64,000 bases of DNA from Campylobacteraceae bacterium (lineage in GTDB: Bacteria; Campylobacterota; Campylobacteria; Campylobacterales; Sulfurospirillaceae), in contig JALUBH010000020.1 of assembly GCA_027050775.1 (NCBI GenBank), positions 62,001 to 126,000 on the forward strand. Direction: 5' to 3'. The notes under the pieces are model-generated. The model was not told the origin of the DNA and did not search any database. It saw nothing but the letters and a program-made list of their open reading frames with translations. Each line of letters starts with the position of its first letter. Position 1 is the first letter of the stretch. The translations under genes and the position numbers were made by a program. This document shows positions 1 through 64,000 of this stretch, piece after piece.

Positions 1-264
1 CTTCCCGCAGATACAACAAAATCCATAGCCGAACTGAAACTAAAATTTAATCCTGTCATCTTACCGATATTTTTTCCTCGACAAAAAAATGGAAAATATA
101 TCCCAATAGTCTATAAGCCGGTAGAATACATAGCAAAAGATGAAGAAAGCACGGATGAACAGATAAAAAATATAACTCAAAAATATAATGACATACTTGA
201 AGAAGTGGTAAGAAAATACCCCGAGCAATGGTTTTGGATGCATAACAGATGGAGGCTTGTTTGA
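1..264 (+). CDS. Lipid A biosynthesis late acyltransferase (LpxL/HtrB family), C-terminal part
   Basis: Frame 1 is open from the window edge to TGA at 262-264 and gives the last 87 residues. The end reads KYPEQWFWMHNRWR, the family's C-terminal PEQWxWxHxRW signature. A PIFFPR segment and an acidic helix precede it, as in LpxL/HtrB. These inner-membrane enzymes add a secondary acyl chain to Kdo-lipid A. The catalytic HX4D motif would lie upstream of the window and is not seen. The stop overlaps the TTG start of the next gene (TTGA), so the polysaccharide genes that follow are probably cotranscribed. Confidence 0.85.
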   Translation, partial: LPADTTKSIAELKLKFNPVILPIFFPRQKNGKYIPIVYKPVEYIAKDEESTDEQIKNITQKYNDILEEVVRKYPEQWFWMHNRWRLV

Positions 265-1112
265 GTATATTAATTATAAGCGATGGAAAAGCCGGACACT
301 TAAATCAATCAATCGCCTTTGCAAAGCTAAAAGGTCTCAAATATGATATACTTCCTATAAACAACAATATCAAACCACTTACTTATCTGCTTGATTTTTT
401 CAAAATATATGTCGATTTTTTTTCTCTACATGTAGAGCCTAAAAATTACAAAGCCGTGGTCTCAACAGGGTCATCAACATATTATGCCAATAAATATATT
501 GCGAAAAAATTAGGTATAAAATCTATAGCCATCATGCTTCCAAAAGGTTTTAGATATAGTGAATATGATTATATCATAGCTTCAAATCACGATAATCCTC
601 CAAACTTGAAAAATATAATTTCCATTCCCCTAAATCTGTCCGTGAGTGAACCAAAAGGGTATATAAAAAAAGATACAAAAGATGCTGTCGGCATCATAAT
701 AGGCGGAAATAATTCTATTTTTGAAATGGACAAAAAGATTATTCAAAGATATTTGGATGAAATATTTAAAAAATTTCCAAATCATCTGAAATACATAACA
801 ACTTCAAGAAGAACGCCAAAAGGGATAGATAAATTATTGGAAAATTACAAATTTGATTATGAAATCATATATTCTAAAAATCCAAATATCAACCCAATTC
901 CAGATTTTTTAGAGGTTTGTACTGAGCTTTTTATAACCATAGATTCCACTTCAATGCTTAGTGAAGCAAGGGCAAATTCGGAAGCAAACATACATATCAT
1001 AGAATTAAATTCAAAAAAGAGAGATACAAAATTTCACACCCTGGCAAAAAATATATCAAAATTAAAAGGTAAATTTGACTATAAACCCTATATCAAGCAG
1101 GTAGTTTTATGA
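261..1112 (+). CDS. ELM1/GtrOC1-family putative glycosyltransferase
   Basis: The protein is about 283 residues and belongs to the ELM1 (Mito_fiss_Elm1, formerly DUF1022) family. It opens with LIISDGKAGHLNQS, has a VVSTGSSTYYAN segment after a first Rossmann-like half, and a second half with IIGGNNS and TIDSTSMLSEA, which resembles the GT-B nucleotide-binding half. The bacterial function is unproven; its place here suggests envelope sugar transfer. I prefer the TTG at 261, which overlaps the upstream stop, to the ATG at 249, which overlaps the acyltransferase more deeply. The gene contains one perfect copy of the 14-bp palindrome, read as LHVE. Its end overlaps the next gene by 4 nt (ATGA). 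Confidence 0.8.
   Translation: MSILIISDGKAGHLNQSIAFAKLKGLKYDILPINNNIKPLTYLLDFFKIYVDFFSLHVEPKNYKAVVSTGSSTYYANKYIAKKLGIKSIAIMLPKGFRYSEYDYIIASNHDNPPNLKNIISIPLNLSVSEPKGYIKKDTKDAVGIIIGGNNSIFEMDKKIIQRYLDEIFKKFPNHLKYITTSRRTPKGIDKLLENYKFDYEIIYSKNPNINPIPDFLEVCTELFITIDSTSMLSEARANSEANIHIIELNSKKRDTKFHTLAKNISKLKGKFDYKPYIKQVVL
424..437. repeat. 14-bp palindrome CTCTACATGTAGAG, perfect copy 1
   Basis: A perfect inverted repeat inside the ELM1-like gene, read in frame as LHVE. The identical 14-mer is at 1836-1849, 24301-24314 and 46815-46828. Confidence 0.9.
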
Positions 1113-2191
1113 AAATAGTCCAAATCTTACCGGAGCTAAACGAGGGTGGTGTTGAGAGAGGTACGGTTGAGTTAGCAAGAGAATTGGTTAAAAGGGGTTT
1201 TAATTCCATAGTCATCAGTCATGGCGGCAAATTAGTCAAACAGCTAGAAAAAGATGGAAGCTTACATGTAGAGTTGGATGTTTGCAGTAAAAATCCCTTG
1301 AGTATTTTTGGCAGAGTTTTGGCTTTAAAAAAAGTCCTCAAAAAACTGAAACCGGATATTATGCATGTAAGAAGCAGAGTCCCTGCATGGCTCGTATATT
1401 TCTCTAACAAAGAGTTAAAAATCCCTATCGTCTCTACTGTACATGGTTTTAATTCGGTAAGTTTTTACAGTAAAATTATGACTAAAGCAGACAAAGTTAT
1501 ATGTGTCAGCGGAGCGATAAAAGAGTATATACAAAGAAACTATAATACCGATGAAAACAAGATAACCATTATACCAAGAGGGATAGATTTGGTAAAATTT
1601 AATCCTGAAAATCTTGATAAAAATTTTATAAAAGAGTTTAGAAAGAGATTTGATTTAGACGGAAAGTTTGTAGTTTCCTCTGTTGGCAGGATTACCCAAC
1701 TAAAAGATTTGGAGACTTTTATAAGAGCTATCGCTATTATCCAAAAACAGATACCAAATACAGCAGGCTTGATAGTAGGAGGGGTCAGAGAAGATAAAAG
1801 AAAGTATTTTAACTCTTTGAAGATTTTAGCAAAAGCTCTACATGTAGAGATAATTTTCGCAGGCTCTACGCCTAATGTATCTGAAATATACGCTCTAAGC
1901 AATGCAGTAGTAAGCACTTCAAAAAAACCCGAAAGCTTTGGAAGAAGTGTAGCTGAGGCTATAGCGCTCAATACTCCGGTAATTGCTACAAATCACGGCG
2001 GGGTTTTAGATATAATACAAAATGGCATAAACGGTTACTTTGTCAAACCAGAAGACGAAAGGAACTTTGCTGATAAAATTATGCTTTCAAAAGGGTTAAA
2101 ATTCAATGGTTTTAACTACATAAAAGAGAATTTTTCTCTAAAACAGATGGTAGAAAAGACTATAAATATATATGAAGATTTGGAGAAATAA
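1109..2191 (+). CDS. Glycosyltransferase family 4 (GT-B fold)
   Basis: 360 residues. The N-terminal acceptor domain has the GT4 opening LPELNEGGVERGTVELAREL, a glycine loop near residue 14. The donor-binding half has SVGRITQLKD (about residue 195) and the E-x7-E type region ESFGRSVAEAIALNTPVIAT (about 272-291). It should transfer a nucleotide-sugar residue to a growing core or O-chain at the cytoplasmic face of the inner membrane; donor and linkage cannot be read from sequence. It overlaps the preceding gene by 4 nt and is followed directly by another GT4. It holds a perfect palindrome copy at 1836 and a partial one at 1262. Confidence 0.88.
   Translation: MKIVQILPELNEGGVERGTVELARELVKRGFNSIVISHGGKLVKQLEKDGSLHVELDVCSKNPLSIFGRVLALKKVLKKLKPDIMHVRSRVPAWLVYFSNKELKIPIVSTVHGFNSVSFYSKIMTKADKVICVSGAIKEYIQRNYNTDENKITIIPRGIDLVKFNPENLDKNFIKEFRKRFDLDGKFVVSSVGRITQLKDLETFIRAIAIIQKQIPNTAGLIVGGVREDKRKYFNSLKILAKALHVEIIFAGSTPNVSEIYALSNAVVSTSKKPESFGRSVAEAIALNTPVIATNHGGVLDIIQNGINGYFVKPEDERNFADKIMLSKGLKFNGFNYIKENFSLKQMVEKTINIYEDLEK
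1836..1849. repeat. 14-bp palindrome CTCTACATGTAGAG, perfect copy 2
   Basis: A perfect copy in the GT4 gene, read in frame as ALHVE. A truncated relative (TTACATGTAGAG) lies at 1262-1273 in the same gene. Confidence 0.9.
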
Positions 2192-3280
2192 ATGCATATT
2201 CTAATGGTATCTTTAGATTTTATTCCTACTGTTGGAGGCATAACTGCACATGTTTACGAACTCTCGCGTGCTCTTATAAAAAAAGGCTGTAAGGTAACAA
2301 TCATAACCAGAGCAGTAAAAGGGAGAGAAAATTTTGAGACAATCGACGGCATGGATGTATATAGAATAAAATTAAAATTTGCGGGAATGAGTTATGGCTT
2401 GCAAATAAACAACTACATAAAGAAACATTTAGAAAAAATAAATCCTGATTTAATTCATATTCACGGCATGAGACCTTTGGAATTTTACAATATCAAAAAA
2501 GTACCTTTGGTTTACACAAACCACACATCCGGTTATCTTAAAAGGATAAAAAAAGGAGGATACAGAATACCCATCTTAAAGAGATTATTTAAAAAACCAA
2601 AATTGTTTTTAGCGCCAAGTAAAGAATTACTTCAGATTCCTTTTGATACAGAAGCAATCAAAACATATATCCCAAATGGTGTAATTAGTGAAAAATACAA
2701 ACGAAATTTAGACAATAGGGCAAAAATAAGAGAAACTTTAAACTTAAGAGACCAGGATATACTTGCAATCGTAACCAGAAGAATGGTTTGGAAAAACGGG
2801 GTAAAGTATCTTGCCCAGGCAACAAAATACATAAAAAATAAAAATCTTAAAATACTTTTTATCGGCGATGGTGAAGAATTTGATGAGATAAAATCGATTT
2901 TAGAAAAAAACTTTAAAGATAGATTTTTTATGCTTGGCTCCAAAAAACATGATGATATTATAGAGTATTACAGCGCTTCCGATATATCTATCTTGCCATC
3001 TTTGATGGAGGCAACAAGTATAAGCGGTCTTGAGGCTATGGCTGCATCTTTGCCAATAGTAGGAACAACTGTCGGAGGAATTCCTGAATTGGTGAAAGAT
3101 GAAATCACAGGTTATCTGTGCAAACCCATGAATCCTCAGGATTTGGCACAAAAAATAGATTTACTACTCAAAAACAACTATAAAAAAATGGGTGAAAATG
3201 CTGCAAATATAGCAAAAAAAGATTTCGACTGGAACACAATAGCCAAAAGTGTTATCAACGAATACAAGAGAGTATTATGA
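2192..3280 (+). CDS. Glycosyltransferase family 4 (GT-B fold)
   Basis: 362 residues. The N-terminus [20 protein letters not shown] is the GT4 glycine-rich opening. The C-terminal half has [29 protein letters not shown] and a donor-site segment [20 protein letters not shown] with the paired glutamates of retaining GT4 enzymes, then [11 protein letters not shown]. Its ATG follows the previous stop with no gap, and its own end overlaps wecB by 4 nt. This indicates one transcriptional unit. The transferred sugar is unknown. Confidence 0.88.
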
Positions 3281-4410
3281 AAAAAATCCTAATAGTTTTT
3301 GGCACAAGACCAGAAGCGATAAAAATAGCACCTCTCATAAAGGAGTTTGAAAAGTACCCTGATATATTTGATATGAAAATATGCGTAACTGCTCAACACA
3401 GGCAGATGCTCGATCAAGTACTAAATCTTTTTGAAATAGAACCTGATTATGATTTGGATATCATGAAAAAAAATCAAAATTTATATGATGTAACCTCAAA
3501 TGCACTAAACGGTTTGAGAAAAGTTCTTGAAGAAGTAAAACCCGATATAGTTTTCGTTCATGGGGACACTACTACAACATTTGCCACATCACTTGCGGCG
3601 TATTATCAAAAGATTGATGTTGCACATATTGAAGCAGGTCTTAGGACGGGAGACATATACTCGCCTTGGCCGGAAGAGGGGAATAGAAAACTAACCTCTT
3701 GTTTAGCTAAATATCACTTTGCGCCGACACTTAATTCCAAACAAAATTTACTAAATGAAAATATAGCACAAAGTCATATCGTAGTAACTGGAAATACGGT
3801 CATAGATGCTCTTTTTCTAGTTATTCAAAAAATCAACAAAGACGCAAAAATAAAAGAAAAAATAGACATTATTTTTCAAAATTACAATCTAAAACTCAAA
3901 AATGAAAAAAAGATTATCTTAGTGACAGGTCATCGCAGAGAAAATTTTGGTGAAGGTTTTGTGAATATTTGTGAAGCTTTAAAAGAGCTTGCGTTAAAAA
4001 ATCAAGATATAGACATAATCTATCCGATGCATTTAAACCCAAATGTGAGAGAAACTGTTGAGAAGATACTAGCAGGTATACAAAATATCTTTCTTATAGA
4101 GCCCTTGGAGTATGAGCCATTTGTGTATTTGATGAGCAAATCATATATAATACTGACTGATTCCGGTGGCATCCAAGAAGAGGCTCCAAGCTTGGGAAAA
4201 CCTGTACTCGTTATGAGAAATACCACCGAAAGACCTGAAGCATTAAAATCTGGAACAGTTAAATTGGTGGGTACAGACAAGAAAACAATCATTGAAGAAG
4301 CAACAAAACTTCTGAATTCAAAAGATATATATAACTCCATGAGCAAAGCAGTAAATCCCTATGGTGACGGTAAAGCATGCTCTAAAATAGTAGGATTCTT
4401 AAAATCATGA
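3277..4410 (+). CDS. wecB: UDP-N-acetylglucosamine 2-epimerase (non-hydrolysing)
   Basis: 377 residues, normal for WecB/MnaA. Hallmarks are [14 protein letters not shown] at the N-terminus, [31 protein letters not shown] and PWPEEGNRK. In the C-terminal half are [12 protein letters not shown] and [21 protein letters not shown]. It interconverts UDP-GlcNAc and UDP-ManNAc in the cytoplasm, supplying ManNAc or ManNAcA donors for surface glycans. It lies inside the glycosyltransferase run and overlaps both neighbours by 4 nt, so ManNAc-type sugar is a plausible component of the polysaccharide made here. Confidence 0.95.
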
Positions 4411-5384
4411 AAATAGTTCATTGTGCAAACTTTAGCGAATCAAAAAAAGGCTCTGTATATTATGCAATAGACAGAAAAATAAGCAATGGTCTTATCAGAA
4501 ACAACAATTTTGTATATGATTTTAGCTATAGAGAAATAGCCAGGAACTCAACTATTTTTAAAAGCAAAAAATTTGGAATCAAACATGTTAACAACGACTT
4601 GATAGAGACTGTTAAAAATATAAAGCCTGATTTATTATTGTTGGGTCATAGCGAGTTAATTCTGGATGAAACACTCATAAAGATTAAAAAATTGTTTCCA
4701 AAAATAAAAATTGCGATGTGGTGGGTTGATTGGATTTTTAATCTAAAAAATATATCTTCTAGACTGGAGATATTGGATCATTTTTTTATTACCACCGATC
4801 CTCTTGAGTTAAAACAGATGAATGTCAAAGATGATATACTTCAAAAATGTAGCTATATGCCAAATTTTTGTGATAATTCTATAGATATTTTTAAAGCTTA
4901 TGAGTCAAAAAATTATGATTATGATCTGCTGTTTATCGGAAGATACGATAAATATAGAGAGCCTTTTATCAAATTTTTACAAGAAGCATTTGGTTCTGTA
5001 AAACTTGGATTATTCGGATTAGAAAAAACAAGCATAATTAGCGGAAGTAAATATTTAGAAACTATCGGTTCTTCAAAAATCGGTATTAATTATAGTAGAA
5101 AAAATGATATCAGTATGTATTCATCTGATAGAATTATTCATCTAATGGCAAACGGCGTGCTGGTTTTTTCTCCCAAAATACCAAAACTTGATAAACTTTT
5201 TTCACAAAACGAAATAGTTTTCTTTAAAGATAATCAAGATTTTAAAGAGAAAATAGAGTATTATTTGTCACATAAAAAAGAGAGAATACAAATAGCAAAA
5301 AATGGATGGGAAAAGGCTCATTCTATATTTAATGAAAAAGTAGTTTCAAAAAATATGATAGACAAACTTTTCAAGAAAGAATAA
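4407..5384 (+). CDS. CgeB-like glycosyltransferase (Glyco_trans_1_2 type)
   Basis: 325 residues. Two Rossmann-like halves are visible. The N-terminal half ends with [12 protein letters not shown] and [11 protein letters not shown], typical of CgeB/DUF3880 proteins. The C-terminal half has [25 protein letters not shown], a [15 protein letters not shown] segment and a helical C-terminal tail, matching glycosyl transferases group 1 of the CgeB subtype. The acceptor is unknown. It overlaps wecB by 4 nt. The paralogue on the opposite strand at 6630-7586 shares the architecture but little obvious sequence identity. Confidence 0.75.
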
Positions 5385-5393
5385 AGTGTTATA

Positions 5394-6590
5394 ATGTTAA
5401 AAATAAAAAATCTCAATTTAGATATCTTTTTTAAAATATCTCTTTTTATTTGGGTGCTTTTTATCCCAATGAAAACCTCTTTTTATCAGATAAGCTATGT
5501 TCTTATGATTTTACTATTTTTAATATATATCTTTTTTTACAAAAAAACTACACAATTTACAGAAATCATACATGAACAAAAAGCAATTCTTATCGCTTTT
5601 TCTTTTATAATATTGGGTATGACAATTTCAAATTTTATAAGCCCTATATCTACTTTTCTTTCATGGAAAACAGAATTTCATTATATTTTTAGATATTTAA
5701 TTATGTTTTTAACATTATTATTGTTTTACAGAGAAAGAATTTTTACCAAAAGATTTTTAGTTATTACTATTTTTATTTCATTATTGTTTCAAGGAATAGA
5801 CGGTATTTTTCAAGCTATATATCATTTTGATTTCATAAAAGATTATTTAGGAAATCTTCAACAAGGATTAACCGGAGCTGTATTTAATAGAAATCCTTTT
5901 GGAATGCTCATGGCGTTGGGTGCATCGCTAAGCATAGGGTTTATATCTGATCAAAAACAAATTATATCAAAAAGAACAATACCCTTGGGTATCTTTTTTA
6001 TGATTTTTGTTTTCAATTTGATTTTTTCTTATTCGAGAGCATCTTGGCTGTTTTTCATATCATATCTTGTTGTTTTACTTTTGCTGAATTACAAAAGAAT
6101 CAATAAATATACTTTACTTTCTATATTAATTTTTTTATCTATTATCATAATAATATTTATAACAAATGAAAACCTACTATTAAGATTTCATAGCCTGATA
6201 AAAGAAGACAGTTCTCATAGATTTGCAATATGGGCACAAACGATAGAGACCATAAAACAAAAACTCTTTTTTGGTCATGGACTTATGACATTTTCAAATT
6301 CTGTAGGAAAAGTAAATGGGATACACTTTAGCGGTGTTCACAATAGCATACTTGAAATCACACTCTTTCTTGGATTATTCGGTTTTATTGCTTACACAAA
6401 CTTACTTTGGAAAATATTAAAAAAAATATTATCCAATAAAAATAAAATTCAGCTGGCACTATTTTTTGGATTTTTAGTCATAACACAATTTGATGAAAGT
6501 ATCATAAAAGGCATAGTACCTCTATCTTCTCTTACAATATTTGCTTTTTTTATTTTTTCTCAAGACAAAAAGACAGATGCTCTTCAATAG
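5394..6590 (+). CDS. O-antigen ligase family protein (WaaL-like)
   Basis: 398 residues with about ten to eleven hydrophobic segments across the length. The Wzy_C/WaaL-type periplasmic loop is visible as SSHRFAIWAQTIETIKQK followed by FGHGLMTFSN and GVHNSILEITLFLGLFG, with the conserved arginine and H-N-x-hydrophobic elements. Such proteins either ligate undecaprenyl-linked O-antigen to lipid A-core or polymerise repeats, and sequence alone does not separate the two. It is the last intact plus-strand gene before a strand switch. The first codons of a broken MBOAT gene overlap its end. Confidence 0.8.
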   Translation: MLKIKNLNLDIFFKISLFIWVLFIPMKTSFYQISYVLMILLFLIYIFFYKKTTQFTEIIHEQKAILIAFSFIILGMTISNFISPISTFLSWKTEFHYIFRYLIMFLTLLLFYRERIFTKRFLVITIFISLLFQGIDGIFQAIYHFDFIKDYLGNLQQGLTGAVFNRNPFGMLMALGASLSIGFISDQKQIISKRTIPLGIFFMIFVFNLIFSYSRASWLFFISYLVVLLLLNYKRINKYTLLSILIFLSIIIIIFITNENLLLRFHSLIKEDSSHRFAIWAQTIETIKQKLFFGHGLMTFSNSVGKVNGIHFSGVHNSILEITLFLGLFGFIAYTNLLWKILKKILSNKNKIQLALFFGFLVITQFDESIIKGIVPLSSLTIFAFFIFSQDKKTDALQ

Positions 6591-6633
6591 CTACGAATTT
6601 ATATTTGGATTTTTGCCATTAGTATTTTTTTAA
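6577..6633 (+). pseudogene. Remnant of an MBOAT-family O-acyltransferase (AlgI-like), N-terminus only
   Basis: An ATG inside the last codons of the ligase gene opens a frame reading MLFNSYEFIFGFLPLVFF and then TAA at 6631. MLFNSYEFIF-x-FLP is the nearly invariant N-terminus of AlgI/DltB-like MBOAT proteins, normally about 450-500 residues. Only 18 codons remain. The frame ends exactly where the opposite-strand glycosyltransferase at 6630 ends, so the rest of the gene was replaced by sequence in the other orientation. An acyltransferase that decorated the glycan was probably lost by recombination. Confidence 0.65.
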
Positions 6634-7586
6634 TTTATATATTTCAAAACTTCTTGCATTCTATGCGTATATGTATGTGATGCTAAAACCTTTTTGTATC
6701 CATTTTTGGTAATCTTTTTTATCAGGTCTCTATTTTGTAATTTTTCAATAATATTCCCTATATTCTCATCTGTATATACGAGCAGTTCTTTCTCTAAATC
6801 AAAGTGCAGTTCTAACTCTTTTCTATAATCACATATAAGGAGTGTCTCACACGCTGGCACCTCAAATGTCCTCATATTTAAAGCTTCTATATGATTAACC
6901 TCTTGATGAATATTGAGTGCAATAAGAGATTTATTGTACTCACTTACTAAAACATGCATATCCAATTTATTATTTTTTACATCAAATAACGGATTTTGCA
7001 TATTGCTCCATCCCCATCCCCTTATTTTCATAGAATGTTTTATTTTTTTTATAGTTTCAACTCGTTTTGGTGTAGCTGCTCCAGCAAAAAAAATATAATT
7101 TTCTCTTCTTAAATCCATTGGTTTAAAAATCTTTGGATTTGCACAAAAAGGCAAATATTCAATCTGCTTGAAACCGACTCTATTCTCTCTCACGTAATTT
7201 AATTCTGACTCAAATAAAATATCTATATAATCCCTATACTGTTTCATTGCGTCACAATTAGCTCCACCATCACCATCCCAAGCAAAAATTGGAATATTTA
7301 ATTCTTTTAAAGTTTTATAGTATACGACAGGAATAAAAAATGCATGTGTTAAAAAAATAAAATCTGGCTTAAATTCTTTTAATCTTTTTTGCAACAATAA
7401 AGCATATATTTTATCGCTTAATTCTTTTTTTCCGAAAGGTTTAACAATATTTCTCATTATATTAAGAGAAAGTGGTCGTTTATTTATTTGAAAATGAAAA
7501 ACTTTATGACCCAACTCTTCTAAGGCTATTTTTGTATGATAATCCCAATACAAATGATTTCTTTTGCCGATTAATGCAATTTTCAT
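6630..7586 (-). CDS. CgeB-like glycosyltransferase
   Basis: 318 residues on the minus strand. The start MKIALIGKRNHLYWDYHTKIAL and KPDFIFLTHAFFIP belong to the N-terminal DUF3880-like half, followed by IFAWDGDGGANCD. The second half has IFFAGAATPKRVETIKKI, LALNIHQEVNHIEALNMRTFEVPACETLLICDYR and a C-terminal helical region, the usual CgeB donor half (Glyco_trans_1_2). It faces against the surrounding genes and its stop abuts the MBOAT remnant, so the segment looks inserted. Its ATG overlaps the stop of a 24-codon mini-ORF at 7583-7657. Confidence 0.75.
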   Translation of the reverse strand: MKIALIGKRNHLYWDYHTKIALEELGHKVFHFQINKRPLSLNIMRNIVKPFGKKELSDKIYALLLQKRLKEFKPDFIFLTHAFFIPVVYYKTLKELNIPIFAWDGDGGANCDAMKQYRDYIDILFESELNYVRENRVGFKQIEYLPFCANPKIFKPMDLRRENYIFFAGAATPKRVETIKKIKHSMKIRGWGWSNMQNPLFDVKNNKLDMHVLVSEYNKSLIALNIHQEVNHIEALNMRTFEVPACETLLICDYRKELELHFDLEKELLVYTDENIGNIIEKLQNRDLIKKITKNGYKKVLASHTYTHRMQEVLKYIN

Positions 7587-7657
7587 TTCTTTACCCCAAC
7601 TGCTATATTCATCATCCGGTTTGTTAATTTTTTAAAACTATACTTTACATGTGCCAT
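7583..7657 (-). CDS. Possible 24-codon mini-ORF upstream of the CgeB-like gene
   Basis: On the minus strand an ATG at 7657, preceded by an AAGGG-type ribosome-binding site, opens MAHVKYSFKKLTNRMMNIA and four more codons. It ends at TGA overlapping the ATG of the glycosyltransferase (ATGA). I recognise no family. It may be a leader peptide for coupled translation or the tail of a decayed gene. Confidence 0.25.
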   Translation of the reverse strand: MAHVKYSFKKLTNRMMNIAVGVKK

Positions 7658-7909
7658 TTTCCAACCCTTATATGCAATCTCGTTTTCTCATATCTATATG
7701 AAGAAGAACTCTTGGTGCCATACTATCATATTCTTTTTTATATATATCTTTATGTACCTCGCACAACCTATTATAAAATAACTTTAATTTTTTATGCAAA
7801 TCAGATATAATACAAACAGTAAAAAATATTGAAAAATTTCACAATAAAAAATTATTTCAAACAGACCGGCAAATATTTATAAATCAAAATTAAAAGGGCA
7901 CGATATTAA
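7587..7909. other. Intergenic stretch with no intact gene; probable recombination scar
   Basis: AT-rich. On the minus strand, besides the mini-ORF, an open segment of about 43 codons around 7685-7800 reads KLKLFYNRLCEVHKDIYKK and ends at TAA without a recognisable family; it may be a gene remnant. On the plus strand a TATAAT at 7806-7811 is a plausible -10 box for the gene at 7910, which would give a leader of roughly 90 nt. Nothing else is supported. Confidence 0.4.
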
Positions 7910-8695
7910 ATGAATAATACGAAAAATGTAATATGTATAAAATGGGGAAAAGTATATGATGCTAATTATGTTAATAAATTATATAACATGGTTGCAAGAA
8001 ATACATCTTATGATATTAATTTTTATTGCTTTACAGACGATTCAAATAATCTCAACAAAAATATAATAGCAAAAGAACTTCCCGTATTGGACACAGAAAA
8101 AGAATATCAAACCAAATATGCCTATAGAAAAGAAGCTGCACTTTGCGATGATAACTTAGGCGGTTTAAATGGAGAAAGAGTATTCTTTTTTGATTTGGAT
8201 GTTATAATAGTTTCAAATTTAGATGAATTTTTTGATTATCCGAAAAATGACAATTTTTATATCATAAATGACTGGAACAGCGGCAGTAAAACAGTTGGCC
8301 AAGCTAGTTGCTACTCTTGGGTTATAGGAACACTAGGATATATAAAAACTTATTACGAAGAAAACCCAAAAGAAGTTACAGATAAATATTTTACTGCTTC
8401 TCAAGAGTACTTGTCAAGCAAAGTTATAGAAAAATTCGGCTCATTAAATTTTTGGCCAAAAGACTGGTTTTGTTCATTTAGATTTCATTGTATGTGTAAA
8501 ATTGGTCCTCTAAGACATTTTATCACACCTAAAATACCAAAAAATCAAAAACATTTAAAAGCGATTATCTTTCATGGTCTTCCAAAACCTGAAGAGGCGA
8601 TACAAGGAATATGGAATATCAAAAAAAATCAAAAATGGAAAAGATTATACAAAGTTTGCAAACCAACAAAATGGATTGAAGAATATTGGAATTAA
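7910..8695 (+). CDS. Probable GT-A fold glycosyltransferase
   Basis: 261 residues. The N-terminus VICIKWGKVYDANYVNKLYNMV and FYCFTDD resemble the opening strands of GT8/GT-A enzymes. A clear D-x-D element is present in RVFFFDLDVIIVSNLDEFF (about residues 90-108), expected to bind the divalent metal and sugar nucleotide. Later segments include INDWNSGS and LNFWPKDWFCSFRFHC. The family assignment beyond GT-A is uncertain. A weak GGG-type ribosome-binding site lies 12 nt from the ATG. Its end overlaps the fucosyltransferase start by 10 nt. Confidence 0.65.
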   Translation: MNNTKNVICIKWGKVYDANYVNKLYNMVARNTSYDINFYCFTDDSNNLNKNIIAKELPVLDTEKEYQTKYAYRKEAALCDDNLGGLNGERVFFFDLDVIIVSNLDEFFDYPKNDNFYIINDWNSGSKTVGQASCYSWVIGTLGYIKTYYEENPKEVTDKYFTASQEYLSSKVIEKFGSLNFWPKDWFCSFRFHCMCKIGPLRHFITPKIPKNQKHLKAIIFHGLPKPEEAIQGIWNIKKNQKWKRLYKVCKPTKWIEEYWN

Positions 8696-9723
8696 AATCA
8701 AATAAAAATATCAAAGTAAAACTTATATCAAGAGGTTCAGGATTAGATGGAGAGTCACTCTTCAAGAGACAATCAGTAAACAACAGTGCCAAATGGGGTA
8801 GTTGCTCCTTCACATTTGACCCTTTAGAGAAAGACTATGATTGGCTTGTTATAGTGGATGATGTGACTGTTGCCATACCAAGAAGAATTGAAGAATTAAA
8901 GTGCCCAAAAGAAAACACAATACTTATAACATCTGAGCCGGAGCCTATAACAAGATACGGAAGAGCCTTTGCTAAACAATTCCACCATCTCATAACAAAC
9001 CAGAGTGAAAAAATATTGCCACATCCAAATGCATTGCGTTCGCAAACAGGAAATGTCTGGTTCTACGGCAAAGACTATGACGAAATTGTCAGTGTAACAA
9101 ACCAAATTAAAACAAAAAAAATCTCCACAGTATGCTCCAATAAGCAACAAGGGCATACCATGCATAAACTAAGGTATGAATTTACCAAGTTGATGCAAGA
9201 AGAGATTAGCGAGCTTGAAAGATTTGGCAAAGGATATAATTGGATTGATATAAAGGCTGAAGCACTTGATGATTATGAATTTCATGTTGCGATTGAAAAT
9301 CATATAGCCCCAAATGTATGGACAGAAAAACTAGCAGATGCCTTCTTGGGATTCACTGTTCCGATTTATTGCGGCTGTCCAAATGTATATGATTATTTTC
9401 CAAAAGATAGCCTAATTCAAATAGATATACACGATATGCCAGGCTCCATAAAGAAAATCAAAGAAATTATCTCCAAAAAAGGAGAGTATGAAAAAAGATT
9501 GACTGCTGTCAAAGAAGCTAGAAGACTTGTGCTTGAAGAGTACAATATACTTGCAATGATAAACAAGATTGTAGAAAATGCCAAAAAAGAAGAATTTACC
9601 CCTAATCAAAAGATATATTCAAGAAGAATCATGAGAGTCAGGCACCTTCCTGATTTCTTTAGATATGCAGGATTTAGAACAAAAAGGTATGTTGAAAAGA
9701 TTAAAAAGTATTTTATTTTCTGA
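8686..9723 (+). CDS. GT10-family fucosyltransferase-like protein
   Basis: 345 residues, starting at TTG 8686 inside the end of the previous gene. The C-terminal half carries the GT10 signature: YEFHVAIENHIAPNVWTEKL (about residues 203-222), then DAFLGFTVPIYCGCPNVYDY and FPKDSLIQIDIHD. GT10 enzymes transfer L-fucose or related deoxysugars from the GDP donor with alpha-1,3/1,4 linkage. No GDP-fucose synthesis genes are in the window, so the donor comes from elsewhere or differs. The N-terminal acceptor half is divergent. Confidence 0.82.
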   Translation: MELKSNKNIKVKLISRGSGLDGESLFKRQSVNNSAKWGSCSFTFDPLEKDYDWLVIVDDVTVAIPRRIEELKCPKENTILITSEPEPITRYGRAFAKQFHHLITNQSEKILPHPNALRSQTGNVWFYGKDYDEIVSVTNQIKTKKISTVCSNKQQGHTMHKLRYEFTKLMQEEISELERFGKGYNWIDIKAEALDDYEFHVAIENHIAPNVWTEKLADAFLGFTVPIYCGCPNVYDYFPKDSLIQIDIHDMPGSIKKIKEIISKKGEYEKRLTAVKEARRLVLEEYNILAMINKIVENAKKEEFTPNQKIYSRRIMRVRHLPDFFRYAGFRTKRYVEKIKKYFIF

Positions 9724-9829
9724 ATTTTCTCAAATAACACATTTATTTCAAAAATATATACAAAAAAACAAGAATAGCATATCCTCTACAAAAGAAAATG
9801 ATAATATCCTAAAGAAGAAAAGAGTATCT

Positions 9830-10387
9830 CTAGAGACTCAAAGAGTCTTTTAGAGCACAGACAATAGTATTTCCTATAATTATATGTGCCTCAAAAATAT
9901 AAGAGATATCATCGCTTGGTACTATGATATTTACATCACAAAATTCACTCATTGCACCCCCCTCATATCCGCTAAGACCTACTGTTCTACACCCCATATG
10001 CTTTCCCAAACTCAATGCTCTCAAGACATTTTTACTATTTCCGCTTTTTGATATACCTATGAGCATATCACCCTCTTTCGCCAAAGCCTCAATCTGCCTA
10101 TCAAATACTCTATCTTCCTCATTTGAAATGGTTGTATCAAGACAGATAGCAGGTAATCCTCTCTTATCTATATCGTTTCCACCTATCAATTTAGCTGCTA
10201 TATATCTTGCATTTACAGCGTTGTTTCCATTTCCAAAAAGTATAATTTTTTTATTATGGTTAATAGCTTCAATTGCTATCACACAAGCAGTATATATATA
10301 ATTTTGCAGCTCATCTTCTATCTCACCCATAAGATTTTTGCGAGCAGTTATTTCACTTTGGATTAAATTCATCATCTCATTTTCCAT
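9830..10387 (-). CDS. GmhA-like SIS-domain protein lacking the isomerase active site
   Basis: 185 residues with the sedoheptulose-7-phosphate isomerase (GmhA) fold: IILFGNGNNAVNARYIAAKL, MLIGISKSGNSKNVLRALSLG, VGLSGYEGGAM, VPSDDISYIFEAHIIIGNTI. The phosphosugar loop (GISxSGNS) is kept. The metal and acid/base residues of true GmhA (E. coli His61, Glu65, Gln172, His180) align with Tyr, Lys, Phe and Asn. The segment between the first two motifs is also short. An ADP-heptose enzymatic role is therefore doubtful; a regulatory SIS role, as in DiaA, is possible. It has a good GGAG ribosome-binding site. Confidence 0.75.
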   Translation of the reverse strand: MENEMMNLIQSEITARKNLMGEIEDELQNYIYTACVIAIEAINHNKKIILFGNGNNAVNARYIAAKLIGGNDIDKRGLPAICLDTTISNEEDRVFDRQIEALAKEGDMLIGISKSGNSKNVLRALSLGKHMGCRTVGLSGYEGGAMSEFCDVNIIVPSDDISYIFEAHIIIGNTIVCALKDSLSL

Positions 10388-10560
10388 TATTTCTCCATAA
10401 GCAATTCATTTGTTAGACTATTATACTCTTTTTGATTAAATTTATCTTTTATAGAAAACAAAAATTTATATGTTTTTTTGTTGGTATCTTGTACTCCTGT
10501 TTTTGAGCAATTAAAGCAAATTCTCTTCCAGCTTCTTGCTTAAGATATTTTTAAAATTTC
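10388..10560 (-). pseudogene. Possible decayed gene end upstream of the GmhA-like gene
   Basis: Two minus-strand frames carry protein-like sequence that joins only with a frameshift at an A7 tract: QEAGREFALIAQKQEYKIPT in one frame and KTYKFLFSIKDKFNQKEYN in the next. The second ends at TAA overlapping the ribosome-binding region of the GmhA-like gene. No family is recognised. It fits a degraded gene in a rearranged glycan locus, but random AT-rich frames could mimic this. The rest, to 10663, holds the leader of the next gene. Confidence 0.3.
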
Positions 10561-10663
10561 GTTAGATTTGACTGCTAAACATAAGTAAAATTGAAGAATT
10601 ACAAGGAATTTTAAAGTAAATTGTGTTAGAATGACGACCAATCTTAATCTAAAAGGAATCAAA

Positions 10664-10951
10664 ATGAAAAAAATCATTTTAACTTCAATAGTAGCTTTAG
10701 CTGCTGGAACTGCTCTTATGGCTGCCGTTAACCCTTCTGCTTGCAAAGGATGTCATGGTTTACACTTTGAAAAACATGCTCTAGGTAAATCCAAAATTGT
10801 AAAAAATATGACTCATGAAGAGATAGCGACTGCACTTAAAGGTTACAAGGCCGGAACATTTGGCGGAAGCATGAAAGGTATTATGAAAGGTCAAATTTCA
10901 AAATATTCTGATGCTGACTTGGAAGCATTCTCAAAAACTATCGGTAAGTAA
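10664..10951 (+). CDS. Small periplasmic class I cytochrome c (c553-like)
   Basis: 95 residues. A Sec signal peptide (MKKIILTSIVALAAGTALMA) precedes a single CKGCH haem-binding motif at about residues 25-29. A methionine-rich second half (GSMKGIMKGQ) can supply the distal Met ligand. Small monohaem cytochromes of this kind carry electrons in the periplasm, often from the bc1 complex to cbb3 oxidase. I chose the ATG at 10664, preceded by AAAAGGA, because an earlier in-frame ATG would add a non-signal extension. It lies upstream of a second cytochrome and of cbb3 assembly genes. Confidence 0.88.
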   Translation: MKKIILTSIVALAAGTALMAAVNPSACKGCHGLHFEKHALGKSKIVKNMTHEEIATALKGYKAGTFGGSMKGIMKGQISKYSDADLEAFSKTIGK

Positions 10952-10957
10952 ATAACA

Positions 10958-10994
10958 AGGGTGGTATAACCACCCTCTTTTCCTCATTTTTTTT
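10958..10994 (+). terminator. Rho-independent terminator after the first cytochrome gene
   Basis: A perfect 8-bp stem AGGGTGGT/ACCACCCT with an ATA loop (10958-10976) is followed by a T-rich tract with TTTTTTTT, 7 nt after the stop codon. Confidence 0.88.
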
Positions 10995-11021
10995 ACAAAA
11001 GATATTTTAAGTCTTATTTTG

Positions 11022-11027
11022 TATAAT
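11022..11027 (+). promoter_or_regulatory. -10 element of the second cytochrome gene
   Basis: TATAAT lies 30 nt before the GTG start, downstream of the terminator, in a T-rich upstream context typical of Campylobacterota promoters, which often lack a clear -35 box. Confidence 0.55.
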
Positions 11028-11056
11028 ATGACCCTAAGCGAAAAAGGGGTAGAGTT

Positions 11057-11350
11057 GTGAAAGAAAAATTATTGTTAATTTTGATATTATCATCCGCACT
11101 GTTTGCTGTTGACGGAGCCGCCGTTTATTCTAAATGTGCGATGTGTCATGGTGTAAATGGAAAGCATAGGGCGTTTGGAAAATCTCCTAGAATAGCAGGA
11201 TGGAAAATAAAGCAAACAATATCCGTATTAAATATATTTAAAAATATGTCCAAATATGATAAATTTGCAAGAGTCATGAACAAACAAGTTTCAAAACTAA
11301 GTAATGCACAAATCGAAGCTGTAGCAATTTATATATCAAAATTAAAATAA
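11057..11350 (+). CDS. Small periplasmic class I cytochrome c
   Basis: 97 residues from a GTG start preceded by AAGGGG. A signal peptide (KLLLILILSSALFA) is followed by VYSKCAMCHGVNG with one CxxCH haem site at about residues 27-31, and a C-terminal helix ending AVAIYISKLK, as in cytochrome c class I. A methionine in FARVMNKQ may be the sixth ligand. It is a paralogue of the preceding gene with its own promoter. It is convergent with ccoS, only 3 nt away, with no terminator seen between them. Confidence 0.85.
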   Translation: MKEKLLLILILSSALFAVDGAAVYSKCAMCHGVNGKHRAFGKSPRIAGWKIKQTISVLNIFKNMSKYDKFARVMNKQVSKLSNAQIEAVAIYISKLK

Positions 11351-11353
11351 AAA

Positions 11354-11587
11354 TTAATCCGGTGGACGATAGCCTTTCTCTTTTCTTTTTTGAACTATTT
11401 TCTTCTTTTTTTCTTCCATCATAATCGCATCATGCAGTGCCTCTTCACTATCTTGCAAAGCACCATCTATAAATTTATTTTTATCATCAAATTGTCCGGT
11501 TCTTATACCCCAGAGTAATGCCCATAAACCAAAACCTCCCAACAATATGGAAGCTCCAAGCATCATAGCTATAATCCACGAACTCAT
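11354..11587 (-). CDS. ccoS: cbb3-type cytochrome oxidase assembly protein CcoS
   Basis: 77 residues, typical of CcoS. One N-terminal transmembrane helix (SILLGGFGLWALLWGIRTGQ) is followed by FDD, the conserved QFDD element, and a charged tail. CcoS is needed for insertion of cofactors into the cbb3 oxidase catalytic subunit. The ATG overlaps the stop of the upstream mini-ORF (ATGA), and its ribosome-binding site GGGGG is supplied by the repeat element. It follows ccoI with only the duplicated repeat between, so the two form a maturation operon. Confidence 0.88.
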   Translation of the reverse strand: MSSWIIAMMLGASILLGGFGLWALLWGIRTGQFDDKNKFIDGALQDSEEALHDAIMMEEKKKKIVQKRKEKGYRPPD

Positions 11588-11670
11588 CTTATTGCCCCCT
11601 TTTTACGGAAGTGAATTCCGAAAAAATTCCTCGCGACTGAAGCACGAAGTAAACTTCTGTATGGTTTCAT
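11584..11670 (-). CDS. 28-codon mini-ORF in repeat copy B (coding status uncertain)
   Basis: ATG at 11670 follows the GGGG ribosome-binding site of copy A by a normal distance. The peptide is basic (MKPYRSLLRASVARNFFG, then IHFRKKGAIR). The stop overlaps the ccoS ATG, so translation of ccoS could depend on it. The sister ORF in copy A (11672-11752) gives the same first 25 residues and ends ...KKGQ. No family is recognised. The peptides may simply keep ribosomes moving through the repeat. Confidence 0.35.
   Translation of the reverse strand: MKPYRSLLRASVARNFFGIHFRKKGAIR
11588..11670 (-). repeat. Hairpin/RBS repeat element, tandem copy B, with mini-ORF
   Basis: An 83-bp unit, identical to the adjacent copy A except for one extra G and one A-to-G change beside the ATG of ccoS. 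Read on the minus strand it has a conserved block GCTTCAGTCGCGAGGAA, a hairpin CGGAA-TTCAC-TTCCG flanked by U5 and A5, then AAAAAGGGGG as ribosome-binding site. An ATG at 11670 opens a 28-codon ORF (MKPYRSLLRASVARNFFG...) that stops at 11584, overlapping ccoS. Confidence 0.85.
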
Positions 11671-11752
11671 TTTATTGCCCCTTTTTACGGAAGTGAATTC
11701 CGAAAAAATTCCTCGCGACTGAAGCACGAAGTAAACTTCTGTATGGTTTCAT
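11671..11752 (-). repeat. Hairpin/RBS repeat element, tandem copy A, with mini-ORF
   Basis: The first 82-bp unit after ccoI. Its ATG (11750-11752) overlaps the ccoI stop as ATGA. It encodes a 26-codon mini-ORF ending TAA at 11672, one base before the ATG of copy B. Hairpin and AAAAAGGGG follow as in copy B. The near-identity of A and B indicates a recent tandem duplication. A third, diverged copy lies at 48347-48402. Confidence 0.85.
11672..11752 (-). CDS. 26-codon mini-ORF in repeat copy A (coding status uncertain)
   Basis: Begins at the ATG overlapping the ccoI stop (ATGA) and ends 1 nt before the ATG of the copy-B ORF. The chain ccoI, mini-ORF, mini-ORF, ccoS is thus linked by overlaps or a 1-nt gap. 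The peptide is short and Arg/Lys-rich, without a signal sequence or motif. Confidence 0.35.
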   Translation of the reverse strand: MKPYRSLLRASVARNFFGIHFRKKGQ

Positions 11753-14157
11753 TTTATTGTCTTAATGGCAAAATTTATACGCATCGAATTTCCTATTACT
11801 AAAAGTGAACTAAGCGACATCGAAAGAGCTGCAAATAGTGGTATAACATATCCAGCCATCGCTAGTGGAATTGTAATAGAGTTATATACAGCAGAGAGGA
11901 TGAGATTTTCCCTGATAGTTCTATATGTTTTTTTAGAAATCAAGAAGGCATAGTAGAGTGAACTAAATGAATTATTCATCAAAACTACATCGCTTACATT
12001 CAGAGCTACATCTGTACCACTTCCTAAAGTTATCGCTATCTCGCTCTTAGAAAGTGCTAATGCATCATTTATACCATCTCCTACCATCACTACTCTACTT
12101 CCACTCCCTCTAGCCTTTTCAACTATATCTGCTTTTTCTTTTGGAAGCAAAGAAGCATAGACTCTCTCTACCCCGACAGCATCGGCGATCTTTTTAGCAA
12201 CTTCCATATTGTCTCCTGTAAGCATAGCAACTTTTATGCCCAACTTTTCAATTGCCTCTATATTTTGTCTTGCTTCATCTCTTGGAGTATCCTCTAGTCC
12301 AAAAATAGCTACAACTTCACTGTTTAAAGCAAAATAAAATTGACTAAACTGTGCAAAATCTTCTTTGAAATCTATACCATGTTCCTTTAACAAACTTTGG
12401 TTTCCACCATAAAGAGTATATCCTTTGTATTTGGCACTAATCCCTTTTGCCTCTATAGTTTTTATATCTGTTAATTCTAATACTTCTGTCTCTTGCTCAA
12501 AATATCTTGCTATGGCTTTGCTGATTGGATGGTTAGAATTTTTAACCAAAGAGTAGAGTAGTGATTTGTCGAACTCTTTTAGGTATCTTTTTTCTATAAT
12601 TTTTGGCCTTCCCTCTGTTATAGTTCCTGTCTTATCTAGCATCAGCATATCACACTTTGCCATCGTCTCCAAAAATGAAGCCTCTTTGAAAAGTATCCCT
12701 CTTTTGGCTCCCAATCCAAGTCCAACAAGAGTAGAAACGGGCGTTGCAAGACCCAAGGCACAAGGGCATGCTATAACAATCACAGAGATAGCAACTATCA
12801 AAGAGCGTTCAAACGAACTCCCATCAAGATACCAAAAAGCAAATGTGGCAACAGCCAAAAGCAAAATGGCAGTCGAAAAATACCCCGAAATAACATCTGC
12901 AATTTTTTGGATTTTTGGTTTCTTGTTCATAGAGTCTTCCAATAAAGATGTGATCTTACTCAAAGCAGAAGAGTGTATATCGCTTGATGCACTATATCTA
13001 ACCACACTATCAAGACATATATATCCACTTATGACTTTGTCTCCTTTTTTCAAGAAAAGAGGGATGGATTCGCCAGTCAAACTAGATGTATCAAAAGAAC
13101 CCTCACCAAAATCGATAACTCCATCTATTGCTATTTTTTCACCTGCTTTCACCTCTATAGTATCTCCAATTTTTACATCTTCAACGCCCAAAAGCATCTT
13201 TTCATTATTTTTAATTATCAGCACTTCAGTTGGAGTAGAGCTATTAAAACCATCTATCCTATCAACAGCATTTTTCTTACTTAAAACTTCAAGATATTTA
13301 CCTGTGAAAACAAAAGTGATTATCATAGTCACAGAATCAAAATAGACCTCTCCCTTATGCGAAAACATAGCATAAACAGAGTAAATATAAGCCAAAGATG
13401 CCCCAGTTGCCACCAAAATATCCATATTTACATATCTATTTTTTATACCATAATATGCCCCTTTAAAATAAACAGACCCTGTATAAAAAAGTGTCGGAGT
13501 TGCCAAAACAAACTCTGCAAAATTCAGTATATTTTTTATATCGCTCTTCATGCCTGTAAAGTACCCTGCATATTGAGCTATGGCTATCCACATGATATTC
13601 ATAGTTGTAAAGACACCAACTAGCATTTTTGAGTAGTAATCTCTCCTCGTGGCATTTGCCTGTACCTCTTGCATACTAGGATCATAAGGGTAAGCATTAT
13701 ATCCTATACTTCTTATGGCTAGTATTATCTCTGATAGTTTAATGGTATCTGGATCCCAAACTACCTTTGCTTTATTGTTAGTCTGGTTTATACTTGCTTC
13801 AACAATACCATCTTTTTGGTGCAATACTTTCTCATTTAGCCATACACAAGCAGAACAATGGATTCCTTCTATAATGAGGTATATTTCACTGAAGCCATCT
13901 TTGTTTTTTATATATTTTTGATTAAAACCATCTAAATCAAATTTTTGCACATCTCCAATATCATCTTTTGCCGGATCGAGTTTTGCATCTCCCATCTTTT
14001 CATAAAAATCATCCAATCCCTCACTCTTTAGAAGATGAAAAACACCTTGACAACCTTTGCAACAAAAATACCTAGCACCATCACTGAAACTATCATCTTT
14101 TACTAAAACTTTTTCATCAAATTCTAGATGACAATGGTCACATCGTCTTTTTTGCAT
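11749..14157 (-). CDS. ccoI: Copper-transporting P1B-type ATPase, cbb3 oxidase assembly (CcoI/FixI)
   Basis: 802 residues. The N-terminus has a cysteine cluster (CDHCHLEF and FCCKGCQGVF) typical of FixI/CcoI, then a heavy-metal-associated domain with GIHCSAC at about residue 97. Eight membrane helices follow, with TGES, the copper-site CPC (IACPCALGLATPV, about residue 464), DKTGT with the phosphorylated Asp (about 506) and GDGINDALAL (about 692). CcoI exports copper to the periplasm for the CuB site of cbb3 oxidase. Its stop overlaps the first repeat mini-ORF, followed by ccoS, which supports the assembly role over general copper resistance. Confidence 0.92.
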   Translation of the reverse strand: MQKRRCDHCHLEFDEKVLVKDDSFSDGARYFCCKGCQGVFHLLKSEGLDDFYEKMGDAKLDPAKDDIGDVQKFDLDGFNQKYIKNKDGFSEIYLIIEGIHCSACVWLNEKVLHQKDGIVEASINQTNNKAKVVWDPDTIKLSEIILAIRSIGYNAYPYDPSMQEVQANATRRDYYSKMLVGVFTTMNIMWIAIAQYAGYFTGMKSDIKNILNFAEFVLATPTLFYTGSVYFKGAYYGIKNRYVNMDILVATGASLAYIYSVYAMFSHKGEVYFDSVTMIITFVFTGKYLEVLSKKNAVDRIDGFNSSTPTEVLIIKNNEKMLLGVEDVKIGDTIEVKAGEKIAIDGVIDFGEGSFDTSSLTGESIPLFLKKGDKVISGYICLDSVVRYSASSDIHSSALSKITSLLEDSMNKKPKIQKIADVISGYFSTAILLLAVATFAFWYLDGSSFERSLIVAISVIVIACPCALGLATPVSTLVGLGLGAKRGILFKEASFLETMAKCDMLMLDKTGTITEGRPKIIEKRYLKEFDKSLLYSLVKNSNHPISKAIARYFEQETEVLELTDIKTIEAKGISAKYKGYTLYGGNQSLLKEHGIDFKEDFAQFSQFYFALNSEVVAIFGLEDTPRDEARQNIEAIEKLGIKVAMLTGDNMEVAKKIADAVGVERVYASLLPKEKADIVEKARGSGSRVVMVGDGINDALALSKSEIAITLGSGTDVALNVSDVVLMNNSFSSLYYAFLISKKTYRTIRENLILSAVYNSITIPLAMAGYVIPLFAALSMSLSSLLVIGNSMRINFAIKTIK

Positions 14158-14325
14158 AGATACATATCCTTTTGATAGCCAAACTTAAAATGTTATTATA
14201 TCGTGACTTGCCTTTTAGCTTCTTGACAAAATTTCTACTTTATTATAAAATTACAACAAGATTAGCAAAGATACTCGCTTTGCAAAATATTTTACTTCAA
14301 TGTGCATTAGATTTTCTACTAAAGT

Positions 14326-14331
14326 TATAAT
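14326..14331 (+). promoter_or_regulatory. -10 element of rho
   Basis: TATAAT 56 nt before the rho ATG, in the 229-nt divergent gap between ccoI and rho. A small stem GCAAAG/CTTTGC lies about 50 nt upstream of it. The leader ends with AAGAAGGC as ribosome-binding site. Confidence 0.5.
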
Positions 14332-14386
14332 AGACTAGATTGAGATCAAGCTTCATGGAATAAAAACTTACAAAAAGAAGGCAATA

Positions 14387-15715
14387 ATGGGCGCAAATTC
14401 GTCATCAGAGCATGGAAAGAACAATAATCACCACAGAAAAACTAGAACACACATACCAGTAGAGGGATACAAGATAGAAAACCTTAGGCATATGGCTCTC
14501 GACAAATTAGTTGAAATTGCAGTAAACCTAAATGTTGAAAACCCAAATGAACTCAAAAGACAAGACTTGATGTTTGAAATACTTAAATCTCAAGTAAACA
14601 AGGGCGGTTTTATACTTTTTACAGGTATCTTAGAGATAACTCATGAAGGATATGGCTTTTTAAGAACCACGGATGCCAACTTCAGCGACAGTGCAAATGA
14701 TGCTTATGTCAGTGCTACGCAAGTGAGAAAATTTGCACTTAGAACTGGAGATATAGTCACCGGTCAGGTAAGACCTCCAAAAGAGCAAGAGAGATACTAT
14801 GCACTACTCAAGATAGAAGCTATAAACTACCTTCCTATGCAGGAGAGCAGAAGAAGACCTCTTTTTGAAAACCTAACCCCGCTATATCCGACTGAACCAT
14901 TAAAGCTAGAGTATGATTCAATGAAGATAACAGGTAGAGTTTTGGATCTTTTTACACCTATTGGAAAGGGGCAAAGAGGATTGATAGTGGCTCCTCCAAG
15001 AAGTGGAAAAACTGAGCTTATGAAAGAGTTAGCTCATGGCATATCTCGCAATCATACAGAGGTTGAGCTCATAGTTTTACTCGTTGATGAAAGACCTGAA
15101 GAGGTTACAGATATGCAAAGAAGCGTAAAGGGCGAAGTATATAGCTCCACTTTTGATATGCCGGCAAACAACCATGTTCGAGTTGCAAACTTAGTCATAG
15201 AAAAGGCAAAAAGACGAGTTGAGATGGGAAAAGATGTAGTGATACTGCTTGATTCCATCACTAGACTAGCAAGAGCATACAATACAGTAACACCATCTAG
15301 CGGTAAAATCTTAAGTGGTGGTGTTGATGCAAATGCTCTTCATAAACCAAAAAGATTTTTTGGAGCCGCTAGAAATATAGAAAACGGCGGAAGCCTCACT
15401 ATCATCTCAACAGCTCTGATAGAGACAGGAAGCAGGATGGATGAAGTGATCTTTGAAGAGTTCAAAGGGACAGGAAACAGTGAAATCGTACTAGATAGAA
15501 ACATATCCGACAGAAGAATATACCCAGCCATAAATATAATGAAATCGGCCACAAGAAAAGAGGAACTTCTGATAACCCCTGATACTTTACAAAAAATTTG
15601 GGCTATAAGATCCGCAATAGCGCAGATGGAAGACATAGAAGCCTTAAAATTTTTATATGCTAAAATGCTAAAAACAAAAGACAATACAGAGTTACTTTCT
15701 ACACTAAACGATTAG
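14387..15715 (+). CDS. rho: Transcription termination factor Rho
   Basis: 442 residues. After a Ser/His/Asn-rich N-terminus come the Rho N domain, the cold-shock-like RNA-binding domain with [10 protein letters not shown], and the ATPase core: Walker [11 protein letters not shown] (about residue 204), [15 protein letters not shown], Walker [17 protein letters not shown], the Q-loop region [23 protein letters not shown] and [12 protein letters not shown]. It is a hexameric RNA helicase that ends transcription and limits antisense RNA. That function matters here because several convergent gene pairs overlap without hairpin terminators. Confidence 0.97.
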
Positions 15716-15722
15716 AAAATAA

Positions 15723-15839
15723 CTACCTATTTTTTGCGGCTCTGTGAAAAGGATTTTGATAATCCGTTTTTTCACAACCCGCAAAAAACGCTCCTACGCA
15801 AAGAATCAAAAATGAAAATATAAGAAATTTTTTTATCAT
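15723..15839 (-). CDS. Small lipoprotein, 38 residues
   Basis: An ORF opposite the rho-dnaX gap. ATG at 15839 is preceded by a clear GAGGT ribosome-binding site. The peptide starts MIKKFLIFSFLILCVGAFFA and reaches a lipobox cysteine at residue 22 (FFAGC). The mature part is GCEKTDYQNPFHRAAKNR. A charged start, hydrophobic core and lipobox mark a lipoprotein signal peptide, so a 17-residue lipid-anchored peptide is expected. It converges on rho with its stop 8 nt from the rho stop. I do not recognise a named family; LptM-like small lipoproteins have similar size. Confidence 0.7.
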   Translation of the reverse strand: MIKKFLIFSFLILCVGAFFAGCEKTDYQNPFHRAAKNR

Positions 15840-15863
15840 AACTACCTCTAATTTTTTTTAAGA

Positions 15864-15869
15864 TATAAT
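15864..15869 (+). promoter_or_regulatory. -10 element of dnaX
   Basis: TATAAT 30 nt before the TTG start of dnaX, in the divergent gap with the small lipoprotein gene. On the minus strand TATTAT in the same AT-rich patch could serve the lipoprotein. Confidence 0.5.
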
Positions 15870-15898
15870 AATAGCATAAAAATATAAAGGTTTTTAAA

Positions 15899-17521
15899 TT
15901 GTCTCAAGTTCTAGCATTAAAATACCGTCCTAAATCATTTGATGGCCTTATCGGTCAAAACTCTGTTACGCAAACATTAACTTTGGCATTAAATCAAAAT
16001 AGACTCTCACATGCGTATCTGTTCTCTGGTCTTAGAGGAAGTGGAAAAACATCAACGGCTAGAATTTTTTCTAAAGCTCTTATATGTGAAAAAGGTCCTA
16101 CAGCTACACCCTGCGAAGAGTGTGAAAACTGTAAAATGGCAAACGAAAATAGGCATATAGACATCATAGAAATGGATGCAGCAAGTAGTAGAAAGATAGA
16201 CGATATAAGAGAATTGATAGAGCATACGAAATACAAACCAAACAGCGCTAGGTTTAAGATTTTTATCATTGATGAAGTCCATATGCTAACAAAAGAGGCA
16301 TTTAACGCACTTTTAAAAACACTTGAAGAGCCACCTCCTTATGTAAAATTTATCTTAGCAACCACAGACCCCTTAAAACTTCCTCCAACTATACTTTCAA
16401 GAACCCAACACTTCAGATTTAAACAAATAGGGGAAAAAGATGCTATAAACCATCTCTCACATATCTTAAATTTAGAAGGTGTAAAATACGAAACAACAGC
16501 ACTTCAAATGCTTAGCCGCGCAGGAAATGGCTCTCTAAGAGACACATTAACTCTTCTTGACCAGGCTATTATATTTTCAAGGGGAGATATTACAGCGCCA
16601 TCTATAGCATCTATGCTTGGATTATTAGATCCAAAGGAGCTTGATATTATATTTGATGTTATTTTAGCAAAAGATAGAGTAGAAATCATAAAAATCATAA
16701 AAGAGCTTGAAAGTTATGAATGCGAGGTCGTACTTGATGAGATCATAGCTTATCTTAAAAATGCTTTTTTTGATGACAAGGGAAAGTTTTCACTACTATT
16801 AACAGAAAGATTTTTTAGAATTCTTAGTGAAGCAAAAAATTTATTATACTTGAATGCAAATAACTCTTTTGTGCTCTCTCTTGTATTTTTTAAAATGATA
16901 GAGGCTACAAATATAAAAACCATAGACGAGATCATAGAAAACCTTGAAAATGAAAAATTTAGAGTTGAGCCCGAAGTTCAAAAATCTATCACAAAGCCTT
17001 CAAAGTCAATCCAACCAACTCCGATGGAAAGCAAAGAGACAAAACAACCCCCTCAAACAAAAAATTATCAAGATAAATTTATGGAGCTAGTCTCTTTATT
17101 GAAAGATAGAAATCTAGATATGGGAAATTGCTTCGAGGATTCAATCAAACTTCTAAGTTTTGATGACGAAATCTTGATATTGGAGTCGCATGCAGATGAA
17201 TCTTGCAAAAAAGTACTGCGTCATGCCTCAAGCATCATAAAACACTTTGTTCAAAAAATATTTGGCATAGATGTTGTGATAAAAATGAAAAAAGGAGAAG
17301 CAACAGATGCCCCCAAGGAGAAAAAACCTGCAACACAAGAGCAAAATATGCAAGCAAATCCAGATAATCAAGAGGGAGAAAATTGTGGTAGTTGCGTAGC
17401 TGAACACTTGACAAAAGATAAGGGCGAGATAGATGCAAATGAAATTTTGAGCAATCCTTTCATAAAAAAAGCAACCGATTTATTTAGTCCAAAAAAGATT
17501 CAGATACGCCCTAAGATTTAA
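15899..17521 (+). CDS. dnaX: DNA polymerase III subunit gamma/tau
   Basis: 540 residues from a TTG start (reads MSQVLALKYRPKSFDGLIGQ) with AAGG upstream. AAA+ motifs are FSGLRGSGKTSTARIF (Walker A, about residue 47), a zinc module CEKGPTATPCEECENC, Walker B IFIIDEVHMLT and sensor LATTDPLKLPPTILSRT. This is the ATPase of the clamp loader. The C-terminal third is low-complexity and then a divergent tau-type domain. No slippery A-tract with a following stop suggesting programmed frameshifting was noted. Its TAA overlaps the convergent gene's stop by 4 nt. Confidence 0.96.
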   Translation: MSQVLALKYRPKSFDGLIGQNSVTQTLTLALNQNRLSHAYLFSGLRGSGKTSTARIFSKALICEKGPTATPCEECENCKMANENRHIDIIEMDAASSRKIDDIRELIEHTKYKPNSARFKIFIIDEVHMLTKEAFNALLKTLEEPPPYVKFILATTDPLKLPPTILSRTQHFRFKQIGEKDAINHLSHILNLEGVKYETTALQMLSRAGNGSLRDTLTLLDQAIIFSRGDITAPSIASMLGLLDPKELDIIFDVILAKDRVEIIKIIKELESYECEVVLDEIIAYLKNAFFDDKGKFSLLLTERFFRILSEAKNLLYLNANNSFVLSLVFFKMIEATNIKTIDEIIENLENEKFRVEPEVQKSITKPSKSIQPTPMESKETKQPPQTKNYQDKFMELVSLLKDRNLDMGNCFEDSIKLLSFDDEILILESHADESCKKVLRHASSIIKHFVQKIFGIDVVIKMKKGEATDAPKEKKPATQEQNMQANPDNQEGENCGSCVAEHLTKDKGEIDANEILSNPFIKKATDLFSPKKIQIRPKI

Positions 17522-20217
17522 AGACAATTTGACAATTTTTTATACTCCAAAACATCTACGGCTTTGCTAAAATAAAAGCCCTGAAATTGTTTTGCACCGT
17601 TTTGCACGATAAATTCCAACTGATCTTTATCTTCAACTCCTTCTATGACTATTGACAATTTAAATATATTAGCGATATTAATCAACATTTTTACTAACTC
17701 TTTATTTGAATCGTCACTTATATTTTGTATAAAATACTTATCAATTTTCAATGTATCAACCGGTAATTTTTTAAGATAGCTGATAGATGAGTATCCTGTA
17801 CCAAAATCATCTATAGAAAACTTTATTCCAAATTTTTTTAATCTATTTATATTTAATATGATTGCATCAAAATCTTTTATAAACTCGTCTTCTAAAATTT
17901 CTAGTTCCACAAAAGACGGGTTTATTTCGTAAGACGAGATAATATCCTCTATCTTTTTTACAAAACCATCGGATATAAGTTCAAAAGAGCTGATATTAAT
18001 CGAAAGCGTTCCATTTAAGTGTTTTTCATCTGTCTTTATAAACCTGCATGCATCTTTCAAAGCCAATACGGTAATCTTAGAAATAACTCCCATATCTTTA
18101 ATCGCCTGTAAAAAATCATTTGGACAGAGCAGTCCTCTTGTTGGATGTCTCCATCTAACTAACAACTCAGCTCCCAAAACAGTTTTCATATCAACGCTGA
18201 CTTTTGGTTGAAAATAAAATATAAATTGATGTTTTTTAAAACCCTCTTTCAATTCATCTTCTAGCAAAGATATCTCTTTAATTCTGTGCTCTATCAATTT
18301 ATTGTAAAAGACACTTTGATTTTTACCACTACTCTTTGCCTTATACATAGCAGCGTCAGCACCATTTATCACATCATTTATATCGTCGCTATCTTGTGGA
18401 AATATTTTTATTCCGACACTAGCACTAATTTTTATCTTATAATCATCGATAAAAAATGGTTTTGATAAGCTATACAAAATTTTTCGGCATATCTCCTTAA
18501 CAAAAATTGATGTTTTTTCTTCATTATTACCTAGGTCTAGCAATATTATACAAAATTCGTCACCACTTATTCTTGCTAGATAGTCCTCTTTTCTTATAGA
18601 ATTTTTAAATCTTTGAGCTACACTAAAAAGAAGTTTATCTCCTACCATATGTCCATAATTATCATTGACTGACTTAAATATATCTAAATCTATAAATAAA
18701 AAAGCATCTAAAAAATTGTGCCTTCTTGCTCTAATTAATTCTTCTTGAAGTTTTTCTATCATAGCACTTCTGTTTGGTAGTTTTGTCAAGGAATCGTGTT
18801 TTGCCTGATAAGCAGCATCTTCTTGGGCTTTTTTCAACTCAGATATATCTAAAAATTGAGCTATATAGTGTGTAGTTATATCTTTTTTATCTTTTATAGC
18901 TGTTATAGAGAGTCTTTCCATGTATATTTCATCATTTTTTCTCTTATTGTATATGTCGCTACTCCAATAACCCTTTGTGTGCAAATCTCTCCACATATCT
19001 TTGTAGAACTCATCGGGGTGTTTAAATGATTTTAGAACCCTTGGATTTTTTCCAATTACTTCTTTTGCATCATATCCTGTTATTTCCGTGAAAGCTTTGT
19101 TTACATTTAAAATAGTTCCATTTGGATCTGTTATTGTCATAGCTTCATGAGCATCAAATGCATAAGAGGCTACTCTTAGATTTTCTAAAAGCCTTGCTTC
19201 ACTATCTATCAATTTGTTTAATATAAATATCAAAAATAAAAAAGACGATATCGCTAGTATCCACAAAAGAAGTGTTATAAAAAGTGCATTTGTTGCATCA
19301 TTGTGAATTTTTGACACATTTTTCAAATAAACATCTATGATTTTAATGGAGAGCTTATTGAACTCATCGATTCTCTTACTGCTTACCTTAAACCACTCTT
19401 TTGCATCTTTGGCATTTAGTTTTCCTTGAAAAAAAAGATTTCTAAGCTTTTGTATATCTTTTTGTGCTTTAACACTAACAAAGTTGTTATAAAGAGATAT
19501 ATCTTCAAGCGAAGCATCTGCTAGAAATTCTTTTAAAAAATTTTCTTGAGCTATGATCAAAATCTCTATTTTTTTTGAATCTTTTTTTATAAAACTTTTT
19601 GACAGAAGTAGACTATAAACATAGGCTCTCTCCAAACCGGCATTCTCTTCAAGGCGCTGGAGCTTATATATATCCATAGAGTTACCATTATAGTTTAAAA
19701 AAGGACTTGAAAGTGTGCGTATTATTCCGATTAGATTTTTATTGATATTTGTATAATAACCTATCTCTTTTTTAAAGTCGATAGATGAATTCAAAATGGA
19801 ATTTCTTGTATCTCGTAACAGGTGCAATTGCTTTAAGACATTTTTTATCTTAGATTTATTTTTATAAAATGATAATTGGCTTGCCATCTCCTTATTGCTT
19901 GAATAATAATCTAACTCAACAAGAAACTTGGCATATGCCTTATCTGTAAATCCTTGTTGCCTTAACAACTCTTCTCTATATTTTTCACTGTTTTTAGTTA
20001 CTATATAGCCCGCACTCAAACCTCTTTCTAATTGTATATTATGCACAAATTGACTTATGGATTTTGTCATTTTTGATGAAAACAACAATCTTGAAGTCAT
20101 ATTTAATTCTTTATATTTCATAGATATAAAGTAAAAAGAAAAATAAACCAACGCAATAGTAGGAAGCAGAAAAATTAAAAAGATTCTAAATTTAAATGAT
20201 TTTTGGAACACACACAA
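17518..20217 (-). CDS. NIT-PAS-GGDEF-EAL membrane signalling protein
   Basis: 899 residues. An N-terminal membrane helix is followed by a periplasmic nitrate/nitrite-sensing (NIT-type) helical domain with HNIQLERGLSAGYIV. A second helix near residue 310-330, a PAS domain with ITGYDAKEVIGKNPRVLKS, and the cyclase domain come next. The cyclase has SGDEF (about 552) in place of GGDEF and an upstream RKED inhibitory I-site. The EAL domain has ELLVRW (about 684), DDFGTGYSS (about 804) and EGVE. The phosphodiesterase residues look intact; the cyclase may be active or only regulatory. It controls c-di-GMP, perhaps in response to an anion. Confidence 0.88.
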   Translation of the reverse strand: MCVFQKSFKFRIFLIFLLPTIALVYFSFYFISMKYKELNMTSRLLFSSKMTKSISQFVHNIQLERGLSAGYIVTKNSEKYREELLRQQGFTDKAYAKFLVELDYYSSNKEMASQLSFYKNKSKIKNVLKQLHLLRDTRNSILNSSIDFKKEIGYYTNINKNLIGIIRTLSSPFLNYNGNSMDIYKLQRLEENAGLERAYVYSLLLSKSFIKKDSKKIEILIIAQENFLKEFLADASLEDISLYNNFVSVKAQKDIQKLRNLFFQGKLNAKDAKEWFKVSSKRIDEFNKLSIKIIDVYLKNVSKIHNDATNALFITLLLWILAISSFLFLIFILNKLIDSEARLLENLRVASYAFDAHEAMTITDPNGTILNVNKAFTEITGYDAKEVIGKNPRVLKSFKHPDEFYKDMWRDLHTKGYWSSDIYNKRKNDEIYMERLSITAIKDKKDITTHYIAQFLDISELKKAQEDAAYQAKHDSLTKLPNRSAMIEKLQEELIRARRHNFLDAFLFIDLDIFKSVNDNYGHMVGDKLLFSVAQRFKNSIRKEDYLARISGDEFCIILLDLGNNEEKTSIFVKEICRKILYSLSKPFFIDDYKIKISASVGIKIFPQDSDDINDVINGADAAMYKAKSSGKNQSVFYNKLIEHRIKEISLLEDELKEGFKKHQFIFYFQPKVSVDMKTVLGAELLVRWRHPTRGLLCPNDFLQAIKDMGVISKITVLALKDACRFIKTDEKHLNGTLSINISSFELISDGFVKKIEDIISSYEINPSFVELEILEDEFIKDFDAIILNINRLKKFGIKFSIDDFGTGYSSISYLKKLPVDTLKIDKYFIQNISDDSNKELVKMLINIANIFKLSIVIEGVEDKDQLEFIVQNGAKQFQGFYFSKAVDVLEYKKLSNCL

Positions 20218-20245
20218 CCCTAAAAAATATTTTGTTTACATGATT

Positions 20246-20259
20246 ATTATAACATTATA
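20246..20259 (-). promoter_or_regulatory. Tandem TATAAT elements upstream of the GGDEF-EAL gene
   Basis: Two overlapping -10-like hexamers on the minus strand (20246-20251 and 20254-20259), about 30-40 nt before the start codon at 20217. Confidence 0.4.
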
Positions 20260-20290
20260 CAGTGCAAATAAATATTAATTATAACTTTTA

Positions 20291-20860
20291 TTAAATCTTC
20301 ACTCTTAAATCCATCGCTTTTGACAAAGAGAGCATATCCACATTTTCAAGATGAACTCCCGTAGGCACACCTTGAGCAATTTTTGTAAAAGCTATATCAA
20401 AATCTTTTAATTTATCCTCTATGAAAAGCATAACCGCGTCATTTGATAAAGATGGGGTGAGAGCGAATATCACTTCTTTAACATCATCTCCAAGCACCTC
20501 TTTAAGCTTTAGTATGCTCTCATTTTCAAGATTTTCCAAAACATGATATCTTCCGTCGAAAAGACCGTTTTTTTCAAGCACAAATATATCCTTGGCATTT
20601 TCCACTATACATATCTTGCTTCTATCTCTTTGCTCATCCAAGCAGATTTCGCAAATCTCATTTTCACTTATAGCTCCACATATTTGACATTTTCTGATGG
20701 ATTTGACTGCACTTTCTATCGCATTTGAAAGCTTCATTGCCAAAAAAGTATCATCTAAAACTAAATGATAAGCAAATCTAAGAGCAGATTTTTTTCCAAC
20801 AGTCGGAATGGCTTCAAAAGCTTCAACTAGATTGTCAAACTTTTCTAGTTTATGTTTCAA
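20291..20860 (-). CDS. recR: Recombination mediator protein RecR
   Basis: 189 residues. A helix-hairpin-helix (FEAIPTVGKKSALRFAYHL), a C4 zinc finger (CQICGAISENEICEIC, about residues 57-72) and a Toprim-type domain (KICIVENAKDIFVLEKNG) are in family order, with the C-terminal GVPTGVHLENVD segment. RecR works with RecO, also encoded in this window at 46.3 kb, to load RecA at gaps. It lies 23 nt upstream of the sensor kinase gene's stop on the same strand, so the two-component genes may be read into recR. Confidence 0.94.
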   Translation of the reverse strand: MKHKLEKFDNLVEAFEAIPTVGKKSALRFAYHLVLDDTFLAMKLSNAIESAVKSIRKCQICGAISENEICEICLDEQRDRSKICIVENAKDIFVLEKNGLFDGRYHVLENLENESILKLKEVLGDDVKEVIFALTPSLSNDAVMLFIEDKLKDFDIAFTKIAQGVPTGVHLENVDMLSLSKAMDLRVKI

Positions 20861-20883
20861 TATTTATCCTTCATAAGTCCTGC

Positions 20884-22113
20884 CTATTTTGTCACTATTT
20901 TGAACTGATGAATACTTCTATCTTCAAAATAAGCATATTCAAGTGTAAAATTGTGTAATTGGACTATATTTTTTACTATATATAGGCCTAATCCCAAGCC
21001 TTTTTTTAAATTACCCGAGACAAATGGTTTAAAATACTCATCTATGCCCATGGGCAATTTTTTTCCTTTGTTTTCAAACACTATGGCTTTCTCTTCTGTT
21101 GTAACCTCTATTTTTTTATTTGTACTATGTTTTATAGCGTTGTCCATCAGATTTTTTATCGCCAATGCCATCAATTCAAAATCAGCCTTTATCTCAAAAT
21201 CACTATCTATATCTACTTCAACAATTTCATCTCTTTTTTCACCATCTAACATCAACAAATCTATGCTATGCTCCATAATATGAACCAGATTGTATTCCCT
21301 AAAATTTGGTGTATAGCTTTTTGAAACGAGTTGTTCTATTTTAGAAAACTCATTTATCAAAATCTCTAATCTTTCGAAGATAGCTATAAGTCTTTTTTTC
21401 GCTTTTTCATCTTCAAGCATCTCCGAAACAATTCTTCCTTTGCCGATAGGAGTCTTTAGCTCATGCATAATCGTTCTTAGAAAAAGTTGTCGTGAGTTCA
21501 TCAAAGCAGAAATTTTACGAACAGCTTCATCAAATTCATTTGCAACCTCAGCAATCTCATCATCTTGATCACTTTTACAGTCGATTTGCATATTTCCGCT
21601 AGCAAACTCTCTTATCTTTAAACTCAACTCTTTAAGCGGTAATATACTTCTCAATATGGATATATACATAGATACAAAGATGATTAAAGCTATGATAAAA
21701 CCTATCCAAAGTTGCTCATCATTGCTCTTTACTCCCTGACTTTCCAAAAGAACACTTGCCATCATATTGTCCACCAACAAATAATACCTATCGTTATATT
21801 TTATAGATGAAAATCTGTTAAAATTGATGGATTTTCTAAAAAGCACAACACCTTTTGTGAGCACTGCATTTTTTAAATCCGGATTTTGGATTTTTTTCAA
21901 ACCAAATGTGTGAAAATACTCTTCAATATTTTTAGGCGTATAGTTATTTTGATAAAGCGTAAATAGGTAATTTACAGATTGAAACTGTCTTTGTTTCATA
22001 TACTCTATATTTTTTTCATCTTGATATCTTACCAAAAGGGTGAAAAACATACCAAGCAGCACGAGTGAGAAAACAAATATTATAGTAATCTTTGTGCTAA
22101 GAGATTGTCTCAT
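20884..22113 (-). CDS. Sensor histidine kinase, ArsS/OmpR-partner type
   Basis: 409 residues. N-terminal helix, periplasmic loop of about 110 residues, a second helix (LWIGFIIALIIFVSMYISIL), a HAMP-like linker (SGNMQIDC), the H box LRTIMHELKTPIGKG with the phospho-accepting His, N box IKNLMDNAIKHS and G box KGLGLGLYIVKNI. The PxEL/ELKTP context and partner type resemble the ArsRS acid-responsive system of Helicobacter and Campylobacter. The signal is unknown here. The start overlaps the response regulator stop by 4 nt (ATGA). Confidence 0.85.
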   Translation of the reverse strand: MRQSLSTKITIIFVFSLVLLGMFFTLLVRYQDEKNIEYMKQRQFQSVNYLFTLYQNNYTPKNIEEYFHTFGLKKIQNPDLKNAVLTKGVVLFRKSINFNRFSSIKYNDRYYLLVDNMMASVLLESQGVKSNDEQLWIGFIIALIIFVSMYISILRSILPLKELSLKIREFASGNMQIDCKSDQDDEIAEVANEFDEAVRKISALMNSRQLFLRTIMHELKTPIGKGRIVSEMLEDEKAKKRLIAIFERLEILINEFSKIEQLVSKSYTPNFREYNLVHIMEHSIDLLMLDGEKRDEIVEVDIDSDFEIKADFELMALAIKNLMDNAIKHSTNKKIEVTTEEKAIVFENKGKKLPMGIDEYFKPFVSGNLKKGLGLGLYIVKNIVQLHNFTLEYAYFEDRSIHQFKIVTK

Positions 22114-22790
22114 CCGACCAACTTATACCCTATACCCCTCACAGAGTGTATGTATTTTGGGTTTTTCGAACTGTCTCCTATCTTGCTTCTTAATCGCCCC
22201 ATTATAACATCCAAGCTCTTGCTGCCTTTGTCTTTTAAGGAGTTACAATTATACACCAATTGCTCTCTTGATATGGAGTAGCCATTGTGTTTTACCATAT
22301 ATGTGAGTATTTCGTATTCTGCCGGAGTGAGATTTAATGCTTCTTCTTTTAAAAATATCTGATGTCGCTTTTCATCAATCCTAAAATCACTGTCATTTCC
22401 TGCTCCACCTCCATCACCTTGTGATTTTAATTTTTTGTATCTTCTTATTAAGCTTTGAATTCTTGCATACATCTCTTTGGGATCATAAGGCTTTGGCAAG
22501 TAATCATCGGCACCTAATTGAAGCCCTATAACCTTGTCACTTATATCGCTTCTTGCACTAGAGATGATAATCGGTATATCGTATCTCTCCACTACCTCTT
22601 TGCAGACTTCCAACCCATCGATTCCTGGTAATGTCAAGTCAAGTATCAACAAATCGTAATTTTTTATTCCGGCACTCAATCCAAGATATGGATCTTCGTA
22701 ATTTGTGATTTTTATATTGTATTTAGCCAAATACTCGCTTAAAATCTCCGCAAATTCCGTATCGTCTTCTATCATTAGTACATTTATCAT
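22110..22790 (-). CDS. OmpR-family response regulator (ArsR-like)
   Basis: 226 residues. The receiver domain has the acidic pair (IEDD), phospho-acceptor in LLILDLTLPGIDGLEV (Asp about residue 51), the switch Ser/Thr in IIISSARSD and Lys in YLPKPYDP. The winged-helix domain runs from about 128 and includes LTPAEYEILTYMV and SKSLDVIMGRLRSKIG, then SVRGIGYKLV. It is a DNA-binding partner of the overlapping kinase gene. A minus-strand TATAAT lies at 22819-22824 upstream. Confidence 0.9.
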   Translation of the reverse strand: MINVLMIEDDTEFAEILSEYLAKYNIKITNYEDPYLGLSAGIKNYDLLILDLTLPGIDGLEVCKEVVERYDIPIIISSARSDISDKVIGLQLGADDYLPKPYDPKEMYARIQSLIRRYKKLKSQGDGGGAGNDSDFRIDEKRHQIFLKEEALNLTPAEYEILTYMVKHNGYSISREQLVYNCNSLKDKGSKSLDVIMGRLRSKIGDSSKNPKYIHSVRGIGYKLVG

Positions 22791-22818
22791 ACTTAAACCC
22801 TTAGTATATAGTTGTGTA

Positions 22819-22857
22819 ATTATACCATTTTATGTTTAATTGAAAAATAACTATAAT
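22819..22857. promoter_or_regulatory. Divergent -10 elements: response regulator (minus) and dnaJ (plus)
   Basis: TATAAT on the minus strand at 22819-22824 lies 28 nt before the regulator start. TATAAT on the plus strand at 22852-22857 lies 49 nt before the dnaJ TTG. No heat-shock CIRCE or HAIR-type inverted repeat was found in this 116-nt gap. Confidence 0.5.
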
Positions 22858-22906
22858 TTTGATAAAATTGCACCTTCTAAACAACCCTACACGAAAGAGA
22901 AATAAA

Positions 22907-24040
22907 TTGGATATAGAATACTATGAAATACTTGAAATAACCAGAGATGCAGATAGTGGTGCCATCAAAAAAGCATATAGAAAACAGGCATTAAAATACC
23001 ACCCTGATAGAAACCAAGGAGACAAGGAAGCAGAAGAAAAATTTAAACTTGTCAATGAAGCTTATCAGGTTTTAAGTGATCCGCAAAAAAAAGCTACTTA
23101 TGATAGATATGGAAAATCGGGACTAGATTCTCAGGGATTTAGCCACTTCTCAGATATGAATTATGAGGATATAATGGGTGATTTAGGGAGTATATTTGAA
23201 TCTGTCTTTGGAGGTGGATTTAGTGGAGGTTTTGGAAGTGAAAGAGGAGAAAAAAGCCAAAAATATCATCTCGATTTAGAATCAGAAATAACACTAGAAT
23301 TTAATGAAGCTGCTTTTGGTTGCAAAAAAGAGATAAAATTCAGCTATAAAAAACCTTGCGATGCGTGCGATGGTACGGGAAGTGCTGATAAAACCACGCA
23401 CAAGTGTCCCGATTGTGGCGGCAAAGGTCAGGTTTTTTATAGACAAGGATTTATGACTTATTCTCAAACTTGCCCAACTTGTGGCGGAAGCGGACAAAGC
23501 ATAAAAAACAAATGCTCTACATGTAGCGGACACGGATACACTACGGTAAATGATAAGGTCAGCATAGATATACCTGAGGGCATAGACAACGATAACCGTA
23601 TAAGAGTTGCAAATAAAGGAAATATTGACGAATACAAACGAAGAGGCGATCTATATATCTTGATAAAAGTCAAAGAAGATGAACACTTCGTAAGACACAA
23701 TGATGATGTATATATAGAAGTTCCTATTTTCTTCACGCAAGTAGCCCTAGCCCAAAGCATACAGATACCAACACTAAGAGGACAAACTACACTTGAACTT
23801 CCTATGGGTGCCAAAGATAAGCAGCAGTTTATATTTAAAAAAGAGGGTATCAAAAATGTGCACTCAGGGAAATTAGGAAGTCTGATAGCACAGATAAAAA
23901 TCCAATATCCTAAAAAATTAAATGGTGAACAAAAAGAACTGTTGGAGAAACTTCAAGACAGTTTTGGTATAAAAAACAGACCAAATGAAGATGAAAATTT
24001 TGGCGGAGTATTTGAAAAGATAAAAGGTTGGTTTAATTAA
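22907..24040 (+). CDS. dnaJ: Chaperone protein DnaJ
   Basis: 377 residues from TTG at 22907, the start that gives the family N-terminus (reads [20 protein letters not shown]) and length. The J domain has HPD in [10 protein letters not shown] short Gly/Phe region follows ([11 protein letters not shown]), then four CxxCxGxG zinc modules ([32 protein letters not shown]) and the C-terminal substrate domains. It stimulates DnaK ATPase. DnaK and GrpE are not in the window. A near-copy of the 14-bp palindrome falls in the fourth zinc module. The stop overlaps the proposed AUU start of the next gene. Confidence 0.96.
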
Positions 24041-24647
24041 ATATTTCTTTTCTTATAATGACCAAAAGATACCCTACAAAATCATAACAAACAAAAAATT
24101 AAAAAATTTATATATCACCATAAACCCCCATCTGGGGGTAGTCATCAAAAATCCAAATTTTTCTTTAAAAGAGATACAAAAAATCGTAAATAAAAAATCA
24201 AAATGGATATACGACAAACTACAAACCACACAAAATAGGTACGATATATTAGAAATATATGAAAAGGAGGGTAAGGTTCTATATCTTGGAAAAAAAGAGG
24301 CTCTACATGTAGAGGTATTGGAAAATTTTTATAGAACGCAAACAAAAGATATAGTGCTTTTGGAGATAGAGAAAATATCCACTAAAATGAATTTAAAACC
24401 CTCAAAAATATCTTTTAGAAAGACAAAAAGACGATGGGGAAGTTGCAGCCATAAAAATGAGCTAAGCTTCACTATATCTTTGGCTCAACTACCCATAGAG
24501 TGCATCAGATATATAGTCATACATGAACTATCTCACATACTTCATAAAAACCACAAAAAAGAGTTTTATAAAACCATAGAGAAACAGATGCCAAACTTTA
24601 AAAAGCAAGAAGAGATTTTAAAAAACTACTCACCTGCTATAAGCTAA
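24036..24647 (+). CDS. YgjP-type zinc metallopeptidase (DUF45, WLM/M48-like), proposed AUU start
   Basis: The C-terminal part has [14 protein letters not shown] and the zinc motif [17 protein letters not shown] (HExxH plus a third His). The same frame is open back to a stop at 24021 and encodes the family's N-terminal half ([19 protein letters not shown], then KSKWIYDKL), but has no ATG, GTG or TTG before 24318. ATT at 24036 sits 8 nt after AAAAGG and overlaps the dnaJ stop as ATTAA, giving 203 residues, a normal length. A TTG start at 24318 would remove half the domain. Function unknown; probably cytoplasmic protein turnover. A perfect palindrome copy is at 24301. Confidence 0.75.
24301..24314. 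repeat. 14-bp palindrome CTCTACATGTAGAG, perfect copy 3
   Basis: A perfect copy in the ygjP-like gene, read as ALHVE. A 13/14 copy is at 23515-23528 in dnaJ. Confidence 0.9.
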
Positions 24648-25465
24648 CCTCTTTCACCTTTAAATTTGAAGCCTTTTTCCATCTCTATCGCTTCATCTCT
24701 GCCGTATACTATAATATCTGTGTCCACTTCTATCTCTTTTGAATTGATCTTATCCGGATAATCTACAAAATTCAAGATATGTTTTATGGTATTTAACCTG
24801 GCTTTTTTCTTATTATTGCTTTTGATTATCGTCCACGGAGCATATTCTGTATGAGTGGAGCTTAGCATCATAAATTTTGCAAGTGTGTACTCATCCCATA
24901 ATTTTTGACTCGCTTTATCAACAGGGGAAAACTTGTACTGCTTGAGCGGGTCTGTCTCTCGCGCCTTAAATCTTCTTGCCTGCTCATCCTTGGATACGGA
25001 AAAATAAAACTTAAATATCTTCGTTCCGCTTTCGACAACCATGCGCTCAAAATCCGGTGCATCTTTGAGAAACTTATGGTGCTCTCTTTCGGTACAAAAA
25101 CCCATAACAGGCTCGACCATAGCTCTGTTATACCAACTTCTATCGAACAGCACAATCTCACCTGCACTTGGGAGATGCTTTGCGTATCTTTGGAAGTACC
25201 ACTGAGTTCTCTCTTTTTCATTTGGCTTTTCAAGCGCTACTATCCTAGCACCCCTTGGATTCAAATGCTCCGTTACTCTTTTGATGGTTCCACCCTTGCC
25301 CGCAGCATCTCTACCTTCAAAAATTATGAGGTATTTCAAACCCTCATCTTTTACATGGTTTTGAAATTTCAACAATTCAACTTGCAATTTCCTCAACTCT
25401 TTTTCATATTCTATGGTCTCTTTTTTGACCCAAACTTGCTCTTTTCCTTTGTGATTATCTGACAT
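24644..25465 (-). CDS. ppk2: Polyphosphate kinase 2
   Basis: 273 residues, single PPK2 domain. Walker A is FEGRDAAGKGGTIKRV (about residues 49-64), followed by LNPRGARIVALEKPNE and the Walker B/lid region IVLFDRSWYNRAMVEPVMGF. It converts nucleoside di- or monophosphates using polyphosphate, or runs in reverse; the PPK2 class (I-III) is not assigned with certainty. The stop overlaps the convergent metallopeptidase stop by 4 nt (CTAA). The small HTH gene lies 12 nt upstream on the same strand. Confidence 0.93.
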   Translation of the reverse strand: MSDNHKGKEQVWVKKETIEYEKELRKLQVELLKFQNHVKDEGLKYLIIFEGRDAAGKGGTIKRVTEHLNPRGARIVALEKPNEKERTQWYFQRYAKHLPSAGEIVLFDRSWYNRAMVEPVMGFCTEREHHKFLKDAPDFERMVVESGTKIFKFYFSVSKDEQARRFKARETDPLKQYKFSPVDKASQKLWDEYTLAKFMMLSSTHTEYAPWTIIKSNNKKKARLNTIKHILNFVDYPDKINSKEIEVDTDIIVYGRDEAIEMEKGFKFKGERG

Positions 25466-25477
25466 CTTTTAACTCCC

Positions 25478-25747
25478 CTATTTTTCACTTTTTTTATGTT
25501 TTTTAGCAAAACCTGCACCTTTTTTTACCTTTGCAATCAGACCTAAATCATCTATATATGAACGAAAATCCATATCTTCTTTATGCATTTGTGCAAAACA
25601 TGTAACTATGACAGCTATCGTATTTGGTACCTCGCCTTTTTTCTTGTAGGCTTGTATATTTTTTTCACTAACTTTTATAAGTTTACTAAATTTTGGAAGA
25701 GTTATTTCTGCATCTAGCAGCAATTTTTTGAAATCGATAAATGTCAT
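25478..25747 (-). CDS. Small HTH-like protein, 89 residues
   Basis: The N-terminal 60 residues look like an XRE/CI-type helix-turn-helix: FKKLLLDAEITLPKFSKLI, then VSEKNIQAYKKKGEVPNTIA, in which the second helix and the K-K-G-E-V-P-N turn resemble Cro/CI recognition. The C-terminus is Lys-rich (KVKKGAGFAKKHKKSEK). No named family is recognised. A GGGGGA ribosome-binding site and a minus-strand TATAAT (25777-25782) lie upstream. It is divergent from the H1-like gene and could regulate the palindrome in that promoter. Confidence 0.6.
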   Translation of the reverse strand: MTFIDFKKLLLDAEITLPKFSKLIKVSEKNIQAYKKKGEVPNTIAVIVTCFAQMHKEDMDFRSYIDDLGLIAKVKKGAGFAKKHKKSEK

Positions 25748-25791
25748 AAAAATCCCCCGACTGAAAAATTTTACATATTATATCAAATTTA

Positions 25792-25820
25792 TTGACAAAA
25801 ATATATAAAAGATGTATAAT
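25792..25820 (+). promoter_or_regulatory. Consensus sigma-70 promoter of the H1-like gene
   Basis: Perfect TTGACA (25792-25797), a 17-bp spacer, and perfect TATAAT (25815-25820). Full -35/-10 consensus is unusual in this window, where promoters mostly show only a -10. It predicts strong transcription starting near 25827. Confidence 0.85.
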
Positions 25821-25829
25821 TACCATAAT

Positions 25830-25848
25830 TTATTACTATTAGTAATAA
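25830..25848. promoter_or_regulatory. Palindromic operator candidate just downstream of the H1-like transcription start
   Basis: A perfect 8-bp inverted repeat TTATTACT-ATT-AGTAATAA begins about 3 nt after the predicted start site. Its position would let a bound dimer block elongation or initiation, and in RNA it could form a leader hairpin. Confidence 0.6.
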
Positions 25849-25870
25849 TTAATAAACAAAAGGAAAAAAT

Positions 25871-26065
25871 ATGTCAAAAACTCTGAAGAAAAAGGTTGTT
25901 TCCAAGATAGTTAAAAAAGCAACTAAAAAAGCAGTCAAAGGAGATATTGTATCTAAAAAAGATGCAAAAAAAGTTGCCAAGAGAGTTCTAAAAAATGTTT
26001 TAAATAAAAAATTTACAAAAAAGCAAAAAGCGAAAAAAGTCACGAAAAAGTTATTGAAAAAATAG
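25871..26065 (+). CDS. Lysine-rich histone H1-like protein, 64 residues
   Basis: Almost half of the 64 residues are lysine or arginine, alternating with Val, Ala and Leu (KKVVSKIVKKATKKAVKG and KAKKVTKKLLKK); there is one Phe and almost no acidic residues. The pattern matches histone H1 C-terminal tails and bacterial H1-like basic proteins, so it likely binds DNA or RNA as a nucleoid-associated protein; this is inferred from composition. It has a consensus promoter, an operator-like palindrome, and AAAAGGA as ribosome-binding site. It is divergent from a small HTH gene. An antimicrobial-peptide-like or polyphosphate-binding role, given ppk2 nearby, cannot be excluded. Confidence 0.7.
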   Translation: MSKTLKKKVVSKIVKKATKKAVKGDIVSKKDAKKVAKRVLKNVLNKKFTKKQKAKKVTKKLLKK

Positions 26066-26127
26066 TCTTATACTGTAGGGGTAGCTCTATTGTTAAATAT
26101 TTACTATTATTATGTTAAAATACGCCT

Positions 26128-26631
26128 ATGAAATTTTTAGAAAACACAAAATTAAAATACAAAATATTAAAGTTTATATTTAAAACTTCCACTCAGCCCA
26201 TAAGATTCAAAGATCTCTTGGTTGCCAACGCATATCACAATGAAGGCATGCATGTTGACCCCGAAAAATTGGGCTTTAGGATGAAGATAAAAAACGCCTA
26301 TATAGTCTATGCGATGGTGAGTATGGTAATTTTGTTGCCACTACTCGCTATCACTCATACAATTTTTGAAAAGATAGATTTTCATGCATCCATCATCGGA
26401 ACAGCTCTTGTAACTTCTGCTTTTTTTATTGGATTTCAGTATTTTCATGCCTGTATCAAAGACAAGATGGCAAAACAGAGAATCAAAGATGCATGGAAAG
26501 TACATTTTCCATACTTCAGCTATGAAAAATATAGCAAAAAAGTTGAAGATATATTTAACGAAGCGATGAAAAAAGAGATCAAAAAGAGTGACCTACAATC
26601 TTTCGTTATGAGCCGACTTTCCGAGGAGTAG
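26128..26631 (+). CDS. Two-helix inner-membrane protein of unknown function
   Basis: 167 residues. A charged N-terminus with FKTSTQPIRFKDLLVANAYH is followed by two hydrophobic helices (AYIVYAMVSMVILLPLLAI and IIGTALVTSAFFIGFQYF) with a short loop, and a basic, helical C-terminal domain (RIKDAWKVHFPYFSYEKYSK). No family recognised. The C-terminal tail is predicted cytoplasmic by the positive-inside rule. Its TAG at 26629-26631 directly abuts the convergent polA stop. Confidence 0.65.
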   Translation: MKFLENTKLKYKILKFIFKTSTQPIRFKDLLVANAYHNEGMHVDPEKLGFRMKIKNAYIVYAMVSMVILLPLLAITHTIFEKIDFHASIIGTALVTSAFFIGFQYFHACIKDKMAKQRIKDAWKVHFPYFSYEKYSKKVEDIFNEAMKKEIKKSDLQSFVMSRLSEE

Positions 26632-29280
26632 CTACTTTAACTCTCCCCAGTTTTTTCCTATCTCTACGGAGACCTTTAACGGCACTTTGAGTTTGTAGAT
26701 ACCCTCCATAATCTCCTTTGCTTTTTGTGAAAAAGCAGGTGCAATCTCATCTTTTACTTCAAATATAAGCTCATCGTGTATCTGCAAAAGAAGTTTTGAT
26801 TCATCATCTATGATTGTTGAGACTATTTTATTCATAGCCATCTTTATAAGGTCAGCCGCACTTCCTTGAAATAGTGTATTTACCGCCTCTCTCAGATATG
26901 AAGCGTGTACCATTGCATTTGCATTTTCAAAGTCAAAATATCTTCTCCTATGAAGAAGTGTACTAGAGTAGCCTTTTTCCATGGCCTCTTGACCCACCTC
27001 TTGTAAAAACTCTTTAACTGTAGGAAAAGATGCAAAATAACTTTGTATATACTCTTTTGCCTCTTTTGTACTTACATGTATAGTTTGTGAGAGTTTTCTA
27101 GCTCCCATGCCATACAAAAGTCCAAAATTAATACTCTTTGCAACACCTCTTTTGTTTTTTGCATCTTGCTCGCCAAAAATCTTCAAAGCTGTCTCATAGT
27201 GGATATCTTTCCCATCTCTAAAAGCATTTACGAGTGCGTCATCTTTGCTAAAGTGCGCCAAAAGTCTAAGCTCAATCTGCGAGTAATCTATACCAACAAG
27301 CGAGTATCCTTTTTTAGAAACAAAGCCTGCCCTTACTTCTCTTCCAAGTTCACTTTTAACAGGTATATTTTGAAGATTTGGATTTTTCGAACTGAGCCTT
27401 CCCGTGGCTGTTCCCGTCTGCAAAAATGAAGTATGGATTCTGTTGTTTTTGTCTTTTAAACCAAGTTTATATAGAGGTTCTATATAGGTAGATTTTAATT
27501 TATAAATCTCTCTGTATTCTAAAATCTTTGGTACAATTGGATGCTCATCAAAAAGTTCATTTAATACTTTTTCATCTGTACTATACCCTGTTTTTGTCTT
27601 TTTAACTACTCGAAGTCCCAAATCTTCAAAAAGAACTTTTCCTAGCTGTTGGGTTGAATTTACATTAAACTCTAAACCACACAGACTAAAAATCTCTTTT
27701 TTTAGAGTCTCTATAACGCTTGAACTTCTTTTAAGCAAAACTTCCAAGTATCTGACATCTACTTTTATGCCCTCTTTTTCCATAATAAGCAGAGTTTTTA
27801 TAAAAGGAAATTCCAAAGAACGAGCTAAATCAAGCAGATTTGGTTCTAAAAAATCTATAATTTTATTATAAATCTTGAGTGTCATCCATGCATCTTCACT
27901 AGCATATTTACAAGCGGACTCTATATCTACCGATATAAATGTTTCTCCCTTTTTGACAGTATCTTTAAATTTTACCATAGAGTGATTAAAAAATCTCAAA
28001 GCCAATGTGTCAAGTCCTATGCTTTTTTCCGGGTTTAAAAGCCAAGCTAGAATCATAGTATCTGCATATATATTCATCTCTAGTCCAAAGTTATTTTCGA
28101 CAACAGCCAAATCAAACTTTAAATTTTGCCCAACCACTCTACATGTAGATATCTTTTTGATAGCAATTTTTGCATCATCTTTGCTAATTTGTGCGCCAAC
28201 TCCTAGATAACTATGAGCAATAGGAACATAATAAGCCTCTTGTTCATTGAATGCAAAGGAGAAGCCAACTATATTTGCATTGTAAGCATCTAGTGAGTCT
28301 GTTTCAGTATCAAATGCTAAAAGTGTATTTTCTTTTATGTTATCATCAAGCACGGTAAAAAGTTTCTTTTTGGTATCAAGCAAAATTGAGCTAAAATCTA
28401 CTCTTTTTTCTATTTTTTTTACCGGTGCTATATCTATCTTTTTCAATATATTTTTTAGTCCGTATTTTTGAAGCTCATCAGCTATCTTGGCTAAAGGCTG
28501 GTTTGGCGGGAAGTAAAAACTCTCAAACTTATCGGATATATCCAAATCTCCATAAAGCTTGACTAGTCTTTTACTCAAAAAAGCATTGTCTTTGCTTTCT
28601 AAAAGCAATCTTGCCGCCCTGGGATTTCTCACTTTGTCTATATTGTCATATATATTTTCCAAAGAATCAAATTCATCTAAAAGCGTCTTAGCGCCCTTTT
28701 GCCCTATGCCTTTGACTCCGGGAATATTATCTGCACTATCACCAACTATACTAAGATAATCACCTACTCTGTTTGGATATACTCCAAATTTTTCCAAACA
28801 TCTTTGCTCGTTTATATCCATCTTTTTAATAGGGTCATAAAGTGTGACTATATCATCATCTATAAGTTGATACAAGTCTTTATCATGGCTTACTATGCGG
28901 ACTTTTATATCATTTTTCTTAGCAAATGAGACTGCTGAGGCTATCACATCATCTGCCTCATATCCCTCTTTAAAATAGCATTTAAAACCCATGTTTTCTA
29001 TCCAAGAAATTGCTACGGGAAGTTGTTTTTTTAAATCTTGTGGTGCTTCCGGTCTAGTTGCTTTGTAGTTTGGATCAATCTCATGTCTAAAAGTTTTTCC
29101 TTTTGCATCTAAGGCAAAAAGTATGTAATCACTTCCTAATTCACTTTTTAAAGAGTATATAAAGTTTGCAAATCCTGTTAAAAGTCCGGTAGGAAAACCA
29201 TCACTATTTCTAAGATTTGGCAATGCAAAATAGTTTCTAAAAAAAAATCCAAATGTATCTATAATTGTTAATACTTTCAA
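26632..29280 (-). CDS. polA: DNA polymerase I
   Basis: 882 residues with three domains: 5'-3' exonuclease/FEN (TIDTFGFFFRNYFALP, then YEADDVIASAV and GVKGIGQKGAKTLL), 3'-5' exonuclease with intact catalytic FDTETDSLD at about residue 324, and the polymerase domain with TGTATGRLSSKNPNLQNIP, SLVGIDYSQIELRLLAHFS, the O-helix RGVAKSINFGLLYGMG and LQIHDELIFEV. It therefore appears proofreading-competent, unlike some PolA. It fills gaps in repair and Okazaki processing. The gene holds a 13/14 copy of the palindrome at 28137-28150. Confidence 0.97.
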   Translation of the reverse strand: MKVLTIIDTFGFFFRNYFALPNLRNSDGFPTGLLTGFANFIYSLKSELGSDYILFALDAKGKTFRHEIDPNYKATRPEAPQDLKKQLPVAISWIENMGFKCYFKEGYEADDVIASAVSFAKKNDIKVRIVSHDKDLYQLIDDDIVTLYDPIKKMDINEQRCLEKFGVYPNRVGDYLSIVGDSADNIPGVKGIGQKGAKTLLDEFDSLENIYDNIDKVRNPRAARLLLESKDNAFLSKRLVKLYGDLDISDKFESFYFPPNQPLAKIADELQKYGLKNILKKIDIAPVKKIEKRVDFSSILLDTKKKLFTVLDDNIKENTLLAFDTETDSLDAYNANIVGFSFAFNEQEAYYVPIAHSYLGVGAQISKDDAKIAIKKISTCRVVGQNLKFDLAVVENNFGLEMNIYADTMILAWLLNPEKSIGLDTLALRFFNHSMVKFKDTVKKGETFISVDIESACKYASEDAWMTLKIYNKIIDFLEPNLLDLARSLEFPFIKTLLIMEKEGIKVDVRYLEVLLKRSSSVIETLKKEIFSLCGLEFNVNSTQQLGKVLFEDLGLRVVKKTKTGYSTDEKVLNELFDEHPIVPKILEYREIYKLKSTYIEPLYKLGLKDKNNRIHTSFLQTGTATGRLSSKNPNLQNIPVKSELGREVRAGFVSKKGYSLVGIDYSQIELRLLAHFSKDDALVNAFRDGKDIHYETALKIFGEQDAKNKRGVAKSINFGLLYGMGARKLSQTIHVSTKEAKEYIQSYFASFPTVKEFLQEVGQEAMEKGYSSTLLHRRRYFDFENANAMVHASYLREAVNTLFQGSAADLIKMAMNKIVSTIIDDESKLLLQIHDELIFEVKDEIAPAFSQKAKEIMEGIYKLKVPLKVSVEIGKNWGELK
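28137..28150. repeat. Near-copy (13/14) of the 14-bp palindrome in polA
   Basis: CTCTACATGTAGAT, differing at the last base. Here the reading frame gives STCR, not LHVE, so the DNA word recurs independently of the peptide. A 12/14 copy is at 30708-30721 in uvrA. Confidence 0.75.
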
Positions 29281-29289
29281 AATATCTTC

Positions 29290-30084
29290 CTATAGTTCTT
29301 CGATTGTGTCTAAGAACAGTTGTGTATCCATTCCCTCTTTTTCTAATAGAGCAACTGCCATGTTGACACTTCTTTCACTTAGTGGCGAGTTTATAGGTAC
29401 AGCCGTTTTTAAAATCTTCAAAACAAGTGAAAAATCTCTCAACTCTTCTGCTTTTTCATAATCATCTGAAAACCTGATTATTTTAACCATCTTCTCATCA
29501 AATCCCCAATGTTGAAATATTTCTGAAGTTACCTCAGCAGTTGTAGCCCCTACATACATTTTCTCAACATTTGCTATACTGTATGCTGTCTGTATTTCAG
29601 ATCTAAATTGATACACCTCATCATTTCTTACTATCTCATCAGCTATCAAAATCTTACCTGTTTCTTGAAGGAGGGCTGCCAAAAAGAGATCATCTACTTT
29701 ACCGGCATCAACTTTCTTATACCATTTCATAATAAGCGCACTTTGCAAAGATGATATGTGTACAAACTCTTCAGGGCTCACACCATAAGGCTCCATATCT
29801 ACCCCTAAAAGTTTTTTGACAGATATACTTGTTACTAGAGATCTTGTAGTAGACATACCAAAAAGTGAAATAGCCTGCAAAACACTCCTTATCTCTTTGC
29901 GAAAACTGTAAAGTGGTGAATTTGCAACTTTCAAAAGATTCGCAACCAACATCGGATCTGATTCTATAGCCTTTGCCAAATCACCTATCCCGCTATCTTG
30001 ATTTGAGCAGATACTATTAATTTGTCCTAAACTCTTTGGAAGTGGGGGAAGTGATCTTATCCTATCTGTTATATCATTTATCAT
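29290..30084 (-). CDS. HDOD-domain signalling protein
   Basis: 264 residues, nearly all HDOD: RIRSLPPLPKSLGQINSIC, LAKAIESDPMLVANLLKVAN, SVLQAISLFGMSTTRSLV and LLQETGKILIADEIV. HDOD proteins lack the HD metal residues and act as scaffolds in signalling, motility or c-di-GMP pathways. No output domain is attached. It lies 9 nt upstream of polA on the same strand and downstream of uvrA. Confidence 0.85.
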   Translation of the reverse strand: MINDITDRIRSLPPLPKSLGQINSICSNQDSGIGDLAKAIESDPMLVANLLKVANSPLYSFRKEIRSVLQAISLFGMSTTRSLVTSISVKKLLGVDMEPYGVSPEEFVHISSLQSALIMKWYKKVDAGKVDDLFLAALLQETGKILIADEIVRNDEVYQFRSEIQTAYSIANVEKMYVGATTAEVTSEIFQHWGFDEKMVKIIRFSDDYEKAEELRDFSLVLKILKTAVPINSPLSERSVNMAVALLEKEGMDTQLFLDTIEEL

Positions 30085-30096
30085 TTTTACTCCTAA

Positions 30097-30175
30097 TTGA
30101 CCTTACAAACTTATAAGTACCTAACCATAAAGCTACAAAAGCAGAACTTTTTGAGAAAGTAGTACGTAAGGTCAA
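30097..30175. repeat. Spaced 10-bp inverted repeat around the uvrA-HDOD junction
   Basis: TTGACCTTAC at 30097-30106 and its complement GTAAGGTCAA at 30166-30175 are 59 nt apart; the right arm includes the uvrA stop. ACTTATAAGT between them is also palindromic. It may be an mRNA stem that isolates the HDOD leader, or chance. Confidence 0.4.
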
Positions 30176-32979
30176 CTCTTAATTTCTTTATCTAAAAATT
30201 TTCCTGTGAAACTTTTAGTTTTTTTGTGATTTTTTGCCAGCTCTTCAGGGGTTCCCGTAGCTACTATTTTTCCGCCATAGTTACCACCCTCGGGTCCCAT
30301 GTCTATCACATAATCGCTGTTTTTTATTATATCCATATTATGCTCAATAACCAACACACTATTGCCTAAATCCCTAAGATGGTGTAAAACTTTTGTTAAT
30401 CTGTCTATATCCGCAAAGTGAAGCCCAGTAGTAGGTTCATCAAGTATATACAGGGTATTGCCCGTATCTCGCTTGCTCAACTCTTTTGAGAGCTTTATCC
30501 TTTGAGCTTCTCCCCCGCTTAGCGTTACTGCATTTTGTCCAAGAGTGATGTAACCTAATCCGACATCACACAGTGTTTGAAGTATCTGCCTTATCTTTGG
30601 AATTGGCCTAAAAAACTCATAAGCCTCCTCTACACTCATCTCCAACACATCTGAGATTGATTTACCTCGGTAGAGTATCTCTAGTGTTTGGGCATTGTAT
30701 CTTTTACCTCTACATGTATCGCACTTAACTAAGATATCTGGCAAAAAGTGCATTTCTATCTTGATTTCTCCCTCACCTTGACATTTTTCACATCTTCCGC
30801 CTTTGACATTAAAAGAGAACCTTCCGATCTTATAACCCCTTAGTTGCGCCTCTTTTGTCTTTGAAAAGAGAACTCTTATCTCATCCATCACACCTGTATA
30901 AGTAGCCGGATTACTTCTTGGAGTTCTGCCTATCGGACTTTGGTCAAGGTATATCACTTTATCAAGTTGTTCTAATCCTAGACACTCCACACCTGAGACT
31001 TTTTTTACTTTTCTTGCTCTGTTTAAGAGCTCTTTGGCAACAGGGAGCAAGGTTTGAAGTACCAAAGAACTCTTTCCGCTTCCACTGACTCCTGTAACAC
31101 TGACTAGATTTCCTAGAGGAATTTTGACATCAAGATTTTTTATATTGTTTACATTGACATTTTTTAATTCTATCCATCTGTCTTGAGGTGTATCGTGCTT
31201 ATACTCTATCTTTTTAGTACCGTTTAGGTATTGGGCTGTTAAAGTATCGCTTCTTTTTAACTTTTTAAAATCTCCGCTAAAGATAATCTCTCCGCCAAAT
31301 TTTCCAGCTCCCGGACCAATATCAACTATAAAATCAGCCGCACCTATCGTCTCCTTGTCATGTTCTACTACTATGACGCTATTGCCTTTTTCTTGAAGAT
31401 CTCTTAGCGTTTTTATTAGTTTGAGTGTATCTCTTTCATGCAGTCCGATACTTGGCTCATCTAACACATACATGACACCCGTGAGTCCACTTCCGATCTG
31501 CGAGGCTATTCTGATTCTTTGAGCCTCTCCTCCGCTTATGCTTCTCGCATCTCTACCCAAAGAGATATATCCTAAACCTACATTATATAAAAAAAACAGT
31601 CTCTCTCTCACCTCTTTTAGTATAGGTTCTGCTATCATTTTTTGTTGAGCGGTAAAATAATCAAAATTTTTCTCATCTTGAAAAAATTCCAAAGTTTTAT
31701 CAATGGGCATTTCGAGTATATCGCCTATGCCTTTGCCTCCTACTTTTACTGCTAAGTGCTCTTTTTTTAGTCTATGGCCACCACAGTTATCACAAACTTT
31801 TTCACTCATATACTCACCGATATCTTTTTCATCTTTTAGCATATTATATGCTATCTTGATAACTCCATCAAATTTTTTTCTAAGCCTGTGTCTTTTCCAA
31901 GTAAAAACTGCATCTTCAACTCCACCGTGCAAAATGGCCTTTTTTTGGTGCTCTTGGAGTTGATTAAAAGGAACCTTCGTGTCAATCTTACTAGCCTCAC
32001 AAAAAGCTTTTAGATATTTTCCATAGTAACTCTTGTTAAAACCATAAAATATCTTTATTGCACCCTCGTCCACACTCCTGTCTTCATCTATGATTTTTTT
32101 CATATCAAGCGTATATCTTATGCCTAATCCATCACATATAGGACAGGCACCTTTTGGTGAATTAAATGAAAAAGAGAGCGGTTCTAGAAGATCAAAACTG
32201 ATCTTACAATCAAAACATGCTCTGTGTTCGCTATAGTGAATCAAAGAACTCTTAAGCCCCAATTCATCGCTATTTAACACCTCAATTTCAATCTCACCAT
32301 AGCTCTCTTTTAGCGCTTTTTCTACATCACTCGCTATTCTACTCTCATTTTCATCTCTTAAAACAACTCTATCTACTATAACTTTAATAGTATGTTTTTT
32401 TGTTTTACTAAGTTCCATCTCTTCATCTAGTCTAACCATCACACCATCTACCAAAGCTCTGACATACCCTTTATGCCTAAGAGATTCTATCAAATCAGCA
32501 AATGTGCCTTTCTTTTCTCTTATCAGAGGAGCCATCAAGACCAATTTTGAATTTTGAGGTAGTTTAAGTATCTGCTCTATGATATCTGCTCCACTCATAA
32601 AGGAGATTGGTTTGCCACATTTATGGCAGTACTGAGTACCTACTCTAGCAAAAAGAAGTCTAAAATAGTCATATATCTCTGTTATCGTTCCCACGGTTGA
32701 GCGTGGATTTTTACTAGTTGTTTTTTGGTCTATCGCAATAGCAGGAGTTAAACCTTCTATCTTATCAACATCAGGTTTGCCTACTCTATCTAAAAACTGC
32801 CTGGCATAAGAAGAGAGAGACTCTATATATCTTCTTTGTCCCTCTGCATAAAGCGTATCGAATGCTAGCGTACTTTTTCCACTTCCACTGATACCTGTCA
32901 CTACGACCAATTTATTCTTTGGAATTTGCAAAGTTATGTTTTTGAGATTATGCTCTTTCGCGCCATATATTTTTATCAT
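30172..32979 (-). CDS. uvrA: Excinuclease ABC subunit A
   Basis: 935 residues. Two ABC ATPase modules: Walker A VVTGISGSGKSTLAFDTLYA (about residues 31-50) and SVTGVSGSGKSSLVLQTLL; signatures SISGGEAQRIRIASQIG and TLSGGEAQRIKLSKEL; zinc fingers CHKCGKPI, CFDCKISF/CPICDGLG and CEKCQGEGEI/CDTCRGKR. It is the DNA damage sensor of nucleotide excision repair, working with UvrB and UvrC (not in window). The start overlaps the TSUP gene stop by 1 nt. A 12/14 palindrome copy falls in the last zinc finger. Confidence 0.97.
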   Translation of the reverse strand: MIKIYGAKEHNLKNITLQIPKNKLVVVTGISGSGKSTLAFDTLYAEGQRRYIESLSSYARQFLDRVGKPDVDKIEGLTPAIAIDQKTTSKNPRSTVGTITEIYDYFRLLFARVGTQYCHKCGKPISFMSGADIIEQILKLPQNSKLVLMAPLIREKKGTFADLIESLRHKGYVRALVDGVMVRLDEEMELSKTKKHTIKVIVDRVVLRDENESRIASDVEKALKESYGEIEIEVLNSDELGLKSSLIHYSEHRACFDCKISFDLLEPLSFSFNSPKGACPICDGLGIRYTLDMKKIIDEDRSVDEGAIKIFYGFNKSYYGKYLKAFCEASKIDTKVPFNQLQEHQKKAILHGGVEDAVFTWKRHRLRKKFDGVIKIAYNMLKDEKDIGEYMSEKVCDNCGGHRLKKEHLAVKVGGKGIGDILEMPIDKTLEFFQDEKNFDYFTAQQKMIAEPILKEVRERLFFLYNVGLGYISLGRDARSISGGEAQRIRIASQIGSGLTGVMYVLDEPSIGLHERDTLKLIKTLRDLQEKGNSVIVVEHDKETIGAADFIVDIGPGAGKFGGEIIFSGDFKKLKRSDTLTAQYLNGTKKIEYKHDTPQDRWIELKNVNVNNIKNLDVKIPLGNLVSVTGVSGSGKSSLVLQTLLPVAKELLNRARKVKKVSGVECLGLEQLDKVIYLDQSPIGRTPRSNPATYTGVMDEIRVLFSKTKEAQLRGYKIGRFSFNVKGGRCEKCQGEGEIKIEMHFLPDILVKCDTCRGKRYNAQTLEILYRGKSISDVLEMSVEEAYEFFRPIPKIRQILQTLCDVGLGYITLGQNAVTLSGGEAQRIKLSKELSKRDTGNTLYILDEPTTGLHFADIDRLTKVLHHLRDLGNSVLVIEHNMDIIKNSDYVIDMGPEGGNYGGKIVATGTPEELAKNHKKTKSFTGKFLDKEIKS

Positions 32980-33719
32980 TAAATTCCTGTCAAAAGCTTA
33001 TTTAGTGTTAAAGCAAACAATACCACATATAAAATCATCAACAACTTCTTTTGCAAATCTCTTCTTACTACATGTGAACGCTTTGCACCAAAATATACTC
33101 CTACCAATGAACCAAGACCAAGTATTATGCCTGAACGATAGTCCATCAAACCATGTATAGAAAAACTGATAAGTCCTGAAACTGAGGAAAATACAACAAA
33201 AAGAAGTGAAGTGGAGACAGCTCTTTTTATGTCAAAATGCAAAAATCCGACCATAATAGGTGTCAAAAACAGAGCTCCGCCTATACCGATGCTTATAGCA
33301 ATCATACCAACAAAGAAACCCACTAAAAATAGAAGCACTTTTGATTCATTTGGAGCATCACTTGGCTCTGCGGGAGCTTTAAAAAATTTATATAATGATC
33401 CCAAGAGAGATACGGCAAAAAAACTAAGCAATACATAAGAGGGCAAGTAAGAGACTATATAACCGCTAAATTGGGCACCTATAAATCCCCCTAAGCCAAG
33501 AACTATACCGTTTTCAAGCCTCAGCATTTGGTTTTTATAATTTACAAATGAACCAAAAACAGAACTAAATACCATCAAAACAATAGATATGCCAATAGCC
33601 GTTTTAACATCATATCCCAAATAGATAAGACTTGGCACCAAAATAGTACCACCTCCTATACCGAAAAAACCGGATGCAAAACCAACAAGTGCACCCAAGA
33701 TTATCAAAATTACAATCAT
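32979..33719 (-). CDS. TSUP-family (TauE/SafE) membrane transporter
   Basis: 246 residues with about eight hydrophobic helices. Two family repeats are visible: GFASGFFGIGGGTILVPSLIYLG near the N-terminus and GMIAISIGIGGALFLTPIMV in the second half, the duplicated GIGGG-P signature. TSUP proteins export or import sulfite, sulfoacetate, thiosulfate or related anions; the substrate cannot be read from sequence. It abuts uvrA, which looks like convenience of packing and not functional linkage. Confidence 0.88.
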   Translation of the reverse strand: MIVILIILGALVGFASGFFGIGGGTILVPSLIYLGYDVKTAIGISIVLMVFSSVFGSFVNYKNQMLRLENGIVLGLGGFIGAQFSGYIVSYLPSYVLLSFFAVSLLGSLYKFFKAPAEPSDAPNESKVLLFLVGFFVGMIAISIGIGGALFLTPIMVGFLHFDIKRAVSTSLLFVVFSSVSGLISFSIHGLMDYRSGIILGLGSLVGVYFGAKRSHVVRRDLQKKLLMILYVVLFALTLNKLLTGI

Positions 33720-33778
33720 TTGTCTATCCTTTTAAAAGAGACATTCTACTATTTAAGCTCTTAATAAACAATTTAAAC

Positions 33779-33784
33779 TATAAT
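33779..33784 (+). promoter_or_regulatory. -10 element of the cheX-like/fliN/fliO operon
   Basis: TATAAT 62 nt before the first ATG, in the 127-nt divergent gap. No sigma-54 (GG-N10-GC) or sigma-28 pattern was recognised, which suggests housekeeping expression for this early flagellar operon. Confidence 0.5.
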
Positions 33785-33846
33785 ATAGCCATTAGACTTC
33801 TTGCGCAAAACATAAGAGCAGGGGTTGTTTAAAATAAAGAGGTTTT

Positions 33847-34302
33847 ATGAAAGAAGCTGTAAAAGAAGCTGTAAAAATTTTTTGTGAAAATATACTTGGG
33901 CTCGAGTTAGAAGATGCAAAAACTATAGGAAACAACTTTTATGGTGCATCTATCCCTATATATGAAGATGGAAATGAAAAAAATTTGTTTCTTTTCTTCA
34001 AAAAACCAACCCTCAACAAGATAGCTAAAATTCTTCTTCTTGAAGATAATCTAAACGAAGATGAGCTTGATGACCTTCTTAAAGAGGTATCAAACCAAAT
34101 AATAGGAATAGCAAAAGTAAAACTTGAAGAAAAAAATCAAAATATAAACTATAAATTAGGAACACCGGAGTTCATAGGTCATATTTCTGCTACTATGCCT
34201 ATAAAATTTAAAGATAATTTATTATATAAGATAAAAAACAGAACTTTCCTTGTTGCTATGGAAGCTCAAAATTATGACACTCAAAACAGTAGGGTAAAAT
34301 GA
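33847..34302 (+). CDS. CheX/CheC-like phosphatase-domain protein next to fliN
   Basis: 151 residues. The repeated EAVKEAVKIF helix, IPIYEDGNEKNLFLFF strands and the active-site helix LLKEVSNQIIGIAK with E-x2-N match the CheC/CheX/FliY phosphatase fold that dephosphorylates CheY-P. CheC proteins have two such motifs; I see one clear copy, as in CheX. It is directly upstream of fliN with a 4-nt overlap. In related bacteria FliY fuses a CheC-like domain to FliN, so this may be a split counterpart. Confidence 0.7.
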   Translation: MKEAVKEAVKIFCENILGLELEDAKTIGNNFYGASIPIYEDGNEKNLFLFFKKPTLNKIAKILLLEDNLNEDELDDLLKEVSNQIIGIAKVKLEEKNQNINYKLGTPEFIGHISATMPIKFKDNLLYKIKNRTFLVAMEAQNYDTQNSRVK

Positions 34303-34607
34303 ATCAAGAAGATAAAGAGTATTTGGAGAAAAAACTACTATCAGGTTATGAAAATTTACTTGATATAAATGTTGATTTTATAGCGGAACTTGGTACAACA
34401 TTTCTCTCTATAGATAAAATTTTAAAATTAGAAAAGGGATCTGTTGTAGATTTGGAGAAACCTGCTGGAGAAAGTGTGGAACTCTTTATAAATAAAAAAA
34501 TCTTTGGCAAAGGTGAAGTTATGGTGTATGAAAAAAACCTTGCAATCAGAATAAATGAGATACTAGACTCAAAAAGTGTAATACAATACTTCAAAAAAGA
34601 GATATAA
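34299..34607 (+). CDS. fliN: Flagellar motor switch protein FliN
   Basis: 102 residues. The SpoA (FliN/FliM C-terminal) domain fills most of it: DINVDFIAELGTTFLSIDKI, then LEKGSVVDLEKPAGESVELF, INKKIFGKGEVMVYEKNLAI, RINEIL. The L-x-G-S-V-x-x-L and G-E-v pattern is typical. FliN forms the base of the C-ring with FliM and FliG. It overlaps the CheX-like gene by 4 nt and is followed 6 nt later by the fliO-like gene. Confidence 0.92.
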   Translation: MNQEDKEYLEKKLLSGYENLLDINVDFIAELGTTFLSIDKILKLEKGSVVDLEKPAGESVELFINKKIFGKGEVMVYEKNLAIRINEILDSKSVIQYFKKEI

Positions 34608-34613
34608 TACAAA

Positions 34614-35468
34614 ATGAAATCTTTAATACTCTTCTTGACAATCGCAATTCAGATATTTGCAGCAAACCTCTTAACCTACAATCTTTATAACAGAAGTGAC
34701 CGTGTTGATGTAATGCTCTCTTTTGATTCACCATATGACGGTCAAATTTTTCAGGAAAACAAAGGTGATACAACAACACTAAAACTTAATAATCTAAGTT
34801 TTAACAAATTGATTACAAAAGATATAAACTCAAAAATTGTACAAAAATTGACGATAAAACCAGATAAAAACTCTCTTCTAATCTCAATCAAAAGTAAAAA
34901 CCAAATAGGTGTAATTGCTTCAAAAACAACTGATGGATTTGGACTAAGAATAAGAATCAAATCTTTAAACAAACCAAAATACAAAACTCAGACCACAACA
35001 TTTTTGTCACAAAATACAAAAAAAGCCATGTATGCAAACGACAACCTACTCGACACAAGATATATCATCGTAATAGCGATACTCTTTTTTATGATAATTA
35101 TCATGCTTTGGATAAAAAAGAGATATACAACAAAAAATCTATCATCTTCCAAATCTTGGCTATTTAAAAAATCTAGAAACAATCTGATGGATATCAAGGT
35201 GATTTATAAGAAACAGATTGATCCGAAAAATTCTGTCATCCTTCTAGAGTTTGAAGACAAAAGATACTTAGTGATGAGTGGTAACTCAAATCTACTTTTA
35301 GACACATTCGGAGAAAGTGAATTAAAAGACAAAAGTGAATTTGAAAAAGCATTTGAAGACAATAGAAAAAAACTAGATGATTACCTAAAATTGCAAGATC
35401 AAAAGTTGGAGAACTACAAAGAGAAGGCTTCGAGTGATTTTCATAAGGAATTTGAATTTTACAAATGA
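34614..35468 (+). CDS. fliO: FliO-like flagellar export protein with periplasmic N-terminal domain
   Basis: 284 residues. A signal peptide (MKSLILFLTIAIQIFAA) precedes a beta-rich AMIN-like periplasmic domain (RVDVMLSFDSPYDG, TTLKLNNLS, GFGLRIRIK). One membrane helix follows at about residues 146-166 (YIIVIAILFFMIIIMLWIK), then a cytoplasmic FliO-type domain (VIYKKQIDPKNSVILLEF, RYLVMSGNSNLLLDTF) and a charged coiled tail. The helix plus yLvmsG/LLD pattern and the position after fliN support FliO, which helps assemble the FliP-FliQ-FliR export gate. The large N-terminal domain is a feature of Campylobacterota FliO. Confidence 0.72.
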   Translation: MKSLILFLTIAIQIFAANLLTYNLYNRSDRVDVMLSFDSPYDGQIFQENKGDTTTLKLNNLSFNKLITKDINSKIVQKLTIKPDKNSLLISIKSKNQIGVIASKTTDGFGLRIRIKSLNKPKYKTQTTTFLSQNTKKAMYANDNLLDTRYIIVIAILFFMIIIMLWIKKRYTTKNLSSSKSWLFKKSRNNLMDIKVIYKKQIDPKNSVILLEFEDKRYLVMSGNSNLLLDTFGESELKDKSEFEKAFEDNRKKLDDYLKLQDQKLENYKEKASSDFHKEFEFYK

Positions 35469-35821
35469 TAAAAGCAAGTGAAAAAAATCAGAGAGTAAAA
35501 TATATGAGACTTTTGGAAAAATTTCTAAAGAGCTCGATAACTATATTAAAACTAGAAAATTTCAATTATGATTTGTTTGAAAAAAGATCACTTAAGATAT
35601 ATAATTTAATCAAAAAAATAGACAACATAAGAGTTGACTCCGGATATTTTAAATCTCTGCAAATTTTTGCAGAACTGACTATGGCTACTCTCAAAAATGA
35701 TAACTTAAAGACCGATGAAAAAAGAAACCTGCTTCTAAAAGAAGTAAACCTTATAGAAAAAAACCGAAATAAAAAAATCTACAAAAAAATTAAGCATAAA
35801 AATTCTCTACACAATGATTAA
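35465..35821 (+). CDS. Small helical protein downstream of fliO, unknown function
   Basis: 118 residues, strongly basic and helical (LLEKFLKSSITILKLENFNY, RNLLLKEVNLIEKNRNKKIY), with no membrane segment, signal peptide or cysteine. It overlaps the fliO-like gene by 4 nt and ends the operon, so a flagellar or chemotaxis role is possible from position alone. No family recognised. Confidence 0.55.
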   Translation: MIKASEKNQRVKYMRLLEKFLKSSITILKLENFNYDLFEKRSLKIYNLIKKIDNIRVDSGYFKSLQIFAELTMATLKNDNLKTDEKRNLLLKEVNLIEKNRNKKIYKKIKHKNSLHND

Positions 35822-35853
35822 CAAATCAATAGAATTTTTTACAAAAAAATACT

Positions 35854-36780
35854 TTACCTAAAAAAATTCTCTATAGCTTCTCTCATCCTTACGGTATCTT
35901 CTATCCTGTTTACTTTATCTCTAAATGCTGCTGCTTCAGGAAAACCTTTAGAGTAGGTGTGGAGATGCTTCCTGAAGATAAATGCTCCTTTAATACCATA
36001 AAAATCAAGCATATTATCATAATGCTCCAGAACTATTTCGCATATTTTTTCTTTACTTACTTTTTCAAGATTATTCTTTAACTGATAAAATATCCACGGA
36101 TTTCCAACTGCACCTCTGCCTATCATCAAAGACTTACAACCGGTTATCTTTTTAACTTCATTTGCTTTTTCAAGACTTGTTATGTCACCATTGGCTATCA
36201 CCGGTATATTTACAGCCTCTCTAGCACAGGCAATCGCCTCGTAATCCACCTTTGCTTTATATCTCCCAGCTCTTGTACGGCCGTGTATGCTTATAAAATC
36301 AGCTCCTGCGCTCTCGCAGGCAAGTGCAATTTTATCCGGTATTTTTTCGTTAAATCCTAATCTTATCTTTGCACTTACATATCTTTTTTGGGAATATTTT
36401 TTTATAGTCTCTATAACTCTTTGGACTTGAGAAAGATCTTGCAATAAGGCGGAACCGGCACATTGTGAAACTACTTTTGGCACAGGACAGCCACAGTTGA
36501 GATCAATACCGTCTATACTATCGATAGCATTTAAAATCTCCACGGCCTTTTTTATGGATTCTGTTTTAAAGCCTGCGATTTGGACTATATATGGAGATTC
36601 TAGTGAAGATTTTTTTAGCATATCGTATGTTTTTTTGGAATTATACACAAGCGCATTGGCACTAATCATCTCAGATATAGTCAAATCAGCACCAAATTTT
36701 TTAACCAATGACCTAAAAGGGAGATCAGTATAGCCTGCAAGTGGGGCTAATACATATATACCTTTGTCAAAATCTAACAT
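35854..36780 (-). CDS. dus: tRNA-dihydrouridine synthase (DusB-like)
   Basis: 308 residues. APLAGYTDLPFRSLVKKFGA at the N-terminus binds FMN; DGIDLNCGCPVPKVVSQCAG carries the catalytic cysteine; AKIRLGF, ISIHGRTRAGRYKAKVDYEA, VIANGDITS and LMIGRGAVGNPWIF complete the TIM-barrel set. It reduces specific uridines in tRNA D-loops with NADPH. Its start overlaps the upstream membrane protein gene by 7 nt. Confidence 0.94.
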   Translation of the reverse strand: MLDFDKGIYVLAPLAGYTDLPFRSLVKKFGADLTISEMISANALVYNSKKTYDMLKKSSLESPYIVQIAGFKTESIKKAVEILNAIDSIDGIDLNCGCPVPKVVSQCAGSALLQDLSQVQRVIETIKKYSQKRYVSAKIRLGFNEKIPDKIALACESAGADFISIHGRTRAGRYKAKVDYEAIACAREAVNIPVIANGDITSLEKANEVKKITGCKSLMIGRGAVGNPWIFYQLKNNLEKVSKEKICEIVLEHYDNMLDFYGIKGAFIFRKHLHTYSKGFPEAAAFRDKVNRIEDTVRMREAIENFFR

Positions 36781-37790
36781 TCTCTAAGATATTTGATTGT
36801 GTCTATATTTTTACCGTGATCTCTCAAGAATAGTAGAGTTTTAAATTTCAAAAAGTCTTCTTCTTCTGAGTTTTCTAAAATTTCTCTGACTTTATCTATC
36901 ATTTCAAGTTCAAAAAGAGTGTAAAGATATGCATTTGCAGCTATATGACCTTTTTCATTGTAGAGTTTTTTGAAAAGCTCAATCAAATCATCAGGATTTA
37001 ATTTTATTTTTATCTCCTGCGCTAGCTCAAGATAATCTTCACTGTTCGCATTAAATGTCTCAAGCATCTCTTTGATAGAGTTTATGTCCATATCAAAGTC
37101 ATCTTCATCATCTAAATATCTCTCCATCATTCTTCTAAAGATATTTTTATTTATATGAAATTTGTATTTTTTAATTTCACTAAAAGTTCCTATATTTAAA
37201 AGCTCATTGTATGCCTTTTGGCACAAATCGTTCTCTAGATTTTCACAAGTTTTCAGTATAGTATATGCGTATTTTGGCTCACTTTTTAATCTATTTTCTT
37301 CATTTAATATAAAAAGATCGTTTGTTGGAGATAATTTAAACTTTTTCAAATCTTCATATTTACCATCCCTTATATTATCAACCAACATATAGCACTCTTT
37401 TAATTCTTCATTTTCGAGATTTTGAATATCGGCTTTTTTTACATAATTAAGTGTTTTGGATATAAAGCTAGGCAATTTAAAAAGATCGGTTTTAAACTTA
37501 AGACCACTCTTTTCTCCTAAAATAATCTTTTTAGAAACCTTTATGTATGTATCCAAATCTTTTTTAAGTGCTCTTTTATAGAAAAAATCTTTAAAAGCAT
37601 AATAAGCCAAATGTGATACTGAAGCAAAAAATAGGACAATAACAGGCACAACAATCCATACGGCTACCGGCATAGAGAGGGACACGGTAAATATCTTTAG
37701 GGTATAGCTATCTCCATTAAAACTATAGACATAAAGTCCGATTGCCAATATATAAATAATTGATAACAATACATATCGTTTTATTCCCAT
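36774..37790 (-). CDS. Membrane protein with a long helical cytoplasmic region, unknown function
   Basis: 338 residues. Two N-terminal membrane helices (YVLLSIIYILAIGLYVYSF and VPVIVLFFASVSHLAYYAF) are followed by about 260 residues of acidic and basic helices with TPR-like spacing (YAYTILKTCENLENDLCQKA, HIAANAYLYTLFELEMIDKV). No signature motif. It sits between dksA and dus, overlapping dus by 7 nt. A scaffold role is only a guess. Confidence 0.6.
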   Translation of the reverse strand: MGIKRYVLLSIIYILAIGLYVYSFNGDSYTLKIFTVSLSMPVAVWIVVPVIVLFFASVSHLAYYAFKDFFYKRALKKDLDTYIKVSKKIILGEKSGLKFKTDLFKLPSFISKTLNYVKKADIQNLENEELKECYMLVDNIRDGKYEDLKKFKLSPTNDLFILNEENRLKSEPKYAYTILKTCENLENDLCQKAYNELLNIGTFSEIKKYKFHINKNIFRRMMERYLDDEDDFDMDINSIKEMLETFNANSEDYLELAQEIKIKLNPDDLIELFKKLYNEKGHIAANAYLYTLFELEMIDKVREILENSEEEDFLKFKTLLFLRDHGKNIDTIKYLREC

Positions 37791-37808
37791 TTTTTTACCA
37801 CCTTTGTC

Positions 37809-38168
37809 TTAGTTGTTATTTGCTGATTTTTCTATAATCTCTCTACATGCTATACAGTATTTTGCATGTGGTTTTACTTTTAATCTTTGAAAACTTATAT
37901 CCTCTTCACACATTTCGCATACACCATAAGTACCTGCGTTTATCTTTCCAAGAGAATATTCTATCTCGTGTAACTCTTTTGTTAACTGTTGATTTATAGC
38001 CTCTTCTATCATCCTGTCTGTACTTACAGCCGCATGGTCAGCCTCATCTCCAACATCATCATGCTTTAATGAAGATATACCTTTTAGCGACTCTTCTATA
38101 TTTTTTAATATCTGTTTCTTTCTCTCAAGCAACATATCCTCAAAAAATTTTAATTCATTTTTTCTCAT
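37809..38168 (-). CDS. dksA: DksA/TraR-family zinc-finger regulator
   Basis: 119 residues. A coiled-coil half with DEADHAA (about residues 41-47), equivalent to the acidic tip of DksA, is followed by a C4 zinc finger CEMCEEDISF...YCIAC (about 83-107). DksA binds the RNA polymerase secondary channel and, with ppGpp, adjusts rRNA and amino-acid promoters. It follows rlmH on the same strand. Confidence 0.92.
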   Translation of the reverse strand: MRKNELKFFEDMLLERKKQILKNIEESLKGISSLKHDDVGDEADHAAVSTDRMIEEAINQQLTKELHEIEYSLGKINAGTYGVCEMCEEDISFQRLKVKPHAKYCIACREIIEKSANNN

Positions 38169-38204
38169 CTAATTCCACCTATTAATAATATTATCAAAAC
38201 ATAT

Positions 38205-38660
38205 TTACTTATGATAAGGGTGATTTGACTTAATGCAAAACCCCCTATAAATTTGTTCAAATAATACTACTTTTGCAATCTTGTGTGCATAAGTAAGATT
38301 GCTTAAGCTTATGACTCTTTGAGTTTTTTTAAGAAACTTATCTTCAAAACCATACGCCCCACCAATAAAAAAATTTATATTGGCATTGTCATCAAATATC
38401 TTACTAAACTCAAAACTATCTATTTTTTTACCTTTAACATCTAAAGAGATGTTAAATCCTTTTAAAAAAGGTTCGTAAATCTTTGTATATGATATTTTAG
38501 CCTCTTTTTCACCTTTGCTTTGAGATTGAGCGACATTTTTGTCAAAAAGCACCATATCTTCTATTTTAGCAAATCTTTTAATCATCTTCATATACTCTTT
38601 GACTAAAACTTCAACTAGCTCACTTTTACTCTTCTCAACAGTAAAAACTTTGATATTAAT
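38205..38660 (-). CDS. rlmH: 23S rRNA pseudouridine1915-N3 methyltransferase RlmH, proposed AUU start
   Basis: The C-terminal SPOUT signature is clear: FFIGGAYGF, RVISLSNLTYAHKIAKVVLF, EQIYRGF, NHPYHK at the very end. The first ATG (38591) would give only 128 residues and remove the first strand and helix. The frame is open upstream to a TAA at 38682-38684 without ATG, GTG or TTG. ATT at 38658-38660 lies 6 nt after AAGGAG and gives 151 residues (INIKVFTVEKSKSELVEVL...), the normal RlmH length. It lies between accD and dksA. RlmH acts on assembled 70S ribosomes. Confidence 0.85.
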   Translation of the reverse strand: MNIKVFTVEKSKSELVEVLVKEYMKMIKRFAKIEDMVLFDKNVAQSQSKGEKEAKISYTKIYEPFLKGFNISLDVKGKKIDSFEFSKIFDDNANINFFIGGAYGFEDKFLKKTQRVISLSNLTYAHKIAKVVLFEQIYRGFCIKSNHPYHK

Positions 38661-38688
38661 TTCTTTCTCCTTTAACTTCCCTTATGCA

Positions 38689-39594
38689 CTAAATCACATC
38701 CTCGGTGACATGGTGTGCAAGATTGGCCTTAAGTTTCAACTTAAAACTATCTTTATCATTTTGTAGGAATCTCAACATATTGGAAATCGTCTGTTTCAAT
38801 TCACTTCTTTTGACAATCATATCAATCAAACCATGATCTAATAAAAATTCTGACTTTTGAAAACCCTCTGGCAATTCAGCACCGATGGTCTGCTTAATAA
38901 CTCTTTGACCGGCAAAACCTATCAAAGCACCAGGTTCAGCGATAATTATATCTCCAAGCCAAGCAAAAGAGGCACTTACTCCGCCCATAGTAGGATCGGT
39001 CAAGAGAGATATATAAGGCAATTTATGGTTTGAAAGCTCCTTTAGGGCAGCTGCTGTTTTGCTCATCTGCAATAGTGAAAATGTACTCTCTTGCATCCTA
39101 GCTCCTCCACTTGCACTGACTATAACCAAACCTTGCTCTTTATCTATAGCTCTCTTGACTGCTCTTACTATCTTTTCACCTTCAACAGAACCTAAACTTC
39201 CGCCCATAAAACTAAAATCAAATACAATTATCTGTGTTTTAACACCATCTATCTCACACTCTCCAGCAATCGCTGATGATGTCCTTTTTGTTCTATTTTG
39301 TCCCTCTTGGATTCTTTTTTTATATGACTTTTTATCTACAAACTTAAGCGGGTCTACAGGAATAAGATTTGCATCCATCTCTATAAAACTACTTTCGTCA
39401 GTCAACTGTTTTATCCTTGTTTCTACATTTATTCTTAAATGAAAACCACATTTTGGACATACATTAAGCTGATTTTCCACCTCTTTATAATACATTAAAG
39501 ATTGACAGCTTTTGCATTTTACCCAGTGTGTAGGTGCTTCACTCGGGGAGGGTTGTGTTCTTCTAAAATTTCCAAGAAAATCACCAAATTTCAT
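38689..39594 (-). CDS. accD: Acetyl-CoA carboxylase, carboxyltransferase subunit beta
   Basis: 301 residues. The N-terminal C4 zinc ribbon CKSCQSLMYYKEVENQLNVC-x2-C is followed by the crotonase-like carboxyltransferase core: VFDFSFMGGSLGSVEGEKIV, VIVSASGGARMQESTFSLLQ, LLTDPTMGGVSASFAWLGDI, GFAGQRVI. With AccA it transfers CO2 from carboxybiotin to acetyl-CoA, the committed step of fatty acid synthesis. Biotin ligase is encoded at the other end of the window. Confidence 0.96.
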   Translation of the reverse strand: MKFGDFLGNFRRTQPSPSEAPTHWVKCKSCQSLMYYKEVENQLNVCPKCGFHLRINVETRIKQLTDESSFIEMDANLIPVDPLKFVDKKSYKKRIQEGQNRTKRTSSAIAGECEIDGVKTQIIVFDFSFMGGSLGSVEGEKIVRAVKRAIDKEQGLVIVSASGGARMQESTFSLLQMSKTAAALKELSNHKLPYISLLTDPTMGGVSASFAWLGDIIIAEPGALIGFAGQRVIKQTIGAELPEGFQKSEFLLDHGLIDMIVKRSELKQTISNMLRFLQNDKDSFKLKLKANLAHHVTEDVI

Positions 39595-39600
39595 AATATT

Positions 39601-40326
39601 TTATTCCCCCTTTCTAAACAATTGGGATATTCTATCGAAAATTTCCTTATCTTTGCTTATAACCAACAAACCATCTTCTATAATTTTATATAAATCATTG
39701 CACATATAGAGTCCAGCTTCCACATCATAAACCCTCATATCACCTTCATAAACTACAAAATTTACATCGTGAGCATAGGCCAAAGAGAGAGCAAATGCCC
39801 CAGGAGATCTAAATTTTATATTTTCTTTTCTAAATCTATCAAAAATAGTTTTAGAGCGATATACACGCTCAAAAATTCCTACTCTTGACATTGTATTCTT
39901 TTTTACATCTTCAAAAACCAAACTTCGCATATTGGCTTTTTGAAACAAATCTTCATCTTTATAAAAAATATCTCCATTTGCAAGGTTTACTATAACTCCG
40001 GCTACACATTTATCTTTATATTTCAAGGCAACAGATGTCCCGAAATACGGTATATTTGATGCAAAATTATCGCTCCCGTCTATAGGGTCTATAATGATGT
40101 CAAACTCTGAATCTTTTGGCAAGAAACCACACTCTTCCGAGTATATATTTCCAAATTTTTCCAAATTTTTTACAAAAATCTCTTCTGCAATCAAATCTAC
40201 CTTTCGGCTGATATCTCCACCAGCACCCAAAGATAACTCTTCGCAAAGATATTCATGTTTATTTGAAGTTATAAATTCAAGTATTTCAGTATTTGCCTCA
40301 ATAGCAGCATTTAAAAAAAGTTTCAT
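39601..40326 (-). CDS. Inositol monophosphatase family protein
   Basis: 241 residues. The metal-binding motif DPIDGSDNFASNIPYFG (about residues 82-98) and the C-terminal VYDVEAGLYMCND match the family (DPIDGTxNF and WDxAxG). An acidic EECGF segment precedes, supplying another metal ligand. Possible substrates are inositol-1-phosphate, NADP or fructose-1,6-bisphosphate; sequence does not decide. It overlaps gltD by 1 nt and precedes accD. Confidence 0.88.
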   Translation of the reverse strand: MKLFLNAAIEANTEILEFITSNKHEYLCEELSLGAGGDISRKVDLIAEEIFVKNLEKFGNIYSEECGFLPKDSEFDIIIDPIDGSDNFASNIPYFGTSVALKYKDKCVAGVIVNLANGDIFYKDEDLFQKANMRSLVFEDVKKNTMSRVGIFERVYRSKTIFDRFRKENIKFRSPGAFALSLAYAHDVNFVVYEGDMRVYDVEAGLYMCNDLYKIIEDGLLVISKDKEIFDRISQLFRKGE

Positions 40327-41708
40327 TATTCTAACAAACTCTTTATTATATATTTTGCAGCATCTTTTCCCTCTTTTGCGGCAGTAACAACCAAATCGCT
40401 ACCTCTTTTGCAATCTCCGCCTGCATAAACTCCAAGTTTGGTAGTTTGATATTCGTCTCCAACTATTATCTCTCCCCATTTATTTATATCTATGCCATTT
40501 GAAGCTAAAAAGTCTGGTTTTGACGGTGTGAATCCCAAGGCAAATATAACAACATTTGCATCAACTTTAAACTCACTTCCTTTTATAATCTCAACACTAC
40601 TTCTTCCGCTACTGTCTTTTTTACCAAGAAGTGTTCTTTTCATTCCTATGCCGATAACCTTGTTGTCGTTATTTATAATTATCTCTTTTGGACTTACATT
40701 GTAGATAAATTTTACCCCTTCATCTCTAGCATTTTTAAACTCTTTTTTACTTCCGGGCATATTATGTTTATCTCTTCGATAAAGACAACTGACATCTTTT
40801 GCACCTTCCCTAAGAGCTGTTCTTACGCAATCCATAGCCGTATCGCCACCACCGATAACCACAACACTTTTATTTTTTACATTAAACTTTTTATCATAAT
40901 TTTCGTTAAATAGTTTTTTTTGTATAGCTCTTAGATAATCGATAGCCATAAAGACATTCTGTGCATTTTCATTGTTGATTTTTGCTTTTCTTGACTTTTG
41001 CGCTCCAATACCTATAAAAACACTATCATTTGAGCTTACAATTTCATCAAAAGTTATATCCTTGCCTACATTTGTATCTACATGCAAACTCATCCCTGCT
41101 TCAATCAGCCAATCTATTCTTCTTTTAACTACCATCTTGTCTAGTTTAAATCCTGGTATCCCATAGGTCAAAAGCCCGCCTGCTCGAGAGTCTTTTTCAT
41201 ACATATTTACTTTTATACCGGCTCTCAAAAGATAAGTAGCAGCTGAAATACCGGCTGGTCCACTACCGATGATAGCCACTTTTTTATCGGTTGTAATTCC
41301 GGGAAAGAATGGCTTCATGCCTTTTTTAAAACCCTCTTCAGAGATAAAAGTTTCGATATTTCCAATAGTTATAGCCCCATGTCCGTCATTTAGAGTGCAA
41401 TCTCCCTCACAAAGCTTTCCTTGCGGGCAAATCCTTCCTGTTATCTCTGGAAACGGGTTTGACTCATTTGATAGTTTAAATGACAAATTCAAGTCCATGT
41501 CTGCTGTTGATTTTAGCCAATATGGGATATAGTTATGCAAAGGACACTTGTTGTGACAATACGGATCACCACATTGAACACATCTGCTTGCCTGTATAGA
41601 TGCATCTTCTTTGCCCAAAATATCATATATCTCTCTAAAGTCCTCTATCCTATCACTACTCTCTCTTTTTTTAGCACTGATTCTCTCTATATTTATAAAT
41701 TCTTGCAT
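40326..41708 (-). CDS. gltD: Glutamate synthase (NADPH) small subunit
   Basis: 460 residues. The N-terminal Fe-S domain has cysteines in RCVQCGDPYCHNKCPLHNYI and GRICPQGKLCEGDCTL. FAD binding follows at AIIGSGPAGISAATYLLRAG (about residue 145) and NADPH binding at VVVIGGGDTAMDCVRTALR, ending with the FAD segment GVYAGGDCKRGSDLVVTA. It passes electrons from NADPH to GltB. The gene follows gltB with a 5-nt gap. Confidence 0.95.
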   Translation of the reverse strand: MQEFINIERISAKKRESSDRIEDFREIYDILGKEDASIQASRCVQCGDPYCHNKCPLHNYIPYWLKSTADMDLNLSFKLSNESNPFPEITGRICPQGKLCEGDCTLNDGHGAITIGNIETFISEEGFKKGMKPFFPGITTDKKVAIIGSGPAGISAATYLLRAGIKVNMYEKDSRAGGLLTYGIPGFKLDKMVVKRRIDWLIEAGMSLHVDTNVGKDITFDEIVSSNDSVFIGIGAQKSRKAKINNENAQNVFMAIDYLRAIQKKLFNENYDKKFNVKNKSVVVIGGGDTAMDCVRTALREGAKDVSCLYRRDKHNMPGSKKEFKNARDEGVKFIYNVSPKEIIINNDNKVIGIGMKRTLLGKKDSSGRSSVEIIKGSEFKVDANVVIFALGFTPSKPDFLASNGIDINKWGEIIVGDEYQTTKLGVYAGGDCKRGSDLVVTAAKEGKDAAKYIIKSLLE

Positions 41709-41713
41709 AATTA

Positions 41714-44700
41714 CTAATCTCCCTCATCTGGATTCAACGGTATCTTTTTCATGTTTTTTGGCATCACCATCCAAAAATCTCTCACATTGTGCCTAAAATC
41801 TTCCAGTATCGCTTTTGCCTTCACACTGTCTGTTTCATTTATATGAGCCCTTAGTAATCTCTTTAAAAAATGTTTGGCTTCATCCATCTCATCTATATCA
41901 ACTCTTACAGCGATAACCAACTCTTGATTTAATCTATCGATAAACTCTCTGCCTTTATCATATACAAAAGCAATTCCACCTGTCATACCTGCGCCAAAAT
42001 TCACACCTGTACTTCCCAAAATCGCAACAATTCCGCCTGTCATATATTCACAAGCATGATCACCGGTTCCCTCTACGACTACAGTAGCACCTGAGTTTCT
42101 CACGCAAAATCTCTCTCCAACTATACCGGCAACATAAAGCTTTCCACCTGTTGCTCCGTATAGACAAGTATTACCGGCACATGCATAATCTTCTCTTTGG
42201 AATGTCGGGGTTATAACAATTTTGCCCCCATTCATGCCTTTGCCGACATAATCATTTGCCGACCCTTTTAAATCAATCTTTATACCATTTGTTAAGAATG
42301 CGCCTAAAGACTGTCCTGCTGTACCTTTGAGTTTAAATACTATACTATCTTCTTTCAAGCCTTCATTGCCATAATATTTTGCAATTTCACCACTCACCAA
42401 GGCTCCAAAGCTTCTATTGATATTTTTTATTTCCTTGTGTATGACAACTTTTTGTTCTGGATTTTGTATAGCTTTATATACCTCTTTCAAAATATCTTTT
42501 TCATACTCATTTTTGTCATACGGGTTATTTCTAAGTTTTGAATGGGTATTTTCTCCTTCTATATTCATAAGAACAGAAGAGAAATCAAATTTTTTGGCCA
42601 TGTCATCTTCTATCACTTTTAAAAGATCACTTCTACCGACTATCTCTTCTATGCTTTTGTATCCGAGACTTGCTAGTATTTCTCTTACATCTTGGGCCAA
42701 ATATGTAAAAAAGTTTATCAATTTATCTACATTGCCTATAAAAAACTCTCTTAGTTTCTTATCTTGGGTAGCCACTCCGACAGAACATTTATTTAAATGG
42801 CATATTCTTAAGATTTTACATCCGAGCATAGTTAAAGCCAAGGTGCCAAAAGCATAACTTTCAGCTCCTAAAAGCGCTGCTTTTACGACATCTAAACCTG
42901 TCTTTAAGCCTCCGTCGGTTTGCAGATGCACCTTGCTTCTGAGGTGATTTGCTTTTAGAGCATTGTGTGCTTCACTGAGACCTAGTTCCCAAGGATTTCC
43001 TGCAAACTTTATAGAGCTAAGTGGTGCTGCACCAGTTCCTCCATCGCCGCCTGAAATGATAATCTTATCTGCATAAGCTTTTGCCACTCCTGCTGCTATC
43101 GTCCCGACTCCGGCAGTCGATACAAGCTTGACAGTGATAATGGCATCCGGATTTATCTGTTTCAAATCAAATATAAGCTGTGCCAAATCCTCTATAGAAT
43201 AAATGTCATGATGAGGAGGAGGAGAGATGAGTGTAACTCCTGGAGTCGTATATCTAAGACTTGCTATAAGAGGTGAAACTTTATGTCCGGGAAGCTGTCC
43301 ACCCTCTCCCGGTTTTGCACCTTGGGCTACTTTTATCTGTATCTCCTCTGCACTTCTTAGATACTCTGGCGTAACACCGAATCTACCGCTTGCTATCTGC
43401 TTAATCTTAGATCTTTTTATGCTTTTTAATCTTTGCGTTGCTTCTCCACCCTCTCCAGAGTTTGACATACCACCTAGCCTATTCATAGCCTCTGCCAATG
43501 CTTCATGGGCTTCAGGAGAGATAGAACCCAAACTCATAGCAGCAGTATTAAATCTTTTAAATATGCTCTCTGCTGGCTCAACATCATCAATATCTATAGG
43601 TTTTCTATCAGATGAAAACTCAAGAAAGTCCCGTATGACTTTTTTATCTCGACTGTTTATCAAATTAACCAAAGCATTATAATCATCCCTCTCGCCACTT
43701 TTTGCCAAAGTGTGTATGGCTTTTACTACTTTTGGATTAAAATCATGATACTCATTTCCATCTAAATATTTATAAAAACCTCCTATTTCCAATGGAAAAA
43801 GCCTCTTATTTATATCTATATCAAAAGCTTTTTTATGGTTAAAGTTTATCTTCTCTTCTATATCATCATAACCAAGACCGGGAAGTAGCGCATAAGCACC
43901 GTTAAAGCAATCCTTTACTACCTCATTTGAGAGTCCAATACAATCGAACAATGCAGAATTTCGATATGATGATATAGTAGCAATTCCCATTTTGGATATT
44001 ATTTTTAACAAGCCCTGATTTATCGCAAGACTAGCATTTTTCAAACTGGTTTTTATCTCATATTTACTAAAATTTCTTCTTTTAGCCTCTTGCAAAACAG
44101 AGGCAAACAGCATATATGGATATATGGCACTCGCGCCAAAACCAATCATACAGGCACAAGAGTGCGAATCAAGAGCTTCACCGGATATAGCGATAATGCT
44201 CACAATATCTCTTATGCCTTCCTCAAGTAAAATCTCATGTATTTTTCCTATGCACATAAGCATAGGCATAGGTCTGTTTTTATCATCCATACCTCTATCA
44301 TCAAGATATACCATCGTAATACCATCGTTTTTAACAGCCTCAACAACGTCATAAGCCAAATCTTCCAAGCTACCCTTTAAGTTATCTTCAAAAAGTGTAG
44401 AAAAAATTCGTGACTTATAAGATGGCATATATCTTGGCTTACTCTTATCTCCAAACGATTGCAAAACTTCTATCTTCTCTTGCATCAAAATTGGTGAGAT
44501 TGTTTTGATTCTGATGGCATGTCCCGGGGCTTCTTCTAGTATATTGCTCAGTTTTCCAAAACCTGTATTTAGACTCATAACAATTTTCTCTCTTATCGGG
44601 TCTATCGGTGGATTTGTCACTTGTGCAAATTTTTGCTTAAAAAAATCGCTAAAATTTCTCTGTTTTTTACTAAATGCTGCCAAAGGTGTATCATCGCCCA

Positions 44701-46138
44701 TGGAACCGACACCCTCTTTACCATCTTTCATCATCGGATTTATAACCATATTTAAAAACTCTTGGGTTATATTGAAAAATCTCTGAGAATACACAACATC
44801 ATCTTTTTCATAATCACTTGTTTTTTCAAACGGTGTCTCAACATACTCTTGAAGGTAGATTAGATTGTTGTTTAGCCAAGTACCGTAAGGCTTTGATGAT
44901 TTTATATAATCGTCTATATCTTTACTTTTCAAAACCTTGTTGTATTTTAAATCCAAACCTATAATCTGCCCACTTTGCAATCTTCCTTGCTCTTTGATAT
45001 CTGAATCGGAGATATCTAAGACGCCATATTCACTTGTGATAACAATTCTGTTGTCATTTGTAATGATATACTTTGCGGGTCTTAGACCATTTCTGTCTAA
45101 AACACAGGCGATATATCGGCCGTCTGTAAAAGAGACGGCAGCCGGTCCATCCCATGGATCAAAGCTTATACTAGAATACTCATAAAACGACCTCAACTCA
45201 CTATCTATGTATGGTGCATTTTGCCAAGGCATTGGTATAAGAGATCTGATTGATTTGAAAAAATCATATCCATTGGCAATCATAAATTCAAACATATTGT
45301 CCAAACTCGCACTATCACTAACATCATCACTTGTTATAGGAAATAGTTTTTGAAGTTCTTTATCTGAGAAAATAGAGCTCTTTAATGAACTGTATCTAGC
45401 TTTGATATTTGCTCTATTTGCAGATATGGAATTTATCTCTCCGTTATGTGCTAAAGTTCTAAAAGGTTGAGCCAATTTCCATTGTGGCAAGGTATTTGTA
45501 GAAAATCTTTGATGAAATAGAGCAAATTTTGTTTTAAAATTTTTATTATTTAGATCTTGGTAAAACTCTTTTATGTGAGTCGGCATAACCAAACCCTTAT
45601 ACGATATGACGGTATTTGAAAATGATGCAATATAAAAATCTTTATCTTTTTCAAGCCTCTTTTCGATCTCTTTTCTAGTTAGATAAAGGAGTGATTCAAA
45701 TCTTTTTGTAGCCATTAAAGATGATGGCTCTATAAACACCTGTACTATTTTGGGCAAAAGCTCTAATGCTTGTTTTCCAAGTGCATCCGTATCAACCGGC
45801 ACATCTCTATATAAAACAACTTTTAAATCATTTTTTGTACAGATACCGTCGATAATCTCTTTTTGGGATTCATCTTGCATAAACAACATACCAACCGCAA
45901 ACTGTCTAGGCAAATCGACACCTAGTTTTTTTGCCTCTTTTTTCATAAAATCTTTAGGAAGAGAGAAGAGAAGTCCACTTCCATCTCCACTTTTACCATC
46001 TGCCGCAATCGCACCTCTGTGCATCATGCGCTCTAACGCTAAAACAGCATCTGTTGTATTTCGATATGTTGCAATATTGTCTATATTTGCAAGCAATCCA
46101 AAACCACAGTTATCTTTAAAACCAGTTATAAGATCCAT
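41714..46138 (-). CDS. gltB: Glutamate synthase (NADPH) large subunit
   Basis: 1474 residues. A ten-residue propeptide (MDLITGFKDN) precedes the nucleophile Cys of the class II amidotransferase (CGFGLLANI). Other marks are HQRFSTNTLPQWKLAQPF, HNGEINSISANR, the synthase/FMN domain (GEGGEATQRLKSIKRSKIKQ, SGGDGGTGAAPLSSIKFAG), the 3Fe-4S cysteines in GCKILRICHLNKCSVGVATQ and the C-terminal beta-helix with repeated GxxxGG. With GltD it makes two glutamates from glutamine and 2-oxoglutarate. A 15-bp palindrome lies upstream. Confidence 0.97.
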   Translation of the reverse strand: MDLITGFKDNCGFGLLANIDNIATYRNTTDAVLALERMMHRGAIAADGKSGDGSGLLFSLPKDFMKKEAKKLGVDLPRQFAVGMLFMQDESQKEIIDGICTKNDLKVVLYRDVPVDTDALGKQALELLPKIVQVFIEPSSLMATKRFESLLYLTRKEIEKRLEKDKDFYIASFSNTVISYKGLVMPTHIKEFYQDLNNKNFKTKFALFHQRFSTNTLPQWKLAQPFRTLAHNGEINSISANRANIKARYSSLKSSIFSDKELQKLFPITSDDVSDSASLDNMFEFMIANGYDFFKSIRSLIPMPWQNAPYIDSELRSFYEYSSISFDPWDGPAAVSFTDGRYIACVLDRNGLRPAKYIITNDNRIVITSEYGVLDISDSDIKEQGRLQSGQIIGLDLKYNKVLKSKDIDDYIKSSKPYGTWLNNNLIYLQEYVETPFEKTSDYEKDDVVYSQRFFNITQEFLNMVINPMMKDGKEGVGSMGDDTPLAAFSKKQRNFSDFFKQKFAQVTNPPIDPIREKIVMSLNTGFGKLSNILEEAPGHAIRIKTISPILMQEKIEVLQSFGDKSKPRYMPSYKSRIFSTLFEDNLKGSLEDLAYDVVEAVKNDGITMVYLDDRGMDDKNRPMPMLMCIGKIHEILLEEGIRDIVSIIAISGEALDSHSCACMIGFGASAIYPYMLFASVLQEAKRRNFSKYEIKTSLKNASLAINQGLLKIISKMGIATISSYRNSALFDCIGLSNEVVKDCFNGAYALLPGLGYDDIEEKINFNHKKAFDIDINKRLFPLEIGGFYKYLDGNEYHDFNPKVVKAIHTLAKSGERDDYNALVNLINSRDKKVIRDFLEFSSDRKPIDIDDVEPAESIFKRFNTAAMSLGSISPEAHEALAEAMNRLGGMSNSGEGGEATQRLKSIKRSKIKQIASGRFGVTPEYLRSAEEIQIKVAQGAKPGEGGQLPGHKVSPLIASLRYTTPGVTLISPPPHHDIYSIEDLAQLIFDLKQINPDAIITVKLVSTAGVGTIAAGVAKAYADKIIISGGDGGTGAAPLSSIKFAGNPWELGLSEAHNALKANHLRSKVHLQTDGGLKTGLDVVKAALLGAESYAFGTLALTMLGCKILRICHLNKCSVGVATQDKKLREFFIGNVDKLINFFTYLAQDVREILASLGYKSIEEIVGRSDLLKVIEDDMAKKFDFSSVLMNIEGENTHSKLRNNPYDKNEYEKDILKEVYKAIQNPEQKVVIHKEIKNINRSFGALVSGEIAKYYGNEGLKEDSIVFKLKGTAGQSLGAFLTNGIKIDLKGSANDYVGKGMNGGKIVITPTFQREDYACAGNTCLYGATGGKLYVAGIVGERFCVRNSGATVVVEGTGDHACEYMTGGIVAILGSTGVNFGAGMTGGIAFVYDKGREFIDRLNQELVIAVRVDIDEMDEAKHFLKRLLRAHINETDSVKAKAILEDFRHNVRDFWMVMPKNMKKIPLNPDEGD

Positions 46139-46208
46139 TTAGCAACCTTTTATTATTTTTCTTTAAGAATGATGAATATACAATAAATTTGCTTAACATG
46201 TGGTAAAT

Positions 46209-46223
46209 AACCAATTATTGGTT
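46209..46223. promoter_or_regulatory. Palindrome in the gltB-recO divergent gap
   Basis: AACCAA-TTA-TTGGTT, a perfect 6-bp inverted repeat 71 nt upstream of gltB and 72 nt upstream of recO. Its place in the 156-nt divergent region suggests a regulator site for one or both genes; the binding protein is unknown. Confidence 0.5.
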
Positions 46224-46294
46224 GTTTCGCAAAGTATCATTATCTTATTTAAACTTAATCTCTAATAAAAGATATTTTCGATAAAATTTCATCT

Positions 46295-46912
46295 ATGCAA
46301 GGCTATATAATTAATATAAACAGAGCAAAAGATGAAGATTTAATCGTCACAATATTATCAAAAAATAAAAAATACACAACCTATAGGTTTTATGGAGCAA
46401 GACACTCAACTATAAATCTGGGATACAAGATAGATTTTGAATTGCAACATTCAATCAAATCAAAAATTCCACAACTTAGAAATATACTTCACTTAGCAAC
46501 AAAATGGATATCACAAAGAGAAAAAATGTTTATCTGGCAACACTTTATAAAGCTTTTTTATACACACTTAAAAGATGTAGATGATATAGATGAATTTTAT
46601 TTTAATTTGATTGAAAAATCATACAGTCTATGGGATAAACAAAACTCAAAAAGAGTTGCAATAGAGAGTTATGTAAAACTTCTTGAGTATGAGGGAAGAC
46701 TGCACGATGATTTCATCTGTTTTAAGTGCGAAAATAGAATCAAAAATGAAATATCTCTTGTCAGGGCATTTTTGACTGCCCATAAAGAGTGTGTCTATAC
46801 TCACAGCTTCAATGCTCTACATGTAGAGGAGCTTTTCTTAAACAAAAGCACACTTTTCTTTAGCGACTCAGATATAGATATACTATGGGACATAGTCTGT
46901 GAAGGGTTCTAG
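46295..46912 (+). CDS. recO: Recombination mediator RecO (Campylobacterota type)
   Basis: 205 residues. The N-terminal OB fold GYIININRAKDEDLIVTILS, then YRFYGARHSTINLGYKIDFE, and a helical C-terminal domain with one CFKCENR pair match the short RecO of Campylobacterota. It partners RecR (20.3 kb) to load RecA on SSB-coated DNA. It carries a perfect palindrome copy at 46815, read as ALHVE. Its TAG overlaps the convergent ttcA-like stop by 4 nt (CTAG). Confidence 0.85.
   Translation: MQGYIININRAKDEDLIVTILSKNKKYTTYRFYGARHSTINLGYKIDFELQHSIKSKIPQLRNILHLATKWISQREKMFIWQHFIKLFYTHLKDVDDIDEFYFNLIEKSYSLWDKQNSKRVAIESYVKLLEYEGRLHDDFICFKCENRIKNEISLVRAFLTAHKECVYTHSFNALHVEELFLNKSTLFFSDSDIDILWDIVCEGF
46815..46828. 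repeat. 14-bp palindrome CTCTACATGTAGAG, perfect copy 4
   Basis: A perfect copy near the end of recO, read as ALHVE, as in the other plus-strand copies. Confidence 0.9.
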
Positions 46913-47661
46913 TCTAAATACTGCTCATCACAAAAACTAGATAAGTTGATATTTTCGAATGCTTTCCTTAATGATGTAAAAAGAGCATGATTCTCCTCTT
47001 CCATTTTTTTCAACATCTCTTTTGTCTTAGCCCTGTTGAGCGGCATTTTTACATCGAATCTCATACTAGGACAAGCTTCATCGCTAACTAACGGCATATT
47101 AGCCTCTTTAGCTTGATCTATAAGCTGTCTCTCTCTTATATGTATGAGCGGTCGGATCACTTCTAATCCATTTTTTGCTCTATAGATTGGAGGCATCGAA
47201 CGAAGGGCGCCATTATATGAAAAATTCATAAAAAAACTCTCTACCGCATCATCAAGATGGTGACCGAGTGCAAGCTTATTGTAGCCATTTTCTAGTGCAT
47301 AACTATAAAGTGCTCCTCTTCTCATACGCGAGAAAAAACTACAAAATGAGGAGTTTTCCCTTATCTTCTCTTTTGCCAAATCATAAATCTTCGTATCATA
47401 AATTTTATGAGGTATGTTGTTTTTCAAACAATAATCATGAAGTATCTCTAAATTTTCACCCATCCCATATGCAACGGTAACTGCTTGAAACTCAAAATCA
47501 AATGGTACAACACTATGCATATGTTTTAGCACATGTGCTAGTGTAAGTGAGTCCTTTCCACCGCTGAGTCCAAGCAAAATCTTATCTCCTTCTTTGATAA
47601 GATTATATCTAGCATTTGTCCTGCCTGTGATTCTGAGAAGTTTTTTACTTAGTTTTATCAA
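46909..47661 (-). CDS. TtcA-like tRNA thiolation protein with an altered cluster motif
   Basis: 250 residues of the TtcA/TilS ATP-pyrophosphatase family. The PP-loop is LLGLSGGKDSLTLAHVL (about residues 28-44). TtcA puts sulfur on C32 of tRNA using a 4Fe-4S cluster held by three cysteines. The first pair, CxxC before SRxRRG in TtcA, reads CSFFSRMRRG here: one cysteine is replaced by Phe. The downstream region keeps a cysteine (DEACPSMRFDVKMP). LGHHLDDAVESFFMN follows. A divergent TtcA, or a relative with a different target, is possible. The start overlaps mtnN by 17 nt. Confidence 0.8.
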   Translation of the reverse strand: MIKLSKKLLRITGRTNARYNLIKEGDKILLGLSGGKDSLTLAHVLKHMHSVVPFDFEFQAVTVAYGMGENLEILHDYCLKNNIPHKIYDTKIYDLAKEKIRENSSFCSFFSRMRRGALYSYALENGYNKLALGHHLDDAVESFFMNFSYNGALRSMPPIYRAKNGLEVIRPLIHIRERQLIDQAKEANMPLVSDEACPSMRFDVKMPLNRAKTKEMLKKMEEENHALFTSLRKAFENINLSSFCDEQYLD

Positions 47662-48346
47662 TTATTTTATCCACCATAGAAATTATAAAATCTGCACTGA
47701 TTTTCGCTGATGACTCTAAAAATTTATCAAAATCAAAGCCAGCATCCATATCGGCCGCATCGCTGATTGAGCGAAGTATAAAAGAGGGTACATCAAGAGC
47801 ATTGCAAACCAAAACAACGGCTGCTCCTTCCATCTCCAAAGCTCCTGCGTCAAATGTTTTTTCTATCCATTGTTTTCTATTTGAATCGCAAACAAATTGA
47901 TCACCTGTTGCTATAATTGTCTCTTTTAGTGAGAGTTTTTTCTCAATCGCCACTTCTTTGGCTATATCTATCAACCGCTTATCAGTTTTTTCATAAACAG
48001 AACCCTCGGGCACATATCCAAACGGGTGTCCAAAAGCAGAGATATCCAAATCATGTTGAGCTAGCTTGGTAGCAACAACAAGATCTCCTATCTGTAATTC
48101 ATCACTCACAGCACCTGCAACACCACTAAAAAGTAGCTTTTCGCAATTAAATTTCTCTATCATGGTTACTGCTGTTATCGCAGCATTTACTTTTCCTATT
48201 TTACTATATGCTATAACCAATGTATGTTCGTTATACTTAACAACATAAAAACTATTTTTTGCATACTCTACTAACTTATACTCTTTATAATGTACCAAAA
48301 GTGGTTCAATCTCTTCAGGCATTGCGCCCATAATTGCTATATTCAT
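47645..48346 (-). CDS. mtnN: 5'-methylthioadenosine/S-adenosylhomocysteine nucleosidase
   Basis: 233 residues. AIMGAMPEEIEPLL has the general-acid Glu (about residue 12), LLFSGVAGAVSDELQIGDLV the ribose region, ALEMEGAAVVLVC the substrate-binding Met-Glu, and SDAAD the catalytic Asp. In Campylobacterota the enzyme also serves the futalosine menaquinone route by cleaving aminodeoxyfutalosine. The ATG uses the GGGG ribosome-binding site supplied by the repeat element at 48347-48402. Confidence 0.94.
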   Translation of the reverse strand: MNIAIMGAMPEEIEPLLVHYKEYKLVEYAKNSFYVVKYNEHTLVIAYSKIGKVNAAITAVTMIEKFNCEKLLFSGVAGAVSDELQIGDLVVATKLAQHDLDISAFGHPFGYVPEGSVYEKTDKRLIDIAKEVAIEKKLSLKETIIATGDQFVCDSNRKQWIEKTFDAGALEMEGAAVVLVCNALDVPSFILRSISDAADMDAGFDFDKFLESSAKISADFIISMVDKIIDKTK

Positions 48347-48402
48347 TTTATTGTCCCCTTTTTTAGGAGCAAAGCTCCTAAAAAATTCCTCGCGACTGAA
48401 GC
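48347..48402 (-). repeat. Hairpin/RBS repeat element, third (diverged) copy
   Basis: On the minus strand the conserved block GCTTCAGTCGCGAGGAA is followed by a perfect 12-bp hairpin (TTTTTTAGGAGC-TTT-GCTCCTAAAAAA), GGGG and then ATG of mtnN. Relative to the copies at 11588-11752 the flanks are identical while both stem arms changed together. A frame through the element (ASVARNFLG...KKGTIK) ends at TGA overlapping the mtnN ATG but lacks a standard start. A second frame is open and in phase with mtnN. Confidence 0.82.
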
Positions 48403-48444
48403 TACTGCTAGCGCAGAGAAATTTACTATTTATTTTTACTAAAG

Positions 48445-48483
48445 CTTTGGCTTCGCCAAGAAAATTAGTTACTAACTAATTTT
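48445..48483. repeat. Two further stem-loops between the nitrilase gene and mtnN
   Basis: TTGGC-TTC-GCCAA (48447-48459) and an 11-bp inverted repeat AAAATTAGTTA-C-TAACTAATTTT (48461-48483) lie between the nitrilase stop at 48489 and the hairpin/RBS element. No clear T-tract follows on the minus strand, so a standard terminator is not evident. Confidence 0.6.
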
Positions 48484-48488
48484 AGAAT

Positions 48489-49250
48489 CTAATACTCTCT
48501 AAGTAGGTATTTTTGTGTATCTGAAAGCTTCTTGTCTATACTTAGTGTTAAATTTTCTTCTTCAAAAAGTTTTGCTCTTTTGATAATCTGTGCTTTTGCA
48601 TTAACTACGCAAGACCCACCCCAAAAGCCTAAGCCATCTTCAAAACCAACACGATTTACAAATACAACATTTGCACCGCTCAAAAGTGCAGTTGAACACA
48701 ATAAAGACTCCCATTGCTTCTGAATTAAGAGTCCATCATCTTCAAAACCTCTTGAAGGAGAATTAGAAATTACAATTACCATATCTGGCTTTTCATCTGC
48801 TATCTTTGCTATTATGTGAGCATTATAAAGCTCTTCACAAATAACGATAAAAGCTCTTCCAAATTTTGTTTCAAAAGACTTAACTTCCCCACCCTTAAAG
48901 AAAAAGCGAGCCTCTTGGAAAAGTCCATAATTCGGGAGAGTAGTTTTTTTGTGTACTTTCAAGATTTGACCGCCTGAGCAATAAAATGCACTATTGAAAA
49001 ACTTATTTTCCTCTTTCAAAACAGCACCAAAAATCAAATCATATGATTTTGAGAACTCGGCAAATTTATTTATTTCATCCAAAGTATAGGCATCTTCAAA
49101 AACAGCATCTTTTAACATATATCCATTTAATGCAAGTTCAGGAAAAAACACCAAATCACTTTCTTTATCCACACTCTTAAAATAAGTCTCAAATTCATCG
49201 AGTGATATTTTTTTTAATTTTGGTGATATCTGTGCTAATGTTAACTTCAT
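48489..49250 (-). CDS. Carbon-nitrogen hydrolase (nitrilase superfamily)
   Basis: 253 residues. The catalytic triad is present: Glu in FFPELALNGYML, Lys in KVHKKTTLPNYGLF and Cys in VICEELYNAHI. This is the usual E-K-C arrangement of amidases, carbamoylases and glutaminase-like subunits. FFKGGEVKSFETKFG between Lys and Cys is typical of the NAD synthetase or amidase branches; the substrate is not determined. It overlaps fabD by 4 nt. Confidence 0.88.
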   Translation of the reverse strand: MKLTLAQISPKLKKISLDEFETYFKSVDKESDLVFFPELALNGYMLKDAVFEDAYTLDEINKFAEFSKSYDLIFGAVLKEENKFFNSAFYCSGGQILKVHKKTTLPNYGLFQEARFFFKGGEVKSFETKFGRAFIVICEELYNAHIIAKIADEKPDMVIVISNSPSRGFEDDGLLIQKQWESLLCSTALLSGANVVFVNRVGFEDGLGFWGGSCVVNAKAQIIKRAKLFEEENLTLSIDKKLSDTQKYLLREY

Positions 49251-50170
49251 TTAAACTCCGATACAGCCTTTTGCAATGAATCCATATCTGTGATAGACAT
49301 AGTCTCTTTTTGTGTTATTTTTTTATTTATGCCCTTTAATACACTTCCACCAAACTCTATAAACTTATCAGTTTTATCTTCGATATATCTTATAGACTGT
49401 TTATATAAAACGGGGCTTACCAACTGAGCATTCAAGAGCTCTATCGCATCCTTTTTTGTTTCATAATATCTCGCAGTTACATTCGATACAATCGGAGCAT
49501 CAAAATCATCCTTTATAAAATTTTGTAGATAAACACCTAGCTCTCCTTGGGCACTTTGGAGTATAGGGCAGTGACTAGCTACTGACATATTTAGCAACAT
49601 CGCTCTTTTTGCTCCTGCGTCCTTAAACTTCTTTTCCATACTAGCTAAATCTTTCTTATCACCTGCAATCACAATTTGTCCGTCACAATTGAAATTTGCA
49701 GCCCATATCTGCTTGGAGTTTTTCTGTGCAGCTTTCACTATTTCTTTGGTTTTTTCATCACTTAGTCCAAGCAACACCATCATTCCTGCATCTTTTCCTT
49801 CGCAAGCTTGAGCCATAAATTTGCCTCTGTTGTAAACCAACTCTACAGCATCAAGATAATCCAATGCTCCGCTAGAAGAGATAGCTGAAAATTCGCCTAA
49901 AGAGTGTCCTAAAAAAACCTCTGGTTTTAGACCAACTTCTTTTGCAAAAAGTTTATATGCTATAACACTAACAAGCAAGATAGCGGGCTGAGCAAATTGA
50001 GTAAGTTCTAGCTTTTCGTTCTTTGTAAAAAGTAGCTCTTCAAAATCAATATTCAACCTCTTGCTTGCTTTTTCAATTATATCTTTTGCTGTTTGAGAGT
50101 TATCAAAAAAATCTCTACCCATACCAATTTTTTGACTTCCTTGACCAGGAAATATCGCTATATATTTCAT
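49247..50170 (-). CDS. fabD: Malonyl-CoA:ACP transacylase
   Basis: 307 residues. IFPGQGSQKIGMGRDF opens the protein, GHSLGEFSAISSSGALDYLD carries the catalytic Ser (about residue 91), and SVASHCPILQSA has the catalytic His. It loads malonyl groups onto acyl carrier protein for fatty acid synthesis. It is flanked by 4-nt overlaps on both sides, so it is cotranscribed with the NtrC-like gene and the nitrilase gene. Confidence 0.95.
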   Translation of the reverse strand: MKYIAIFPGQGSQKIGMGRDFFDNSQTAKDIIEKASKRLNIDFEELLFTKNEKLELTQFAQPAILLVSVIAYKLFAKEVGLKPEVFLGHSLGEFSAISSSGALDYLDAVELVYNRGKFMAQACEGKDAGMMVLLGLSDEKTKEIVKAAQKNSKQIWAANFNCDGQIVIAGDKKDLASMEKKFKDAGAKRAMLLNMSVASHCPILQSAQGELGVYLQNFIKDDFDAPIVSNVTARYYETKKDAIELLNAQLVSPVLYKQSIRYIEDKTDKFIEFGGSVLKGINKKITQKETMSITDMDSLQKAVSEFK

Positions 50171-50931
50171 ATTTTTCCTTCTTCCAATCCGTATTCATTT
50201 ATCTTTTTTCTAAGTGTATTTCTATTTAAACCAAAAGCTTTACTCATAGAAAGCTGTGAGCCGAATTTTTTAAAACCACTTTTGATAAGAGGAACATCAA
50301 AAAGATACAAAAGCTCTCTATAATCATTTCCCGTACCAATTTCTTCATACAAAATATCTTCAAAAATTTCCAACATATCTTCTTTGGAAAGTAAGCTTTT
50401 AAAATAGGCTTTATATATGGATTTCTTTAAAGAATAACAATTTTGACTTAAATCCAAGTCTAGATCTTTCAGATTAAAATCGATAGATAAATCACCAAAA
50501 ATTTCTTCTGCCTCACTCAAAAATAGTTTAGAAAGAGCTTTGACATCTTCACTTCTTTTTCTTAAAGGCGGTATATATATCTTTAAGCTAAAAAAATCAT
50601 CTTCTACTTTTGTACTTAGATTTTTTTGTGAAGTGGCTATAAATTTAGTTTCATTTACACTAAATAAGTTCTTAATCTTTTCAAAACTACTGATTTTATC
50701 AAAATTTTTAATTATCAATCTATCGTTTAATTCTATCGCTTTAGTAAGCTTTTTAAAAGATGAAGCGTCAATTACGGGGGCATCCTCGTAAATGTATTTT
50801 GCTAGACTCTTTTTTCCAACTCCCGCCTCTCCTGTTATGATAACATTTAAATTTAAACTTTTTAGTAAATTTGCTGATTTTAGGGCTTCAAGTGAAGCCC
50901 TAGATTTTGCGATGTAGCTATTTTTAGCCAC
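50167..50931 (-). CDS. Reduced NtrC-like AAA+ protein with Fis-type HTH, no GAFTGA loop
   Basis: 254 residues, shorter than a full sigma-54 activator. Walker A is IITGEAGVGKKSLAKYIYED (about residues 31-50). The post-AAA segment IPPLRKRSEDVKALSKLFL is characteristic of NtrC proteins, and the C-terminus is a Fis HTH (LSMSKAFGLNRNTLRKKINE). The GAFTGA loop that contacts sigma-54 is absent and Walker B is degenerate (LIIKNFDKIS). There is no receiver domain. It may have become a conventional DNA-binding regulator or an assembly partner. It lies directly before fabD. Confidence 0.75.
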   Translation of the reverse strand: MAKNSYIAKSRASLEALKSANLLKSLNLNVIITGEAGVGKKSLAKYIYEDAPVIDASSFKKLTKAIELNDRLIIKNFDKISSFEKIKNLFSVNETKFIATSQKNLSTKVEDDFFSLKIYIPPLRKRSEDVKALSKLFLSEAEEIFGDLSIDFNLKDLDLDLSQNCYSLKKSIYKAYFKSLLSKEDMLEIFEDILYEEIGTGNDYRELLYLFDVPLIKSGFKKFGSQLSMSKAFGLNRNTLRKKINEYGLEEGKI

Positions 50932-50946
50932 GATATTTTTGCTTTT

Positions 50947-51492
50947 TTAGCAAGAGCATGAATGCGAGTCATCTTCTGTTGTGTGACAACTGTCACCTGT
51001 ACCACATCCACAACCGCCTCCCTCAGGAGCACCAACATAGCCTTGAATCAACTCTTGCGCAGTTGCATCTCTTACCTCAACTACGCTCAAAACAAATAGT
51101 AAATCTTTTCCTGCCAATGGATGGTTGAAATCAACATTTACATTTTCTTCATCAAAACTTTTTACAGTTACCTGAACCGTTCCACCATCTTCACCTTGTC
51201 CATAAAGAGTCATTCCCTCTTTAAGCTCAAGTCCGGCAAATTGCTCTTTTGGCAATGTTTGTACCGCTTTGTCATCATATTCACCATATGCATCTTTAGC
51301 AGAAACTCTAACTTCTTCACTGTCATTTAGAGATAGTTTTTTAATTTCACTCTCTAAACCAGGTATAATCTGTCCTTTTCCAACGATAAAAGATAGTGGA
51401 GCAGAATTAAGATTAGAATCCAATACCTCACCACCGTCAATATCTCTTAATTCGTATTGAATAGAAACAACTTGGTTTTCATTTATAGCCAT
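50947..51492 (-). CDS. slyD: SlyD-type FKBP peptidyl-prolyl isomerase with Cys/His-rich tail
   Basis: 181 residues. The split FKBP domain (SFIVGKGQIIPGLESEIKKL, then FNHPLAGKDLLFVLSVVEV) encloses an insert-in-flap segment. The tail GGGCGCGTGDSCHTTEDDSH, then SCSC, is rich in Cys and His and should bind Ni or other soft metals, as in SlyD. It is a cytoplasmic folding helper linked to hydrogenase maturation in other bacteria. A minus-strand TACAAT lies upstream near 51520-51526. Confidence 0.92.
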   Translation of the reverse strand: MAINENQVVSIQYELRDIDGGEVLDSNLNSAPLSFIVGKGQIIPGLESEIKKLSLNDSEEVRVSAKDAYGEYDDKAVQTLPKEQFAGLELKEGMTLYGQGEDGGTVQVTVKSFDEENVNVDFNHPLAGKDLLFVLSVVEVRDATAQELIQGYVGAPEGGGCGCGTGDSCHTTEDDSHSCSC

Positions 51493-51563
51493 AAAATCTC
51501 CTTAGCTTAAAACATGCGATTGTAGCATAATTTATTTTTATAATACCTTAGGAATAAAAATTA

Positions 51564-52481
51564 TTATTTCTTTAGGCTTTTTGACTCTTTGGATTTTGGG
51601 TAGTTTGTTTTTAGTGCCTTAAAAAATTTGGATGCTTCCGAATTTCTTTTTAATTTGCTCAAAGATATACCGGTATGATACAAAAGGGTTGGGGTATATG
51701 AGGCATTTTCATATAAGGCTATACTTTTTTTATAGTAGTCTATCGCCGTTTTGTATCTCTTTTCACGGTAGGCTATCTCACCTAATTTAAAGTTGCTTCT
51801 AGCCGGTTTATATCTCATTTTTACCAACTGTGTATATCTTATTTTTGCTTTAGCGTATTGCTTCTTTTTTAGATAATTCTCAGCTTCTTTGAGTAGCAGT
51901 GCGCCACTTTTCCTTGAGAGTGTTTTTTTAATATTTTGTTTTTTTATTCCCTCAATTTGCTGATTTATTTTTTCTTGAAAACTCTTTTGTAGAGAAATAA
52001 ATTTGTTAAAATCTTCTTTTGATACATAGTTGGTGTTTATAGAATCTATGAGTGAACTTAATTCTGTTAAAACATTTTTGATTTTATCTTGATTTTCATT
52101 TTGTGCAGCTAGATTGTCATTAAACTGCTGCTTAAGTGACTCTAGATCAGTTCTCAAACTATGCATTGTGTCACTTTTATTGCTATCTCGCATATTTACT
52201 TCACGGATTTTACTATCTATTTTTCCTATTTTATCACTGATGGCTTGCGTTACAGATCTCGTGCCATCAAGTTTTCCTCGTAAATCATTATATTTAAATT
52301 GCAACATTTTAAACTGTTTTTCTAGGGATTTTAATGCTTTTGTATTTTTAACTATCTTTTTTTCACTAGGGCTTAAACCATAAGGATTGGTACTATCCAA
52401 ATTCCCGGCTCCATACATAGAAGGCTCTGCGCAAAACGCTATAATCGGTAAAACAATGAAAAAAGCTAATAATCTATTCAC
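51564..52481 (-). CDS. cpoB: Tol-Pal system protein CpoB/YbgF
   Basis: 305 residues. The signal peptide (MNRLLAFFIVLPIIAFCA) is followed by a long coiled coil (about residues 40-170, with SLEKQFKMLQFKYNDLRGKL) and C-terminal TPR repeats (ALLLKEAENYLKKKQYAKAK, KTAIDYYKKSIALYENASY, HTGISLSKLKRNSEASKFF). CpoB is periplasmic and coordinates Tol-Pal with septal peptidoglycan synthesis. It is the last gene of the Tol cluster. Confidence 0.9.
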   Translation of the reverse strand: MNRLLAFFIVLPIIAFCAEPSMYGAGNLDSTNPYGLSPSEKKIVKNTKALKSLEKQFKMLQFKYNDLRGKLDGTRSVTQAISDKIGKIDSKIREVNMRDSNKSDTMHSLRTDLESLKQQFNDNLAAQNENQDKIKNVLTELSSLIDSINTNYVSKEDFNKFISLQKSFQEKINQQIEGIKKQNIKKTLSRKSGALLLKEAENYLKKKQYAKAKIRYTQLVKMRYKPARSNFKLGEIAYREKRYKTAIDYYKKSIALYENASYTPTLLYHTGISLSKLKRNSEASKFFKALKTNYPKSKESKSLKK

Positions 52482-52529
52482 AACTGTCCCCTTTAGTAAA
52501 AATGGAGTTTATATCAAATCGCAGAGGCG

Positions 52530-52556
52530 GCCATACACCATTTTATAATGTATGGC
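52530..52556. repeat. Stem-loop between pal and cpoB
   Basis: An 8-bp inverted repeat GCCATACA/TGTATGGC with an 11-nt loop. On the minus strand no T-tract follows, so it is more likely an intercistronic stem (RNA processing or stability) than a terminator. Confidence 0.5.
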
Positions 52557-52566
52557 TTTTATATTT

Positions 52567-53151
52567 TTATGGTAGTAATTTAATGTCAACTCTTCTATTT
52601 TTTGCCCAACAAGCTTTTGTTTGAGCTGTACAAACAGGATTGCTTTCGCCATAACTTATAATCATCATTCTATCTGTTGCAACACCTTGTGCACTTAATG
52701 CATTTTTAACAGTTTTAGCTCTTTTTAGACCAAGTGCATAATTATATTCGTCCGTTCCCCACTCGTCACAATTTCCCTCTAGTTTGATTGAAAGTTTTTG
52801 AGCTTTGTCTTCATCTAAGATTGTTGCACTATTTACAACAACCGGCTTCATATCTTCTCTTATGTTATATTTATCAAAATCAAAATTAATAGGTCTTAAC
52901 TGATTTTCCAAATTTGCAATCAAGTATTTGACAGCATTTTCATTATTTTGTGTCATTGCATTACTATTCATATTGTTTGAATCCATATTGCTTGAATTCA
53001 TACCACTTGTATTTGATGCATTTGTGTTTGCACTATTTACTTTTTCTATTTTCTGATTTTTAGTTGTCATATCCACATTTGGATTTTTTTGACTACATCC
53101 CGTAAACAACAGAACAGCAACACTCATACTTGCTAAAACTAATTTCTTCAT
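52567..53151 (-). CDS. pal: Peptidoglycan-associated lipoprotein Pal
   Basis: 194 residues from the ATG at 53151, spaced correctly from AAGGTGGTG; an ATG 9 nt earlier lies inside the ribosome-binding site. The lipobox is FTGC (about residue 18). A linker of about 40 residues is rich in Asn, Ser and Met. The OmpA-like domain has INFDFDKYNIREDM, KLEGNCDEWGTDEYNYALGL-K-R-A and RRVDIKLL. Pal anchors the outer membrane to peptidoglycan and contacts TolB, encoded just upstream. Confidence 0.95.
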   Translation of the reverse strand: MKKLVLASMSVAVLLFTGCSQKNPNVDMTTKNQKIEKVNSANTNASNTSGMNSSNMDSNNMNSNAMTQNNENAVKYLIANLENQLRPINFDFDKYNIREDMKPVVVNSATILDEDKAQKLSIKLEGNCDEWGTDEYNYALGLKRAKTVKNALSAQGVATDRMMIISYGESNPVCTAQTKACWAKNRRVDIKLLP

Positions 53152-53203
53152 AATCACCACCTTTTATTTTATATTCTTGTTATTTTATCATATTTTTTTT
53201 AAA

Positions 53204-54472
53204 TTACCAATCAATTGACTGTATTTTGCCAACTTTAAGAGGAAATAGAAAACTTTTGTTTGCATTTAATCTTATTACACCTAAAGAACTTTGATTTTTA
53301 AAATGTTTAATAAACATAATTGTATCTTTGTCTCTTGCAAACCTTGGATATAAATTTTTACCATTTGCAGTCAACTGCCTTATATAGTCAGTCTTTGTAG
53401 AAATCAGATATAAATTAAACACATTGCCTCCAAATACACTCTTCTTTTCCCTGCTTGAATAAACTATATAGTTATCAATCGCGGAAACAGAGTTATTATT
53501 CCTACCATGATATACCATCTGCTCTACTACATTTGAGCCGATAGTTTTGGAAAATATATTTGGATACCCTAATCTATCCGATACAAATATTATCTTTTTA
53601 TCATTATCAATGAAGTTGCCATTAACATCTATTCCAGGGTATTTCGTGATTCTCTCCAGCTGTTTAAATCTTAAATCATAAAGATATATATCTGCCTGGT
53701 CGTTTGGCGCCATTGTAAGTAATAATTTTTCACCATCTTTTGAAACATCCGAACAAACCAACATACCTTTTGCCGAAAGTATCTTTCTTCTCTCACCAGT
53801 GTTTAAATCAACTCTGTAGAGTGTTGGAAGGTACCCATTGTAAGATGTATAGTAAAATGCATCTTGAAGAGCATCAGCCCATTTTGGAAAGATATTTAAA
53901 CCACCTTTTACGACAGTTTTTTGAAAACTCAAAGTATAATCCGAAACAACTATTTCAGACTCTCTCTTGCCGGTATATTTTGAAAAAATTACAAATTGTT
54001 CCATCCAGTTTATCGGAGGTGCTCCTATCAGATCATTTGTATTTACTATAATTCTGTGAGCTAAAAATGGAAATCTTTTGCGATTTTGCATCTTATAGTT
54101 TGTTTCATTTTTTACCTCACCGCTACCTGCATTGATAAGTTTAACATTTGCAACCAAACCGTTTCCAACAGATTTAAGTCTAAATCTCAAAATCAAATCA
54201 ACATTTTTTTTACTTAGAAAATTCTCACTTATATCTCCGTCATAACTGCTTTGCAAGTACTCATTCAATGGCCTAAAATGTGCACTTACTCTCAAATCTC
54301 CTACTAAAATCTTGAAGAACTTTTTTCTTAAAGACATATTCTCACTTGGTTCGCTTGCATCTTGCACAGCGATACTTGGTAATGTATCCAACTTTTTTAC
54401 AATCTCAACAGTTGCATCATACGCAAAAAGTGAATACGAGAAAAACATTAGTAATATCAGTTTTTTAACCAT
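53204..54472 (-). CDS. tolB: Tol-Pal system protein TolB
   Basis: 422 residues. Signal peptide (LILLMFFSYSLFA), an N-terminal alpha/beta domain (ILVGDLRVSAHFRPLNEYLQ), then a beta-propeller with blades such as VCSDVSKDGEKLLLTMAPND, KIIFVSDRLGYPNIFSK and YIVYSSREKK. It is a periplasmic partner of Pal and TolA. It overlaps the tolA-like gene by 8 nt. Confidence 0.92.
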   Translation of the reverse strand: MVKKLILLMFFSYSLFAYDATVEIVKKLDTLPSIAVQDASEPSENMSLRKKFFKILVGDLRVSAHFRPLNEYLQSSYDGDISENFLSKKNVDLILRFRLKSVGNGLVANVKLINAGSGEVKNETNYKMQNRKRFPFLAHRIIVNTNDLIGAPPINWMEQFVIFSKYTGKRESEIVVSDYTLSFQKTVVKGGLNIFPKWADALQDAFYYTSYNGYLPTLYRVDLNTGERRKILSAKGMLVCSDVSKDGEKLLLTMAPNDQADIYLYDLRFKQLERITKYPGIDVNGNFIDNDKKIIFVSDRLGYPNIFSKTIGSNVVEQMVYHGRNNNSVSAIDNYIVYSSREKKSVFGGNVFNLYLISTKTDYIRQLTANGKNLYPRFARDKDTIMFIKHFKNQSSLGVIRLNANKSFLFPLKVGKIQSIDW

Positions 54473-55220
54473 CTCTTAAATCCTTAAATTCAACTTGTAG
54501 TTTAAATACCCCACCCTCGCTAAAAGGAGGAAACTCTTTATCTCTCATCTTCTCTAAAAAATCAATCAATTTTGAATTGAATTCATCATTATATGAAAGT
54601 TTTACTATTTTATAACTAAAAGTACCGGTTTTGTCTATATAAATTTCTACCGTAGCACTGTTTCCTGAAACCGTATCGATAGTATTCTGCCAATTATCAT
54701 ATAGAATTTTTTGTACTTTTCCTCTAAATTTATCGTAAATCCCATTTTTGGTGGAATTCAAATTTTCTTTTTTTTCAAAGCTCAGTGATTCTACCATCTT
54801 TTTTGCGATATTATCTTTTTTAGGCTCTTGAACACTCTGTTTTGCTACAACTCTTTTTTTTCTGCTCTGCCTTTGTGCTTCTTGCCTTGGTTCTTTGATT
54901 TTTTTAATATCTATTTTTTTAAACATTCCTTGCAGGGAGATCTTTTTTTGAGTTTTATTAGCTACACTTTTTGGTTTTGGTTTGCTTGATACTATCTTCT
55001 TTTTTGCAGTTTTTTTAACAATTTTCTTCTTGCGTCTTAATGTTTTTTTTGGTTTGTTTTCAACGAGAGTGATATCCATTATACTATTTTTCTTAATCGT
55101 ATAATTAACATTCTTTATAGCTTTATCCTGGAGATAAAATGCAAGAGAAAGAACAACCAATAGGTATAGAAGAATAGCGAGTGTAAAACCAATTAAATTA
55201 TAATTCGTCCTTTTGGGCAT
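54465..55220 (-). CDS. tolA: TolA/TonB-like energy-transducing protein
   Basis: 251 residues. One N-terminal membrane helix (LIGFTLAILLYLLVVLSLAF) precedes a Lys/Arg-rich periplasmic stalk (KKIVKKTAKKKIVSSKPKPK) and a C-terminal domain (VEIYIDKTGTFSYKIVKLSY, FPPFSEGGVFKLQVEF) of TonB/TolA type. It should transmit proton-motive force from TolQ-TolR to the outer membrane. Position before tolB and pal favours TolA over TonB. It follows tolR with a 3-nt gap. Confidence 0.85.
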   Translation of the reverse strand: MPKRTNYNLIGFTLAILLYLLVVLSLAFYLQDKAIKNVNYTIKKNSIMDITLVENKPKKTLRRKKKIVKKTAKKKIVSSKPKPKSVANKTQKKISLQGMFKKIDIKKIKEPRQEAQRQSRKKRVVAKQSVQEPKKDNIAKKMVESLSFEKKENLNSTKNGIYDKFRGKVQKILYDNWQNTIDTVSGNSATVEIYIDKTGTFSYKIVKLSYNDEFNSKLIDFLEKMRDKEFPPFSEGGVFKLQVEFKDLRDG

Positions 55221-55223
55221 CTT

Positions 55224-55613
55224 TTATCCATTTGTTTCTAGTGATACTTTGGTGAAACCTGCTTCTTTTACACTTTTTAATACATACATAACATCCTTGT
55301 ACCTTAGAGATTCATCTGCTTTTATATAAACCTGTGTATTTGCACTATATTTATTTTTTATCATCGTAAAATTGTCGGGAAACTCTCCAAGCTTAAAAGT
55401 ATCTTTTTTTATATGAACTTTTCTATCTTTAGTGATACGAATCTCAAGTTTTGGTAACTTTCTTACCACAGATGATTTTGAGCCATCCGGTAACACAATC
55501 TTTTCTTGATAAACCATAGCAGGTGTTGTAACCATCAATATGGCTAGTAAAACAAGCATTATATCAACTAAGGGGGTTATATTTAATTCAGGAGTATCAT
55601 TCCAATCATTCAT
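55224..55613 (-). CDS. tolR: TolR/ExbD-family protein
   Basis: 129 residues. The N-terminal helix LNITPLVDIMLVLLAILMV carries the conserved Asp that takes part in proton flow. The periplasmic domain ends VYIKADESLRYKDVMYVLKS, the ExbD/TolR hallmark. It pairs with TolQ just upstream (3-nt gap). Members of this family in Campylobacterota are often annotated ExbD; the neighbours support Tol. Confidence 0.92.
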   Translation of the reverse strand: MNDWNDTPELNITPLVDIMLVLLAILMVTTPAMVYQEKIVLPDGSKSSVVRKLPKLEIRITKDRKVHIKKDTFKLGEFPDNFTMIKNKYSANTQVYIKADESLRYKDVMYVLKSVKEAGFTKVSLETNG

Positions 55614-55616
55614 GAT

Positions 55617-56210
55617 TTAATCTGTATCTTTTGATAGCTTTTCATCGTTACTAAGCAGTAGATCTATCTCTCTTTGGACACTCACAATAACTTCGTAAGC
55701 TTTTCTTTTTAAAAAGAGATGCACACTATACGCAGGAATCGCCACAAATATACCAGCAGCAGTCGCTATCAATGCTTCACTAATAGCCGGAGCAATCACT
55801 CCAAGAGATGCACTGCTACTTTGACCTAGTCCACTAAATGTATTTAGTATAGAAACAACTGTACCGAACAATCCGATAAATGGAGAAGTGGATGCTATAA
55901 TAGAGAGCAGCCACAACCCATTTGTAGCGTTCTTTTCAGCGACGCTCTTACATACATTTAACAAATTTATTGATATTTTTACTCTACTAGAGCACTTTTT
56001 TAAAACTGAATCATCTCTTACATTTTTTGCACCCATCAGCATAGATTCGAGTGAATTTCTCTCTGTCTTTAGCCAAGCAGTTAAATAAAAATACCTAGCA
56101 ATTAAAACAGTAAAAGTAACAATAAAATAAAAAGAGAGCCAAAGCAAAACAAATACAGTAATATAGCTACTTCTAGATATATAATTTATAAGTAAATCAA
56201 CTGCTGACAT
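55617..56210 (-). CDS. tolQ: TolQ/ExbB-family proton channel protein
   Basis: 197 residues with three membrane helices: VFVLLWLSFYFIVTFTVLIA, then WLLSIIASTSPFIGLFGTVV with the TSPFIGLFGTV signature, and IAPAISEALIATAAGIFVAIPAYSVHLF. It is the pentameric channel subunit that drives TolA. It begins 3 nt after the atpC stop, so ATP synthase and Tol genes may be one transcript. Confidence 0.93.
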   Translation of the reverse strand: MSAVDLLINYISRSSYITVFVLLWLSFYFIVTFTVLIARYFYLTAWLKTERNSLESMLMGAKNVRDDSVLKKCSSRVKISINLLNVCKSVAEKNATNGLWLLSIIASTSPFIGLFGTVVSILNTFSGLGQSSSASLGVIAPAISEALIATAAGIFVAIPAYSVHLFLKRKAYEVIVSVQREIDLLLSNDEKLSKDTD

Positions 56211-56212
56211 CT

Positions 56213-56608
56213 CTAATATGTCTTATGTTTAAGAATTGCATCTATCTTTGCTTCGGCCATAGCTATAGCAACAGGAGAATCGCTCATACTTTCTATAAGT
56301 TTTTTTGCTTTATCTATAGAATTCGCAATTTCACTATCATTTTCGCCAACAATTGCAACAGCACCGTCAGCTAGAATTGTCACTTTTTCTTCATCTATTT
56401 CAGCATGACCCCAATCAATAGCTACCACTTCGTGCCCACCACTTGTAAGTTCTATATCAATCACACCGGTTTTTAATAAAGAGACCAAAGAAGCGTGATG
56501 AGGGAGAACTCCAAACTCACCCTCACTTCCGGGAAGTGTTACGCTTTTTACATTATTTGCAAATATCTGTCCATCGGGCGTAACTATTTCTAATCTTAAT
56601 GTTTCCAT
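56213..56608 (-). CDS. atpC: F1 ATP synthase epsilon subunit
   Basis: 131 residues. The beta-sandwich motif VTLPGSEGEFGVLPHHASLV is diagnostic, followed by VAIDWGHAEIDEEKVTILAD and a helical C-terminal hairpin. The subunit links gamma to the c-ring and can inhibit hydrolysis. It is the last gene of the ATP synthase run. Confidence 0.95.
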   Translation of the reverse strand: METLRLEIVTPDGQIFANNVKSVTLPGSEGEFGVLPHHASLVSLLKTGVIDIELTSGGHEVVAIDWGHAEIDEEKVTILADGAVAIVGENDSEIANSIDKAKKLIESMSDSPVAIAMAEAKIDAILKHKTY

Positions 56609-56628
56609 AATTTTACCTTATATAAAGC

Positions 56629-58065
<1,437 letters not shown>

Positions 58066-58950
58066 TTATTTCATAGACTCAACACCACTGATTATCTCTA
58101 TCAGTTCAGTAGTGATTGATTCTTGTCTAGCTTTATTATAAGCTAGTGTTAATTGATGCACTCTATCGCTTGCATTATTTGTAGCATTTTCCATAGCCTG
58201 CATTCTTGCACTGTGTTCAGCTGCAAGAGAATCTATAAGTGCATAATACATATTATACTCAAAGTATTTTTTCATCAAAGAGTTTAAAATAGTTTCATCA
58301 TCTTCCGGCTCTAATTCCATCATAGACTTTGAATAACTTTCGTCTTTTGCCGGCTCTTCAATCGGGACTATATCCACAACCTTTAACTCTTGTGAAATCA
58401 TATTTTTGTATCCATTGTGAATTAATATAATCTTATTAGTAACACCATTTTCAAAATCATCTATAGCTTTTCTGATAATCTCTCCTGCTTTTTCATATGT
58501 TGGAGATGAGCTAACACCTATATCGCTAGTCAAAAGGTCAATTCCTTGAAATTTAAAGAACTCTATACCCTTTCTACCTATGGCTCTAAGTCTGACTTTT
58601 ACTTTTTTATCTTTATACTCTTTCATAAGAGCTTGTACTTGTTTGATAGTCTGAATATTAAAACCACCACACAAACCCTTGTCTGCTGTTACAAAGACAA
58701 TATCTACTTTTTCTATATTTTCTCTTATGTCAAAATAGCGACTGTCAATACCGCCAACCTTATACTGATTTATCTTATATGCGATTTCCGATAAGACTTC
58801 ATTTATCTTTTGGGCATAGACTCTTGATTTTTTTGCAGCCATTTCTGCTCGTCTGAGTTTTGCAGTTGAAACAAGTTTCATCGCCCTAGTTGTTTTTTTG
58901 GTATTCTCAACACTCTTGATTTTTCTTTTTATCTCTTTAAGGTTTGCCAT
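58066..58950 (-). CDS. atpG: F1 ATP synthase gamma subunit
   Basis: 294 residues. The N-terminal coil [28 protein letters not shown] and the C-terminal coil [20 protein letters not shown]-x-YNKARQ-x2-IT form the rotor shaft; the middle has [14 protein letters not shown]. It is the central stalk. Confidence 0.97.
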
Positions 58951-58959
58951 AGCTTATCC

Positions 58960-60465
58960 TTACTTAACAACAAATGTTGCTTTAAACTCACTCAATGCGC
59001 TGTTCAATAACTCTTCAATATCTTTATCTAAGACTTTTTTAGTTCTGATTTGCTCCAATACTTGAGGATATTTGGCTTCGATAAATGGAAATAGATCTGT
59101 TTCAAATTTTGTAACATCTTTAACAGCTATATCATCAAGAAAACCTTTTGCACCTGCATAGATAGCAACAACTTCATTTTCAACAGGAAGCGGTGAGTAT
59201 GGAGGCTGCTTAAGAGTTTCGACCATTCTTTGACCACGCTCAAGCTGATTTCTACTAGATTCATCCAAGTCACTGGCAAATTGAGCAAATGCTTGAAGTT
59301 CACGATATTGGGCAAGATCTAGTCTTAAAGTTCCCGCAACTTGTTTTGTAGCTTTAATTTGTGCAGCACCACCAACACGAGAAACTGAAAGTCCAACATT
59401 GATAGCAGGTCTGATTCCAGAGTTAAACAAGTCAGTCTCTAGAAAAATCTGACCATCTGTAATTGATATAACATTCGTAGGGATATATGCCGAAACATCT
59501 CCAGCTTGGGTCTCAATGATTGGCAAGGCAGTCAAACTTCCTGCTCCTAAATCATCATTAAGCTTTGCAGCTCTCTCTAATAGTCTTGAGTGAAGATAAA
59601 AAACATCACCGGGATAAGCTTCACGACCCGGAGGACGACGAAGAATCAATGACATTTCACGATATGCAACAGCGTGTTTACTCAAGTCATCATATATGAT
59701 TAGTGCATGTCTTGAATTATCTCTAAAATATTCACCCATTGTTACTCCGGCATACGGTGCAAGATACTGAAGCGTAGCGGAATCAGCAGGACCTGCAGCG
59801 ACTATAATAGTATATTCCATTGCTCCATGCTCTTCTAGTTTTTTAACAACTTGAGCTATGGTTGACTGTTTTTGTCCAATCGCAACATATATACAAATTA
59901 CATCTTGACCTCTTTGGTTTATGATTGTATCTAGTGCAACTGTTGTCTTGCCGGTTTGTCTATCACCGATGATAAGCTCTCTTTGACCTCTTCCGATAGG
60001 AACTAAGGCATCGATAGCTTTTATACCTGTTTGAAGTGGTTCGTGAACTGATTTTCTTGCCATAATTCCTGGTGCTTTTTCTTCAACAAATCTTGTTTCA
60101 CTTGCCTCAATAGGGCCTTTTCCATCTACTGGGTCTCCAAGAGGGTTTACGACACGACCTATCACGGCATCGCCAACAGGAACACTAAGAAGTTTACCCA
60201 ATCTTTTCACAGATGTTCCTTCTTTGATGTCTGTTTCATTTCCCATGATAACAACACCTACACTTGATTCTTCAAGATTTAGTGCTATCGCCCTCTCACC
60301 ACCTTCAAATTCAACCATCTCGCCGGCCATAACATTTTTGAGACCATAGACATTTGCAACACCGTCTGCTATAGATATAACTTTCCCAGTCTCTTCAATA
60401 TCTACATTTAATTCAAAATTTTCGATTCTCTCTTTAATAATCGAACTAATCTCATCGGCTTTCAT
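58960..60465 (-). CDS. atpA: F1 ATP synthase alpha subunit
   Basis: 501 residues from ATG at 60465, spaced 5 nt from GGGAG; a GTG 12 nt upstream is also in frame but overlaps that site. Walker A is [17 protein letters not shown] (about residue 168), then [20 protein letters not shown] and [20 protein letters not shown]. It is the regulatory nucleotide-binding subunit of the hexamer. Confidence 0.97.
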
Positions 60466-60501
60466 TTTTGCTCCCACAAATTACTCCTTAACTTCTTTTA
60501 T

Positions 60502-61032
60502 TTATATTGCTTTTAAAATGTACTCAGACATCTGTGCTTTTAATCGCTCTAGCGAAAAGCTTACTTCTAAACCTAAATCATCTATTTTAACCTTTACACC
60601 CGGATATTCATCATTTGATTTTTTTAATTTTATTTTTGAATTAAATTTTTTACTAAAATTCTCTTCGAGTGTAGATATCTTCTCTTGTGTAATATCAAAA
60701 TCGCTCATAATTACACCGATAAATTCATTGTTTTTAAGAGCCTCTTGGTACTTTAGTTCATTACAAATCTCAGGCATCAACTCCAAACGATCATGTTGGC
60801 TCAATAATTTCAAAAAATTTATAAACTTTGTATCACTATTTTCATTTAAAGAGAGTATAAAATCCTCTCTTTTTCTTCTATCCATATCCGGTGATTCAAT
60901 GATATTGTTAAACTTATCGACATTACAAGCTGATGACAACTCTTCTAGGGATTCATAGACCTCTTTTAGCTCTTTATCATCAAAACTTTTCATTAGAGCT
61001 TTGACATATTTTCTTGCAATTTGATTACTCAT
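60502..61032 (-). CDS. atpH: F1 ATP synthase delta subunit
   Basis: 176 residues. The N-terminal helical domain (IARKYVKALMKSFDDKELKE) and the C-terminal PGVKVKIDDLGLEVSFSLERL match OSCP/delta. It joins F1 to the peripheral stalk. It starts at the base next to the atpF stop. Confidence 0.92.
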   Translation of the reverse strand: MSNQIARKYVKALMKSFDDKELKEVYESLEELSSACNVDKFNNIIESPDMDRRKREDFILSLNENSDTKFINFLKLLSQHDRLELMPEICNELKYQEALKNNEFIGVIMSDFDITQEKISTLEENFSKKFNSKIKLKKSNDEYPGVKVKIDDLGLEVSFSLERLKAQMSEYILKAI

Positions 61033-61554
61033 TTATGCCACCTTTTTCATAACAATATCAAGTAACTCATCTTTTTTCAAAGATAGTGAATCTTTTGCAA
61101 ACACATCATCCAAAACTTCCAAGATAACTGCCCTTGTCATCTTTCTTTTTTCGATTGAAGCTTGATCTTCATATCCTTTTTCCAGATTTTCCATATCTAG
61201 TTCCAGATTTTCATCTACCTTTGCTTTTAGAATTTTTGTTTCAATCTCAAAAGTCTCTAAAATCGATTTTGCTTCTATATTTGCTTTTTTAATTAACTCT
61301 TTTGCTTCTACTTTTTCCTTGGCTGAGTCTTTTAACTTCTCCTGTATGGAGTTCAGTCTGTTCGCTATCGAAGTTCTTCTTCCTGTAAAAAATGCTTTTA
61401 TTTGATTTGCAGCTAAATAGTATAAAATGCCTGCAAAAATAAGAAAGTTTATAGTTCTAGGAATTATATCTGTGCCTTTACTTGCCTCTTCTCCACCAGA
61501 TGCAAACATATAAACGGGAAGAATTAAAAGTGATATATATAATAATTTTTTCAT
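61033..61554 (-). CDS. atpF: F0 ATP synthase subunit b
   Basis: 173 residues from the second ATG (61554), which is 6 nt from AGGAG; the first ATG at 61560 abuts that site. Unusually for subunit b, the N-terminus looks like a cleavable signal peptide (KKLLYISLLILPVYMFASGG). It is followed by the membrane helix INFLIFAGILYYLAANQIKA and a long charged coiled coil. It forms the peripheral stalk with b'. Confidence 0.9.
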   Translation of the reverse strand: MKKLLYISLLILPVYMFASGGEEASKGTDIIPRTINFLIFAGILYYLAANQIKAFFTGRRTSIANRLNSIQEKLKDSAKEKVEAKELIKKANIEAKSILETFEIETKILKAKVDENLELDMENLEKGYEDQASIEKRKMTRAVILEVLDDVFAKDSLSLKKDELLDIVMKKVA

Positions 61555-61563
61555 TTTCATCTC

Positions 61564-61986
61564 CTAAATTTGATCTAGTTTTGCTTTTACGCTCATTTTA
61601 AACTGTGGCAGTTGTTCTTGTAAAGCATTTTTAAATTCAACTCTTTGAGCATCTAATTCTCTTAAAAATTGAGAATATTTACTCTCTAGTTCACTCTTTT
61701 TTACTTCCAGTTTTTTCAAAGCTTCGTCTTTAGCAGCCATCAAAGCACTATCTTTCATCCTGTTTGCTTCATTTTTCGCCTCTGAGATAATTTTCTCCGC
61801 CTCTTTTTTAAAAGATGCAACCTCATCACTATTTTTTCCGGCACTATCCAAATCTCTTTTTATGGACTTTTCTCTATTGTCCATAAAAGCCAAAAGCGGC
61901 TTGTAGAGTGTTTTGTTCAAAAGAACCATCAAAACCAAAAAAATGATACCGGTCACCAATAAAAGTGCTGGTACAATATCCAACAT
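61564..61986 (-). CDS. atpF': F0 ATP synthase subunit b' (AtpF')
   Basis: 140 residues. One N-terminal helix (PALLLVTGIIFLVLMVLLNK) is followed by YKPLLAFMDNREKSIKRDLD and a continuous coiled coil. Campylobacterota carry both b and b', so a heterodimeric stalk is expected. It begins the ATP synthase run; atpB and atpE are not adjacent. Confidence 0.9.
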   Translation of the reverse strand: MLDIVPALLLVTGIIFLVLMVLLNKTLYKPLLAFMDNREKSIKRDLDSAGKNSDEVASFKKEAEKIISEAKNEANRMKDSALMAAKDEALKKLEVKKSELESKYSQFLRELDAQRVEFKNALQEQLPQFKMSVKAKLDQI

Positions 61987-62133
61987 ATTTTTGCTCCTTT
62001 TTTAAGATATCTTTAGATAATCAGCCACTGTTTGCCATATAAAATGAAAATAACTTGCAGCCAGTAAGACTAATAATTAAAAACGCGTAGATTTTAACAT
62101 AAATATATATATTATTTTATTAAATTAAGGTAA
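61987..62133 (-). promoter_or_regulatory. Leader/promoter region of the ATP synthase run
   Basis: A 147-nt gap between parB and atpF'. On the minus strand GTTAAAAT (around 62092-62099) resembles a -10 box about 110 nt before the ATG, and AAGGAGC gives a strong ribosome-binding site. No hairpin terminator for parB readthrough was found. The motif CAGCCA occurs twice in the leader. Confidence 0.35.
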
Positions 62134-62985
62134 TTATAACAGTATTTTAAAAAATTTATCTATTTTTTGCTCATCATCGAGCATAATTGTAACACTATTT
62201 TTTCCAATTTTGCTTTTAAAACCTATCTCATTGAGCTTTATTTTTAAACTTTTTAGCCCTTCCAAAGATTGTTCCTTTTTTTTATGTTTATGAGGATTTG
62301 CACCATTGGCTTTTATCTGTTTGACAAGTATTTCTGTATCTCTAACACTTAATTTTTGACCAAGTATCGTGTTTACTATACTCTCTTCATCATTATCGCA
62401 AAGACCGACTATTATCTTCGCGTGCCCTTGTGACAATCTTCCATTTGCGAGTAGTTTTTTTGTTTTATTACTTAAGGAGAGGAGTCTTATCGTATTTGTT
62501 ATCTGTGTTCTACTTTTATGTATGATCCCGGACAATCCCTCTTGGGTAATACTATACTCTTCTATAAGTTCTTTGTAGGATATGGCTAATTCTATCGGAT
62601 TTAAGTCCTCTCTTTGGATATTTTCTATAAGAGCTAGTTCTCGAAGGTTTTTTGATTCTATATCAGCTACGATTACTTTGATAGTTTTAAATCCAGCTTG
62701 TTTTGTTGCTCTTAATCTTCTTTCGCCTGCAAGCAAAACAAATTTATCATCTTTTTTTATGACTATAATCGGCTGAAGAAGCCCATGCTTTTTGATGGAT
62801 TCGCTAAGCTCACCGAGTGCTTCTTCATTAAAATAAGTTCTAGGTTGATAAGGATTTGGTGAGATTATATCTATATCTATCTCTCGCACTAAATCGCTCG
62901 AATCATCTATATCCTGTCTATATGCCTCTTCAACATCGTCTATTATCGCACTCAATCCTCTACCTAAGGCTTTCTTGGCACACAT
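62134..62985 (-). CDS. parB: Chromosome partitioning protein ParB
   Basis: 283 residues. ALGRGLSAIIDD at the N-terminus, the CTPase/ParB-N segment ISPNPYQPRTYFNEEALGEL, LLAGERRLRATKQAGFKTIK with the GERR motif, IENIQREDLNPIELAISYKE and the HTH ITQEGLSGIIHKSRTQITNT. ParB loads at parS and spreads as a CTP clamp. No parS-like TGTTTCACGTGAAACA was seen in the window. It follows parA by 1 nt. Confidence 0.96.
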   Translation of the reverse strand: MCAKKALGRGLSAIIDDVEEAYRQDIDDSSDLVREIDIDIISPNPYQPRTYFNEEALGELSESIKKHGLLQPIIVIKKDDKFVLLAGERRLRATKQAGFKTIKVIVADIESKNLRELALIENIQREDLNPIELAISYKELIEEYSITQEGLSGIIHKSRTQITNTIRLLSLSNKTKKLLANGRLSQGHAKIIVGLCDNDEESIVNTILGQKLSVRDTEILVKQIKANGANPHKHKKKEQSLEGLKSLKIKLNEIGFKSKIGKNSVTIMLDDEQKIDKFFKILL

Positions 62986-62986
62986 C

Positions 62987-63772
62987 TTAACTAGCCAATA
63001 TAGAGTTTGCTAAGTTTTGGTATGCTTGAGAACCAGCGGATTTTATGTCATATAAAATAATCGGTTTACCAAAGCTTGGGGATTCTGCAAGTTTTATATT
63101 TCTTGGAATTACAACATAAGATGATGATTTTTCATCTCTAAAAAGTTTGTTTTTGAAGTGTTGTTTTAGATCAGCAAAAACCTGTTTTGAAAGATTATTT
63201 TGAGTGCTGTACATGGTCGGTAAAAAACCTTTTATATCAAGTTTTGGATTTATAGTTTTTTTGATTAATTTCACAGTATTTAAAAGCTGAGCCAATCCTT
63301 CCAATGCAAAAAATTCACACTGTATAGGTATAATGACGGAATTTGCGGCGCTTAGTGCATTTATAGTGATACTTCCAAGAGCCGGCGGGGAGTCTATGAT
63401 AATATAATCATACCTATCCTGTACTTCGCTTATTTTATTTTTCAGTATCAGTTCTCTACCTTTTGTTTTTGCATCATAAAACTCTTTTTCAACGCCAACT
63501 AAGCCAATATTTGAAGGAGCGAGATGGAGCGTTGGAAGGGAGGTTTCTAAAATAACTTGAGATAATTTTTTTCTTCCTATCAATACATGGTATATATTGT
63601 ACTCATAGTCACTTCTATGAAAGCCTAGACCCGTCGTGGCATTTGATTGGGGATCAATGTCTATAAGTAATACTTTTTTTTCTGCTACAGCCAAAGAAGC
63701 TGCGAGATTTACCGCCGTAGTAGTTTTACCAACACCGCCTTTTTGATTTGCAATGGCTATTATTTCATTCAT
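62987..63772 (-). CDS. parA: Chromosome partitioning ATPase ParA (Soj)
   Basis: 261 residues. The deviant Walker A is ANQKGGVGKTTTAVNLAASL (about residues 8-27), followed by LLIDIDPQSNATTGLG and YIIIDSPPALGSITINAL. It forms nucleoid-bound gradients that segregate origins with ParB. Its start overlaps the birA stop by 3 nt (within ATGA). The chromosome origin may be in the region but no oriC-like DnaA-box cluster was recognised. Confidence 0.96.
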   Translation of the reverse strand: MNEIIAIANQKGGVGKTTTAVNLAASLAVAEKKVLLIDIDPQSNATTGLGFHRSDYEYNIYHVLIGRKKLSQVILETSLPTLHLAPSNIGLVGVEKEFYDAKTKGRELILKNKISEVQDRYDYIIIDSPPALGSITINALSAANSVIIPIQCEFFALEGLAQLLNTVKLIKKTINPKLDIKGFLPTMYSTQNNLSKQVFADLKQHFKNKLFRDEKSSSYVVIPRNIKLAESPSFGKPIILYDIKSAGSQAYQNLANSILAS

Positions 63773-64000
63773 CTTAGACTATACACCCTTTTTTTATTTA
63801 GCTCTATAGAGCCATCTTCACATAACTTAGCATCTTTTAGTGATTTTTTTTCAGTACCCACATGAAACACGAAATCTCTACTCTTTTGAAATTCTATCTT
63901 ATATTTACTAAAAACTTGCTTCCATGAAATTTTTTTCTCAAGTGTCTCTAAAAAGTCTTTTACTATTTTTTTGGGTTCTAAATATATATCTAAAATACCG
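63769..64000 (-). CDS. birA: Biotin-protein ligase BirA, C-terminal part
   Basis: 77 codons run from the window edge to TGA at 63769-63771. The end has FLETLEKKISWKQVFSKYKI, FQKSRDFVFHVGTEKKSLKD, then a short beta hairpin (LCEDGSIELNKKRVYSLR), the truncated C-terminal domain seen in Campylobacterota BirA. The catalytic GRGRxG loop would lie beyond the window. It fits the known birA-parA-parB order, and biotinylates AccB, the partner of AccD encoded here. Confidence 0.7.
   Translation of the reverse strand, partial: GILDIYLEPKKIVKDFLETLEKKISWKQVFSKYKIEFQKSRDFVFHVGTEKKSLKDAKLCEDGSIELNKKRVYSLR

Follow-up and report, generated by a model that had tools for sequence, protein, structure and literature searches.

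Element copies at the mtnN and ccoS loci

The window (the whole 64,000-nucleotide stretch of DNA that was analysed) contains, on its minus strand, an mtnN-like gene preceded by one copy of a short hairpin-bearing repeat and a ccoS-like gene preceded by two in tandem. The first-pass annotation had described these three copies (11588-11670, 11671-11752 and 48347-48402), and all were found at those places, sharing GCTTCAGTCGCGAGGAATTTTT, then the stem arms CGGAA/TTCCG or TAGGAGC/GCTCCTA, then AAAAAGGGG and an ATG ~8 nt on, just as it had reported. The order in each unit is hairpin A, GCTTCAGTCGCGAGGAAT, hairpin B, GGGG, 8 nt and ATG. The hairpin recognised earlier is hairpin B; overlooked were hairpin A, which lies 5' of the linker and has a covarying stem too, the mini-ORFs (MKPYRSLLRASVARNFFGIHFRKKG..) formed by both ccoS copies, each with a stop that overlaps or adjoins the next ATG, and a partial module (48423-48464) just upstream of the mtnN copy. 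The name mtnN is presumed from general knowledge of the protein family, and ccoS from gene order and general knowledge. Scores refer to two covariance models, R1, built from 40 copies, and R2, a second model with older relatives included. All features are on the minus strand:

11354..11587, minus: ccoS-like gene of 77 aa that follows a copper-ATPase-like gene (reading frame)
11584..11670, minus: mini-ORF 2, MKPYRSLLRASVARNFFGIHFRKKGAIR, with a stop that overlaps the ccoS ATGA
11596..11663, minus: ccoS tandem pair, element copy 2 (sequence; covariance models)
11672..11752, minus: mini-ORF 1, MKPYRSLLRASVARNFFGIHFRKKGQ, with an ATG that overlaps the TGA of the upstream ATPase gene (ATGA) and a TAA 1 nt before the next ATG
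11678..11745, minus: ccoS tandem pair, element copy 1, class I 5' end (sequence; covariance models)
47645..48346, minus: mtnN-like gene, MNIAIMGAMPEEIEP... (reading frame; orthologues compared)
48355..48422, minus: mtnN element copy, hairpin A, linker, hairpin B and GGGG, young type with class II 5' end (sequence; R2 77.1 bits; R1 85.2 bits at G000:C20:110355-110422)
48355..48358, minus: putatively donated Shine-Dalgarno GGGG (AAAAAAGGGG), ATG 8 nt downstream (sequence)
48359..48384, minus: mtnN copy hairpin B, TTTTTAGGAGC ttt GCTCCTAAAAA (sequence; covariation)
48385..48402, minus: conserved linker GCTTCAGTCGCGAGGAAT of the mtnN copy (sequence; alignment of copies)
48405..48416, minus: mtnN copy hairpin A, CTGC gcta GCAG (CTGCgctaGCAG) (sequence; covarying stem class)
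48423..48464, minus: decayed unit upstream of the mtnN copy, hairpin A (TTGGCGAAGCCAA) and GCTTTAG, hairpin B lost (R2 22.7 bits, E=7e-4)

The ccoS tandem pair has a period of 82 nt, and its hairpin A stem is GAAG/CTTC. Hairpin-A-only remnants (TTCTTGGCG..GCCAAAGCTTTAGTAAAAATAAAAATAGT) often lie 5' of full units, both in the window (48423-48464) and at L048, L052 and L117, and look as if units decay via hairpin B loss.

Element anatomy and subtypes

The element is ~66 nt long and comprises hairpin A, the linker GCUUYAGU..GAGGAAU, hairpin B and AAAAGGGG or AAAAGGAG, usually with an AUG 6-10 nt on. Across Campylobacterales the consensus is near UUCUYGCC-AAA-GGCRAAGCUUUAGUGAGAGGAAUUUU-[B]-AAAAGGAG. 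Linker and Shine-Dalgarno motifs switch jointly between subtypes, GAGGAAU occurring with GGGG/GGAG and GCGUGAAU with GAUG. Subtype III has the linker AGUAGAGCGUGAAUU and takes the form AGTAGAGCGTGAATT linker ... AAGATGACAGTTAAATA, the latter in place of a Shine-Dalgarno (G000 contigs C10, C18, C2, C27, C32, C33, C37, C43 and C46). Donation of a Shine-Dalgarno is not universal, because these copies lack one and precede genes that keep their own. Genes 3' of the Shine-Dalgarno-less copies look like rplL, rplK, infA, rpoZ, mreB and dnaK, the rplK copy being of an older type with AAAGAAG. Some subtype III copies hold a 4-codon ATGACAGTTAAATAA ORF within their 3' end.

At six loci (L081, L133, L121, L144, L310 and L311) hairpin B is replaced by a long palindrome of unrelated sequence, CTGCCCATAAAT..ATTTATGGGCAG, and AGGGG and then usually a start codon still lie 3' of it. 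An autonomous element within this long variant was considered and rejected as its length is insufficient.

Paired stem changes and RNA structure

The earlier claim that the stem arms covary was confirmed on 40 diverse copies with a structure fixed in advance, where 88.8% of pair cells were standard pairs compared with 67.7% after shuffling. The covariation score was 0.572 against 0.211 for shuffled alignments, with 0/500 shuffles as high, and cells changed on both sides numbered 139 against 58; shifting the partner by one column reduced the score to at most 0.22. Both hairpins covary strongly, with compensatory changes exceeding the shuffled controls, as is required of a structured RNA. Among 66 distinct B hairpins, 548/594 pairs were Watson-Crick, 27 were G-U and 6 were A-C, and since G-U exceeds A-C the structure is indicated to be one of sense RNA rather than DNA. 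Hairpin A showed 44 different stems among 102 distinct sequences, a count that leans towards pairing since stems were chosen by best fit. Part of the stem changes may be whole-hairpin swaps between copies and not stepwise repair. In some single-sequence folds the linker pairs with the hairpin A region instead, hence a two-state structure is possible.

These folds also bear on the earlier proposal of a thermometer-like element, considered here as an RNA thermometer or other switch that would hide the Shine-Dalgarno and open on a signal. Hairpin B reaches the A-run adjoining the Shine-Dalgarno, a ccoS copy has a predicted unpaired probability for this motif of 0.01 at 37 C, and the alternative linker pairings would suit a switch, but GGGG lies outside the conserved stem. 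Mean predicted Shine-Dalgarno accessibility over 148 elements was 0.46, 0.52, 0.59 and 0.71 at 10, 25, 37 and 55 C, and 0.47, 0.49, 0.53 and 0.61 at 28 native starts. For the family as a whole, predicted accessibility and temperature response are thus close to those of native starts and lend the thermometer no support, and we consider it very improbable.

Copy number and taxonomic spread

A search with the 18-nt linker core (≤3 mismatches) gave 41 matches in the window's own genome compared with one for a reversed-pattern control, and R1 detected 83 copies (E≤1e-3), which group into 53 arrays. The expectation, set beforehand, that further copies would occur genome-wide and that their stems would pair was therefore borne out on both counts. 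With R2, the element was found in 122/399 Campylobacterales genomes and 28/87 genera; this order-wide scan counted copies per genome only up to "at least 13", and abundance outside the own genus is a lower bound. Carriers include Sulfurospirillum arcachonense, other Sulfurospirillum, Campylobacteraceae metagenome genomes and a Sulfurovum mangrovi plasmid, and in a sample of the phylum the matches were confined to Campylobacterales. At gathering score, Rfam 15 gave no family in the loci scanned, except RNase P where the element lies inside it, and a permissive Rfam search of the ccoS copies returned nothing better than E≥1.2. No description of the family was found in the open-access literature.

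A phage or plasmid vehicle was rejected, there being no phage record and a single plasmid copy (that of Sulfurovum mangrovi). Two viral-contig pattern matches look like chance, because their scores are weak (E about 1e-3) and they lack the element's hairpin B and Shine-Dalgarno.

Position at gene starts

In the own genome, 38/53 arrays are followed after 7-9 nt by the ATG of an ORF of at least 60 aa; for about 12 of the remaining 15 the next same-strand start comes after about 20-35 nt, and the others include contig ends. All assigned own-genome arrays are sense to the next gene. Among copies from diverse families, 54/60 precede a same-strand ORF of at least 60 aa with a modal spacing of 8 nt, and 14 of 20 further copies sit 5-12 nt from such an ORF. 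A co-oriented upstream ORF ending ≤250 nt away accompanied 122/142 and 50/57 copies, as against 100/300 random places, and most copies occupy operon junctions. Two degenerate copies (L357 and L354) lie directly beside opposite-strand genes that appear, by eye, to be tRNA genes.

Most copies hold the sole Shine-Dalgarno-like sequence that is suitably spaced for the next start, and because a copy usually brings its own ribosome-binding site, the element appears to take over translation initiation of the next gene. The downstream genes are unrelated and have no common pathway. From N-terminal sequence and general knowledge we take them to include mtnN, ccoS, guaA-, leuA-, argF- and hemN-like genes and response regulators. 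The earlier description of a dispersed, mobile-looking, RNA-structured element at the starts of unrelated genes is supported in this respect by genome-wide copies, covariation and position alike.

Start-site specificity could partly reflect survivorship in gene-dense operons. A point against a start-specific reading is that the element also lies in the P12 loop of RNase P RNA, away from any start codon and sense to the RNA, in four of the loci scanned (RNase P match around the insert 254-263 bits; L249, L245, L251 and L254), which suggests that it can ride as an RNA domain inside RNase P RNA. An old-type P12-loop insert was seen at about 1500-1566 of each of L249, L250, L245, L251 and L254.

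Empty sites, duplications and the question of mobility

The empty sites in sister genomes that a mobile element should leave were found at mtnN and in six other filled/empty pairs (L095/L060, L049/L094, L068/L103, L119/L088, L088/L169 and L110/L083). Of about 29 orthologous mtnN 5' regions that could be read in the family, most lack the element, and in many of these a native Shine-Dalgarno directly follows the upstream gene; the site is filled in G000, G003, G005 and G017 by different subtypes and holds a fragment in G004. In several pairs the element lies 3' of the ancestral Shine-Dalgarno and ATG, which suggests insertion a short way into the gene. The start region is duplicated over 21 nt at L134, 20 nt at L151, 15 at L062, 14 at L102 and 12 at L110; the forward match exceeded shuffles (P=0.009) and was relied on because undetected upstream units inflate the backward match.

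One reading of a small, palindromic repeat that recurs in tandem is an ordinary DNA-level MITE/REP, the kind to which most small bacterial repeats belong (PMC2229807), with hairpins as transposase recognition sites and a start bias arising from survival alone. Against this, aligned copies showed by inspection no end-to-end inverted repeat, and a fixed-length target-site duplication was absent, duplications of 12-21 nt being clear in a handful of copies alone. The arms are free to change in sequence as long as they still pair, contrary to what an end recognised by its sequence would show, and the excess of G-U over A-C on the sense strand and the uniformly sense orientation of the assigned arrays also argue against it, hence we regard a MITE/REP as unlikely. 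The element remains a candidate mobile element, and a point against mobility is that no transposase, integrase or reverse transcriptase is tied to it.

A conserved cis-regulatory leader serving a protein or small RNA regulon, such as CsrA bound at a pair of GGA motifs on either side of hairpin B, could instead have spread by recombination and be kept by regulation and not by selfish mobility. The joint change of linker and Shine-Dalgarno motifs between subtypes would fit such a leader, as would paired stem changes at the apparently orthologous starts L367, L375 and L377, and CsrA is present in most genomes tested. At the hemB-argF junction an old-type copy is kept in at least seven species, with young-type copies in the own genus. 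However, a regulon is difficult to reconcile with the diversity of pathways downstream, and tandem arrays, the patchy presence at mtnN with different subtypes and the RNase P P12 insertion better fit a mobile element. CsrA as an obligatory reader was rejected, as no CsrA match was obtained in G119, a genome listed as 100% complete that carries at least 13 copies. We therefore consider the regulatory leader rather unlikely, if the most plausible of the alternatives.

Mini-ORFs and probable translational coupling

At several loci including ccoS, an upstream start opens a mini-ORF of 24-28 codons whose stop overlaps or abuts the next AUG. Among class I copies with an upstream ATG (n=59), the stop falls at -1..+5 of the next ATG in 55/59, compared with 40.5 ± 2.6 in chimeras of different copies (maximum 49 in 1000), a control in which the copies are not phylogenetically independent. 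Coupling through overlapping stop and start codons is a reviewed mechanism (PMC12548453), which the element resembles in that the mini-ORF stop overlaps the ATGA or lies 3-5 nt upstream; it differs from ordinary coupling in that the coupled pair arises by repeated insertion and not by gene order.

The mini-ORF might alternatively be a duplicated small gene for a functional ~27-aa peptide, since almost every class I copy keeps it open and its commonest frame gives similar sequences across copies (MKxYRASARALVARNFCGIHFRKKGTIK). It is read in three frames across copies, however (ALVARNF, SREEF and LQSRGIF), so that what is kept is not the peptide; stem changes alter it, and an ATG at the corresponding place is missing from 47/60 copies of the second 5' class. 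One of the frames would acquire a TAG if the variable linker position were T, and in this frame the base is C in 8/8 class I copies; what is maintained is therefore an open path to the next start and not a peptide. A peptide gene is hardly credible on these grounds, and the 25-28-aa ORFs made by the element are probably not functional genes.

A proposed mobile element of translation starts

Our preferred reading, which we think probable from the sequence comparisons, is a sense-oriented, non-autonomous ~66-nt mobile element specific to translation starts, which donates a Shine-Dalgarno and often makes a coupled mini-cistron; the family was found here in Campylobacterales alone. Such an element would spread by inserting at translation initiation regions and would survive since the target gene receives a working initiation signal. 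On landing just inside a gene, it would leave the old Shine-Dalgarno and ATG upstream, where they would drive the 24-28-codon mini-ORF through the element, and as this stops on or next to the new ATG, translational coupling could carry ribosomes over from the old start to the new. Hairpin B excludes the Shine-Dalgarno and could be opened by a passing ribosome. Some copies, as at the hemB-argF junction and in the RNase P P12 loop, may have been retained for a long time as leaders or harmless RNA domains.

More speculatively, spread could be RNA-borne, with sense-oriented insertion where ribosomes initiate, either into mRNAs or, via an RNA copy, into DNA, and with duplication of the start region. 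This route would account for sense orientation, structure conservation and start-site choice; we think it improbable, and if true the family would be a bacterial counterpart of SINEs that targets the very start of translation.

As a rule, small mobile repeats are tolerated because they lie hidden between genes or within them, whereas this one appears to settle on translation starts and rewire them. Unrelated genes would thereby share one structured leader and acquire a new Shine-Dalgarno, often together with a coupled mini-cistron. Tens of insertions per genome, with empty sites in sister genomes for comparison, would serve as natural experiments on the influence of leader structure and coupling on protein output. 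The family would add an order-wide RNA family absent from Rfam 15, and annotators should be aware that start codons near the element may be miscalled.

Relation to known repeats

To our knowledge, the BOX, RUP and SPRITE repeats are not bound to start codons and bring no Shine-Dalgarno. They are small interspersed repeat families of Streptococcus pneumoniae (PMC3049150), a description that the Campylobacterales element shares. ERIC, YPAL/RU-2, RUP and Correia/NEMIS are about 100-200 bp with mostly terminal inverted repeats; like the present element they are non-autonomous and form RNA stem-loops, some being read as gene-fused ORFs (PMC2229807). It differs from them in its 66 nt, its two hairpins with free stem sequence, its conserved linker and its tie to translation starts, the last of which is not described for those families in PMC2229807. 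REP elements are characterised by a 20-40 bp palindrome with GTAG/CGTC tags and by an accompanying RAYT transposase.

The likeness to Rickettsia palindromic elements (RPEs) proposed in the first-pass annotation holds for behaviour and fails for site preference and reading-frame use. RPEs are palindromic, small and dispersed; functional genes tolerate them, their frames are open, and repeat sequences are reported from RNA genes also (PMC2229807); the present element is likewise a small dispersed palindrome in functional genes, with an open frame, and occurs in an RNA gene. RPEs are described as in-frame inside proteins (PMC2229807), whereas the Campylobacterales element is placed at start codons, supplies a Shine-Dalgarno and forms a separate mini-ORF. 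In 55/59 class I copies this mini-ORF ends at the next start and does not fuse with the gene as described for RPEs. The element works like small mobile palindromes and fails their defining features where tested, with no Rfam match of its own in the loci scanned.

The nearest case of repeats at start codons is that of the TAACTGA repeats of marine Beggiatoaceae, which are mostly forward, lie a few nt from start codons and have been proposed as sites for a translational regulator (PMC4679880). These belong to a different phylum and are heptamer direct repeats with little Shine-Dalgarno character, not hairpins (PMC4679880).
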